Below are positions 1 to 42,392 of a stretch of 42,392 nucleotides of DNA, piece after piece. The translations under genes and the position numbers were made by a program. Every line of letters begins with the position of its first letter. Positions within the stretch are counted from its first letter, which is position 1. The DNA is from a bacterium (lineage in GTDB: Bacteria; Patescibacteriota; Minisyncoccia; Phycocordibacterales; UBA1550), in the NCBI GenBank assembly GCA_030649835.1, contig JAUSES010000039.1, forward strand, positions 1 to 42,392. Direction: 5' to 3'. The notes under the pieces are model-generated. The model had not been told where the DNA came from. It made no database searches and worked only from the letters and a program-made list of their open reading frames with translations.

Positions 1-24
1 GAGATTTGTTCTTTAAAGTTTTGG

Positions 25-160
25 GTGGTGGTTTTCTGACGCCTTGTTTATCTTTTGAGAGCTTAGCCACCACTCTCCCGCTTGCTGATGTGATTGTTTA
101 TTAGATAATGTCTTTCTTGGTTTTAATTACCTTCACATCAGCACCCTTTTCTGGAGGGAG
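25..160 (+). ncRNA. candidate structured RNA, 5' end possibly outside window
   Basis: No convincing gene lies in 1-247. A 7-bp stem pairs 25-31 with 67-73, and an 11-bp perfect stem pairs 83-93 with 133-143 around a 39-nt loop. A short outer pairing (75-79 with 156-160) could enclose the second stem. An intrinsic terminator follows at 217. Two stems plus a terminator fit the 3' part of a small RNA. I could not match it to RNase P RNA, tmRNA, SRP RNA or 6S RNA by their conserved motifs, so the class is unknown. Confidence 0.35.
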
Positions 161-216
161 TTTTACCGTGAATTGTTTTTCTTAATAAAAACTAACTTCT
201 TCCAGAACCCCAATAA

Positions 217-246
217 GGCGGCTCGTGCATACGAGCCGCCTTTTTC
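217..246 (+). terminator. intrinsic terminator upstream of rpsB
   Basis: A perfect 10-bp GC-rich stem (217-226 with 231-240) has a 4-nt loop and is followed by TTTTTCC. It ends whatever transcript covers 1-216 and insulates the rpsB promoter that begins at 248. Confidence 0.85.
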
Positions 247-247
247 C

Positions 248-276
248 TTGCAATATGGCCCATCGTCTGGTAGTAT
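248..276 (+). promoter_or_regulatory. rpsB-tsf promoter
   Basis: TTGCAA (248-253), a 17-nt spacer and TAGTAT (271-276), preceded by TGG at 268-270 (extended -10). The predicted start near 283 leaves an 85-nt leader before rpsB. The same TGGTAGnnT core recurs at thrS, rpmF, infA and the ABC exporter. Confidence 0.65.
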
Positions 277-282
277 GATGAG

Positions 283-367
283 CTATAACACGGGGAATAA
301 GAAGATAAGGTCATGAGTGTCTTCTTGTACTTTTTAAAAATTTAAAACCTGACCACAAACCATAATA
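283..367 (+). promoter_or_regulatory. rpsB 5' leader with possible H-type pseudoknot
   Basis: A 7-bp hairpin pairs 299-305 with 320-326. Its loop carries GGTCA (309-313), which can pair with TGACC (350-354), 14 nt before the start codon. No Shine-Dalgarno is visible. Autogenous control of rpsB by S2 through its leader is known in other bacteria. Assigning that role here is inference from the fold alone. Confidence 0.35.
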
Positions 368-1066
368 ATGACAAAAACAATAGAGAATCACGCACTAATT
401 ACCGAAATGTTTGCCGCAGGCGCACATTTTGGATATTCACGTTCACGTCGCCACCCATCAGCAAAAAAGTTTATTTTCGGTACCAAAAACGGTATTGAGA
501 TTATGGACTTGGAAAAAACAAGCGTAGAGCTCACCAACGCGCTTGAATTTGTAAAAACACTCGCAAAGGGTGGCAAGCAAATTCTTTTTGTTGGTACAAA
601 AAGCGAATCAAAAAAGCTTGTAGAAGATGGCGCAGTGTCCATCGACATGCCGTTTGTTGCAGAGCGTTGGGTAGGTGGTGTTCTCACCAATTTTTCAGAA
701 ATTAAAAAGCGTGTTGCACTCCTTGAGGACCTTCGTGCCAAGAAGGAAAAAGGAGAGCTTGCAATGTACACAAAGAAAGAGCGTTCACTTATTGATAAGG
801 ACATTGAGCGTTTGGAGAGAAACTTTGCCGGCATCGTCTCAATGAAAAACACTCCTGCAGCGATGTTTGTCGTAGACCCACGCAAGGAGGCTATCGCTAT
901 CAAAGAGGCTCAGTACCTTGGCGTGCCAGTGATTGCGCTTGCGAGCTCGGACTGTAATTTGAAAGAGATTGATTTTCCTATTCCTGGAAATGACTCGTCA
1001 GTAGCGAGCGTGAGTTTCTTCATTGCACAAGTAACCGCCGCTTTCAAAGCCGGCCGCAACGTGTAG
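368..1066 (+). CDS. rpsB: 30S ribosomal protein S2
   Basis: S2 sits at the head/body junction of the 30S subunit and recruits S1 where S1 exists. The 232-aa product is full length for the family. It shows the N-terminal HFGYSRSRRHP block, the central RWVGGVLTNF motif near residue 98, and the C-terminal IPGNDSSVASVSFF block. The ATG at 368 is used because upstream sequence is leader. There is no evident Shine-Dalgarno. tsf follows after 56 nt of AT-rich repeats, the common rpsB-tsf order, so the pair is probably co-transcribed from the promoter at 248-276. Confidence 0.97.
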   Translation: MTKTIENHALITEMFAAGAHFGYSRSRRHPSAKKFIFGTKNGIEIMDLEKTSVELTNALEFVKTLAKGGKQILFVGTKSESKKLVEDGAVSIDMPFVAERWVGGVLTNFSEIKKRVALLEDLRAKKEKGELAMYTKKERSLIDKDIERLERNFAGIVSMKNTPAAMFVVDPRKEAIAIKEAQYLGVPVIALASSDCNLKEIDFPIPGNDSSVASVSFFIAQVTAAFKAGRNV

Positions 1067-1122
1067 TGTCGATATTAAGGTATTCCTAAATTCTATATTC
1101 CATATTCTAAATTCTACCAAAA

Positions 1123-1713
1123 ATGATTACCACAGAACAAATTAAAGAGTTGCGCGACCTTACCGGAATCTCTGTAATGCAGTGCAAAAAGGCGCTTGAA
1201 GAGGCAGAAGGCGACAAAGAAAAAGCCCTCCTTATTCTTCGGAAAAAGAGTAGCGCTATTGCAGAAAAGAAAGGCGACCGCGAGCTCGGTGCCGGCGTAG
1301 TGGAAGCGTACATTCACAGCAACAAAACAGTGGGTGTGCTCGTAGAACTCTCCTGTGAGACGGACTTTGTGGCGCGCAATGAGGAGTTTGTTACGATGGC
1401 GCGCGACATAGCAATGCACGCTACCGCAACAAATCCACAGTACCTTGATGAATCAGAAATCACCGAGGATGTGCGCGCAAAGGTGACCGAGATGTTTAAA
1501 AAAGAGGTGGAAGAGTCTGGTAAACCAGCAGACATTCAAGCTAAAATGATGGAAGGGAAGCTCGCGGGGTACTTTGGGGAGCGCACCCTCCTCGCGCAGG
1601 CTTTTGTAAAGAACCCCGACATTACCATCAAGCAACTTATTGATGGCGGTGTGCAGAAGTTTGGCGAAAAGATTGCGATTGCGCGCTTTGCTCGCTTTGC
1701 AGTCGCAAAGTAA
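1123..1713 (+). CDS. tsf: elongation factor Ts
   Basis: EF-Ts is the nucleotide exchange factor for EF-Tu. The 196-aa product is the short form: an N-terminal UBA-like domain (residues 1-40, with LRDLTGISVMQCKKAL) and a single core domain carrying TDFVARN at 80-86. The C-terminal coiled-coil subdomain of long EF-Ts proteins is absent, as in Thermus and many reduced bacteria. It lies downstream of rpsB with no promoter visible in the 56-nt gap, which consists of short repeats of ATTCTA-like sequence. Confidence 0.96.
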   Translation: MITTEQIKELRDLTGISVMQCKKALEEAEGDKEKALLILRKKSSAIAEKKGDRELGAGVVEAYIHSNKTVGVLVELSCETDFVARNEEFVTMARDIAMHATATNPQYLDESEITEDVRAKVTEMFKKEVEESGKPADIQAKMMEGKLAGYFGERTLLAQAFVKNPDITIKQLIDGGVQKFGEKIAIARFARFAVAK

Positions 1714-1738
1714 TTAGTGAGGTTCTAGGTTTGAGATA

Positions 1739-1795
1739 TTAGGTTTTAGGAAAATGCACCCACTAACACCTACCAACTAAAACCTAACACCTGCC
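1739..1795 (+). repeat. AGGTGTTAGG-type hairpin repeat, copy 1
   Basis: An 11-bp perfect inverted repeat (1739-1749 with 1777-1787) encloses a GCACC...TAACACCTA segment and ends a few bases before the start codon at 1801. Related copies lie at 25022-25063 (before nusB) and 34481-34540 (before the PilM-like gene). Confidence 0.7.
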
Positions 1796-1800
1796 CCATC

Positions 1801-2193
1801 ATGTTCATCATTATTACACTATTCTATCTTTCACTCGCGACCATCATCGCTATGGTCTCGTGGAAGCTTGTGACCATTCGTGGGGTAAATCTTTCACCAC
1901 TCGAGGGGGTAGAAAAAGAACTGCATGGAAAACTGCATGAGACGATTCATCGCGGGTGGTATGTGCTTAAGGCTCAAGTCCTCGTGCGCGTGAGCAAGCT
2001 CGTTCTTTCTGGGTTCTATACCGGAGCTCACGCAGTACTTCATTTCACAGAGCTCGTGGGTCAAAAGCTAAAGGCACGTCACGGTAAGTGGTTTGATATG
2101 GTGAAAGGGAAGGGTGTGAATAGTAAAAAAGGTTCCGCTTCGTTTTTCCTTAAAGATGTGGCAGAATACAAAAAGTCGATTCAGGGGAAGTAG
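1801..2193 (+). CDS. small N-terminally anchored membrane protein, unknown function
   Basis: 130 aa. Residues 1-22 form one hydrophobic segment and the rest is basic and amphipathic (KELHGKLHETIHRGWYVLKAQ onward), probably cytoplasmic. I do not recognise a domain. It starts directly after a hairpin repeat, is not preceded by a Shine-Dalgarno, and lies 87 nt downstream of tsf, so it may be read from the same transcript. Codon use matches the core genes around it, unlike the AT-rich gene that follows. Confidence 0.75.
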   Translation: MFIIITLFYLSLATIIAMVSWKLVTIRGVNLSPLEGVEKELHGKLHETIHRGWYVLKAQVLVRVSKLVLSGFYTGAHAVLHFTELVGQKLKARHGKWFDMVKGKGVNSKKGSASFFLKDVAEYKKSIQGK

Positions 2194-2236
2194 GAGTTCA
2201 GTTGCTACATAACTGGTGGTGTGCTAAGATTGTGTT

Positions 2237-2854
2237 GTGGCACTTTCAGAAGAAAAACAAATTAAAATAGTAGAGTCATATTGTAAAGATAAACTTTCAA
2301 TTGGACAAATTGTAAGTAAGTTTAAAATGCCAGCTTCAACGGTGGCATATTACCTTAATAAACATAAGGTAAAGATGAGGTCAAGAAGTGAAGCGGTTAC
2401 GACATGGTACATCACTGAGTTTGCTAAAAAACCCTTCGTTCTTAAGAAAAATCTTTCTCAAAGGGAAAAAGCATTGAAGCTTGCAGGTGTGATGCTTTAT
2501 TGGGCAGAGGGAGCAAAGGGCGGTGGCACTGTTAAATTTGTAAACAGTGACCCTGCTATGATAAAACTCTTTATGAGCTTTCTGCGGGTGGTTTGTGGAA
2601 TCTCTGAAAGTAGATTGAAATTGTTGTTACACTTGTATCCAGATCATAACGACAAGGATTTGAGGAAATTTTGGGCTTCTATAACAGGTGTGCCAGAAAG
2701 TAATTTTTATCAATCGTATGTTCATATCGGGAAAACAGGTACTTATAAAAATAAATCAATCTATGGTACACTAGCCGTGAATTATTCTGACAAAAAATTA
2801 TTAACGCAGATAAATTCATGGACAAAAGAGTATCAAAAAATTATGACCTCTTAG
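2237..2854 (+). CDS. HTH protein with LAGLIDADG-like endonuclease domain
   Basis: 205 aa from a GTG start; no good ATG or Shine-Dalgarno lies nearby. Residues 1-50 look like a resolvase/Hin-type helix-turn-helix (QIKIVESYCKDKLSIGQIV followed by ASTVAYYLNKH). From about residue 80, LAGVMLYWAEGAKG and VKFVNSDPAMIKLFMSFL fit the first helix, acidic residue and first strands of a LAGLIDADG homing-endonuclease fold. Such stand-alone proteins are seen in CPR genomes; their function is not established. The gene is AT-richer than its neighbours, and its stop codon lies in a 33-bp direct repeat that includes the 5' end of tRNA-Thr, which suggests transfer or mobility. Confidence 0.7.
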   Translation: MALSEEKQIKIVESYCKDKLSIGQIVSKFKMPASTVAYYLNKHKVKMRSRSEAVTTWYITEFAKKPFVLKKNLSQREKALKLAGVMLYWAEGAKGGGTVKFVNSDPAMIKLFMSFLRVVCGISESRLKLLLHLYPDHNDKDLRKFWASITGVPESNFYQSYVHIGKTGTYKNKSIYGTLAVNYSDKKLLTQINSWTKEYQKIMTS

Positions 2855-2965
2855 TTTGGAATTAAAATATGTGCCATCTTAGCTGTTTTGGTAGGCTCAA
2901 GAGAAGGTTACAAAATGTGCTATCTTGAAGGATAGTTTGGAATTAAAATATGTGCCATCTTAGCT
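2852..2965 (+). repeat. 33-bp direct repeat including tRNA-Thr 5' end
   Basis: Positions 2852-2884 and 2933-2965 are identical over 33 nt: AT-rich upstream sequence plus the first 12 nt of tRNA-Thr. In the first copy the tRNA-like sequence continues (GGTAG is kept) and then decays. A weaker third similarity lies at 2917-2936. This is a tandem duplication, unit 81 bp, between the HTH/LAGLIDADG-like gene and the intact tRNA. Confidence 0.85.
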
Positions 2966-3029
2966 CAGCTGGTAGAGCAACGCACTTGTAATGCGTAGGT
3001 CCCCGGTTCAAATCCGGGAGATGGCTCCA
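2954..3029 (+). tRNA. tRNA-Thr (anticodon UGU)
   Basis: A 76-nt cloverleaf: acceptor GCCATCT/AGATGGC, D arm AGCTCAGCTGGTAGAGC, anticodon stem ACGCA/TGCGT with loop CTTGTAA (anticodon TGT), and T arm CCCGG-TTCAAAT-CCGGG. The 3' CCA is encoded. TAAAAT at 2944-2949 could be its -10 but sits close to the 5' end. Confidence 0.97.
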
Positions 3030-3082
3030 AATAATAAAAGGGGTGGTTCGCAGAGCGAACCACCCCTTTTATTATTTGGAGC
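3024..3082 (+). terminator. 27-bp perfect hairpin overlapping the tRNA-Thr 3' end
   Basis: Arms 3024-3050 and 3056-3082 are perfectly complementary with a 5-nt loop, and the lower stem contains A/T blocks. The first six bases of the left arm (GCTCCA) are the tRNA's own 3' end, so the hairpin and the acceptor stem are mutually exclusive for those bases. A run of T within the right arm makes termination likely. Confidence 0.75.
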
Positions 3083-3355
3083 ATATTTATCATTTCCCCC
3101 AATTTATGTTGATCATATTTAATCCTTTCGTCTTATACGTTTGCTTCGATTTAGCCAATGTAAATGGTATTTCAACCTGAAATTCATATACAAAGCTGTA
3201 ATAAGGTATATACTATATATAAGGAGTTGTATTTGTTCGCTGACCAGCACAAATACAATGATTTCTTCACTTCAGAATTAGAGGAAGCGCGCGATACTTT
3301 TTTATTTAAGTTTTCGGTCACTCTAAACAACATACCTCTTAAAGAGGATCTACAT

Positions 3356-4711
3356 ATGAATATATTCAATAAGGCTTCAACCTCAGCGTTGGCCGTTTCG
3401 ATCGCTCTCACTTTTGTGAGCCCGACTGCGCTCCTTGCTGCTGGGCCTGCAGCTGTTAATTTAGGAACTGCGAGCAACTTCACTGTCCTCGCAAAAACAG
3501 GTATTTCTACAACAGGAACAACTTCAGTTGTGGGTGATATCGGTGTAAGCCCAGCGCAGGCAACATACATTACAGGATTTTCACTAAGCCTTCCTTCGGC
3601 AAGTGCATTTTCAACATCGCCTCTCGTGTCTGGAAAAATATATGCCCCTGGATATGCAGATCCAACTCCTGCAAATTTAACTACCGCTATCGGTGATATG
3701 CAAACCGCATACACAGATGCACAGGGAAGAACAGCGCCTGCTCCGGTAACAGAGCTCGGCGCAGGGAGTATTGGTGGAATGACTCTCGCACCAGGACTCT
3801 ACAAGTGGGGCACGGGTGTCACCATTCCTTCAGACGTTACACTTTCTGGATCTGCTAATGATGTCTGGATTTTCCAAGTAGCGCAAAATCTTGACATTAG
3901 CTCTGCGGCAAAAATAAATTTGAGTGGAGGGGCTCAATCAGGCAATGTGTTCTGGGCAGTTGCAGGTCAGGCAACAATTGGCACCACCGCAGTTTTTAAC
4001 GGAAACATTCTCAGTCAGACTGCGATTGTGTTAAACACCGGCGCGACATTAAATGGTAGAGCTTTGGCACAGACAGCGGTAACGCTTGATTCCAATGTTG
4101 TTTCAGCGGCAGTTGCCTCAACCCCCGCAATCCCAGCTGTTCCCGCTATTCCTGCAGAGCCAACGGTAACCTCCGCTACCCCAGCAACTTCAGCAATACC
4201 AGCTAGTTCAGCATCATCTAATAATAGTGGGGGAAGTGCTGTTTCAGTAGTTGTAACCACAGATGCCGGATGTGTATCAGGAAATAAGTTTAGCACCGTA
4301 ACGGGGAAGAATTGCACCTCTTCGGCCTCAACAAATACACCAGTTGCAATCACCGACGCCGGATGTGTGTCAGGAAATAAATTTAGCACGGTGACTGGTA
4401 AAAATTGTAGCTCATCAACAGGAGCAAATGCTTCTGTGGTGCCACTTTTCGGTGAGCAAACAATCAAGGCGCGCGTTATCACCGCCAACCTTTGGAAGGG
4501 CAATCGTAGTAGCGACGTCGCTGTTCTTCAGAAATATTTGATTTCACAAAACAAAGGACCTGCTGCGCTAGCATTGGCGGCAAACGGCTCTACCACCTAC
4601 TTTGGTGAACTCACCCGTTCTGCGCTAGCAGAGTTCCAAGCCTCGGTGGGGATTAGCCCATCTTCTGGAAACTTTGGAGCAAAGACACGCGCATACATTA
4701 GTTCACATTAG
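3356..4711 (+). CDS. exported DUF3494 (ice-binding-like) protein with peptidoglycan-binding domain
   Basis: 451 aa. The start at 3356 fits best: an AAGAGG Shine-Dalgarno at 3342-3347, a signal peptide (residues 1-29, ending LLAA) and the same MNIFNK-type start as the paralogue at 7565. Residues about 35-250 are a DUF3494 beta-solenoid with the family marks GDIGVSP, ANDVWIFQVA, GNVFWAVAG and FNGNILSQTAI. A Pro/Ala/Ser linker follows, then two Cys-bearing repeats (DAGCVSGNKFSTVTGKNC) and a C-terminal PG_binding_1-like domain (about 370-451). Known members bind ice or act in adhesion; the ligand here is unknown. Export with non-covalent wall binding is the likely fate. Confidence 0.85.
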   Translation: MNIFNKASTSALAVSIALTFVSPTALLAAGPAAVNLGTASNFTVLAKTGISTTGTTSVVGDIGVSPAQATYITGFSLSLPSASAFSTSPLVSGKIYAPGYADPTPANLTTAIGDMQTAYTDAQGRTAPAPVTELGAGSIGGMTLAPGLYKWGTGVTIPSDVTLSGSANDVWIFQVAQNLDISSAAKINLSGGAQSGNVFWAVAGQATIGTTAVFNGNILSQTAIVLNTGATLNGRALAQTAVTLDSNVVSAAVASTPAIPAVPAIPAEPTVTSATPATSAIPASSASSNNSGGSAVSVVVTTDAGCVSGNKFSTVTGKNCTSSASTNTPVAITDAGCVSGNKFSTVTGKNCSSSTGANASVVPLFGEQTIKARVITANLWKGNRSSDVAVLQKYLISQNKGPAALALAANGSTTYFGELTRSALAEFQASVGISPSSGNFGAKTRAYISSH

Positions 4712-4732
4712 AAATAATTAATAATTAACATT

Positions 4733-5077
4733 ATGAAAAAAATTACATTTTGTAAAAAATCTATTGCAGCAACCCTCATCACTGCTTCAATGGTGTTGCT
4801 TTCATCCCCATCCTCCGTGTTTGCAGCAACGTCACCCTCACTTGGTACAGCAGATGGTTTTGCAATTCTTGCTGGATCTGGAATTACTATTGGAGGGGCA
4901 GTAAACACAAGTACAATCACTGGGGATATCGGTTCCTACTCAACGGCAACCATTACAGGGATTGGAAATGCGGTATTGACCGGTACAAACCATGCGGGTG
5001 ATGCTACCACACAGGGAGCAAAGACTGCGCTAACCACAGCATATTTGAACGCTGAGGCACAATACTGCCATCAGTGA
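4733..5077 (+). CDS. DUF3494 surface protein, N-terminal part (frameshifted)
   Basis: 114 aa: a signal peptide (residues 1-32, ending SVFAA) and the first third of a DUF3494 domain (LGTADGFAILAGSGIT, TGDIGSYSTATITG, GAKTALTTAYLNAEAQ). It then stops at TGA 5075-5077. The rest of the same domain continues in another frame from 5074, so this is the front half of one gene broken by a single-base indel near 5055-5075. The stop overlaps the next frame's GTG (GTGA), so coupled translation of a second piece is formally possible. It lies 21 nt after the preceding DUF3494 gene and is probably in one operon with it. Confidence 0.75.
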   Translation: MKKITFCKKSIAATLITASMVLLSSPSSVFAATSPSLGTADGFAILAGSGITIGGAVNTSTITGDIGSYSTATITGIGNAVLTGTNHAGDATTQGAKTALTTAYLNAEAQYCHQ

Positions 5078-6309
5078 CTACTGTTCTTGATAACACAATT
5101 GACTCATTCTCTGGCACTGGGTACACTTTGACACCAGGAATTTACAAATCCCCTGCACAAATGGGAATTACTGGAACCCTTACTCTTAATGGTAGCGCTA
5201 CAGACGTGTGGATTTTCCAGGCTGGCTCAACGCTTACGACAGCGGGAGCAAGCAGCGTGACTCTCACTGGAGGAGCACAAGCATGTAATGTGTTCTGGCA
5301 AGTTGGTAGTTCAGCAACACTCGGCTCAGCATCTTTCCTAAAGGGAAATATCCTTGCATTAACCTCGGCAACGTTAGGAACGACCGCAAACGTTGAAGGT
5401 CGCGTACTTGCACAAAATGGGGCTGTCACGCTTGATGGTTCTAACATCATTACAAAGGCAACGTGTGTGGTACCCCCACCAGCGCCAGCTGCTTCTACGG
5501 GTGGTGGTAGTTCTTTTGCACCTCGTCCACTTATTAATGTTACAAAAATTCCAAGTCCTCTATCGCTTCTTGCAGGTCCTGGACTAGTTACGTATACGTA
5601 TGTAGCAACAAATATTGGTCCTGTTACCATGATTGGTCCATGGGTCAAGGATGACAAATGTAGCCCGGTAACTTATGTTTCAGGCGATACTAACAAAAAT
5701 GGAAAACTTAGCGTTGGCGAAGCATGGACTTATACTTGTTCAAAAATTGTTTCTCAAACAGAGACAAACACAGCGACTGCTCATGGGCAGGCAAATGGTT
5801 GGGATACCTATGACACCGCTAACGCAACTGTCTTTGTAGGGGTACCACTTGCACCGCCATTAATCCACTTGGTAAAAACTCCAAATACGTTTCTCCTTCC
5901 TTTCGGTGGTGGAGCAGTTACGTATTCGTACGCGGTCACAAATCCAGGAACGGCACCGTTGTCTGACGTCAGTATTGTTGATGATAAGTGTACTGGGTTG
6001 CCAGGAAGAGTTTCTGGGCATCCAGGCGATTTAAACAAAAATAATCTTCTAGAAAGCAACGAAACATGGCAATTTACATGCCTTACAAATCTAACGCAGA
6101 CAACAACAAATATTGGGACCGCAGAGGGTCATGCAAATGGCTTGACGGCAATCGATTTTTCTCCAGCGACTGTTGTAGTGAGCCCAGTAAAACTTCCAAA
6201 TACTGGTTTTGCGCCCGAGAATAAGAATTTGCTAAACATTCTTGTCTCAGCGGGAATCGTTGCATTGTTTGCTTCGCTCTATATTGCACGAAGAAAGCGC
6301 GTTATTTAG
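5074..6309 (+). CDS. DUF3494 surface protein, C-terminal part with DUF11-like repeats and LPNTG anchor
   Basis: 411 aa from a GTG overlapping the previous stop. Residues 1-130 complete the DUF3494 domain (LTPGIYKS, ATDVWIFQAGS, GGAQACNVFWQVGSSATLG). Two DUF11-like beta-sandwich repeats follow (about 150-255 and 260-370), each with NKNGKLSVGEAWTYTC-type sequence. The C-terminus is a complete sorting signal: LPNTG at 374-378, a hydrophobic helix, and ARRKRVI. The piece has no signal peptide of its own; that lies in the upstream frame. A sortase is encoded next. With the frame repaired, the product would be a wall-anchored protein of about 525 aa. Confidence 0.8.
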   Translation: MTTVLDNTIDSFSGTGYTLTPGIYKSPAQMGITGTLTLNGSATDVWIFQAGSTLTTAGASSVTLTGGAQACNVFWQVGSSATLGSASFLKGNILALTSATLGTTANVEGRVLAQNGAVTLDGSNIITKATCVVPPPAPAASTGGGSSFAPRPLINVTKIPSPLSLLAGPGLVTYTYVATNIGPVTMIGPWVKDDKCSPVTYVSGDTNKNGKLSVGEAWTYTCSKIVSQTETNTATAHGQANGWDTYDTANATVFVGVPLAPPLIHLVKTPNTFLLPFGGGAVTYSYAVTNPGTAPLSDVSIVDDKCTGLPGRVSGHPGDLNKNNLLESNETWQFTCLTNLTQTTTNIGTAEGHANGLTAIDFSPATVVVSPVKLPNTGFAPENKNLLNILVSAGIVALFASLYIARRKRVI

Positions 6310-6338
6310 AGTTAACACTTAAAAAATAATACGCAAAT

Positions 6339-6371
6339 AAAGACCCTGTTCTTTGCAGGGTCTTTCTCTTA
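6339..6371 (+). terminator. intrinsic terminator after the LPNTG gene
   Basis: A 10-bp stem (AAAGACCCTG with CAGGGTCTTT, 6339-6348 and 6356-6365) is followed by a T/C-rich tract. The sortase gene starts 17 nt downstream, so the sortase is either read through or has its own promoter. Confidence 0.7.
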
Positions 6372-6387
6372 AAAACTCTCACAAATT

Positions 6388-7281
6388 ATGCCAATAAAAT
6401 TCGCAATTAAATATCTCTTTGCAGGGGTCCTCATAACTCTCTTTGTTTTAGTTGCACAACAGGCATTTGCGCAACTAAACCAGCTCACCACTACGCTCTC
6501 TTTGGGAATGCGCGGACAAGAGGTGCTTGACCTGCAGAAATTTCTAAACCTAGACCCTGAAACACAAATCGCTGATGCAGGAGCAGGGTCTGCAGGAAAA
6601 GAAACAAATTATTTTGGTCCTGCAACAAAGCGCGCAGTAGTAAAATTCCAAGAAAAATATAAGGATGAAATTCTGCTTCCTTATGGACTTAAAAAGGGAA
6701 CAGGAGTTTCGGGATTGAAAACTCGTGAGAAAATAAATGCGCTTAGTAGGGAAAAGACAACCCAAAGTAGCGGGGTCACAGAAAAAATTTCTGAGGCACC
6801 GCCAGCAAAGTTGATTCCTAAAGAAGAGACGGGATTATATAACGTGCCTACACGCATTATTATTCCTGATATTAATGTTGATGCAGTAGTGGAAGGAATG
6901 GGAGTTACTCCTCTTGGAGCGATGGATTCTCCAAAAGGCCCGACGACCGCCGGCTGGTTTAATCTCGGCAAACGCCCTGGCGAACAAGGAAGTGCAGTCA
7001 TTAGTGGACATTATGGCTGGAAAAATGGCATACCAGCTGTTTTTGACAATCTAAAAAAATTAAAAACCGGAGACAAAATATATGTAGTGGATGCGCAAGG
7101 TACGACAACTGTTTTCATTGTGAGAGAGTCTCGCCTATATGATCAAAATGCCGATGCCTCAGATGTGTTCATCTCAAGTGATGGAAACGCGCACCTTAAT
7201 CTTATTACGTGTGAGGGAACATGGAATAAGACGGAAAAAAGTTATTCTAACAGGCTTGTGGTTTTTGCAGAAAAAGCATAG
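6388..7281 (+). CDS. sortase with N-terminal peptidoglycan-binding domain
   Basis: 297 aa. It has a signal peptide or membrane anchor (residues 8-28), a PG_binding_1-like domain (about 35-118, with GMRGQEVLDLQKFLNL and YFGPATKRAVVKFQ), a linker, and a sortase domain (about 150-297). The catalytic triad is visible: His208 in SGHYG, Cys275 in LITCEG, Arg289 in SNRLVV. The domain looks most like class F sortases. Sortases cut LPxTG between Thr and Gly and link the protein to a cell-wall nucleophile. The LPNTG protein directly upstream is the obvious substrate. Fusing a wall-binding domain to the sortase is less common. Confidence 0.88.
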   Translation: MPIKFAIKYLFAGVLITLFVLVAQQAFAQLNQLTTTLSLGMRGQEVLDLQKFLNLDPETQIADAGAGSAGKETNYFGPATKRAVVKFQEKYKDEILLPYGLKKGTGVSGLKTREKINALSREKTTQSSGVTEKISEAPPAKLIPKEETGLYNVPTRIIIPDINVDAVVEGMGVTPLGAMDSPKGPTTAGWFNLGKRPGEQGSAVISGHYGWKNGIPAVFDNLKKLKTGDKIYVVDAQGTTTVFIVRESRLYDQNADASDVFISSDGNAHLNLITCEGTWNKTEKSYSNRLVVFAEKA

Positions 7282-7283
7282 CC

Positions 7284-7345
7284 CACGAAAATCCCCCTAA
7301 AACAAAACCGCTTAAAGCGGTTTTTGTTTTTGGTGGATTTTCGTG
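7284..7345 (+). terminator. double-stem terminator after the sortase gene
   Basis: An outer 11-bp stem (7284-7294 with 7335-7345) encloses an inner terminator (AAAACCGCTT/AAAGCGGTTTT, 7304-7324, with T-run). Sequence from 7335 onward recurs at 9306-9347. Confidence 0.75.
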
Positions 7346-7564
7346 TAAACCCGCACGCCTACTTTTGTATTATTGCAGTTTGTTTCTAGAAACTAATACC
7401 GAAAAATTTTGGAGATGAGATGAAATTCGTTTTTTGCAGTTATTCAGGAATGGCCTGAAAAGCACACGGAGGCGTGTTTTTTACTGCCAGAAGTAATGTA
7501 AACATTGAAGGATCACAACGTCTTCTGTTGTGAGGTCCTAATTCTAAATAAGCAATAAAAATAT
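7346..7564 (+). promoter_or_regulatory. 219-nt leader with several small hairpins, before the third DUF3494 gene
   Basis: No gene is seen here. It contains a hairpin TTCAGG/CCTGAA (7443-7459), a GCACACGGAGGCGTGT hairpin followed by T6 (about 7460-7481), and an AGGATCACAAC/GTTGTGAGGTCCT hairpin (7509-7540). The second resembles a terminator, so the leader could be attenuated. No known riboswitch class was recognised. Confidence 0.35.
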
Positions 7565-8977
7565 ATGAAAATATTCAACAAGGTTTCTGTAGCTGTGCTT
7601 CTTAGCTCATTCGCCATTGCTTCATTTGGCATTACTACTGCCATCGCGGCAGGTCCAGCAGGAATAAATTTAGGGACAGCAGGAGATTATGCAATTTTGT
7701 CTAAAACAGGTATATCCACAACAGGAACAACTAAGGTTGTTGGAGACATGGGTGTTAGCCCAATCGCAGCGAGTGCGATAACAGGATTTTCTCTGACTCT
7801 TCCTTCGGCAAGTGCGTTTTCCACATCTGCCTTAGTAACAGGAAATGTTTACGCTCCAGATTACGCAAGTCCAACTCCAATAAATCTAACCACTGCTATT
7901 GGTGATATGCAAACAGCATATACCGATGGAGCAGGAAGGTCAGACTACACGGCAACCGAGCTCGGTGCTGGAAATATTGGTGGTCTAACAATCGTTCCTG
8001 GTTTATACAAATGGGGAACCGGTGTATTGGTTCCAACAAATGTAACCCTTTCAGGAGGGGCAAATGATGTTTGGATTTTCCAGATAGCACAAAACTTAAA
8101 TGTTAGTTCAGATGTTCAAATTATATTGGCAGGTGGCGCACAAGCAAGTAATGTCTATTGGATTGTCGCAGGACAAACCACTGTAGGCACAAGTGCAATA
8201 TTCAATGGAAATATTTTGGACGAAACCGCAATTGTGTTTAATACTGGTTCAACATTGAACGGTAGAGCATTGGCTCAAACAGCGGTAATATTGGACGCAA
8301 CCGCAGTTACAAAGCCATCTAGCACTACAGGCAATCCGAGCTTTGCTACGTCGCAGGGTGCAAGCACTAGCACTGTCACCGTTGCCCAGGCCATCAATAT
8401 AAATTCGATCGTCACCAACAACGGATCTTCCGTGGGAAGTATAATCGTTGATGTAGAAGTATATAATTCCTCAAATCAAAAGGTTTTCCAAAAATTTTAT
8501 GAACTACAAAATTTTGAACAGGGGCAGACCCAAACCTATAACACAAGCTTTATCCCGAGCGCAGTCGGAAGCTACACCGTAAAAATTGGAATCTTTAACT
8601 ACAATTGGTCACAAAATTATCTCTGGGTGGACAATGCGCTAGGTATTCAGGTTGGAGGCTCTACACCAACCATTGGACGTCAAATTGACATATGGTGGCC
8701 AACTCAGGGCGCAAATATAGGGGGGAGCCACATGCCCTTCAAAGGTCTTTTAAGAGATACAGACGTTAATGATTATGATATGCATTGGCAAGTAGACGGT
8801 GGTCAACTTGTAAACATACCTACCAACTATACAGATTACCCTCACAAGCAATTTGATGTTGACTTGACTAACTGGACATGGAGAGGAACAGGGCCATACC
8901 ATTTGAACTTTATTGCCAAGGATAGAAGTGGAAACGTTCTCAGCCAACAATCAATTGACGTAACCGTGTGGCACTGA
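7565..8977 (+). CDS. exported DUF3494 (ice-binding-like) protein with C-terminal Ig-like domains
   Basis: 470 aa: a signal peptide (1-29, ending AIAA) and a DUF3494 domain (about 30-255) close to the protein at 3356 even at DNA level (for example the block around FSLTLPSASAFSTS). The two are therefore recent paralogues in the shared domain. The C-terminus differs: about 265-365 is a beta-sandwich segment (YTVKIGIFNYNWSQNYLWVD) and about 370-470 an Ig-like module starting IDIWWPTQGANIGG. No Cys repeats, peptidoglycan-binding domain or LPxTG are present, so it is probably secreted or held by its own binding modules. No Shine-Dalgarno is evident. Confidence 0.85.
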   Translation: MKIFNKVSVAVLLSSFAIASFGITTAIAAGPAGINLGTAGDYAILSKTGISTTGTTKVVGDMGVSPIAASAITGFSLTLPSASAFSTSALVTGNVYAPDYASPTPINLTTAIGDMQTAYTDGAGRSDYTATELGAGNIGGLTIVPGLYKWGTGVLVPTNVTLSGGANDVWIFQIAQNLNVSSDVQIILAGGAQASNVYWIVAGQTTVGTSAIFNGNILDETAIVFNTGSTLNGRALAQTAVILDATAVTKPSSTTGNPSFATSQGASTSTVTVAQAININSIVTNNGSSVGSIIVDVEVYNSSNQKVFQKFYELQNFEQGQTQTYNTSFIPSAVGSYTVKIGIFNYNWSQNYLWVDNALGIQVGGSTPTIGRQIDIWWPTQGANIGGSHMPFKGLLRDTDVNDYDMHWQVDGGQLVNIPTNYTDYPHKQFDVDLTNWTWRGTGPYHLNFIAKDRSGNVLSQQSIDVTVWH

Positions 8978-9014
8978 TATTAATCTCCTTGAATTACGGA
9001 ACTACTTATTATCC

Positions 9015-9180
9015 TGTCTTTGCGAGGGAGAAGCGCGTGGCTGAATCAACAGATTCTGAATCTCCAGATCTAACGGCTCGGCCGCAGACTCTGGGCGCTA
9101 TCCAAGACAAACCCATATAGATTGCCACGTCGGTGAATAAGCAAAGTCACTTCATGGAAGCTAACCGACTCGCAATGACA
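9015..9180. repeat. degenerate TTGCGAG...GCAAT palindromic repeat (166 bp)
   Basis: The ends (9015-9026 and 9169-9180) are near-perfect inverted repeats with the TGTCTTTGCGAG / CTCGCAATGACA signature. The interior holds ATAGATTGCCACG. It is the same class as 26001-26075 and 26865-26943 and resembles the widespread CATTGCGAGCGAAGCGAAGCAATCC palindrome type of bacterial genomes. The stretch 8978-9607 holds this repeat, a hairpin repeat and a 22-bp palindrome, and no supported gene. Confidence 0.7.
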
Positions 9181-9276
9181 GAAATAGAGTTTCGTAATTC
9201 AAAGTTAATCTATAATGGAACTGCTACAACAATAAGAACAGGAGGAGGAATGGTTTCAATATTTCTGACTCCAAGA

Positions 9277-9347
9277 AATCCCCATACTACCACTTGGTCG
9301 TATGGGGATTTTCGTGTAGACCCGCACACCTACTTTTGCATCATTGC
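9277..9347 (+). repeat. second copy of the terminator-leader segment flanking the DUF3494 gene
   Basis: A hairpin (9277-9287 with 9300-9310) is followed by 9306-9347, which matches 7335-7376 with four differences over 42 nt. The two copies flank the 7565-8977 gene directly. Further similarity (ATTCAGGAnnGGC and GCAATAAAAA before an ATG) continues to about 9438, as if a further gene copy once started here. Confidence 0.75.
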
Positions 9348-9439
9348 CAATAGTTTTCAAAAATATTTAGCTCAGATCATTTAGTATGTAATACTTGCTC
9401 GGATTTTGCCCTCATTCAGGATAGGCAATAAAAACTATG

Positions 9440-9568
9440 CCCCACACCTATCACAGCATTGTTCTGCCTTTGGAATATTTATATACGCATAATATATAGC
9501 ACCTGATATTTTTTATGTTTGCCTGTTTATGGTGGCAGAACAAAAGCAATGCTGTGATAGGTGTGGGG
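9440..9568. repeat. 22-bp perfect inverted repeat element before pheS
   Basis: Arm 9440-9461 is perfectly complementary to 9547-9568. A further 8 bp (9461-9468 with 9534-9541) continue after a small bulge, closing a 65-nt AT-rich loop. It lies just upstream of the pheS start region and is not related in sequence to the operon-gap family. Confidence 0.85.
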
Positions 9569-9607
9569 GTATGCAAAAAGTAGGTGTTGGGGTAAACTAA
9601 TGGGATT

Positions 9608-10336
9608 ATGGAGGAAACAAAAGGTAATATTCATCCGCTTTCACGCACAATGGACGAAATCGTGCGTATATTTACTGACATGGGTTTCGAAATAGCTCTT
9701 GGTCCCGAGATGGAAAATGAGTACTACAATTTTGACGCGCTCAATTTTCCCAAGAATCATCCCGCGCGTGATATGCAGGATACATTTTGGCTAAAGGGTG
9801 TTAAAGAGACGGTGCTCCGTACCCACACATCCAACGCACAGGTTCGTTTTATGGAAAAAAATAAGCCACCTCTTCGCATCGTTGTTCCGGGGAAGGTTTT
9901 TCGTCACGAGGCAACAGATGCTACACACGAAACACAATTTCACCAGATTGAAGGACTTGTCGTGGGGGAGAATGTAACGTTGCCAAACCTAAAGGCAACT
10001 CTTGAAACTTTTTTTAAAAAACTTTTTGGTGATGATGTAAAGATGAGGATGCGACCAAGTTTTTTTCCATTCGTAGAACCAGGAGTTGAGATTGATATTT
10101 CTTGCTTTCTCTGTGGTGGCAGCGGTTGTTCGGTATGCAAAAAGTCGGGGTGGATTGAAGTAATGGGTGCAGGAATGGTTCATCCAAATGTTTTAATTGC
10201 AGGGGGGATCGATCCACGCAAGTACGCCGGCTTCGCTTTTGGTATGGGGGTAGACCGTCTCGTAATGGTCAAATACGGGATTGAAGATGTGCGACTCATT
10301 TACTCAGGTGACCTGCGCCTCGTAAATCAATTTTAG
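9608..10336 (+). CDS. pheS: phenylalanyl-tRNA synthetase alpha subunit, short form
   Basis: PheS supplies the class II catalytic core of (alpha-beta)2 PheRS, charging tRNA-Phe. The 242-aa product begins at the catalytic domain ([20 protein letters not shown]) and shows motif 2 ([19 protein letters not shown]), the Cys cluster [12 protein letters not shown], and motif 3 ([18 protein letters not shown]). The usual 85-100 residue N-terminal coiled coil that contacts tRNA is missing. A TAAACT -10-like box at 9593-9598 lies 9 nt before the ATG, and a palindrome lies upstream, so truncation is real rather than a missed start. pheT follows across a structured gap. Confidence 0.95.
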
Positions 10337-10555
10337 GAAAAATAATGAGAGAAACAAATATATTTCTCCTAACCCAGTTAAATGATTTCAAATTAACACC
10401 ACAATCACACACTATGATAAAATCACATAACAATGAGAAATTCACTATGCGCCTAATAGAGAATTTGAAATCACGATTTGAATGTAATTCATTTAAATCG
10501 TATTTAACCGGGTGCAGTTTTTCTAAACTCGCTGTACTCATTAAGAAAAACTAGC
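10337..10555. repeat. operon-gap foldback element, copy A (pheS/pheT)
   Basis: It fills the whole gap from the pheS stop to the pheT start. The core is a three-way junction: outer stem 10372-10383 with 10502-10513, an 11-bp perfect stem 10384-10394 with 10462-10472, and a hairpin 10473-10484 with 10490-10501 including one G-U pair. The outer flanks are inverted copies of a shared terminus (TAATGAG...TTTCT...CCCAG). Copies in the same family lie at 38109, 38730 and 40621; the core of 38771-38913 is nearly identical. Confidence 0.85.
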
Positions 10556-12478
10556 ATGAATATTTTTGCATCACATAAAGTACTCTCAAAGTACGCTGAC
10601 AATATCCCAAACCCAGAAGACCTTTCACGTATTTTTCTTGAACACATTTGTGAAGTAGAGGGCATTGAGAAAAAAGGGGACGACACAATTTATGAACTAA
10701 AAGTTACTCCCGATCGAGGGCACCTACTTTCATACATCGGTCTCGCGCGCGAGGTGGCGATGTTTAGTACTGCGAAACTAAAAGCATTTGAGCCAAAGGT
10801 TTTAACATCAGAAACTAAGATAAAGATCGCCATTAAAATTTCTGAGCCAAAAGTATGCATTCGTTATGTCGGACGTGTTGTGGAAGGAGTAGACGGACGT
10901 GAGTCACCTGCGTGGCTTCGTGAGGCTCTTGAAGCAGTGGGGCAGAGAAGTATCAACGCCATTGTAGACGTGACCAACTTCGTAATGCTTGAAACAGGAC
11001 AACCAATGCACTCCTTTGATGCTAATCAACTTACAACAAACAACTTACAACAAACAACAATTTTTGTCAGAAATTCGGCGACAGCAGAAAAAATTGAAAC
11101 ACTCGATGGTAAGGATATTGCACTTCCAAAAGACACACTCGTGATTGCTGATAGTGCTCGTGTACTTGCTATTGCGGGGGTAAAGGGCGGTACACACGCT
11201 GGTGTAGGCGAAAAAGTAAATACCATCATTCTTGAGTCCGCAACATTTGACTCTGCACTTGTGAGGAAAGCATCTGCAAGCGTAAATATCCGCACAGACT
11301 CATCGCGTCGATTTGAACACAATCGTGCTCCTGAGATTGCCCATATTGCAATGGAGCGCGCAACGGAGCTTTTGCTCGAGATTTTTCCTGAAGCAAAAGC
11401 AGGGGAAATGATAGATGTCTATCCAAATCCTGAAAACCCGCACCGCGTGAGCATGTCTCCAAATGATATCGTACGCATTTTAGGAATTCCGTACTCGGCA
11501 AATGATTTAACCCGCGACCTTATGCGCCTCGGTTTTGAGTACGAAAGTATTGTTGAAAATTCTGAGGAGCGATTTTCGGTGACAGCACCCGCAGAGCGTT
11601 TTGATATTCGTATCCCCGCAGATATCGCAGAAGAGGTAGCGCGTCTCATTGGCTATGACAATATTCCTACAGCCGTGCTCACCGACGACTCTTTCACGCC
11701 AGTCAAAAATGGTATGTACGATGCAATGCTTCGCGCGAGAAACACACTTGCGGATCTTTCCTTTTCAGAAATATTTACCTACGCATTTCGCAAAGAAGGA
11801 AAAGTGGAGCTCGCAAACCCAATGGCAGAGGGGATTAATTTTCTCCGCGATAACCTCTCTGACGGCATGACAGAAGCGCTTGTTTTTAACGCCCGCAATG
11901 CGCCACTCCTTGGGGTGGACGAAATTTTGATGTTTGAAATTGGGACAGTATTTTTTGCACCCGAAAAGGAGGCGATTCACATTTCTCTGGGGGTGACCGT
12001 GACAAAGGCAATGAAGCAGTCAAGAAAAGAAGAACGAGAGTGCGAGATTCTCACTCACGCATGCACTACACTTGAAAATGCGCTCGGCACAAAACTTGTT
12101 TGGGAAGGGAAGGGGAATGTGTGTGAGTGCACACTCGCACCAATAGAAGTAGTCGGTGCTTATGAGCCACTTATCCCAGCAGTAGAAGTAGAACCATATA
12201 AAAAGATTTCCTCCTATCCGTTTATGCTTCGAGATATCGCCATGTGGGCAGAAGGAGAAATTACACAACAGGAAATTCTTGAAATGATCCGCACAGAAGC
12301 GGGTGCGCTCCTTGTTCGTGATCGCCTCTTTGATGTATTTGAAAAAGACGGGAAGACCTCTTACGCATTCAACCTCGTTTTTCAATCACCCGATCGCACC
12401 CTCTCTGATATTGAAATAAACGAAGTAATGGCACGCATTACCGCAAAACTTTCCGCAAAAGGACTTGGGGTGAGGTAG
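10556..12478 (+). CDS. pheT: phenylalanyl-tRNA synthetase beta subunit, without N-terminal tRNA-binding domain
   Basis: 640 aa against about 790 usual. It has the B1-like start (VLSKYADNIPNPEDL, KVTPDRGHLLSYIGLAREVA), the B3/B4 editing region (SINAIVDVTNFVMLETGQPMHSFD), the B5 domain (about 300-370), the catalytic-like core, and the C-terminal FDX-ACB anticodon-binding domain (YPFMLRDIAMW onward). The OB-fold/EMAPII insertion is absent, giving a reduced PheRS together with the short PheS. Residues about 158-168 come from a tandem 14-bp repeat (11029-11058) that adds a Thr/Asn/Gln stretch in frame. It starts right after the gap element without a Shine-Dalgarno. Confidence 0.95.
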   Translation: MNIFASHKVLSKYADNIPNPEDLSRIFLEHICEVEGIEKKGDDTIYELKVTPDRGHLLSYIGLAREVAMFSTAKLKAFEPKVLTSETKIKIAIKISEPKVCIRYVGRVVEGVDGRESPAWLREALEAVGQRSINAIVDVTNFVMLETGQPMHSFDANQLTTNNLQQTTIFVRNSATAEKIETLDGKDIALPKDTLVIADSARVLAIAGVKGGTHAGVGEKVNTIILESATFDSALVRKASASVNIRTDSSRRFEHNRAPEIAHIAMERATELLLEIFPEAKAGEMIDVYPNPENPHRVSMSPNDIVRILGIPYSANDLTRDLMRLGFEYESIVENSEERFSVTAPAERFDIRIPADIAEEVARLIGYDNIPTAVLTDDSFTPVKNGMYDAMLRARNTLADLSFSEIFTYAFRKEGKVELANPMAEGINFLRDNLSDGMTEALVFNARNAPLLGVDEILMFEIGTVFFAPEKEAIHISLGVTVTKAMKQSRKEERECEILTHACTTLENALGTKLVWEGKGNVCECTLAPIEVVGAYEPLIPAVEVEPYKKISSYPFMLRDIAMWAEGEITQQEILEMIRTEAGALLVRDRLFDVFEKDGKTSYAFNLVFQSPDRTLSDIEINEVMARITAKLSAKGLGVR

Positions 12479-12480
12479 AT

Positions 12481-12510
12481 AAAAACAACCCCGAAATCAT
12501 TCGGGGTTGT
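12481..12510 (-). terminator. intrinsic terminator of the small reverse-strand gene
   Basis: A 10-bp stem (12485-12494 with 12501-12510) is flanked by AAAAA on its left, so read on the minus strand it is a hairpin followed by T5. It can also fold after pheT but lacks a T-run on the plus strand. Confidence 0.65.
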
Positions 12511-12531
12511 ACACGTAGGATTCTGAAAGCC

Positions 12532-12747
12532 CTAGTCTTCAAAATGTATAGAATATTTTTGAGGCACCACAGAGTTTTTGCGCCGATGGAGAATGATCCT
12601 TGATGCTGGTTCTGGAAAAATCCCATTTTCCCGTATAAATTTAGAAACATCATGCCGCCTAATACTTGGGGTGAGTGTGGTACGAATGGGCGTGGAAGCT
12701 GAGGTAAAGGGATCGTGTCCCATAAACAAGGAACTATTATTCATCAT
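12532..12747 (-). CDS. small basic protein of unknown function
   Basis: 71 aa (70 if the second ATG at 12744 is used). AGGAG at 12751-12755 is 3 nt from the first ATG and 6 nt from the second, so the second may be preferred. A TTGACA promoter lies upstream and a terminator follows, so this short frame is very likely a gene. The product is polar and basic (RRHDVSKFIRENGIFPEP, ILHRRKNSVVPQKY), with no membrane segment or signal peptide. I do not recognise the family. It sits antisense to its neighbours between pheT and gyrB. Confidence 0.65.
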   Translation of the reverse strand: MMNNSSLFMGHDPFTSASTPIRTTLTPSIRRHDVSKFIRENGIFPEPASRIILHRRKNSVVPQKYSIHFED

Positions 12748-12784
12748 TTTCTCCTAAAGGTTAAATTGCCTATGACTAGATTAA

Positions 12785-12812
12785 TTTTTACAATTACATT
12801 CATTCTTGTCAA
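12785..12812 (-). promoter_or_regulatory. promoter of the small reverse-strand gene
   Basis: On the minus strand, TTGACA (12812-12807), a 16-nt spacer and TAAAAA (12790-12785). The -35 is consensus, and about 30 nt of leader with a Shine-Dalgarno follows. It diverges from the gyrB promoter. Confidence 0.6.
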
Positions 12813-12844
12813 GCCCTTTTGCGGTAGCAAAAAGGCAAGAGTTT

Positions 12845-12853
12845 TGGTATAAT
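12845..12853 (+). promoter_or_regulatory. gyrB extended -10 promoter and leader hairpin
   Basis: TGGTATAAT at 12845-12853 is a perfect extended -10; no good -35 is seen at 16-18 nt. The leader carries a GAAA-capped hairpin (12862-12883) followed by T-rich sequence to 12887, terminator-like, 12 nt before the ATG at 12899. Confidence 0.65.
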
Positions 12854-12898
12854 AACCGCACAAATAAGCGAAAGCTTTTATTTTTTTAACTAATTTTC

Positions 12899-14977
12899 AT
12901 GGCAAAAAAGGACGCAAAAAACAAAAATGAAGTAGAGGATTACGGAGCAGAGGACATCGTTGTCCTTGAGGGGCTTGAGCCTGTGCGCAAGCGCCCGGGT
13001 ATGTACATTGGTTCCACAGGTCCTGAGGGTCTCCATCACCTCATTTGGGAGATTTTTGACAACTCACGCGACGAGGCGATGGGTGGCTTTGCGGACCACA
13101 TTGAAGTTGCGCTCCTTCCGGGTAACCGTGTGCGCGTAGTCGACAATGGCCGTGGTATCCCTACCGACATTCACTCAAAGACAAAAGTTTCCGCACTGGA
13201 AACTATCATGACCACGCTTCATGCTGGAGGAAAGTTTGAAGGCAAAAGCTATAAAGTTTCGGGCGGGCTACACGGCGTGGGCGCATCTGTAGTGAACGCG
13301 CTTTCGGTATATACAAAAGTAGAGGTGCACCGCGATGGTGTCATCAACATGCAGGAGTACGAGCGAGGCAAAAGAAAAGCCGCGGTCAAGAAAGTGGGCA
13401 CAACAAAGTTTCGTGGCACGATCGTTACCTTTGAGCCAGATGAACAAATCTTTAAAGAGATGGGTTGGAACTGGAACCAGATTGTAAACCACCTTCGTCA
13501 ACAGGCGTACCTTGTAAAGGGTCTTCAGATTGTTATTATCGACGCGCGCAAGTCAGAAGACAAACTCAAGCTCGACAACGAGGTGTTCCTAGCAGATTTT
13601 CAACTCGAGGTTCCCTCAATGTCATTTTATTTTGACGGGGGACTTGTGTCGCTTGTGCGTTTTTATAACCAACACCAGAAGCCAGTACACAAAAATATTT
13701 GTTACGTGGAAAAAGAGGTTGACGAGGTCATGGTGGAAGTGGCGTTCCAATACATTGACGACATCTCATCACGTGAGCTTGCTTTTGCAAACAACACCTA
13801 CAATATGGAGGGCGGAACCCACGTGACGGGTTTTCGTACCGCACTAACGCGTCGTATCAATGACTATGCGCGGAAAAATAATTTTCTAAAAGATGCAGAT
13901 GAAAACTTTACCGCTGACGATGTACGCGAGGGCCTTACCTGTGCTATCTCGGTAAAACTTCGTGAGATTCAGTTTGAAGGACAGACAAAAGGCAAGCTTG
14001 GCTCAGTGGAGGCTCGTGGTGCCGTGGAAAAAGTTTTTGGTGAGGCGCTCGGAATGTTTCTCGAGGAGAATCCTGATGACGGTCGCGCCATCGTAAACAA
14101 AGTGATCCTCGCGCTTCGTGCGCGCAAAGCTGCAAAGGCCGCAAAGGATAGCGTGCTTCGCAAAGGGGCGCTTGAGGGACTCACGCTTCCAGGAAAGCTC
14201 GCAGACTGCCAGAGCAACAAGGCAGAGGACTCCGAGCTCTTTATTGTAGAGGGAGATTCTGCAGGTGGTTCGTCAAAGCAAGGGCGTGACAGAAAGACAC
14301 AAGCAATCCTCCCGCTCAAGGGTAAAATTTTGAACGTAGAACGTGCGCGTTTGGACAGAATGCTCGAGTCAAATGAAATCAAGTCGCTTGTGATTGCGCT
14401 CGGCGTTGGTATTGGAGATGTGTTTGATATGTCAAAGCTTCGCTATCACAAAATCATTATCGCAACCGATGCGGACGTGGACGGTGCGCACATTCGCGCG
14501 CTTCTCCTTACACTTTTTTATAGGTATTTCAAAGCAGTGATTGAAGGAGGATATATTTATATTGCGCAACCACCACTTTATAAAATAAAGAGGGGGAAGG
14601 AAATTAGCTACGCGTACAGCGAGGAGGAAAAGATTGCGTTCCTTGGCAAAGATATCAGCATGCTTGAAGTGGTGGAGGAGGCAGAAGGGGAATCAAAAGA
14701 GGATGGTACTGAAGCCGAAATGGCAGAGCAAGAAGAATCGAAAGGCGCAAAGCGAGCTCCGAAGGTCTCGCTCCAGCGTTACAAGGGTCTCGGAGAAATG
14801 AACCCAGAGGAGCTTTGGGAAACAACTATGGATCCCAAGTCGCGTATTTTGAAGCAGGTTACTATTGACGACGCAGTGGATGCAGACAAAGCGTTTGATG
14901 TTCTCATGGGCGAAGATGTTGCATCTCGTAAGTCATTTATTCAATCCAACGCAAAGATGGCGAATATTGATGCGTAA
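12899..14977 (+). CDS. gyrB: DNA gyrase subunit B
   Basis: The ATPase/TOPRIM subunit of gyrase, which introduces negative supercoils with GyrA. 692 aa. The GHKL ATPase N-terminus shows VRKRPGMYIGSTGPEGLHHL, the DNSRDEA Bergerat Asn motif, VVDNGRGIP and GGLHGVGASVVNAL. The TOPRIM region has EGDSAGG near 451 and TDADVDGAHI near 523, with QRYKGLGEMNPEELWETTMDP near 625. An acidic insertion of about 35 residues (EEAEGESKEDGTEAEMAEQ) lies just before the last motif. No Shine-Dalgarno is visible. ParE is the alternative identity; the QRYKGLGEM...LWETTMDP tail favours GyrB. Confidence 0.96.
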   Translation: MAKKDAKNKNEVEDYGAEDIVVLEGLEPVRKRPGMYIGSTGPEGLHHLIWEIFDNSRDEAMGGFADHIEVALLPGNRVRVVDNGRGIPTDIHSKTKVSALETIMTTLHAGGKFEGKSYKVSGGLHGVGASVVNALSVYTKVEVHRDGVINMQEYERGKRKAAVKKVGTTKFRGTIVTFEPDEQIFKEMGWNWNQIVNHLRQQAYLVKGLQIVIIDARKSEDKLKLDNEVFLADFQLEVPSMSFYFDGGLVSLVRFYNQHQKPVHKNICYVEKEVDEVMVEVAFQYIDDISSRELAFANNTYNMEGGTHVTGFRTALTRRINDYARKNNFLKDADENFTADDVREGLTCAISVKLREIQFEGQTKGKLGSVEARGAVEKVFGEALGMFLEENPDDGRAIVNKVILALRARKAAKAAKDSVLRKGALEGLTLPGKLADCQSNKAEDSELFIVEGDSAGGSSKQGRDRKTQAILPLKGKILNVERARLDRMLESNEIKSLVIALGVGIGDVFDMSKLRYHKIIIATDADVDGAHIRALLLTLFYRYFKAVIEGGYIYIAQPPLYKIKRGKEISYAYSEEEKIAFLGKDISMLEVVEEAEGESKEDGTEAEMAEQEESKGAKRAPKVSLQRYKGLGEMNPEELWETTMDPKSRILKQVTIDDAVDADKAFDVLMGEDVASRKSFIQSNAKMANIDA

Positions 14978-15112
14978 GGGGGAACGTTTGGGACAGGAAG
15001 AACAGGAAGGACAGGGGGTTATGTCCAAGACACGTGTCCAGACACAGCTCTGGTGACCCGTCAGCTGATTCGCAATTAACACAAAATACTATGAAAAAAA
15101 TAGGTGTTGGGG

Positions 15113-15118
15113 TATAAT
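15113..15118 (+). promoter_or_regulatory. -10 box for the small Cys-rich membrane protein
   Basis: A consensus TATAAT directly follows a TAGGTGTTGGGG block that also stands before the TAAACT box of pheS (9581-9592). The rest of 14978-15150 is non-coding: short GGACAGGAAG-type direct repeats and a CCAGA...TCTGG hairpin. Confidence 0.55.
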
Positions 15119-15150
15119 TAATTCGTTAATAATTTAATTTTAATATATAT

Positions 15151-15381
15151 ATGAAAATAGCAGGTATCGTTTTGGTTTGGGTTGGAGCGCTCCTTCTTTT
15201 GCAAAATCTTCGTGTAATTCCAGCAGTTACACTCGCAGTGTATTGGCCAGTGATTGTTATCATAATCGGTATTTCATTGAAGCACTTCAAGCACGGAGTG
15301 AAGTGTGGAATGGGTGGAAAGTGTGGAGTATGTCAGCCAGGAAACAAACATGTTTGTGAAGGACCAGACTGTACGCATTAG
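15151..15381 (+). CDS. two-helix membrane protein with Cys-rich tail
   Basis: 76 aa. Residues 1-47 hold two hydrophobic helices in a LiaI/LiaF-like arrangement (GIVLVWVGALLLLQNLRVIP, then YWPVIVIIIGISL). The tail (50-76) is rich in Cys, Gly and His: C52, C58 and C61, then C69 and C74, ending TH. Metal binding by the tail is an inference from the Cys spacing. Its stop codon lies at the edge of a 30-bp terminator stem shared with thrS. Function unknown. Confidence 0.75.
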   Translation: MKIAGIVLVWVGALLLLQNLRVIPAVTLAVYWPVIVIIIGISLKHFKHGVKCGMGGKCGVCQPGNKHVCEGPDCTH

Positions 15382-15442
15382 GATAAAAGAAAAGACCCGC
15401 CGAGCACCAGAATGGTGCTCGGCGGGTCTTTTCTTTTATCCT
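15380..15442. terminator. 30-bp perfect bidirectional terminator between convergent genes
   Basis: Arms 15380-15409 and 15413-15442 are perfectly complementary around a 3-nt loop. The GC-rich top (GACCCGCCGAGCACCA) is flanked by AAAAGAAAA/TTTTCTTTT, giving a T-rich run on either strand. Both convergent stop codons lie at the stem base: TAG of the small gene (15379-15381) and TAG of thrS (15443-15441). Confidence 0.92.
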
Positions 15443-17282
15443 ACCAAATCGACTTTTTCGCAATATCGCCCACTGTGTATTTAATAAAGTCCGCAAGTGG
15501 GTGTGTCTCTCCTTTTTCCTGTCCACGCATCTCCACCGTCACGGTACCCGCTTCAACTTCCTTTTCTCCGAGCACAAGTATGAATGGCGTCTTCTCCATT
15601 TTTGCTACACGAATTCTTTTGCCAAGTGATTCATTGGAGTCATCCATTTCAACACGTATCCCCGCATCTGAAATTTCTTTGTAAACTTTCCCCGCATATT
15701 CCGCATACTTCTCACTAATAGGAATAATTTTCACCTGTACAGGCGATAGCCAAAGGGGGAAGGCTCCTGCAAAGTGCTCTATCATCACTCCCATAAAGCG
15801 CTCGGTTGAGCCCAGCACAGCGCGGTGAATCACCACAGGGCGAACTTTTTCATTAGTCTCATTTACGTAATCAAGATCAAATCGTTCGGGTAAATTAAAA
15901 TCAAGTTGAATAGTGGAAAGTTGCCACTGACGTCCAATAGCATCCTTAAACATGAAATCGAGCTTTGGGCCGTAAAAGGCAGCTTCATCCAGAGCTTCCT
16001 CATATTTCCATCCGGTCTTTTTTACAATAGTGCGTAACGCGTTTTCCGCGGTATTCCATACCTCATCGCTCCCGATAAACTTTTCCTTGTTCTTTGGGTC
16101 GCGAAGCGAAATACGCACATAAAAATCTGTCAATCCAAACCCTGCGTAGGCCTCCTTGATCATATCAAGCATCAAATCAATTTCACTTTCAATCTGGTCG
16201 GGGCGCGCAAACACATGACAATCGTCTTGCGTGAGTGAACGCACGCGAGTAAGACCTGAAAGTTCACCAGACTTTTCATAGCGATAGTTGGTGGTCGTTG
16301 CCGTGTAGCGCACAGGAAGCTCTTTGTATGAGTGGGGAAGCGTTTTGTAGAGCATCATAAAATGCGGGCAGTTCATTGGCTTCACGTAATAGTCATGCTC
16401 GTCGATTTTCATCGGCGTGTACATCGCATCATATTTGTCGAGGTGCCCTGAAATTTCATATAGTGTGCCCTTTGTAATGTGAGGAATCCAAATGTCTTGA
16501 TACTCTCGCTTTTTTTGTAGCTCACTGATGAAATCCTCTATTGTTTTGCGAAGCATCGCGCCCTTGGGATAAAAGAGAGGAAGTCCTGCGCCCACTTCAT
16601 CAATAATAGTAAACAGTCCGAGCTCTTTGCCGAGCTTTCTGTGGTCGCGCTTCTTAGCCTCCTCCATTTGCACCTTGTATGCATCAAGAGCATCACCATT
16701 TTCAAATGCGAGACCATAGATACGCGTGAGCATCGGATTTTTTTCATTTCCTCGCCAGTAAGCACCCGCGGTGTGGGTAATAGTAAAAGCGTCTGCAGGA
16801 ATTTCTTTTGTATTCTCAACATGGCCACCTTTGCATAGATCAACAAACGCGGAACCTTGCGGAAATAACGCGGAATGACGCGGAGAGGTTTTGTATACGG
16901 TAATAATTTTTCCGTCATTTTCAAGTTCATCAATGAGTTCAAGTTTGTAAGATTGGTCTTTAAAAATTTCACGCGCTTCTTTTGCAGACACCTCAGCTCT
17001 TTCAAAGCCGAGGTCTTGTTTGACGAGTTCGCGTACGCGTTTTTCAATTTTTTTCAAAAAATCTGGCGAGCCATATTCTATATCTGTTCCGCGTTTCTCC
17101 GCGTCCATTCCGCGACCTTCCGCGTTTGATGAGAATTCAAAGTCATAGTAAAAACCATTATCAATCACCGGCCCAATCCCGAGCTTTGCGTTCGGGTCTT
17201 TTTCAAGCACTGCAATAGCGAGCAAGTGCGCAAGTGAATGGCGGATGTTATGAAGTTGGTCATTTTCACTATCGCTTTTCAT
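15441..17282 (-). CDS. thrS: threonyl-tRNA synthetase lacking the TGS domain
   Basis: Charges tRNA-Thr, with an editing N2 domain removing Ser. 613 aa, starting at the N2 domain (HSLAHLLAIAV near residue 15); the TGS domain of long ThrRS is absent. The class II core has GAGLPLFYPKGAMLRKTIE, the zinc-site region PMNCPHFMMLYK, motif 2 (YRYEKSGELSGLTRVRS) and motif 3 (RAVLGSTERFMGVMIEHFAG), then an anticodon-binding domain. Two short insertions (residues about 52-67 and 132-147) are encoded by an inverted pair of 45-bp repeats. The -10 box lies 8 nt before the ATG, so the mRNA should be leaderless. Confidence 0.96.
   Translation of the reverse strand: MKSDSENDQLHNIRHSLAHLLAIAVLEKDPNAKLGIGPVIDNGFYYDFEFSSNAEGRGMDAEKRGTDIEYGSPDFLKKIEKRVRELVKQDLGFERAEVSAKEAREIFKDQSYKLELIDELENDGKIITVYKTSPRHSALFPQGSAFVDLCKGGHVENTKEIPADAFTITHTAGAYWRGNEKNPMLTRIYGLAFENGDALDAYKVQMEEAKKRDHRKLGKELGLFTIIDEVGAGLPLFYPKGAMLRKTIEDFISELQKKREYQDIWIPHITKGTLYEISGHLDKYDAMYTPMKIDEHDYYVKPMNCPHFMMLYKTLPHSYKELPVRYTATTTNYRYEKSGELSGLTRVRSLTQDDCHVFARPDQIESEIDLMLDMIKEAYAGFGLTDFYVRISLRDPKNKEKFIGSDEVWNTAENALRTIVKKTGWKYEEALDEAAFYGPKLDFMFKDAIGRQWQLSTIQLDFNLPERFDLDYVNETNEKVRPVVIHRAVLGSTERFMGVMIEHFAGAFPLWLSPVQVKIIPISEKYAEYAGKVYKEISDAGIRVEMDDSNESLGKRIRVAKMEKTPFILVLGEKEVEAGTVTVEMRGQEKGETHPLADFIKYTVGDIAKKSIW
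16844..16888. repeat. 45-bp CGCGGAA repeat inside thrS, copy 1
   Basis: The plus strand reads four imperfect ACGCGGAA-like units. On the coding strand it gives residues about 132-147 (SPRHSALFPQGSAFVD), an insertion relative to the usual N2 domain. It is an inverted copy of 17084-17128. Confidence 0.75.
17084..17128. repeat. 45-bp CGCGGAA repeat inside thrS, copy 2
   Basis: This is the reverse complement type of 16844-16888, same length. On the coding strand it gives residues about 52-67 (NAEGRGMDAEKRGTD), an insertion between the FYYDFEF strand and the following helix. Both copies are 45 nt and keep the frame. Confidence 0.75.
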
Positions 17283-17290
17283 ATCGTCCT

Positions 17291-17318
17291 ACTCTACCAT
17301 TTTTAGGGCATATCTCAA
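17291..17318 (-). promoter_or_regulatory. thrS promoter, leaderless type
   Basis: On the minus strand, TTGAGA (17318-17313), a 16-nt spacer, and TAGAGT (17296-17291) preceded by TGG. The -10 ends 8 nt before the ATG. The -35 lies inside the terminal repeat of the 17302-17500 element. Confidence 0.6.
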
Positions 17319-17500
17319 AATTAATGACGGAATGGAAGGCCCAAATTTCGTAGCGAAAATTCTAAAACGCGAAGAGGTGAAGCGAGCTTCATTGATGAGG
17401 GTTTTAGAATTTGCAGCAGAAATTTGGGCCTTAACAACCGTCAAACGACCATGGTCGACTAAGTTTTGCCTGAGTGTTTAATTTTGAGATACGCCCTAAA
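17302..17500. mobile_element. MITE-like palindromic element, 199 bp
   Basis: The terminal inverted repeats are 23 bp with one mismatch (17302-17324 and 17478-17500). Inside, TGACGG/CCGTCA (17325-17330, 17438-17443) and a 14-bp stem (17336-17349, 17419-17432) nest further, with a CGACCATGGTCG palindrome beside them. It carries no gene. Size, terminal repeats and lack of coding suggest a non-autonomous DNA transposon; the parent family was not identified. It accounts for most of the gene-free stretch 17283-17616. Confidence 0.6.
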
Positions 17501-17522
17501 TTTCAAAGGGTTTCTAACCTAT

Positions 17523-17550
17523 TGACTTTTCTTAATAAATAGGGCATTAT
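17523..17550 (+). promoter_or_regulatory. promoter of the 93-aa membrane protein
   Basis: TTGACT (17523-17528), a 16-nt spacer and CATTAT (17545-17550), leaving about 60 nt of leader before the Shine-Dalgarno-led ATG at 17617. Confidence 0.45.
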
Positions 17551-17616
17551 GTCGATAATTCTCGCAATTGTGCAGAAGTGTTCAGTGATGTATCAGATAC
17601 GATGGAGGAACGTAAA

Positions 17617-17898
17617 ATGTATAAACGACAAAAGTGGAATATCTGTGATAGGATTATAGTGTTGTTTTTAACGGTTTACTTGATTGGGGTACCAGTGTCT
17701 ATGTTAGTTAGCGGTGTTATCCTTATGATTTGGGCTGAAGGGGTGTTGTATCTTTTTGGGGGAGGTTACTTTATCCCTCCAAATGAAGTACATTATTATT
17801 CTTCTAGTTCAATTTTATTACAGTCGGTTATTGTTTTCTGGGCAACGTCACTTTGGTGGGAATCTCCACTTAAAAAACTATGTAAGCATTATATGTAG
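17617..17898 (+). CDS. small membrane protein, unknown function
   Basis: 93 aa from ATG 17617, chosen because GGAGG (17604-17608) sits 8 nt upstream; an in-frame GTG at 17578 would add 13 residues but has no ribosome site. Two hydrophobic stretches (about 10-45, IIVLFLTVYLIGVPVSMLVSG onward; and about 67-82, SILLQSVIVFWATSLWW) suggest two or three membrane passes, with a basic C-terminus. No family recognised. It has its own promoter and terminator and looks like an accessory gene. Confidence 0.65.
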   Translation: MYKRQKWNICDRIIVLFLTVYLIGVPVSMLVSGVILMIWAEGVLYLFGGGYFIPPNEVHYYSSSSILLQSVIVFWATSLWWESPLKKLCKHYM

Positions 17899-17924
17899 CT
17901 ATGGTTTTAATTTTCAGATAAATC

Positions 17925-17958
17925 AAAACTGGTCGTTCCGAAAGGTCGACCAGTTTTT
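17925..17958 (+). terminator. intrinsic terminator
   Basis: An 11-bp stem (17925-17935 with 17947-17957) with an 11-nt loop and a T6 run. It ends the 93-aa membrane protein gene and faces the 3' end of dnaE. Confidence 0.8.
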
Positions 17959-18008
17959 TAATTTTTGTATTTCGTCAATGGTCACATGTCAGTTGTTAAT
18001 TGTCCCTC

Positions 18009-21000
18009 CTACAACTCCTTCACCTTCTCCACAATCATCGTTTTTTCGCCGTTGCGCTCTGAAATTTTTCCTTTTATTTTTATACAACGATCGGGTGTTT
18101 CAAAAAGTTCTTTGTAGGTGAAGAGTGCTTCGGGAAAAAGCACAAGCTCGAGAGTGCCGGTCATGTCGGTCAATTTTACAAACGCCATCTTATCGCCTTT
18201 TTTTGTAATGATGGAATGAATGTGTTCTACGATACCTCCTGCGACAGCCATCATCCCGTCCTTTAGTGTCTTTACACTTTCAACCGTGGTGCCGATTTTT
18301 GCGAGTTTTTCTCGGTGTGCATCAAGCGGGTGACCAGAAACATACAACCCCAAAAGCTCACGCTCCCATGCGAGGCACGTTGTTTTCGGTGCTTTTTCCG
18401 CGGGGTTCAAACGGAGAGCAGGGACGCTGGACTGATCGGTCATCATTCCAAAAAGTGATTCCTGCCCGCTCTGCTCACGTACTTGCGCCTTGTTGTATTC
18501 CATCGCTTCTTCGGTGTTGGCAATCATTTGCCCGCGCTCACCGAGGGCGTCCATCGCACCCACTTTTACCAGTGCTTCAAAGGATTTTTTATTTAAATTT
18601 TTGTGGCGAATCCGGTCAAGGAAATCAGCAAGTGATTTAAATACTCCATTTGTTTCACGTTCTGCAATCATTGCATCTGCGATGTCGGTGCCGAGGTTTT
18701 TGATCGTGTAAAGCCCAAACCGTATCTCCGCTTGATGCCCACCCTGCACACTCATCTGCTTTGTTGCGGACACCTGCGGTTCTTTCTCGCCGTACTCGGA
18801 GTACGTCTCCAAAGAACCGCTGTCCGCGCCGCGCATCTGGGGCACAGGGTGGGCATCAGGGGAAAGTGTGACGTCAATAATAGTAAAATCTCCAAAGCTT
18901 GCATTGATATCAGGCGGTAAAATAGGGAGCCCCATTCGCTTGGACTCGGTAATGATTTCAGAAATTTTTTCAGTGTCGCCCGACTCGGCCGTGAGAATAG
19001 CCGTCATGTACTCAATAGGGAAGTTGGCTTTCATGTACGCGGTTTGGTATGCGAGGCGACCATAGCTTGCGGCGTGTGCTTTGTTGAAACCGTACGCAGC
19101 AAAAGGCTCAATCAAAAGCCAGAGCTCATTTGCTTTTTTTTCTGTACAGCCGTTTTCTACAAAGCCTTTGAGGAGTTTTTCTTTTTGTGCCTGCATTTCA
19201 GCGGGTATTTTTTTGCCCATCGCTTTGCGGAGCTTGTCGGCGTCGAGCCACGAGTACCCCGCGAGGTGGATAGCGATCATCATCACGTCGTCTTGATACG
19301 TGATCACACCGTAGGACATGGCGAGGATATCTTTCATGCGCGGGTCGAGGTACGACACGAGCGAAGGATTGTGTTTACGCTTGATGTATTCCGGAATCAT
19401 TTCCATCGGGCCCGGACGGTAGAGTGCAACCATCGCATTGATGTCGTGGATGGTCGTCGGGCGAAGCTCTTTTAAATAGCGCGTCATGCCGGTGCCGTTT
19501 AGTTGGAAAAGTCCCATTGTTTCCCCGCGTGCGAGCATTTCAAAAGTCTTCTTATCATCAACGGGAATATTTTCAATATCAACATGTATGTTATGTCGCT
19601 CACGGACAAGACGCACTGCATCACCTAAAATAGAAAGGTTACGAATGCCGAGGAAGTCAAACTTGAGGAGACCCGCGTCCTCCACCGCATGCATGTCATA
19701 CTGTGTGATTATTTTTCCGCCTTTGGGATCGAGCTGTGTGGGGGTAAATTCGTACAGTGGGCGGGGAGCGATGACCACACCTGCCGCGTGCACAGAAATG
19801 TGCCGTACGCAACCCTCGAGCTTTTTTGCGAGGTCAATTATTTTTTTTGTGTCCGCATCGTTTTTGTAGAGGTCGGCGAGCTCGGGAGTCATTTTGATTG
19901 CGGTATCAATCGTCATAGGAAAACCCTGTGAACCCTCGGGAATAAGGCGAGAGATTTTGTCACCCACTCCGTACGGATGACCGAGAGCACGCGCCACGTC
20001 ACGCACCGCACCGCGCGCCATCATCGTACCAAACGTACCTATCTGCGCCACGTGGTCAGAGCCGTATTTTTCTCGGGCGTAGTTGATGACCTCCTCACGG
20101 CGATTGTCCGCAAAGTCCATATCAATATCCGGAGCCGAGGGACGCTCGGGGTTGAGAAAACGCTCAAAGGGGAGCTTGTATTCAAGGGGATTTACCGAAG
20201 TAATGCCGAGAAGGTATGTCGTGATGGAGCCCGCAACCGATCCTCGAATGTTGGTGAGGATGCCGTGCTCTTTTGCATAGCGGAGGAGATCGGCAACTAC
20301 GAGAAAATACGGCGCATACCCTTTGTCCAAAATAACTTTGAGCTCATACTCAAGACGCTTTGTCACCGCCTCATCATCTGGTGAAAGCGCGCGCACGGCA
20401 ATGCCCTCGTAGGCAAGTCGACGAAGCTCGCCGTTGTAAGTGGTTCCTTCAGGAATTTTTAAGTCCGGGAAAAGCCATTTGCCGAGCTCAATTTCTATAT
20501 CACAACGGTCGGCTATCTTCTGCGTGTTCCACACAGCCTCGGGAGTACTCGCAAAATGTTCAAGCGCGGTTTCGGTATCTATGAAGTCAAAAAGATCCGC
20601 CTTCATAGAGAAACGGTTCTCGTCATTTAGGTCGCCGTTGGTTTGGATGGCAAGCAGTGTTTCGTGCGCATCTTGGTCGTCTTTGTGGAGGTAGTGCGAG
20701 TCCTGCGTCGCGACAAGAGGGATGTCGAGTTTTTTACTCAAGCGAATTATTTCCTTGCGTACCTCCTCGATATTTTCCACCCCGGGGTGGTGCATGATTT
20801 CCAAAAAATAATTTTCTTTACCGAAAATATCTTGGTGCTCGAGAGCCACTCTCTCTGCGCCTTCTATGTCTCCCCGACGAATTGCCCGCGAGAATTCCCC
20901 ACCGAAACATCCCGACAGACAAATGAGCCCCTCACTGTATTCGCGAAGAATTTCCTTGTCCATGCGTGGCTTGTAATAGTAACCCTCGAGGTTTGAAATA

Positions 21001-21332
21001 GTCACGAGGCGCATGAGGTTTCTGTACCCCTGCACATTTTTTGCTAGCAAGGTGAGATGAAAACGCTCATTGTCAATACCGGGGCGTTTGTCGTGACGGG
21101 AGCCGGCAGTGACGTATGCCTCTACTCCGATGATTGGTTTGACGCCATTTGCTTTGCATTTTTTGTAAAACTCTATCGCACCGTACATATTGCCGTGATC
21201 GGTGAGACCAATGGCGTTCATCCCATGCTCCTTTGCCCGAGCCACCATCTCATCAATTTTAGAAAGCCCATCGAGAAGAGAATAGTGGGAGTGGGTGTGG
21301 AGATGAATAAATTTAGGGTCCTCGGTCGTCAT
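18009..21332 (-). CDS. dnaE: DNA polymerase III alpha subunit
   Basis: The replicative polymerase. 1107 aa from ATG 21332; a GTG at 21341 would add MTT but lies almost against the -10 box. It has an N-terminal PHP domain (FIHLHTHSHYSLLDG), the palm acids in APDIDMDFAD near 400-408, the tandem HhH region (RFGLYTIKNLG...ADFLDRI), and a C-terminal OB fold (VAGGIVEHIHSIITKKGDKM). There is no exonuclease domain, so DnaE rather than PolC. Residues about 825-867 derive from a 126-bp palindrome that interrupts the conserved join between ILPPDINASFGDF and RFGLYTIKNLG. The mRNA should be leaderless. Confidence 0.97.
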   Translation of the reverse strand: MTTEDPKFIHLHTHSHYSLLDGLSKIDEMVARAKEHGMNAIGLTDHGNMYGAIEFYKKCKANGVKPIIGVEAYVTAGSRHDKRPGIDNERFHLTLLAKNVQGYRNLMRLVTISNLEGYYYKPRMDKEILREYSEGLICLSGCFGGEFSRAIRRGDIEGAERVALEHQDIFGKENYFLEIMHHPGVENIEEVRKEIIRLSKKLDIPLVATQDSHYLHKDDQDAHETLLAIQTNGDLNDENRFSMKADLFDFIDTETALEHFASTPEAVWNTQKIADRCDIEIELGKWLFPDLKIPEGTTYNGELRRLAYEGIAVRALSPDDEAVTKRLEYELKVILDKGYAPYFLVVADLLRYAKEHGILTNIRGSVAGSITTYLLGITSVNPLEYKLPFERFLNPERPSAPDIDMDFADNRREEVINYAREKYGSDHVAQIGTFGTMMARGAVRDVARALGHPYGVGDKISRLIPEGSQGFPMTIDTAIKMTPELADLYKNDADTKKIIDLAKKLEGCVRHISVHAAGVVIAPRPLYEFTPTQLDPKGGKIITQYDMHAVEDAGLLKFDFLGIRNLSILGDAVRLVRERHNIHVDIENIPVDDKKTFEMLARGETMGLFQLNGTGMTRYLKELRPTTIHDINAMVALYRPGPMEMIPEYIKRKHNPSLVSYLDPRMKDILAMSYGVITYQDDVMMIAIHLAGYSWLDADKLRKAMGKKIPAEMQAQKEKLLKGFVENGCTEKKANELWLLIEPFAAYGFNKAHAASYGRLAYQTAYMKANFPIEYMTAILTAESGDTEKISEIITESKRMGLPILPPDINASFGDFTIIDVTLSPDAHPVPQMRGADSGSLETYSEYGEKEPQVSATKQMSVQGGHQAEIRFGLYTIKNLGTDIADAMIAERETNGVFKSLADFLDRIRHKNLNKKSFEALVKVGAMDALGERGQMIANTEEAMEYNKAQVREQSGQESLFGMMTDQSSVPALRLNPAEKAPKTTCLAWERELLGLYVSGHPLDAHREKLAKIGTTVESVKTLKDGMMAVAGGIVEHIHSIITKKGDKMAFVKLTDMTGTLELVLFPEALFTYKELFETPDRCIKIKGKISERNGEKTMIVEKVKEL
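18733..18858. repeat. 126-bp palindromic element inserted in frame in dnaE
   Basis: The outer arms 18733-18746 and 18845-18858 are 14-bp perfect inverted repeats. Pairing continues with mismatches toward a central CGTACTCGGAGTACG palindrome (18791-18805). Its length is exactly 42 codons and it has no stop in the dnaE frame. The encoded segment is polar (SPDAHPVPQMRGADSGSLET...). Confidence 0.88.
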
Positions 21333-21341
21333 AGTTGTCAC

Positions 21342-21350
21342 ATTATAACA
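21342..21350 (-). promoter_or_regulatory. dnaE extended -10 promoter, leaderless type
   Basis: On the minus strand, TGTTATAAT: TATAAT at 21347-21342 with TGT before it. The ATG at 21332 starts 9 nt after the box. It is divergent from the promoter at 21376. Confidence 0.65.
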
Positions 21351-21375
21351 GATAGTTTGAATTGATGAATTGCCA

Positions 21376-21402
21376 TTGACTCACCTCGATAAATGTTATA
21401 GT
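21376..21402 (+). promoter_or_regulatory. promoter of the 114-aa membrane protein
   Basis: TTGACT (21376-21381), a 15-nt spacer and TATAGT (21397-21402) with TGT before it. About 40 nt of leader and a GGAGGG Shine-Dalgarno follow. Confidence 0.6.
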
Positions 21403-21449
21403 ATTAAATTGGAAACATTCAATATGTAATTCATTTAATTGGAGGGATC

Positions 21450-21794
21450 ATGAATATTCCTACATGGTTTATATGGACTGCCTTAATTTCAGCTTTACTT
21501 TCGTATGCTGTCCTGTTGGTGCAGTGCATACAGTATAGTTTGAAGAGGCGCGAGGTCTCCGAAATGAAGTATATTCGGGAAGAAAGAATAAATCAGGAGA
21601 TTTTTGCATATAATCAAAAGCTACTATCATTGTTCATTATAAGAAGCATTGTCGCTGGGATTGTGGCTGTATTTTTTTACGGACTAGGTAAACCCTTACT
21701 TCTTTTCGCAACCCTGTTTTGTTTCATCGTTGCTGTACTTGATTTATACGCATACTTCGTTGTAAAGGATTCACTTTTCGGAGAGGCCAGCTGA
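21450..21794 (+). CDS. small membrane protein, unknown function
   Basis: 114 aa with a strong Shine-Dalgarno (GGAGGG at 21441-21446). Hydrophobic segments at about 6-26, 60-80 and 84-105 flank a charged region (SLKRREVSEMKYIREERINQE), which may form a short cytoplasmic helix. No family recognised. It has its own promoter, and a terminator covers its 3' end. Its stop overlaps an ATG in the rnhB frame, but the terminator and a new promoter make that a coincidence. Confidence 0.65.
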   Translation: MNIPTWFIWTALISALLSYAVLLVQCIQYSLKRREVSEMKYIREERINQEIFAYNQKLLSLFIIRSIVAGIVAVFFYGLGKPLLLFATLFCFIVAVLDLYAYFVVKDSLFGEAS

Positions 21795-21809
21795 TGGCCT
21801 CTTTTTCTT
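21782..21809 (+). terminator. intrinsic terminator overlapping the stop codon
   Basis: AGAGGCC (21782-21788) pairs with GGCCTCT (21796-21802), followed by TTTTTCTTTT. The stop codon of the 114-aa gene lies in the loop. Confidence 0.8.
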
Positions 21810-21810
21810 T

Positions 21811-21819
21811 TGATATACT
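21811..21819 (+). promoter_or_regulatory. rnhB extended -10 promoter, leaderless type
   Basis: TGATATACT lies 7 nt before the ATG at 21827. The position right after a terminator supports a start here. Confidence 0.6.
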
Positions 21820-21826
21820 ATTAGGA

Positions 21827-22447
21827 ATGAAAAAGGTTGGTTATAAATATAATATTGGGATAGACGAGGTGGGAAGAGGCCCGCTTGCTGGTCCAGTGGC
21901 AGTGGGGGTAATAAGTCTCAATGTCAAAAGTCTAAAGTCAAAAGTAGGGTGGGGAAAGGGATTTAAGGACTCAAAGAAACTTTCAGCAAAGGGTCGTGAA
22001 GCGTGGTTCGTCAAAATTAATGAAGCGCGCGCCGAAGGCTGGCTGGAATATGCGGTCGCGTTTGTTTCGCCCAGTGTGATTGATAAAAAGGGTCTGTCTC
22101 ATGCGATACGTACCGCAATAACCAAGGCTCTTAAAGACATCGACAAAATAAAGGACGGTCCTTTGTTTTGCAAAGTTTTGCTCGATGGGGGCCTAAGGGC
22201 TCCGGCGGAGTATCTATACCAAGAGACTATTATCAAAGGCGACGAGAAAGAACTCGTAATCGCTCTTGCGTCTATCGTAGCAAAAGTTGCTCGCGACAAA
22301 CGCATGGTCGCCCTTGCAAAAAAGTTTCCACAGTACGGATTTGAGAAACACAAAGGCTACGGTACTCACGCACACTATGAGGCAATAAAAAAACATGGCA
22401 TCACCCCGCATCACCGCAAGAGTTTCCTGAAAGGTGTGGTAGAATAG
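21827..22447 (+). CDS. rnhB: ribonuclease HII
   Basis: Removes RNA from RNA-DNA hybrids and single ribonucleotides from DNA. 206 aa from ATG 21827; the in-frame ATG at 21794 falls inside a terminator hairpin. The N-terminal GIDEVGRGPLAGPV motif carries the catalytic Asp-Glu pair. FKDSKKLS, LLDGGLRAP (third catalytic Asp) and ASIVAKVARDKRM are also present, and it ends with the family's KHKGYGTHAHYEAIKKHG-type tail. Residues about 31-42 (NVKSLKSKVGWG) come from an AAAGTC-type repeat (21918-21945) not usual in the family. A promoter for the ABC exporter overlaps its 3' end. Confidence 0.94.
   Translation: MKKVGYKYNIGIDEVGRGPLAGPVAVGVISLNVKSLKSKVGWGKGFKDSKKLSAKGREAWFVKINEARAEGWLEYAVAFVSPSVIDKKGLSHAIRTAITKALKDIDKIKDGPLFCKVLLDGGLRAPAEYLYQETIIKGDEKELVIALASIVAKVARDKRMVALAKKFPQYGFEKHKGYGTHAHYEAIKKHGITPHHRKSFLKGVVE
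22437..22445 (+). promoter_or_regulatory. ABC exporter extended -10 promoter, leaderless type
   Basis: TGGTAGAAT lies in the last codons of rnhB. The box ends 7 nt before the ATG at 22453. Confidence 0.6.
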
Positions 22448-22452
22448 GGGCA

Positions 22453-24228
22453 ATGAGGAAAAAATTTAAAAATAAAATAAAAAGTCTAGAAATTCTCTGG
22501 AAGTATTTGTCTGTATATAAAAATGACCTGATTCTCCTATCGGTTCTCGGAGTTTTTTCTGCGATTGCAAATGGTTCGGTGCCATATGTGATGGGAAGAT
22601 TTCTCGACGCGATTGTGCACTCGCAATATATTTTTGTAAATACAATGTTCGAAATGCCACTGTGGGGACTGTTTCTTTTTATTTGGGGCATTTCCCAACT
22701 GGTAGCGATTGGTACGGATTGGACGAACGATCGCATGTCACGAAAGATCGGAACTAGAATTTTTAAGGATTACTATATTAGCGCACAAAGTGTTCTTCTG
22801 TCATTGCCTCTTTCTTTCCATAAAAATGCAAAACCTGGAGAAATTTCTAATGCGCTTAATAGAACAGCTCACGCATTGGAGGCAATTTCAAGCAATATTA
22901 TTATAACTCTAGCTCCACAATTTCTTAGCATCCTTATTGGTCTTTGTTTTGCTTTTATAATGAATTCATCCCTCGCATTCGTTCTTTTGATTGGGATCTT
23001 CATCTACCTGCTTGTTCTTTTTCGTATGATCCCTCAAGCAGTCCCCTTGCAACGACTTATGCACAAAGCATGGGGAAAAAGTTTTTCAGAAATGAATCAG
23101 GCCTCCAGTAATATTATTTCAGTAAAACAGTTTGGTAGCGAAGATTACCACATAAAAAAGACAACACAAAAATTTAATAAAGCATTTAATTTTGATGTTC
23201 TAATAAATAGTATTTGGTCGAATGTCGGGTTTTCGCAACGTGTTATCGTAGTGGGCACACAGGTAGTTATTTTCAGCCTTTCAGTATATTTGATCCAAGC
23301 AGGGACCATGAGTATCGGACAACTCCTTGCGTTTAATGGGTACGCGATGCTAGTTTTTGGACCATTTGTTGTTCTCGGACGACAATGGCAAACACTCCAA
23401 AATGGATTAGTGACAATGGAACGAACTGAGAAAATATTAACCGAGGAACCCGAGGATTATTCTCCACAAGGAGCAAGAAAAGATTTTAAGTTTCTAGGTT
23501 CAATTAAATTTGAAAATGTTTCGTTTGGATACAAAAAATCACAAAAGGTGCTTGACGGGATTTCCTTTGAAACAAAGCCTGGTGAAATGATTGCTCTTGT
23601 TGGGGAGTCCGGTGCAGGAAAAAGTACCTTGATTGATTTAATTTCAGGTTACTATTTTCCTACTTCTGGAAGAGTCACAGTAGATGAACATCAAACAAAA
23701 AATATTGATTTAAAATTTCTTCGTAAAAATATTGCCATTGTTCCTCAAGAAGTTGCGCTTTTTCACGACACTGTAAAAATGAATATTGGATATGGTTCAG
23801 CTGGCGCCAAAACTACTGCAATCAAAAGTGCTGCAGCAGTTGCCCATGCGGATGTGTTTATAGAAAAGTTCCCTAAAAAATACGAGCAAGTGGTGGGGGA
23901 GCGGGGGATTAAACTTTCTGTGGGGCAGAAGCAACGCATTGCTATTGCTCGCGCGATTTTGAGGAACCCTAAGATTCTTATTCTTGATGAGCCGACAAGC
24001 GCCCTTGATAGTGAGACGGAAAAGTTTGTGACGGAGGCGCTCGACCGTGTGATGGAGGGGAGGACAACGTTTGTCATCGCACATCGCCTGAGTACTGTAC
24101 GCAAGGCGGATAAAATTCTCGTGCTTGAAGATGGAAAAATCTTAGAGTCTGGGACGCACGAGGAGCTGATGAAAATAGACGGTGGCAACTACCGCAGGAG
24201 GTACGAGCTTCATGTAGGGCTGGTGTAA
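22453..24228 (+). CDS. ABC exporter half-transporter (membrane domain + ATPase)
   Basis: 591 aa: a six-helix ABC transporter membrane domain (about 15-310) fused to an ATPase domain (about 345-591). Walker A is GESGAGKST, the Q-loop is in VPQEVALF, the signature is LSVGQKQRIAIARA, Walker B is ILILDEPTSAL, and the H-loop is in FVIAHRLST. MsbA-type half-transporters work as dimers, exporting lipids, peptides or drugs; the substrate cannot be read from sequence. The signature has LSVGQ where LSGGQ is usual, a mild change. It starts 5 nt after the rnhB stop with its own promoter. Confidence 0.9.
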   Translation: MRKKFKNKIKSLEILWKYLSVYKNDLILLSVLGVFSAIANGSVPYVMGRFLDAIVHSQYIFVNTMFEMPLWGLFLFIWGISQLVAIGTDWTNDRMSRKIGTRIFKDYYISAQSVLLSLPLSFHKNAKPGEISNALNRTAHALEAISSNIIITLAPQFLSILIGLCFAFIMNSSLAFVLLIGIFIYLLVLFRMIPQAVPLQRLMHKAWGKSFSEMNQASSNIISVKQFGSEDYHIKKTTQKFNKAFNFDVLINSIWSNVGFSQRVIVVGTQVVIFSLSVYLIQAGTMSIGQLLAFNGYAMLVFGPFVVLGRQWQTLQNGLVTMERTEKILTEEPEDYSPQGARKDFKFLGSIKFENVSFGYKKSQKVLDGISFETKPGEMIALVGESGAGKSTLIDLISGYYFPTSGRVTVDEHQTKNIDLKFLRKNIAIVPQEVALFHDTVKMNIGYGSAGAKTTAIKSAAAVAHADVFIEKFPKKYEQVVGERGIKLSVGQKQRIAIARAILRNPKILILDEPTSALDSETEKFVTEALDRVMEGRTTFVIAHRLSTVRKADKILVLEDGKILESGTHEELMKIDGGNYRRRYELHVGLV

Positions 24229-24297
24229 AATGATAGAAGATGGTATGGTATTGTCTGGCACATTTTTTAACGAATAAAGAAAAGTAAGGGGCGCAAT

Positions 24298-24627
24298 ATG
24301 GGAAAAAATTCAGAAAGTATTGGGGGATCTAGGTTTATACCAAGATCTAACCCAGATGTTCAGCAGTCTAATTTACCTGAAGTTTCATTCCGCGCAAAGA
24401 TAAAAGGCAACGGAAGTGTCAACGTTATTTTAGTTAAGAAGAAAAATAAAACTTTTCGAGTTTCCTTTGCGGGGGAACATCTTCGCTCTACATATCAGGT
24501 TATTGATGAAAAAATTAGTCGAGAGACCCTTGAGAAATCAGTTGATACCGGCATCCTTGAAGTAAGTACTCGAATCAGGATTATCTCTCTTGATGTGGTT
24601 CAAATAAGAAGAATCCTCAACATATAG
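24298..24627 (+). CDS. small soluble protein, unknown function
   Basis: 109 aa. An AAGTAAGGGG stretch (24282-24291) may serve as the ribosome site 6 nt before the ATG. The N-terminus is polar and disordered-looking; from about 28 it has a beta-strand pattern (VSFRAKIKGNGSVNVILVKKKNKTFRVSF). No membrane segment and no recognised family. A terminator follows, so it is an independent unit or the tail of the ABC exporter transcript. Confidence 0.6.
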   Translation: MGKNSESIGGSRFIPRSNPDVQQSNLPEVSFRAKIKGNGSVNVILVKKKNKTFRVSFAGEHLRSTYQVIDEKISRETLEKSVDTGILEVSTRIRIISLDVVQIRRILNI

Positions 24628-24644
24628 AGATTATTTATCTCATT

Positions 24645-24678
24645 AAGGGCAGCTCGCTAGAGCTGCCCTTGATTTTTT
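24645..24678 (+). terminator. intrinsic terminator before rpmF
   Basis: An 11-bp perfect stem (24645-24655 with 24660-24670), a 4-nt loop, then GATTTTTTA. Its last bases double as the -35 (TTGATT, 24669-24674) of rpmF. Confidence 0.85.
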
Positions 24679-24697
24679 ATTGGGCTTTTGGTAGAGT
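24669..24697 (+). promoter_or_regulatory. rpmF promoter, leaderless type
   Basis: TTGATT (24669-24674), a 17-nt spacer and TAGAGT (24692-24697) preceded by TGG. The ATG at 24707 begins 9 nt after the box. Confidence 0.6.
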
Positions 24698-24706
24698 AGT
24701 GGAACT

Positions 24707-24925
24707 ATGGTAGTACGAATGAGACATACCCGTGCGCATACGGCAAATCGCCGTTCCCACCACGCCTTGGACGGCGCGCGCCTTTCAAAGTGCGTAAAGT
24801 GTGAAGCCCTCCACCTCCGCCACGTAGTTTGCACCGCATGTGGTACATATCGTGGCAAAGCAGTCGTTTCTCTTGCTAAAGCTCGCACTAAGACCGAAAC
24901 AAGAAAGGCAAAGGCAGTAAAATAG
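24707..24925 (+). CDS. rpmF: 50S ribosomal protein L32
   Basis: 72 aa. The zinc ribbon is intact: C29-x2-C32 and C42-x2-C45. The N-terminus (MRHTRAHTANRRSHHAL) follows the form seen in CPR L32 rather than the classic MAVPKRRTS start, and the basic C-terminal tail is longer than usual. The stop TAG lies in the left arm of the terminator at 24919. It does not follow a YceD-like gene as in many bacteria. Confidence 0.9.
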   Translation: MVVRMRHTRAHTANRRSHHALDGARLSKCVKCEALHLRHVVCTACGTYRGKAVVSLAKARTKTETRKAKAVK

Positions 24926-24943
24926 CGATTTCGCTATTTTTTT
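24919..24943 (+). terminator. rpmF terminator overlapping its stop codon
   Basis: AAAATAGCGA (24919-24928) pairs with TCGCTATTTT (24931-24940), followed by TTT. The TAG stop is inside the stem. Confidence 0.85.
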
Positions 24944-25021
24944 GTTTATGCTTTTGGTGTATACTATATGAGTAAAAGTACTTTTATAAAATAAATATTT
25001 TGTTAGCTTTATGATTTATGG

Positions 25022-25063
25022 AACGCACCCCCTAACACCTATTGGCTAACACCTAACACCTTT
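25022..25063 (+). repeat. AGGTGTTAGG-type repeat, copy 2 (right part)
   Basis: Same order as in the copies at 1739 and 34481: GCACCCCCTAACACCTA, then a short variable part, then CTAACACCT, ending just before the nusB ATG. The left hairpin arm is missing here. Confidence 0.65.
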
Positions 25064-25070
25064 CTATAAA

Positions 25071-25988
25071 ATGGCAAACAGGCACCTTTCAAGAAGTATT
25101 GTAATGCAGGTTCTTTACGAATGGGATTTTCGTGGAGGTACTCTGACTGACCTAGAGATAGAACATGCGCTTGTCCGTAATGCCGAGGAGTTTGCACCTG
25201 GTGTGAACGATATTTCCTTCATGAGGAAATTACTTCTGGGCATTCTTGAGAAGCGCGTAAAACTCGACGATATTATCGTAAAGGCGGCCCCAGACTGGCC
25301 AATTGAGAAAATTGCACTCGTAGACAGAAATATTTTGCGTATCGGTCTTTTTGAGCTCCTCTTTGAGGATCGCGTTGAAGTTCCGGCAAAGGTGGCTATC
25401 AATGAGGCTATTGAACTCGCAAAGACGTATGGTGGTGAGACAAGTGGTAAATTTATTAACGGCGTACTTGGCGCGGTATACAAGGAGCTCGGTGAGCCCG
25501 GGAAGGATGAGACAACGAAGAGAAAGGCAAGCCTCTCGCCACTAGATATAAAATCACTCCCAGTCGTTCAGCTTGGTGGAGCAGTTGTATATGCGCGTGA
25601 TGGCGGAGACATTTACCTTGCACTTGTGCATGATATCTTTGGGCACTGGACGCTCTCAAAAGGAAAAATAGAAGCCGGTGAGGAGGTTGAAGCTGGTACA
25701 ATTCGTGAAATTAAGGAGGAGATTGGAATCGACATTGTTATTAAGGAAAAAATTGGAGAGAACGAATACACTGCATCTCATCCAAAAAACGGGAAAATGC
25801 GCAAGCATGTGAGCTATTATTTAGCAGAGGCGGCATACGAACCACTTAAACTAGAAGAAGGTAAGGGTGGTCTAGATGATGCACAATGGTTTAAACTCGC
25901 AGATATTCTTGATCTCAATTTATATGACGACATGACTCCTTTGTTTACAAAGGCGGTGAATATTTTATTAAACAAAACAAACAACTGA
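25071..25988 (+). CDS. nusB: NusB antitermination factor fused to a Nudix hydrolase
   Basis: 305 aa. Residues 1-143 are NusB (HLSRSIVMQVLYEWDF, DRNILRIGLFELLF, VAINEAIELAKTYGG, KFINGVLGAVYKEL), which with NusE/S10 binds boxA RNA in rRNA antitermination. After a linker (144-160), residues 161-300 form a Nudix domain with an exact Nudix box: G198, E204, R212-E213, E216-E217, G219. Such boxes hydrolyse a nucleoside diphosphate linked to another group. NusB alone is about 140 aa. There is no internal stop or start signal at the join. The Nudix substrate cannot be predicted; the closest look is the MutT/Ap4A type. Confidence 0.92.
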   Translation: MANRHLSRSIVMQVLYEWDFRGGTLTDLEIEHALVRNAEEFAPGVNDISFMRKLLLGILEKRVKLDDIIVKAAPDWPIEKIALVDRNILRIGLFELLFEDRVEVPAKVAINEAIELAKTYGGETSGKFINGVLGAVYKELGEPGKDETTKRKASLSPLDIKSLPVVQLGGAVVYARDGGDIYLALVHDIFGHWTLSKGKIEAGEEVEAGTIREIKEEIGIDIVIKEKIGENEYTASHPKNGKMRKHVSYYLAEAAYEPLKLEEGKGGLDDAQWFKLADILDLNLYDDMTPLFTKAVNILLNKTNN

Positions 25989-26000
25989 CAGAATGCAATC

Positions 26001-26075
26001 GTCTTTGCGAGCGAAGCGAAGCAATCCAGAAATTATTTGACATTCTCTAGATTGCCACGCTTCGCTCGCAAAGAC
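26001..26075. repeat. TTGCGAGCGAAGCGAAGCAATC palindrome, copy 2
   Basis: Arms 26001-26026 and 26050-26075 are inverted copies with one or two differences, around a 23-nt AT-rich loop. It lies between nusB and rnc. Confidence 0.85.
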
Positions 26076-26101
26076 GGGGAAGAATAGGAAGTAAATTAAC
26101 C

Positions 26102-26803
26102 ATGGACAAATTTTTACCATTTGAAGAACGCATCGGTGTTACCTTCCGCGACAAGGGTGTTTTGCGTGAGGCTTTTACTCATCGCTCGTATATAAACGAA
26201 ACACGCGAGCGAGGGCTTGATCATAATGAACGTTTGGAGTTTCTTGGTGATGCGGTGGTGGAGCTTTGTGTTACTGACTTTTTGTATAAAAAATATAAGC
26301 AGGCAAATGAAGGGGAGCTTACGAGTTACCGAGCAGCTTTGGTAAATGCGGTTACGCTCGGCAACCTTGCGATAGACCTCGGTATGGAAGAGTTCCTCTT
26401 GATGTCAAAAGGTGAAGCAAAAGACAAGGGCACAAAAGCGCGCCAGATAATTCTCGCGAATGCGTTTGAGGCGCTCGTGGGTGCTATTTACCTAGACCTC
26501 GGCTATGAATCCGCAGACATTTTTTTAAAAAACCATCTTCTGGGTAAGACTGATGAGATTGTGAAGAAAGAACTTTGGCGAGATGCAAAAAGCTTTTTTC
26601 AAGAGGAGGCGCAGGAGCACACGGGCATCACGCCATCATATCGTGTCATTAGCGAAGTGGGTCCCGACCACGACAAGGATTTTAATGTAGGTGTGTATTT
26701 GAATGATGAGCTCATTGGCACCGGTATGGGTAAATCAAAACAAGACGCTGAGCAAGGTGCCGCAGCAGATGGGTTGAAGAAGAAGGGGTGGGGCGCGCGG
26801 TAG
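26102..26803 (+). CDS. rnc: ribonuclease III
   Basis: Cleaves double-stranded RNA, including rRNA precursors. 233 aa: an endonuclease domain with NERLEFLGD at 42-50 (E46, D50) and ILANAFEALVGAIYLD at 117-131 (E123 catalytic), then a dsRNA-binding domain (about 155-230). The usual Asp of the ILADxFEA motif is Asn120 here, a substitution I believe is common in this group. No Shine-Dalgarno is evident. The many long hairpins in this genome are natural candidate substrates, which is inference. Confidence 0.95.
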   Translation: MDKFLPFEERIGVTFRDKGVLREAFTHRSYINETRERGLDHNERLEFLGDAVVELCVTDFLYKKYKQANEGELTSYRAALVNAVTLGNLAIDLGMEEFLLMSKGEAKDKGTKARQIILANAFEALVGAIYLDLGYESADIFLKNHLLGKTDEIVKKELWRDAKSFFQEEAQEHTGITPSYRVISEVGPDHDKDFNVGVYLNDELIGTGMGKSKQDAEQGAAADGLKKKGWGAR

Positions 26804-26864
26804 CGCGCAAGTCAAAGGTCTTAAGGTCGAAAGTCACAAGTGAATACAGTGGTGCGCACACATC

Positions 26865-26943
26865 GTCATTGCGAGTACTCGAAGCAATCTATAAGTCAAA
26901 ACCTATATAAATGCCATGGATTGCTTCGAGTCCTCGCAAAGAC
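26865..26943. repeat. TTGCGAG...GCAATC palindrome, copy 3
   Basis: Arms 26865-26889 and 26919-26943 are inverted with a few mismatches around a 29-nt loop. It is preceded at 26813-26838 by an AAGTCAAAGGTC-type short repeat like the one inside rnhB. Confidence 0.8.
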
Positions 26944-26964
26944 ATTCACAAAATTAATTTTTGC

Positions 26965-26992
26965 TTGACAAGTATTTTGCACATGGTATAGT
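26965..26992 (+). promoter_or_regulatory. promoter of the WHxH-motif gene
   Basis: TTGACA (26965-26970), a 16-nt spacer and TATAGT (26987-26992) with TGG before it. A leader of nearly 60 nt and a strong Shine-Dalgarno follow. Confidence 0.75.
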
Positions 26993-27057
26993 TGGCACGT
27001 AGATTAGTTCGCCCAACTTTTTGGGTTTTAATTTGAGAAATTCGGAGGGAGGTAGTG

Positions 27058-27471
27058 ATGATTTGTGGAGCTGATACAAGATTAAGTGCGGGAGAGCTTT
27101 CTGAGGGCGACATGAAGATTCGACTCGCAGGAATAGACTGGAGTTTTGTCTCAAAAAAACTGTCCACGAAGGGCTTTAGCGATGAGCGTATCCAGAAAGT
27201 AATGGCAGAGTATCATAAGTTCCTCATTCTTTTCGGTATTGTAGGTAAAAGCGTGGAGCTCTCACCTTGGGGTGAGTTGGACAAAGCATGGCATGAACAT
27301 GTTTTGCACACGACTAAATACCGTAAAGATTCTCTGCATCTCTTTGATTGTTTTTTGGAGCATAACCCAGAGATTGAGCTGGGGAGTGAAAGGAACTTAA
27401 AAAACACTGAAGCGACTCGGCAGGAGTATGAAAAATACTTCAAGGAGCCAATGCCGGAGTACGTGGAATAA
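27058..27471 (+). CDS. soluble protein with WHEH motif (glycine-rich-domain-like family)
   Basis: 137 aa from ATG 27058; GGAGGGAGG at 27044-27052 sits 5 nt upstream (a GTG at 27055 is the alternative). Residues about 68-105 (LSPWGELDKAWHEHVLHTT followed by YRKDSLHLFDCFLEHNP) match the D-x2-WHxHIL-x-T core of the DUF1399/GRDP-like family, whose bacterial role is unknown. His/Trp conservation hints at metal or ligand binding; that is inference. It has its own consensus promoter and terminator. Confidence 0.65.
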   Translation: MICGADTRLSAGELSEGDMKIRLAGIDWSFVSKKLSTKGFSDERIQKVMAEYHKFLILFGIVGKSVELSPWGELDKAWHEHVLHTTKYRKDSLHLFDCFLEHNPEIELGSERNLKNTEATRQEYEKYFKEPMPEYVE

Positions 27472-27490
27472 AAAAAGTAGTGTAGTAGAG

Positions 27491-27521
27491 TGGATGCTTT
27501 GAAAAAGGCATCCATTTTTTT
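27491..27521 (+). terminator. intrinsic terminator before smc
   Basis: TGGATGC (27491-27497) pairs with GCATCCA (27508-27514), with inner T/A pairs, followed by T7. Confidence 0.8.
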
Positions 27522-27545
27522 TATTTCGCATCCCGAAAGGCTATA

Positions 27546-27554
27546 TGTTAAACT
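27546..27554 (+). promoter_or_regulatory. smc extended -10 promoter, leaderless type
   Basis: TGTTAAACT ends 9 nt before the ATG at 27564. No -35 is evident. Confidence 0.5.
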
Positions 27555-27563
27555 AAAGGTATT

Positions 27564-29822
27564 ATGCGTGTAAAAAGTTTAGAAATTTCGGGGTTTAAGT
27601 CATTTGCAAAAAAGAGTACTTTTGAATTTGGTGCGGATATTTCGGCGATTGTGGGACCCAACGGCTCAGGGAAGTCTAATGTTGCGGAGGCACTTCGTTT
27701 TGTGCTCGGGGAGCAGTCGCTCAAGAGTATGCGTGGTAAGCGCACCGAGGACCTCATCTTTAACGGCTCAAAGTCTGCAGAGCGCCAGAACCGCGCGAAG
27801 GTGACGATAAATTTTGATAACAGAGACCGCACCTTCCCGGTGGATTTTGACGAGGTGTCCATCGCGCGCGAGATTCACCGCGATGCGTCGAGCGAATATT
27901 TTTTGAATGGGTCATCGGTGCGTCTCAAGGACGTCATTGAGCTTCTTGCATCCGTGCATATCGGCGCATCGGGACACCATATTATTTCGCAAGGTGAAGC
28001 AGACAGAATTTTGAATTCATCGGCAAAGGACCGACGTGCGATGATAGAGGATGCGCTCGGACTCAAAATCTATCACTGGAAGATTTTGGAGAGCGAGAAA
28101 AAACTTTTGAAGACGGAGGAAAATATGCGACAGAGTGAATCGCTTCGTCGCGAAATTGCCCCTCATATTAAATTTTTGAAAAAGCAGGTGGAGAAAGTAG
28201 AACAAGCACGCACGCTTCGTGACGAGCTTGGGGCTATGTACGGCGACTATTTGAAGCGTGAGGAAACGTACATCAAACACACGCGAGAGAAACTCCATGG
28301 AGAAAAAGAAACTTTAGAGCGTGAGCTCCACGTCGCAAATGAGGCACTGGCACATGCAGATAGCCTGCGTGGCGTGCAAACAAAAGAAAGTGCGGAGGTA
28401 GCGGAGCTTGTGCGGGTGCGCGCAGAGACGGGTGCAGTACGTCGTGAGCGAGACGATTTGGGGCGCAAGATAGGACGGCTAGAGGGAATGATAGAGTACG
28501 AGGAGCGCCGTATGAACGCGCCCGTAGAACAACACGAAAAAGTAGTGTCGGCAGAGGAGGCGGAAAATCTCGCGCAAAATTTGTACGACGAGTTGGGATA
28601 CGCAGAGGGAAGCGAGGACTATTTGTATATCAAAGGCGTGGTAAGCGCTATGCGCGGGAAGGTGGGGAAGTTTCTCGAGCATATTCGGGGAGAACAGGGA
28701 GCTCAGGGTCCATCGGAAGCTGCGCTCAAGGCGCTGGATGACTTGCGCAATGAACACAAAACCCTCCTAGGATCACAGCAAAATCTCGAGGACTTGATAA
28801 TGGGATTTGAAAAAAAGATGCGTGAGCTTGAGGCGATGCTTGAGCAAAAGAGAACTGAGACGACAGACGCAGAGCGTGCGTCATTTGAATTCCGCGCAAA
28901 AAAGCAGGAGATTACCCTTAGGCTTGGTATGGTGCGTGAACACATTGAAAACTTTGCGCGTGATGAAGTGGCGTTTAGGGAGGAGCTTCGTGAGGGGGGT
29001 ATTCTTGTCGGGCGTTCAATTTTGGACTATGTAAATATGGCGATTGAAGAGGAGCAGGCGCTCGCGGAGCCACGTGCCGAGCAGGAGAGCCGTCGCAAAA
29101 AAATAGAGCGCACCAAGATTCGCCTAGAGGACATTATGGGGGGCGGGTCCGGAGAAGATATTATGAAGGAATACGAAGAGGCTGTGGAGCGCGATGCGTT
29201 TCTTGCTCGCGAGCTCGAGGATTTGAAGACAAGCGCAGAGTCCTTGCGGGACCTTATGCGTGGGCTTGAAGACGAGCTCGGAGCGCAATTTAAAGACGGT
29301 ATCAAAAAAATCAACAAACAGTTTGGAGAGTTTTTTGCATTGATGTTTGGTGGGGGCACAGCGTCTCTCGAGGTCGCTATTGAAAAAAAGAAAAAGAAGT
29401 CAGATACGGATATTGAGAGGATGCTTGAAGGAGGAGAGGCAATGGAGGCTCAAGAAGAAGAACAAGAAGAGGGGATTGAGGTCGCTGTTTCTCTTCCGCA
29501 CAAAAAAATCCGAGGACTCCAAATGCTTTCTGGTGGTGAACGCGCACTCACCTCTATCGCGCTCATTTTTGCGGTGTCTCAGGTCAACCCACCGCCATTC
29601 CTAGTCCTTGATGAAACAGACGCTGCACTCGATGAAGCCAACTCTAAAAAATACGGCGACATGGTGGCAACACTCGCAAAATATTCACAGCTCATTGTCA
29701 TCACCCATAATCGCGAAACAATGTCCCGTGCCGGAATTATTTACGGTGTGACCATGGGCTCAGACGCTATATCAAAACTCCTGTCTATCAAATTTGAAGA
29801 GGCGGAGGCGCTGGCGAAATAA
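27564..29822 (+). CDS. smc: short SMC chromosome segregation ATPase
   Basis: Condensin-type ATPase that organises and segregates the chromosome. 752 aa against about 1180 usual. The N-terminal half-ATPase has Walker A GPNGSGKSN at 31-39. The C-terminal half has the signature LSGGE at 655 and Walker B FLVLDE at 679-684. Coiled coil fills 170-320 and 400-600. The middle (about 320-390, including EGSEDYLYIKGVVSAMRGKVG) is too short for a normal hinge domain of about 150 residues. The arms are also short. An Sbc/Rad50-type role is the alternative, but the ATPase ends fit SMC. Confidence 0.88.
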   Translation: MRVKSLEISGFKSFAKKSTFEFGADISAIVGPNGSGKSNVAEALRFVLGEQSLKSMRGKRTEDLIFNGSKSAERQNRAKVTINFDNRDRTFPVDFDEVSIAREIHRDASSEYFLNGSSVRLKDVIELLASVHIGASGHHIISQGEADRILNSSAKDRRAMIEDALGLKIYHWKILESEKKLLKTEENMRQSESLRREIAPHIKFLKKQVEKVEQARTLRDELGAMYGDYLKREETYIKHTREKLHGEKETLERELHVANEALAHADSLRGVQTKESAEVAELVRVRAETGAVRRERDDLGRKIGRLEGMIEYEERRMNAPVEQHEKVVSAEEAENLAQNLYDELGYAEGSEDYLYIKGVVSAMRGKVGKFLEHIRGEQGAQGPSEAALKALDDLRNEHKTLLGSQQNLEDLIMGFEKKMRELEAMLEQKRTETTDAERASFEFRAKKQEITLRLGMVREHIENFARDEVAFREELREGGILVGRSILDYVNMAIEEEQALAEPRAEQESRRKKIERTKIRLEDIMGGGSGEDIMKEYEEAVERDAFLARELEDLKTSAESLRDLMRGLEDELGAQFKDGIKKINKQFGEFFALMFGGGTASLEVAIEKKKKKSDTDIERMLEGGEAMEAQEEEQEEGIEVAVSLPHKKIRGLQMLSGGERALTSIALIFAVSQVNPPPFLVLDETDAALDEANSKKYGDMVATLAKYSQLIVITHNRETMSRAGIIYGVTMGSDAISKLLSIKFEEAEALAK

Positions 29823-29943
29823 AATGGTATTTGATTAACATCAATGTAATCCCACGACCACTGTGGATAAGTCAACTTGTATTTCTTTAGAATACGTGAT
29901 CTACTTTGTTCTAGTTGAACTTTCCAATTTATAGGAGCAGATC

Positions 29944-30144
29944 ATGAAAAATGTTCAAGCAAGTGTATATTATATTGCCGACTTTCGTAAAATAAGGAAA
30001 AACAGGGTCAGTATCCCTAGCACCTATAAGTTTGTAAAATCTGCTATTCTGACCATTATTGTAACAATAACAATAATAATGGTCATTTGGGTATGTGCGT
30101 TTTTGGGTATTTTCTTAATTCACCCTAAACGTCAAATGCCATAA
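29944..30144 (+). CDS. small single-pass membrane protein
   Basis: 66 aa, with a strong AGGAG Shine-Dalgarno at 29933-29937, 6 nt before the ATG. A basic N-terminal half (KIRKNRVSIPSTYKFVK) precedes one long hydrophobic helix (about 34-58, rich in Ile/Thr/Val) and a short basic tail. No recognised family. A G-rich hairpin begins at its stop codon. Confidence 0.6.
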   Translation: MKNVQASVYYIADFRKIRKNRVSIPSTYKFVKSAILTIIVTITIIMVIWVCAFLGIFLIHPKRQMP

Positions 30145-30175
30145 GCCCCCAGTATCGTAAATGATATTGGGGGCT
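30144..30175. terminator. hairpin at the 3' end of the 66-aa gene
   Basis: A 13-bp stem with one G-U pair (30144-30156 with 30163-30175) and a 6-nt loop. There is no T-run, so it may be an RNA-stabilising hairpin rather than a full terminator. Confidence 0.5.
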
Positions 30176-30182
30176 AGCTATG

Positions 30183-30272
30183 TTATTTCACCAACTCATA
30201 GTCAATGCTCTTTTTTTCTAGGTCAACTGCTTTCACGCGGAATTTTAGTTTGTCGCCCAAGGTGAGATGCTT
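30183..30272 (-). pseudogene. duplicated 3' fragment of rnr
   Basis: Positions 30191-30263 match 31712-31784, the 3' end of rnr, with few and mostly synonymous changes. Read on the minus strand it gives LGDKLKFRVKAVDLEKKSIDYELV, then a stop. No start or upstream domain remains. The gene-free stretch 30145-30506 holds this fragment, a second possible remnant on the plus strand, and the leader of the next gene. Confidence 0.8.
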
Positions 30273-30288
30273 TCTGTAAAATACAATT

Positions 30289-30393
30289 GGACGACTTTCG
30301 GGTTTTAAATATCGAAAGGTTGTGAAGAATCTTGAAATTGCAAATTTTGAATTTTATGAAGAGGCAAAACGTAAATCATCAGACTTGGTTTAG
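30289..30393 (+). pseudogene. possible HicA-like toxin remnant
   Basis: An open 34-codon tail without a start reads GRLSGFKYRKVVKNLEIANF, EFYEEAKRKSSDLV, then a stop. This recalls the N-terminal half of HicA mRNA interferases (a lsGkevvknLekaGFe-type pattern before GSH). The catalytic GSH is not kept, there is no start codon, and no antitoxin is next to it. The call rests on pattern memory only. Confidence 0.25.
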
Positions 30394-30506
30394 TTTGTGC
30401 GCTGACGACCCTGCAAGGTCAGACAACGGTCCACAGAAGGTTGGCATTGTTTTTTTGTACGTAGATATGATATCTTTTAGACAGATTAATCAAGGAGGGA
30501 CTTAGT

Positions 30507-31103
30507 ATGGAAAGAAAAATCGTAATTGGCATTGATTTTGATGATGTTCTAGTGGAAACAAATGAAGCAATGTCCGCATGGCATAATCGTGTATACGGGA
30601 CATCGTACAAAAAGGAGCACATTATTTCGTGGGAGCATTTGACACACCTTTGGCAATGTTCACAAAATGAAAAACACAAACGCATCCACGAGTTTTTTCA
30701 TTCAGAAGATCACTTACATATACCTGCCGTTCTGGGTGCAAGTGAGGCTTTGAAAATTCTGAACGAAAAAGGAATGCACACTGTAGTTATTACTGGTAGA
30801 CCAGAACAATTTTGTAAACAAACTCTGTCATTAGTCGAAAAATATTTTCCCTCATTAGTTGATCACATACATTTCTCCAGTAGTATTATAAACGGGTCAC
30901 TTTCGGAGCGTCCAAAGGCGGAATTTTGTAGGGAACTTGATGTTGAAATATTTATTGATGACCACTTGCAGTACGTCCAAGGTGTAGTCTTTGCCGGAAT
31001 ACCAGCTTTACTCTTCAACACTCCATGGAATCAAACGGAGACCTTGCCTCCAAACGTGGAGAGGGTGTATGGCTGGGATGAAATAGTACAAAAGTTGGTA
31101 TAA
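30507..31103 (+). CDS. HAD-family 5'(3')-deoxyribonucleotidase-like protein
   Basis: 198 aa with a near-perfect Shine-Dalgarno (AAGGAGGG, 30493-30500). HAD motif I is GIDFDDVLVETN (D10, D12). Motif II is TGRPE near residue 97. The C-terminal acidic motif is IFIDDHLQYV near residue 150. The layout fits the NT5C-type 5'-nucleotidases that remove phosphate from (deoxy)nucleoside monophosphates. A TATGAT box (30466-30471) could be its -10. It ends in a clear terminator. Several HAD phosphatases share these motifs, so substrate is unsure. Confidence 0.75.
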   Translation: MERKIVIGIDFDDVLVETNEAMSAWHNRVYGTSYKKEHIISWEHLTHLWQCSQNEKHKRIHEFFHSEDHLHIPAVLGASEALKILNEKGMHTVVITGRPEQFCKQTLSLVEKYFPSLVDHIHFSSSIINGSLSERPKAEFCRELDVEIFIDDHLQYVQGVVFAGIPALLFNTPWNQTETLPPNVERVYGWDEIVQKLV

Positions 31104-31106
31104 CAT

Positions 31107-31141
31107 AAAACCCTTATGATGCAAGTCGTAAGGGTTTTATT
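31107..31141 (+). terminator. intrinsic terminator
   Basis: AAAACCCTTA (31107-31116) pairs with TAAGGGTTTT (31129-31138), then TATTT. Confidence 0.8.
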
Positions 31142-31162
31142 TGTTCAAGCCACTGAACATAA

Positions 31163-31192
31163 TTGACAGTTAATCAGAGATTCTTTTATAAT
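31163..31192 (+). promoter_or_regulatory. consensus promoter of the 146-aa gene
   Basis: TTGACA (31163-31168), an 18-nt spacer and TATAAT (31187-31192): both boxes are perfect consensus. Confidence 0.8.
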
Positions 31193-31212
31193 CATTTGAA
31201 GTGGAGGATAAT

Positions 31213-31653
31213 ATGTCAGATATGGCCAGCGATGCAAGAAGAGACGAAATGAGAATGAGGCAGTGGGAAATTAAAGACGAAAAAGAGAAAGAGGAATGCC
31301 GACTGTTTATAGAGGCGCTCGTTGCCTATATCGCGTCACCTCGAAAACGTGGAGCGCGTCAAATGGTCATTGATTGTGCTCAATCTACTGCTGTGCAGGG
31401 TCATAATAGGTGGGGCAGGTATGCAAACTCGGTTGAATCAGGACTTCAAAAAATGAGACAGCGAGAAATTAAGGAAATAACTCACCTTCTTATTGATTTC
31501 CTTGAGACGACTGGGGTTGTTGGCATATGGTACAAAACAGTAAGTTCTATTGCTCCAATTAAGGTTACAGAGGTGATACATTCTGTCGACCAAACTATGC
31601 TTACAAGTAATATTGAGTCAGAGACAATCCATCGTTTGAAGAAGCTGCTCTGA
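31213..31653 (+). CDS. soluble helical protein, unknown function
   Basis: 146 aa from ATG 31213, with GGAGG at 31203-31207; an in-frame GTG at 31201 precedes the ribosome site and is unlikely. The N-terminal 35 residues are highly charged (ARRDEMRMRQWEIKDEKEKEE), the rest mostly helical by composition. No domain recognised, no membrane segment. It has a consensus promoter and shares a terminator with rnr, converging on it. Confidence 0.6.
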   Translation: MSDMASDARRDEMRMRQWEIKDEKEKEECRLFIEALVAYIASPRKRGARQMVIDCAQSTAVQGHNRWGRYANSVESGLQKMRQREIKEITHLLIDFLETTGVVGIWYKTVSSIAPIKVTEVIHSVDQTMLTSNIESETIHRLKKLL

Positions 31654-31666
31654 TTTATTTTATAGC

Positions 31667-31700
31667 AAAAAGCCTGTGATGCATTGCATCACAGGCTTTT
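31667..31700. terminator. bidirectional terminator, 146-aa gene / rnr
   Basis: A 15-bp perfect stem (31668-31682 with 31686-31700) has a 3-nt loop and A/T ends on both sides. The rnr stop codon (31691-31689) lies within the stem. Confidence 0.88.
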
Positions 31701-33704
31701 AAAATACGATACCAACTCGTAGTCAATACTCTTTTTCTCAAGGTCAACTGCTTTCACGCGGAATTTGAGTTTGTCGCCCAAGGTAAACTTCTCGTGTGAC
31801 TGCTTGCCGACAATGCGATATTTTTCACGTTCAAAAATGTAGTAGTCGGTGCCGAGGTCGGAGATGCGGACGAGACCCTCACATTTTGTTTCATCGTCTT
31901 CTATAAATACGCCCCACTCAGCAACACCAGATATAGTCCCGCTATACTCCTTGCCCACACGCACGCTCATATACTCTGCTTGTTTAAACTTGATAGATGC
32001 GCGCTCTGCGTCAGCGGCAGACTTTTCCATCTCCGATGAATGGGACGCGAGCTTGCGGTACTCTTCCATCTCGTCTTTTGATACAGGGATGCCTTCAAGA
32101 AAGTGCGACAAAATGCGGTGCACCATCACGTCTGGGTAGCGACGAATAGGTGAGGTGAAGTGTGCGTAGTGCTCGTAGGCGAGGCCATAGTGCCCGATAT
32201 TTTTGGTTGAGTAAATTGCCTTTGCCATGGTGCGCACCGTTGCAGTGTTGAGCATTTTTTCTTCGGGCTTGCCTTTTATTTGCTCCAAAAATTTATTGAT
32301 GTCCGTAGAGGAAACCCGTCCGTCCTTGAGTGGAAGCTTGTATCCGAGCCCTGCGACAAATTTCGCAAGATCAGCAAGGCGCTCTGCCTTTGGCTCGTCG
32401 TGTACGCGATAAATAAAAATATCGTTTTCGTGGTCGGGGTGAGCAGGCTTGCCCTGAATGTTGCTAAGTTTGTTTGAAACAAACTCCGCAACTTTTTTAT
32501 TTGCGAGAAGCATGAACATCTCAACAAGCTTGTTAGTATCCTGAAAAGTTTTTGTGTACACGCGCACTGGTTTTTTCATTTCATCCAATTCAAAACGTAC
32601 CTCCTCGTGCTCAAATGAAATTGCCCCATCAGCTTTGTCCTGTACCACGAGCTTCTTTGCAATAGTGTTTAGGGTATGAAGCTCGTTGTAAAAAATTCCT
32701 TCCCCCTTGTCCAGTACCTCCTGTGCATTTTCATAGGTAAAGCGTTTTGCAGAGTTGATAATCGCTCGTCCAAACCAAGCGTCCTTTACTACAACCTTTG
32801 AATCTGGATTAGTCGCCGTATCAGGAGCAAAAGTAAAAACTGCTGAAAAAACGAGCTTGTCCTCTTTTTCGTTCAAACTACAGAGATCATTTGAGAGCAC
32901 TTCGGGGAACATAGGAACCACACGGTCTACAAGGTAGATAGATGTCGCACGAGCGCGCGCCTCCTCGTCAATAGCGGTGTGTGGCTTTACATACGCAGAC
33001 ACATCGGCAATATGCACACCGATTTCAAGCTCGCCAGAGGGAAGTGTCTGTATAGAAATAGCGTCATCAAAATCTTTTGCGTCTACTGGGTCGATGGTGA
33101 AGGTGGTAATTTTTCTAAAGTCGCGACGCTTCTTTGCTTCCTCTGCAATAAATGCAGGGGCACTAGCCTTGAGTGCATCTGCCTCACGGTGAATATTTTC
33201 AGGGAGCTCCATTTGGAGGCCTTTGTCGAGGACAATAGCGCGGATTTCTGTTTCGTTGTCGCCAGCGTCACCGAGGATTTCTACAATCTCTACCGTAGGA
33301 TTTTTCTTTGGGTCCGTCCAGTCCAAAAGTCGGACCAAAGCTTTTTTCCCACCAAGTTTTTCACCGTGGGGAGGATTTGGAATAAGAAAGTCTACATAAA
33401 TGCGTGTGTCCTGTGGCACGAGGTATGTTGCACCATCTCCTTGGTCGATGGTACCTACGAAAGTTATTCTCGCGCGCGCGAGAATCTCAGTTACTTCACC
33501 AGTTTGCTGGAGGTCACCCGTTTTGGCGTTAAGCCTCACCTTAACTCTGTCGCGAGGAAGTGCAGTATTCAAAAACCCCGCTTCAATGCGAATATCATTT
33601 TCACGAGGACTATCCTCGCCGACAGAAACGAACCCGAGCCCCTTTGCAGTGGTAGTAATAACGCCTTCTATGATGTTTCCCCCCATACTTTTTTGAGTTG
33701 TCAT
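31689..33704 (-). CDS. rnr: ribonuclease R (RNase II/R family exoribonuclease)
   Basis: A 3'-5' exoribonuclease that can digest structured RNA. 671 aa: N-terminal cold-shock-like OB domains (GLGFVSVGEDSPRENDIRI and onward), a central RNB domain with the acidic active site in TIDPVDAKDFDDAIS, GVHIADVSAYV, and HFTSPIRRYPDVMVHR, then a C-terminal S1 domain (EYSGTISGVAEWGVFIEDDE). It is shorter than E. coli RNase R (about 810 aa) because both ends are trimmed. It is divergent from rpsP with overlapping promoters. A copy of its last 73 bp lies at 30191. Confidence 0.95.
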   Translation of the reverse strand: MTTQKSMGGNIIEGVITTTAKGLGFVSVGEDSPRENDIRIEAGFLNTALPRDRVKVRLNAKTGDLQQTGEVTEILARARITFVGTIDQGDGATYLVPQDTRIYVDFLIPNPPHGEKLGGKKALVRLLDWTDPKKNPTVEIVEILGDAGDNETEIRAIVLDKGLQMELPENIHREADALKASAPAFIAEEAKKRRDFRKITTFTIDPVDAKDFDDAISIQTLPSGELEIGVHIADVSAYVKPHTAIDEEARARATSIYLVDRVVPMFPEVLSNDLCSLNEKEDKLVFSAVFTFAPDTATNPDSKVVVKDAWFGRAIINSAKRFTYENAQEVLDKGEGIFYNELHTLNTIAKKLVVQDKADGAISFEHEEVRFELDEMKKPVRVYTKTFQDTNKLVEMFMLLANKKVAEFVSNKLSNIQGKPAHPDHENDIFIYRVHDEPKAERLADLAKFVAGLGYKLPLKDGRVSSTDINKFLEQIKGKPEEKMLNTATVRTMAKAIYSTKNIGHYGLAYEHYAHFTSPIRRYPDVMVHRILSHFLEGIPVSKDEMEEYRKLASHSSEMEKSAADAERASIKFKQAEYMSVRVGKEYSGTISGVAEWGVFIEDDETKCEGLVRISDLGTDYYIFEREKYRIVGKQSHEKFTLGDKLKFRVKAVDLEKKSIDYELVSYFKSL

Positions 33705-33714
33705 ATTACAAAGT

Positions 33715-33723
33715 AAGATAGCA
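33715..33723 (-). promoter_or_regulatory. rnr extended -10 promoter, leaderless type
   Basis: On the minus strand, TGCTATCTT (33723-33715). The ATG at 33704 follows after 10 nt. It lies back to back with the rpsP promoter. Confidence 0.5.
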
Positions 33724-33736
33724 CAAAAAGTACCGC

Positions 33737-33765
33737 TTGACCATTTTGTTCATATTTGCTAGGAT
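33737..33765 (+). promoter_or_regulatory. rpsP promoter, leaderless type
   Basis: TTGACC (33737-33742), a 17-nt spacer and TAGGAT (33760-33765) preceded by TGC. The ATG at 33773 starts 7 nt after the box, at the expected transcription start. Confidence 0.75.
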
Positions 33766-33772
33766 GCTCTTC

Positions 33773-34207
33773 ATGTTAAACATACGACTACAGCGCGTTG
33801 GCAGAAAGAACGATCCGTCGTTTCGTGTCATCGTCGCAGACTCAAAGCTTAAGCCAAAGACGGGAAATGTTCTCGAGATTCTTGGTTCTTACAATGCGCG
33901 CATGGGAAAGCCCATCATTAACCTTGACCGCACAAAGCACTGGATGTCAGTAGGTGCAAAAGCATCTGGCACGGTGCACAACCTCCTCATCGACCTCAAG
34001 GCCGTAACCGGAAAAAAGATTAACGTTTTGAATAAAAAGACTCCGATTGTAAAAGAGGTTGCAGAGGCACCAAAGACAGAGGTAAAAGCACCAGCTCCCG
34101 AAGTAGTAGCAGAAAAAACAGAGGAGGCAGTAGCAGCTCCTGAAGCTGTAGTAGAAGCACCAGCGGAGGTAGTAGCCGAAGCAGTAGTTGTGAGCCTACC
34201 CAAATAG
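33773..34207 (+). CDS. rpsP: 30S ribosomal protein S16 with long acidic C-terminal tail
   Basis: S16 is an early assembly protein of the 30S body. 144 aa from ATG 33773 (MLNIRLQRVGRKNDPSFRVIV); longer in-frame starts at 33737 and beyond would be the promoter itself. Residues 1-85 are the S16 fold, including the LGSYNARMGKP turn. Residues about 95-144 form an Ala/Val/Glu/Pro-rich tail (APAPEVVAEKTEEAVAAPEA) that S16 normally lacks and that should be flexible. The usual rimM and trmD do not follow. Confidence 0.93.
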   Translation: MLNIRLQRVGRKNDPSFRVIVADSKLKPKTGNVLEILGSYNARMGKPIINLDRTKHWMSVGAKASGTVHNLLIDLKAVTGKKINVLNKKTPIVKEVAEAPKTEVKAPAPEVVAEKTEEAVAAPEAVVEAPAEVVAEAVVVSLPK

Positions 34208-34218
34208 GAACTTTCCTG

Positions 34219-34330
34219 CTCCGTCACGCGATCTTCGGCAAAAATATACAAATCTTTTGTCACCTTGTCCCGACAAGGCTTCGCAAGTTTTATTTATTTT
34301 TGCTCGAAGTTAGCGGGACTCGCTACGGAG
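34219..34330. repeat. structured palindromic element after rpsP
   Basis: CTCCGT/ACGGAG (34219-34224, 34325-34330) encloses a 14-bp stem with one bulge (34233-34246 with 34295-34309) and an inner CCTTGTC/GACAAGG hairpin. With the terminator and repeat that follow, it accounts for the gene-free stretch 34208-34547. Confidence 0.5.
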
Positions 34331-34382
34331 ACCCTATTGAGAAAGGCTCCAGACTCCCGCAGAAGAGGCTGCAAAGTAATCT

Positions 34383-34438
34383 CATCAATTTAAAAACCCC
34401 AGACGCGCGCAAGCGAGTCTGGGGTTTTTAAATTGATG
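34383..34438 (+). terminator. 22-bp-stem terminator after rpsP
   Basis: Arms 34383-34404 and 34417-34438 are perfectly complementary with a 12-nt loop. AAAAACCCCAGAC and its complement give a T5 run on either strand. Confidence 0.85.
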
Positions 34439-34462
34439 AAGTTTGTTCTCACATGGTATAAT
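34433..34462 (+). promoter_or_regulatory. promoter of the PilM/FtsA-like gene
   Basis: TTGATG (34433-34438), an 18-nt spacer and TATAAT (34457-34462) with TGG before it. About 80 nt of leader contains the hairpin repeat at 34481. Confidence 0.6.
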
Positions 34463-34480
34463 GAAACGGCAAGTAGTTTT

Positions 34481-34540
34481 TAGGTGTCGGGTTTTAGGAA
34501 ATGCACCCCCTAACACCTACTAACTAAAACCTAACACCTG
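34481..34540 (+). repeat. AGGTGTTAGG-type hairpin repeat, copy 3
   Basis: The left arm (34481-34497, TAGGTGTCGGGTTTTAG) pairs with the right arm (34524-34540) with about two mismatches. The loop contains GCACCCCCTAACACCTAC, as in copies 1 and 2. It ends 7 nt before the ATG at 34548. Confidence 0.75.
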
Positions 34541-34547
34541 CATTCAC

Positions 34548-35762
34548 ATGGCCCTATCTCTTTTTAATAAACAGAATCAAAATAAAAAAAACATACTTCT
34601 CATTGACGTTGGTTCGTCGAGTGTAGGGGTCGCGCTTGCCATCATTGAAAATGGTCACGCACCAAACATCGCCTTAAGCGTACGAGAAGACATTGTTTTT
34701 CAGGAAGTACTCTCCTCACAGCGCTTTGCAGGTGCAATGAATCATGCCTTAGATAAGGTTTTGGTACGGTTACAGGCGGAAATGAAAATCCTTGTAGAAG
34801 CGCAAGGAAGTAAAATAGTTATTTCAGATGTTTTTTGTACCATGTCATCACCATGGTTTATTTTGAAAAATCGTAATTTGTTGATTTCACGACAGGGGGA
34901 ATTTGAGGTTACTGAACGCACACTAGAGGAATTTGTGAATGGCGACATCGAGCTTTTGAAAACGGAGCTCAAAGAGGTTCTTCCGCACCAGGATATAAAA
35001 ATCATTGAAAAGAAAATCATTCATATAAAGCTAAATGGCTATGAGATAAAAAATCCATACAAACAAAAAACCTCTCGCATGGAGCTGTCCGTGACCGTCG
35101 GAGTCTCTTCAGAAAAAGTAGTACATAGTATTGAGAGTAAAATAAAAGGACTGTTCCACACGAGTCATGTTCATTTTGGCGCATTTCCTGTTGCCGCATT
35201 TAGTGTCATTCGTGACATGTTTCCCACCGAGAAAAACTTCCTCTTTTTAGACATTACCGGAGAGGCAACTGACGTGTCCCGCATTGACAATGATGTCCTC
35301 GTAAAGACTGCTTCATTTCCGATTGGAAAAAATTTCTTCATAAGAGAAATTTCTACCGGTCTGCGCACCGTGCACCAAGAAGCGAGCTCACTGTTCTCTA
35401 TGTTTCTTCGTGACGAGCTCGACATTGCTAGCCGAATGAATATAGCGCGGTTTGTAGAGCATGCAGAAGAGAAATGGCATACTCGTTTTGAGAAGATTAT
35501 TTCTAACCTCGCTGAAAAGGGAGCACTACCTCGCAAAAAATTTTTTACGATTGATGCGGAGTTTGCGCCATTTTTCTCTAGTAGTATATTAAAAATAAAA
35601 TCAAAGCTTTTGATGGGGGGGTCTTTTGAGGTACAATATTTAGATCAGCTCATTGTTTCAAAATTTGTTTCCTTTGATCCCGAGATTAGCCGTGACCCGT
35701 ATCTTGTAGTTGAAGCATTGTTTGCAGAAAAAATATTAGCGCACCATGACCAAAATGAATGA
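34548..35762 (+). CDS. actin-like ATPase, PilM/FtsA type
   Basis: 404 aa. The N-terminal LLIDVGSSSVGVALA is the phosphate-1 motif of the actin/Hsp70 fold; FLFLDITGEATDVSRI near residue 230 fits phosphate-2. The layout matches PilM or FtsA relatives, which form the cytoplasmic ring partner of a membrane complex. It lacks a clear FtsA C-terminal membrane helix. The next gene encodes a membrane protein and overlaps it by 17 nt, so the two are likely translated together. PilN/PilO-like genes lie 5 kb away across the ribosomal operon, so a pilus role is plausible but not shown. Confidence 0.65.
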   Translation: MALSLFNKQNQNKKNILLIDVGSSSVGVALAIIENGHAPNIALSVREDIVFQEVLSSQRFAGAMNHALDKVLVRLQAEMKILVEAQGSKIVISDVFCTMSSPWFILKNRNLLISRQGEFEVTERTLEEFVNGDIELLKTELKEVLPHQDIKIIEKKIIHIKLNGYEIKNPYKQKTSRMELSVTVGVSSEKVVHSIESKIKGLFHTSHVHFGAFPVAAFSVIRDMFPTEKNFLFLDITGEATDVSRIDNDVLVKTASFPIGKNFFIREISTGLRTVHQEASSLFSMFLRDELDIASRMNIARFVEHAEEKWHTRFEKIISNLAEKGALPRKKFFTIDAEFAPFFSSSILKIKSKLLMGGSFEVQYLDQLIVSKFVSFDPEISRDPYLVVEALFAEKILAHHDQNE

Positions 35763-37092
35763 AATAACTCGAAAACAAATACGGGATGTGATTGTTCCTC
35801 AGAATGACCTCATGCGTCGTCCCGTGGTTGCGCCGGAGCCTACCCTTGCGCTCATACCAAAAATCGATGGAGCAGACCGTATTGAAAGAAACCCATTTTT
35901 TGAAAAAGAAAGGAGACAAACATCAGAGCCTAAAAATATAAAAAAAAGTGGGATGCGAGGAGTCCTGTGGGCGCTTTTATTTGTGCTTTTTTTGGTGCTT
36001 GCCTTTGTTGTCGCAAATTATTTTGAGAGTGCCACGATTACCGTAAGCCCTGTTTCTAAAAACATAGTTTTGGATAGTAAGTTTACCGCAGACAAAGAGG
36101 AGGTTTCAGGAGAGCTTATGTTCCAGCTTATGTCACTCACGGAGGAAAAAACGAAAGAAGTGCCTGCTACGATTGAAAAAAGTATTCAGAAAAAAGCATC
36201 AGGGAGGGTCGTTATTTACAACAATTACAGTGCCGACAGCCAGCGTCTCATTAAAAACACGCGACTTGAATCTCCTGACCGAAAGATTTTTCGTATTGAA
36301 GACTCAGTGGTGGTGCCGGGGATAAGGATAGTTGGTGGAAAAAGCACGCCGGGTTCTGTGGAGGCTTTGGTGTATGCCGATGTGGCAGGGAAGGAATACA
36401 ATATTGGCACGAGCAACTTCACCATTCCAGGTTTCAAGGGAGACCCCCGCTATACAAAATTCTACGCGTCCTCAAAAGTTGATGCGCCCATTGGAGGAGG
36501 TTTTTCAGGTACAATAAAAGTTCCTACAGATGAGGTTGTTTCGGCGGCACGCGAGGAGCTGAAGCAGGAACTTAAAAAAACAACGATAGAAAAAGCACGC
36601 GCACAAATTCCTGAAAGTAAAACATTTTTCCCCGGTAGCATGGTATTAAAGTTTGAAGAAGTACCCGAGGAGTATTCTTCTGACAAAACTGCAAAAGTGG
36701 CGATGCGAGCCACGGTCTCTGTATTTTTCTTTGATACGGTCGCTCTCACAGATATACTCGCATCGCGTGCATTGCCCGAAGAAAAAAATATTCCGTTTAC
36801 AGTCTCCAACATGTCCACACTCGATTTTAAATTTACTGATGCAGTAGAAAATCTTGTTCCTTCTGATCTTTCTAAAATTAAATTCCATCTTAGAGGAGAG
36901 ACAAAATTTATAGGAAACATTGATGTAGAAAAAATTCGTACAGAACTTCTCGGAAAAGATAAGAAAGATTTCAGCAAAATAATCACGAGCCAAAACACCA
37001 TAGATACCGCGGACGCAGTCATTCGCCCTATGTGGAAAACAGTATTTCCAACAGATCCAACAAAAGTAACGGTTAAGATTGGCTCAAAATAG
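35746..37092 (+). CDS. membrane protein with large extracytoplasmic beta-rich domain
   Basis: 448 aa. ATG 35746 overlaps the previous gene by 17 nt; ATG 35755 is an alternative. It has a cytoplasmic N-terminus (about 1-68), one membrane helix (about 70-90, VLWALLFVLFLVLAFVVANYF), then an extracytoplasmic part. The stretch VVVPGIRIVGGKSTPGSVEA...AGKEYNIGTSNFTIPGF recalls the central domain of baseplate-J-like proteins seen in CPR genomes; this likeness is weak. It is probably the partner of the PilM/FtsA-like ATPase. Function unknown. Confidence 0.6.
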   Translation: MTKMNEITRKQIRDVIVPQNDLMRRPVVAPEPTLALIPKIDGADRIERNPFFEKERRQTSEPKNIKKSGMRGVLWALLFVLFLVLAFVVANYFESATITVSPVSKNIVLDSKFTADKEEVSGELMFQLMSLTEEKTKEVPATIEKSIQKKASGRVVIYNNYSADSQRLIKNTRLESPDRKIFRIEDSVVVPGIRIVGGKSTPGSVEALVYADVAGKEYNIGTSNFTIPGFKGDPRYTKFYASSKVDAPIGGGFSGTIKVPTDEVVSAAREELKQELKKTTIEKARAQIPESKTFFPGSMVLKFEEVPEEYSSDKTAKVAMRATVSVFFFDTVALTDILASRALPEEKNIPFTVSNMSTLDFKFTDAVENLVPSDLSKIKFHLRGETKFIGNIDVEKIRTELLGKDKKDFSKIITSQNTIDTADAVIRPMWKTVFPTDPTKVTVKIGSK

Positions 37093-37100
37093 AAAAATAT

Positions 37101-37129
37101 TTGACGCAGAGCGTAACTTTTGGTAGTAT
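37101..37129 (+). promoter_or_regulatory. infA promoter, near-leaderless type
   Basis: TTGACG (37101-37106), a 17-nt spacer and TAGTAT (37124-37129) preceded by TGG. The ATG at 37142 lies 12 nt after the box, so at most a few nt of leader are expected. Confidence 0.7.
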
Positions 37130-37141
37130 GTATATTCACAA

Positions 37142-37357
37142 ATGGTAGATACAGAAAAAGAAGAACTTACACAAGGGATAGTTATTGAGGCGCTTCCGAG
37201 CGCTATGTTTCGCGTAGAGTTTCCAGATGGAAGTATCGTCATTTCTTACCTTGCAGGAAAGATGCGTTTGCACCGCATAAAGGTTCTTATTGGGGACAAG
37301 GTGCTCGTCAAGCTTGACCCATACGGAGGGAAGGGAAGAATCACAAAGAGACTGTAA
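37142..37357 (+). CDS. infA: translation initiation factor IF-1
   Basis: 71 aa, a single S1/OB-fold domain that occupies the 30S A site at initiation. Family blocks: GIVIEALPSAMFRVEFPDG, SYLAGKMRLHRIKVLIGDKVLVKLDPYGGKGRITKRL. The N-terminus (MVDTEKEELT) is a few residues longer than usual. It precedes rpmJ-rpsM-rpsK-rpsD-rpoA as in most bacteria, but a strong separate promoter lies in the gap, so infA is probably its own unit. Confidence 0.95.
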   Translation: MVDTEKEELTQGIVIEALPSAMFRVEFPDGSIVISYLAGKMRLHRIKVLIGDKVLVKLDPYGGKGRITKRL

Positions 37358-37368
37358 GGAACGTTTGA

Positions 37369-37484
37369 CAATTGACATGTAACCATTGACAACGGGGTAC
37401 CGTTTGCCGAAGGCAAACGGTACCCCGTCAAATGTCCGCGAAGCGGGGTTAAAGGTCAATTGTAGTGCACGCTTCGCGTGCACT
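37369..37484. repeat. multi-hairpin element between infA and rpmJ
   Basis: An outer CAATTGAC/GTCAATTG stem (37369-37376, 37455-37462) encloses a 17-bp perfect hairpin with GAA loop (37392-37408, 37412-37428) and a small CCGC-GAA-GCGG hairpin. A GTGCACG/CGTGCAC hairpin (37466-37484) follows. It may end infA transcripts; no clear T-run is present. Confidence 0.65.
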
Positions 37485-37512
37485 TGCATTTAATATTCAA
37501 ATGCGGTAGAAT
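37484..37512 (+). promoter_or_regulatory. promoter of the rpmJ-rpsM-rpsK-rpsD-rpoA operon
   Basis: TTGCAT (37484-37489), a 17-nt spacer and TAGAAT (37507-37512). The leader to rpmJ is about 59 nt. Confidence 0.65.
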
Positions 37513-37577
37513 ACCCTCACTGTTTCGATTTTTGAGCCTTAGTAATAAGGATCCGCAAAATTGATCAAGATATTTAC

Positions 37578-37691
37578 ATGAAAGTACGAGCATCAGTAAA
37601 AAAAATCTGCGTAAAATGCAAAACGGTTAAGCGCGGTGACCGTATTCGTGTTATCTGCGAAAACCCACGCCATAAACAGCGCCAAGGCTAA
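37578..37691 (+). CDS. rpmJ: 50S ribosomal protein L36
   Basis: 37 aa: [17 protein letters not shown] onward. The zinc site is complete (C11, C14, C27, H32). Its place between infA and rpsM is the standard one. No Shine-Dalgarno is visible before the ATG. Confidence 0.96.
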
Positions 37692-37727
37692 CTGTTTGGC
37701 AAATTATTTTAATTATATAAAGAAACT

Positions 37728-38108
37728 ATGCGAATCCTTGGAGTAACAATACCAGATGAAAAAAGATTGGAGATTAGTCTCACGGCTGTGTACGGCATTG
37801 GTCGTCCACGCGCTAAAGAGCTTCTCGATACAGTCGGACTTGACCACGGCAAGCGAGCAAAGGATCTAACCCCCGACGATGAGGCAAAGATTCGAAAAAT
37901 CATAGAAGGACTCACCCTCGAGGGAGACCTCAAGCGCGAAATTTCTACCAACGTAAAACGTTTGAAGGAAATCAAAGCATACCGAGGAACTCGCCATGCA
38001 AAAAAACTTCCGGTAAGAGGTCAGCGCACAAAGACAAACTCACGAACAGTTCGAGGAAACAAGCGAACCACCATGGGTTCAGGACGCCGTAAGGCAGATA
38101 AGAAGTAA
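37728..38108 (+). CDS. rpsM: 30S ribosomal protein S13
   Basis: 126 aa; a 30S head protein contacting the P-site tRNA and the 50S subunit. It shows the N-terminal RILGVTIPDEKRLEISLTAVYGIG block with the helix-two-turn-helix, and the C-terminal RGTRHAKKLPVRGQRTKTNSRTVRG block that reaches the tRNA. First large gene of the alpha operon here; a 186-nt foldback element separates it from rpsK. Confidence 0.97.
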   Translation: MRILGVTIPDEKRLEISLTAVYGIGRPRAKELLDTVGLDHGKRAKDLTPDDEAKIRKIIEGLTLEGDLKREISTNVKRLKEIKAYRGTRHAKKLPVRGQRTKTNSRTVRGNKRTTMGSGRRKADKK

Positions 38109-38294
38109 ATAAGATAACGAGCGAAGCGAGATTAGATTACTTACCCAGCTCCACTTCTGTATTTTTGCAAAGAATTTTAAGATTAAAAAATTTGAAAAAA
38201 TTTTTATCTCAAAAATTCAACAGCAAAAATGTAGAAGTGGGGCTGGGTGGAGATTTTAAAAATCTCGCAGTAGCTCGATAAGAAAATCAACCAC
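38109..38294. repeat. operon-gap foldback element, copy B (rpsM/rpsK)
   Basis: It fills the rpsM-rpsK gap. A 26-bp stem (38143-38168 with 38223-38248) has no mismatch apart from three G-U wobbles; inside, a second AT-rich stem folds. The flanks (CGAGCGAAGCGAGAT on the left; CTCGCAGTAGCTCGATAAG on the right) are inverted copies of each other and of the termini of copies A and D. Confidence 0.8.
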
Positions 38295-38729
38295 ATGGGA
38301 AAAAAACGAATTATTAAAAAAGAAGGACAAAGCGTTGACCAGGGACTTGTATCTCGCGCTCTTTCTCGTACAGCAAAGAAGAAGCATGTTGAGGGAATCC
38401 TTTACGTACAGTCTACCTACAACAACACAAAGCTTTTACTTGCCGACAAGGCAGGGAACGCGCTTGTGTGGTCTTCTTCCGGTTCTCTTGGGTTCAAGGG
38501 CGCAAAGAAGGGTACCCCGTTTGCTGCGGCAAAGGTAGGTGAGCTTGTGGGAGAAAAAGCAGGTATGATCGGTATTAAGTCAGTAGATGTTGTGGTAAAG
38601 GGTGTGGGAGCAGGACGTGAGAGCTCCATTCGCGCTGTCAATTCAAAAGGAATTGACATTGCAATGATTAAAGACGTAACACCAGTACCTCACAACGGAC
38701 CTAAGCCAAAGAAGCCACGTAGAATTTAG
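38295..38729 (+). CDS. rpsK: 30S ribosomal protein S11
   Basis: 144 aa; a platform protein near the E site and Shine-Dalgarno helix. Core GILYVQSTYNNTKLLLADKAGNALVWSSSGSLGFKGAKKGTPFAA and the C-terminal DVTPVPHNGPKPKKPRRI. It starts 20 nt after the right terminus of the preceding foldback element, with no Shine-Dalgarno. Confidence 0.97.
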   Translation: MGKKRIIKKEGQSVDQGLVSRALSRTAKKKHVEGILYVQSTYNNTKLLLADKAGNALVWSSSGSLGFKGAKKGTPFAAAKVGELVGEKAGMIGIKSVDVVVKGVGAGRESSIRAVNSKGIDIAMIKDVTPVPHNGPKPKKPRRI

Positions 38730-38954
38730 AAAATTAGGAAGTGAGCGAAGCGAGCGACCATAATTTTCTAACCCAGTTAAATGATTTCAAATTAGCAGAC
38801 ACAATCACACTTTATGAAAAAAATACAAAACAATAATAATATGTCATTTGGACACTCAAAGGTGAATTTGAAATCACGATTTGAGGGCATCCTCAAATCG
38901 TATTTAACCGGGTGGAGATTTTTATAATCATTTCATTCATTAAAAATCAACCAT
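38730..38954. repeat. operon-gap foldback element, copy C (rpsK/rpsD)
   Basis: It fills the rpsK-rpsD gap. The three-way-junction core is near-identical to copy A: outer stem 38771-38782 with 38902-38913, an 11-bp perfect stem 38783-38793 with 38865-38875, and an 11-bp hairpin 38876-38886 with 38891-38901. The loop of the second stem is diverged but alignable (CACAATCACAC...TATGA). Confidence 0.88.
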
Positions 38955-39566
38955 ATGAGCAGAATTACCTGTAAAATTTGTCGTCGTCTCGGGGAGACCA
39001 TTTGCGGACGTGAGAAGTGCGCGTTTAAGAAGCGTCCGTACCCACCGGGAAAGATTATATCTGAAAAGAAACATCGTTCCACAGTGACCGACTACGGACG
39101 CCAGCTTAAGGAGAAGCAGAAGGTTCGCCACACATACGGTGTGAGTGAAAAGCAGTTTTCTAATTACGTAAAGGAAGCGTCCGGAAAGCGTGGTATCAAC
39201 CCATCAGAATATCTTTTTGAGGCGCTTGAGTCACGATTGGACAATGCAGTATTCCGCGGGGGGTTTGTGGGTTCACGTGCATTGGCACGTCAGGTCGTTT
39301 CGCACGGACATATTTTAGTAAATGGTCGCCGTAGCAACATTGCTTCGCGCCAAATGAAAGTAGGTGATGTCATCGCTATCCGCCCCGGAAGTATGACGAC
39401 CAAGATTTTCGAGGGGGTCGGGGAGCGCTTGAAGACCGCCACCGTGCCTACTTGGTTTAAGGTGGATGGCGACAAGGTAGAAGCGATACTCCAGGGGAAG
39501 CCAAAGCCAGGGCAAGCGGAGATGTCGTTCAATTTCACCGCGGTGATTGAGTTCTACAGTCGCTAG
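38955..39566 (+). CDS. rpsD: 30S ribosomal protein S4
   Basis: 203 aa; a primary 16S rRNA-binding protein and, in many bacteria, the alpha-operon repressor. The N-terminal C6-x2-C9...C17...C22 zinc site is present (the Cys-type S4). The S4 RNA-binding domain lies at about 92-155 (SRLDNAVFRGGFVGSRALARQVVSHGHILVNGRR). Whether it controls this operon through the upstream foldback elements is an open question. Confidence 0.96.
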   Translation: MSRITCKICRRLGETICGREKCAFKKRPYPPGKIISEKKHRSTVTDYGRQLKEKQKVRHTYGVSEKQFSNYVKEASGKRGINPSEYLFEALESRLDNAVFRGGFVGSRALARQVVSHGHILVNGRRSNIASRQMKVGDVIAIRPGSMTTKIFEGVGERLKTATVPTWFKVDGDKVEAILQGKPKPGQAEMSFNFTAVIEFYSR

Positions 39567-39651
39567 GTTCAGGCTCGGTTTGTTTCAAAAATTCAACGTT
39601 TGCATTTATCAATAAAATAAGGTATAGTTTCTCATTCTAATTTACACCATA

Positions 39652-40620
39652 ATGCTCGACTACAATATTACATTGCCATCAAAGCCAAAAGTTCTCTCTG
39701 AGGACGGTTTTAAGGGAAGTTATGAAATCGAAAGCCTGTATCCTGGATATGGACACACCCTCGGGAACTCACTTCGCCGTATTATTCTTTCGTCACTTTT
39801 GGGTGCCGCAATTACCACGGTAAAAATCGAAGGTGCTCAGCACGAGTTTTCTACTATAGCTGGTGTCAAAGAGGATGTTATTACAATCCTTCTCAATTTG
39901 AAAAAAGTTCGCTTTAAGCTTTCCACCATGGAGGCGCAGACCGTAACGCTCTCTATCAAGGGTGCAAAGGAGGTGAAGGCGAGCGACATTAAAGTTTCTG
40001 GTCAGGTGGAAGTTTTGAACGGAGATCAGCATATCGCAACACTCACTGACAAAAACGCATCGCTCAATATTGAAATCACCGTAGTGAAAGGCTTCGGATA
40101 TGTTTCAAAGGAAGTTCACCAGAAAGAAAAGGTGGATATTGGCACTATTGCCGTTGATGCAATCTTTACTCCTATTCGCCGTGTTAACTACGAAGTGGAC
40201 AACATGCGTGTGGGCGACCGTACCGACTTCAACCGTTTGCGCATTACAGTAGAGACCGATGGCACCATCACTCCTCGTCGCGCACTTGAGGCGTCTATTG
40301 AGATCATGGTCAACCAGCTCAAGAGCGTTATTGGATTTGTGGAGAAGGAAGAAGTTGTCGAGGAGGATGTTTCAGCAAAGGGCGACGAGAAACCCACAAA
40401 GAAGGATCCTGCAGACAATGACTTCTTGAAAACTCGCGTTGAAAATCTCGATCTCTCAACTCGTACCAACAATGCGCTTTCAAACGCAAACATTCGCACG
40501 ATTGGTGGTCTTGCGCGCAAGACAGAGGAAGATCTTTTGGAGATCGACGGCTTGGGCGACAAGGGTATTCAAGAAATCAAACGCGCATTGGGAGCTCACG
40601 ACATTACGCTCAAAGCATAA
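39652..40620 (+). CDS. rpoA: RNA polymerase alpha subunit
   Basis: 322 aa. The N-terminal domain (1-230) carries the dimerisation and assembly blocks GYGHTLGNSLRRIILSSL and RAVNYEV-type sequence (TPIRRVNYEVDNMRVGDRTDFNRL). After a charged linker (about 236-260), the C-terminal domain (263-322) has the two HhH-type motifs (RTIGGLARKTEEDLLEIDGLG). It closes the ribosomal operon. rplQ, which follows rpoA in most bacteria, is not here; a foldback element and pilus genes follow. Confidence 0.97.
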   Translation: MLDYNITLPSKPKVLSEDGFKGSYEIESLYPGYGHTLGNSLRRIILSSLLGAAITTVKIEGAQHEFSTIAGVKEDVITILLNLKKVRFKLSTMEAQTVTLSIKGAKEVKASDIKVSGQVEVLNGDQHIATLTDKNASLNIEITVVKGFGYVSKEVHQKEKVDIGTIAVDAIFTPIRRVNYEVDNMRVGDRTDFNRLRITVETDGTITPRRALEASIEIMVNQLKSVIGFVEKEEVVEEDVSAKGDEKPTKKDPADNDFLKTRVENLDLSTRTNNALSNANIRTIGGLARKTEEDLLEIDGLGDKGIQEIKRALGAHDITLKA

Positions 40621-40812
40621 CTTCCAAAAAATAATGAGCACAGCGAATATATTTTTCTTTATCCAGCCGTAGTTTTGATAAACAATCGAAATATGACACT
40701 ATACCGAACTGTAACAAAGAGTAATAAATGTCGGACAAGCTTCTGGCGCTCAAAACTACTGCTGGATGTAAGAGCTTCTAGTCTCGCTTTGCTCGATAAG
40801 AATCTCTAACAT
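40621..40812. repeat. operon-gap foldback element, copy D (rpoA/pilN-like)
   Basis: It fills the gap after rpoA. An 18-bp stem with one mismatch (40661-40678 with 40750-40767) encloses a diverged loop. The left flank (ATAATGAGCACAGCGAATAT) matches the inverted right flank of copy A, and the right flank (CTCGCTTTGCTCGATAAGAA) matches that of copy B. Confidence 0.8.
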
Positions 40813-41502
40813 ATGGACTCAGGAATAAATTCCAATTTCATACCGCACGACACCGCGCTCGACAGCGGAGCCGTCCAGCGTTCCGGCAGTCTTGCCGATT
40901 TGCTCGCCCTAATTGCGACCGTTCTTTTTGTCGCATCGATTGTTCTCGGTGTAGGAGTATTTCTTTACCAGCAATTTTTAGAGACCAGTGACAAAAGCAA
41001 GGTAGACCAGCTCGAACGCGCCAAAGCGGCATTCGATCCGGCGCTCATTCAGGAACTAACGAGGCTTGACGACAGAATGAGGGATGCAGACTTGGTATTG
41101 GGCAGTCATTTATCGGTGTCGTCTTTCTTCCATATGTTGGAGAAAATTACACTGACTACGGTTTCATTCCGTTCGCTCGCTTTCGACGCAGGTGACCCGC
41201 AAAACATAACAATCAAAATGGACGGTGTGGCGCAGAGTGTAAATTCTATTGCCCTGCAGGCGGATTTGTTCAGCAAGAGCGGAATCATCATCAGCCCAAT
41301 CTTTTCAAATATTAACAGGGAGAAAGACGGGGTCCACTTCAATTTGACAGCAATTTTAAATCCTTCAGGTCTTCGATATGCGCAGAAAGCGGCGGCCAGT
41401 TCCGCCACAGCCGGTTCGCGCGCGACAATAAACACTTCGTCTTTGAATTTGCAGATGCAGCCGCAATCGGGCTCGGGAAGCATTCCTACCCGTCAACCAT
41501 AA
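40813..41502 (+). CDS. type IV pilus assembly protein, PilN-like
   Basis: 229 aa: a short cytoplasmic N-terminus, one membrane helix (about 28-58, LADLLALIATVLFVASIVLGV), a short coiled coil (60-100), and a periplasmic/extracytoplasmic alpha-beta domain (SSFFHMLEKITLTTVSFRSLAF...). The order (this gene, then a PilO-like gene, then another membrane protein) is that of pilN-pilO-pilP. The C-terminal 35 residues are a low-complexity Ser/Ala/Gln tail. Identification is from topology and order; sequence likeness to classical PilN is low. Confidence 0.7.
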   Translation: MDSGINSNFIPHDTALDSGAVQRSGSLADLLALIATVLFVASIVLGVGVFLYQQFLETSDKSKVDQLERAKAAFDPALIQELTRLDDRMRDADLVLGSHLSVSSFFHMLEKITLTTVSFRSLAFDAGDPQNITIKMDGVAQSVNSIALQADLFSKSGIIISPIFSNINREKDGVHFNLTAILNPSGLRYAQKAAASSATAGSRATINTSSLNLQMQPQSGSGSIPTRQP

Positions 41503-41503
41503 T

Positions 41504-42106
41504 ATGATTCGCTCAATCGCTTCTTTGCTCGGTCTTGTCGTCGCAGGATTTGTATTTTTTCAATACACACAGCCGACTTACGGAAAAGTTCGCGCGATTC
41601 AAGCCGACATTGAGCAATATAATCAAGCGCTGGATAAAGCTGATGAACTCCAGCAGTTGAAGGACTCTCTGATTTCCAGATACAATGCGTTTGACCCCTC
41701 CGCCATCCAGCGATTGCATAAAATGCTTCCTGACCACGTGGATAATATTCGACTGATTTTGGATTTAGACGGAGTCGCCAGCCGTTTCGGAATGGCTTTG
41801 CAAAACGTGGTAATCAGCAATCCCGCGAGCGAGGCCGTGGGGCAGACGGCGATCGGCGCGATTAGCGCGGGAAAGCAGAAATACGATTCTCTCACTTTAA
41901 AATTCACTACCAGGGGAACATATGAAAACTTTGTAAGATTCTTGGAAGAGCTGGAATCGAGCCTTCGCATTGTTGATATGGTGTCTTTAACTGTAACTCC
42001 CGAAAGCTCAATTTCCGCGCCCATAGGAGTGGCGGGAGGTCCCCGACCCGGTCCTGCCTCTACATACAGATACGACATTACAATTAGAACCTATTGGTTG
42101 CGCTAG
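41504..42106 (+). CDS. type IV pilus assembly protein, PilO-like
   Basis: 200 aa: a membrane helix at about 5-22, a coiled coil (about 28-60), and a ferredoxin-like extracytoplasmic domain ending in YRYDITIRTYWLR. LPDHVDNIRLILDLDGVASRFGM and TTRGTYENFVRFLEELESSLRIVDM are typical of PilO, which forms heterodimers with PilN. It starts 1 nt after the PilN-like stop, so they are one operon. Confidence 0.78.
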   Translation: MIRSIASLLGLVVAGFVFFQYTQPTYGKVRAIQADIEQYNQALDKADELQQLKDSLISRYNAFDPSAIQRLHKMLPDHVDNIRLILDLDGVASRFGMALQNVVISNPASEAVGQTAIGAISAGKQKYDSLTLKFTTRGTYENFVRFLEELESSLRIVDMVSLTVTPESSISAPIGVAGGPRPGPASTYRYDITIRTYWLR

Positions 42107-42110
42107 ATAT

Positions 42111-42392
42111 ATGGACTTTATTATAAGACACAAGATAATCATCTTAATCCTGATATTAGCTGTCGGAGGATTTTTCTGGTACAGCTCCTCATCCGCAACT
42201 CCGAAGAGTCTATTGACCACCGAAACCTCGGGCACAGGGACGGTGTCGGCAAACAAGGACCTTGTCGCCACGCTTCTTACATTGCGAGCAGTAACGCTCT
42301 CGGGAACGATTCTCAGCGACGCATCTTTTTTGAGACTGAAAGATTTCAGCACGCAGGTAACCTTGGAGGATATGGGCAGGACAGACCCGTTC
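42111..42392 (+). CDS. third pilus-operon membrane protein, partial (cut by window end)
   Basis: 94 codons to the window edge with no stop; the gene starts at ATG 42111, 4 nt after the PilO-like stop. A membrane helix (about 6-23, RHKIIILILILAVGGFFWY) is followed by a Ser/Thr-rich linker and LLTLRAVTLSGTILSDASF...GRTDPF. It occupies the PilP position; I take it as a functional counterpart, not a proven homologue. Confidence 0.75.
   Translation, partial: MDFIIRHKIIILILILAVGGFFWYSSSSATPKSLLTTETSGTGTVSANKDLVATLLTLRAVTLSGTILSDASFLRLKDFSTQVTLEDMGRTDPF

Follow-up and report, generated by a model that had tools for sequence, protein, structure and literature searches.

What does a gene do when it runs into a partial copy of the tRNA gene beside it, and is that copy the scar of its arrival? 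The question is raised by a locus in the window analysed here (the whole stretch of 42,392 nucleotides, one contig of a small Patescibacteria genome of 1.06 Mb). An ORF of 205 amino acids with a GTG start (2237–2854, forward strand, like all features below) lies downstream of the genes for ribosomal protein S2, EF-Ts (tsf, 1123–1713) and a conserved protein (1801–2193) with a weak DUF2127 match, below the cut-off. It is followed by an intact tRNA-Thr(TGT) gene without intron (2954–3029, 73.2 bits to RF00005), within whose 3′ end starts a terminator-like perfect 28-nt inverted repeat (3024–3082, arms 3024–3051 and 3055–3082). From the ORF call, Pfam, the predicted structure, tRNA linkage and the protein tree, we propose that the ORF encodes a homing endonuclease of the free-standing type, directed at the tRNA-Thr(TGT) gene. 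Immediately beyond the tRNA (3164–8974) come a sortase gene and, around it, three ORFs with ice-binding-like domains.

A repeat search identified two copies of a 43-nt sequence at the end of the ORF and at the tRNA (2852–2894 and 2933–2975, 91% identity), of which 33 nt are identical (2852–2884 and 2933–2965); an exact repeat of 33 nt at a spacing of 81 bp is not chance. The second copy comprises the leader and the true 5′ end of tRNA-Thr, while the first consists of 21 nt of leader and nucleotides 1–12 of the tRNA (2873–2884), followed by GTTTTGGTAGG (2885–2895), a motif that recurs upstream of tRNAs across the order. This pseudo tRNA head (2873–2895) is the point after which the two copies diverge. 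The repeat with tRNA upstream sequence and the first 12 tRNA bases, and its decay past the head in the first copy, had both been noticed in the preliminary description of this DNA and are confirmed here. The ORF lies outside, and not between, the two copies, its stop codon TAG (the first three bases of copy one) being the sole overlap. A tandem repeat search found nothing.

Predicted structure of the protein

The protein has no convincing whole-length match in Pfam, PHROGs or NCBIfam, where only HTH-type models come near. Most of 28 aligned relatives have an N-terminal HTH, which is matched by Pfam HTH_23 in 13 and by the resolvase HTH_7 in seven, which bears out the resolvase-like HTH that had been read from the sequence at the outset. 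Pfam LAGLIDADG models gave no sequence match for the window protein or the 28 family members, and a profile search of the PDB reached I-DmoI at E 0.05. In the AF2 model (pLDDT 92.4, pTM 0.74) the N-terminal HTH is accompanied by one alpha-beta-beta-alpha-beta-beta-alpha unit. The best seven VIA rows were three homing-endonuclease inteins and four I-DmoI entries (Z 8.5 to 6.4, 82–91 residues), the next unrelated row standing at Z 6.0. Foldseek alone put OmpA-like domains at the top of its list, at poor TM-scores of about 0.3, and was set aside as offering no useful match; the fold call therefore rests on VIA, the I-DmoI profile match and the motif. This motif, LYW(A/G)EG, is present in most of 161 distinct family proteins (see below), with the E kept in 158 of them and the W of FWAS in all 161. 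The acidic residue expected where the LAGLIDADG helix ends is present as the E of YWAEG, and LYxAEG aligns with the same motif in a LAGLIDADG_3 ORF of the same genome, profile comparison with the two classic LAGLIDADG ORFs of that genome being weak (probability 2.5 and 0.1). The LAGLIDADG-like core of the preliminary description is thus supported by the predicted structure, though without a Pfam LAGLIDADG sequence match, and we assign the modelled core to the LAGLIDADG fold. Having only one LAGLIDADG unit, the protein is probably dimeric.

Linkage of the family to tRNA genes

Relatives were gathered by protein similarity alone, which gave six in the same genome, six more in sister genomes and 25 in named genome contigs; a family profile search then matched 101 of 379 genomes of the phylum, the loci read being those among the 100 matches listed. 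The named records with relatives were mostly Patescibacteria, with two Omnitrophota. The resulting linkage set comprised 170 family ORFs in 167 loci, and in 135 of these 170 a same-strand tRNA starts within 150 nt of the stop codon, many of them overlapping it. The gap between ORF and tRNA (n = 135) is negative in 64 cases, i.e. the stop codon lies inside the tRNA, 0–14 nt in 51, 15–49 nt in 14 and 50–150 nt in six, with a median of 0 nt. As a control, other ORFs of 150 amino acids or more in the flanks of loci L044–L068 have a tRNA so placed in only 12 of 196 cases.

After removal of nine ORFs (identical, shorter than 150 amino acids or containing X), 161 distinct proteins remained. A tRNA lies directly downstream on the same strand in 142 of them, 129 with an intact tRNA, placing these ORFs outside introns and beside the tRNA gene, and 13 with an intron-split one. 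The remaining 19 comprise five facing an intron-split tRNA, six divergent, two convergent and six without an assigned arrangement, among them L047, entered there under a gap limit of 60 and yet carrying an intron-split tRNA-Tyr. Intron-split tRNAs escape ARAGORN, which accounts for most of the apparent exceptions. The tRNA-unlinked family ORFs (L008, L053, L194, L251, L275) stay in the counts, and L067 and L045 (in its first half) are incomplete because of a contig end or masked bases. Linkage of homologues to tRNA genes, the check that had been suggested for this locus, is therefore found at the 3′ end of the gene in 142 of 161 proteins, and makes the tRNA the putative target of the family.

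The Gly-linked relative in the same genome (L003; G000 C74, about 1880–1970) ends in a tRNA-Gly head followed by an inverted copy of that head, 65 nt before tRNA-Gly, and the Gly-linked ORF in G009, G010 and G001 runs straight into the tRNA. We also searched phages, plasmids and viral contigs and found no relatives, so that a carrier has not been seen there, and the idea of a mobile carrier of the gene was rejected.

Occupied and empty sites

The EF-Ts gene served as anchor for locating empty sites, with the conserved left neighbour marking the orthologous position. EF-Ts was found in 15 of the 16 genomes of the family and 14 sister sites were read, none of which has the window gene (0/14), i.e. 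the site is empty of it in 14 of 14. Between the left neighbour and tRNA-Thr lie 8–238 nt in 13 sister sites, 443 nt in G001 and 760 nt in the window. The G001 site holds a GIY-YIG ORF instead (PF01541, 8.6e-9), whose stop codon is within the tRNA. Two classic LAGLIDADG_3 ORFs of the window's own genome stop 4 nt short of tRNA-Gln(CTG) and 9 nt short of tRNA-Leu(GAG), and among 30 loci with relatives of the GIY-YIG protein, small ORFs of Patescibacteria (L313–L342), 19 show a tRNA immediately after the ORF. With GIY-YIG, LAGLIDADG_3 and HTH-LAGLIDADG genes all at tRNA 5′ borders, this border is a niche common to unrelated nuclease genes.

Protein tree, tRNA identity and host

A FastTree phylogeny of the 161 proteins carries known tRNA labels on 155 leaves (23 labels). 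These labels require 34 changes on the tree, compared with a mean of 122.6 and a minimum of 115 in 200 shuffles. Host family (137 leaves, 58 families) requires 119 changes against a shuffled mean of 119.5, a test whose power is limited by how few members many of the families have. Where several proteins share a label, they come from a wide range of host families or records (for instance Gly-GCC 15, Ile-TAT 15, Gln-TTG 13). The protein tree tracks tRNA identity without host-family signal, within the limited power of the host test, and this lack of host signal, together with the occupied and empty sites, fits horizontal spread of the family.

tRNA-head repeats are a separate feature

The pattern TAGCTGTTTTGGTAGG is found in 24 of 148 genomes of the order, and in 28 of the 30 loci read (L103–L132) it lies within 200 nt upstream of a same-strand tRNA, representing 27 distinct arrays with 36 copies. 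The first 7 nt of the array's own tRNA are reproduced exactly in 23 of these 36 copies, against six of 921 comparisons with the tRNAs of other arrays. Such head arrays (own first 7 nt followed by TAGCTGTTTTGGTAGG) have up to four units and precede Thr, Val, Lys, Ala, Met and Phe tRNAs. When own-head copies were defined by at least 12 of 14 nt at 20–200 nt upstream of the tRNA, they occurred in this genus at 10 of 80 unlinked tRNAs (control 2/800) and at one of ten linked ones, the window itself; in other genomes, they were found at none of 121 linked tRNAs and at seven of 150 unlinked ones (control 29/1,500). The contrast between the 0/121 elsewhere and the 10/80 in the genus indicates that head copies do not come from the window gene.

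The preliminary description had suggested insertion or homing at the tRNA with the duplicated head as target-duplication scar. Linkage (142/161) and empty sites (14/14) favour the first part; the second is rejected, given the 121 linked tRNAs lacking a copy and the gene-less sister sites that still have a tRNA-head piece (G010, G012, G004 with 12 of 12 nt, and G008 with two such copies), a finding that the description had itself named as refuting it. A reading in which insertion by the protein itself produced this duplication can appeal to a real 33-nt repeat beside the gene and to the Gly-linked relative L003, which also ends in a short head copy 65 nt before its tRNA; we give it hardly any weight, as the gene does not sit between the copies, as would an element bounded by a duplicated target, and no head 5′ of the family ORFs was found above control level. 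The last result is also the reason for rejecting a cassette model with the gene between pseudo head and real tRNA.

The head copies are therefore a separate order-wide feature, distinct from the proposed homing gene. They could have arisen by slippage, or as scars left where cuts by other tRNA-cutting enzymes were repaired, or they could serve as functional elements of the leader. The head copy pairs with the 3′ strand of the tRNA when folded at minimum energy, but overall stability is ordinary (z −1.23), which makes a leader-RNA role of the head copies no more than a candidate. Three sister tRNA-Thr leaders (L070, L074, L080) contain longer pseudo-tRNAs; in place of the real TTTTGTAAA, their anticodon loop has a sequence similar to its reverse complement, TTTACAAAA. 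In the window's own genome, tRNA-Pro(TGG) (C74:36443), tRNA-Glu(CTC) (C8:32003) and tRNA-Lys(TTT) (C16:272) are preceded by copies of tRNA 5′ halves in which hairpin-like inserts interrupt the D-loop region.

Group I introns in linked tRNAs

Twenty loci had suspected intron-split tRNAs, and cmscan placed a group I intron above the Rfam cut-off in 13 of them. In eight of the 13 the split tRNA begins where the ORF ends, and in five the ORF faces the 5′ end of a tRNA that looks like fMet, a naming done by eye. The introns of L242, L291, L297, L302 and L304 were called by ARAGORN alone, L242 and L297 having no group I match by cmscan. L218 had no match in the first cmscan and was above the cut-off in a phylum-wide intron search, so that at least 14 of 161 proteins (the 13 loci and L218) have a group I intron in the linked tRNA; the window tRNA has none.

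For comparison, the phylum background is at most 62 group I introns above the cut-off in 145 genomes (62/145 genomes at E 0.001, 45 above the cut-off; loci L343–L372 read). Even if all 62 were in tRNAs, they would affect about 1% of roughly 5,800 tRNA genes, a number that assumes 40 per genome as found in the window's own genome. Among the 30 intron loci read, ARAGORN places 13 in tRNAs, some doubtfully; only four have a family ORF (L345, L355, L357, L366), in two of them at the 5′ border (L355, L357), and two others (L349, L360) have there an ORF that looks GIY-YIG-like by eye. The enrichment of introns at linked tRNAs fits collaborative homing, without proving a common target.

Tests for co-conversion

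Of the first 45 nt of the window tRNA-Thr, 43 agree with the tRNA of a Moranbacteria locus that bears a relative (L044). In the 3′ half the agreement is 19 of 28 nt, against up to 26 for relatives from the order. The window tRNA looks chimeric, with the anticodon arm as in the Moranbacteria tRNA and the 3′ half as in its own order. This is what co-conversion would give, and the comparison is only suggestive because the sister genome G010 has the same head without such a gene. Across the family, similarity between proteins was unrelated to similarity of the tRNA acceptor, D and anticodon parts (rho about 0), and for the T-arm rho was 0.12, a value reached by eight of 300 permutations; co-conversion as a general rule was not supported by this comparison.

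Proposed mechanism and alternative explanations

We consider it likely that this is a homing endonuclease gene, free-standing and intron-less, and that the lineages of its family are each dedicated to one tRNA gene. In such a mechanism, the resolvase-like HTH and the LAGLIDADG domain would bind and cleave the tRNA gene, or else its 5′ border, and repair from the gene-bearing copy would set the gene against the tRNA 5′ end with the tRNA unharmed. Since stop codons fall inside the tRNA, the right border of the gene is the tRNA itself, so that insertion would leave the tRNA intact and loss of the gene would be tied to risk for an essential gene. An intact tRNA in a gene-bearing genome means that some self-protection must be assumed; our guess is that insertion splits a target spanning the tRNA 5′ border.

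An HTH domain, a same-strand location at the tRNA 5′ end and the fidelity of each lineage to its tRNA are also what one would see if the protein were a LAGLIDADG DNA-binding protein domesticated as a regulator, a role of the kind proposed for WhiA, its HTH and core binding near the tRNA 5′ end and controlling transcription of its own tRNA. We find this unlikely, given the patchy presence of the gene (101 of 379 genomes, none of 14 sister sites), an acidic motif residue kept in 158 of 161 proteins and an unrelated nuclease family occupying the same place; moreover, in 64 of 135 cases the ORF runs into the tRNA, leaving no separate leader there. The occurrence of unrelated families (GIY-YIG, LAGLIDADG_3) at the same place could also mean that a larger mobile unit carries the gene along and uses tRNA 5′ ends as a safe harbour, with an enzyme not specific for tRNA. 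Yet fidelity of a lineage to one tRNA needs specificity, and an ORF abutting the tRNA leaves no room between them for a companion gene, which makes the passenger reading most improbable. Finally, group I introns in linked tRNAs would be accounted for by a maturase or splicing helper of such introns, the intron-less cases being leftovers. With 147 of 161 proteins lacking a confirmed intron in the linked tRNA, and a family ORF in only four of the 30 intron loci read, this role seems very unlikely, and free-standing homing into tRNA gene borders stays the reading that we favour.

Relation to known systems and implications

No description of this family was found in the open PMC literature, which leaves out most subscription journals. 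A tRNA-fMet intron enzyme is reportedly intron-encoded and aimed at a tRNA gene. It shares this kind of target with the window family, five loci of which face an intron-split tRNA that by eye looks like fMet, but the family lies outside the tRNA and mostly occurs without an intron.

Closer in taxonomy is I-ShaI, a LAGLIDADG enzyme of a CPR rRNA intron that cuts its own insertion site and forms dimers (Tsurumaki et al. 2024, PMC11270868). Such enzymes resemble the window family in that they have a single LAGLIDADG domain, occur in the same bacteria and are associated with structural RNA genes. They sit inside rRNA introns, whereas members of the window family lie outside introns, carry an HTH at the N-terminus, adjoin the 5′ ends of tRNAs and go unmatched by Pfam LAGLIDADG models. 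SegB of phage T4, a GIY-YIG enzyme, is inserted between tRNA-Arg and tRNA-Ile and has the tRNA intergenic region as target (PMC2988022). It is likewise a free-standing homing endonuclease in a tRNA gene region, but one of another fold and a single phage-borne case, whereas the bacterial genomes here contain numerous lineages, each tied to a tRNA of its own. Collaborative homing, in which a free-standing endonuclease gene and an ORF-less group I intron share one target gene, is described for phages in a review (PMC3984707), while here it would concern tRNA genes of Patescibacteria, as a candidate pairing. Group I introns in CPR tRNAs were already known (PMC8172020).

A wider, tentative scenario, which we regard as possible though doubtful, is a homing system spanning the tRNA genes of Patescibacteria. 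HTH-LAGLIDADG, LAGLIDADG_3 and GIY-YIG lineages specialised on single tRNA genes would cut these essential genes in recipients and transfer 5′ halves of tRNAs, as well as group I introns, from one species to another, and the head arrays of the order would be repair scars from enzymes since lost. The head arrays are in any case a second feature of the tRNA leaders in the order. If our reading of the family is correct, it would explain many nameless, easily misread Patescibacteria ORFs that run into tRNA genes. The homing lineages would cover more than 20 anticodons, giving a natural collection of enzymes whose tRNA-gene specificities are graded, and would provide a bacterial setting for direct tests of collaborative homing of group I introns into tRNAs.
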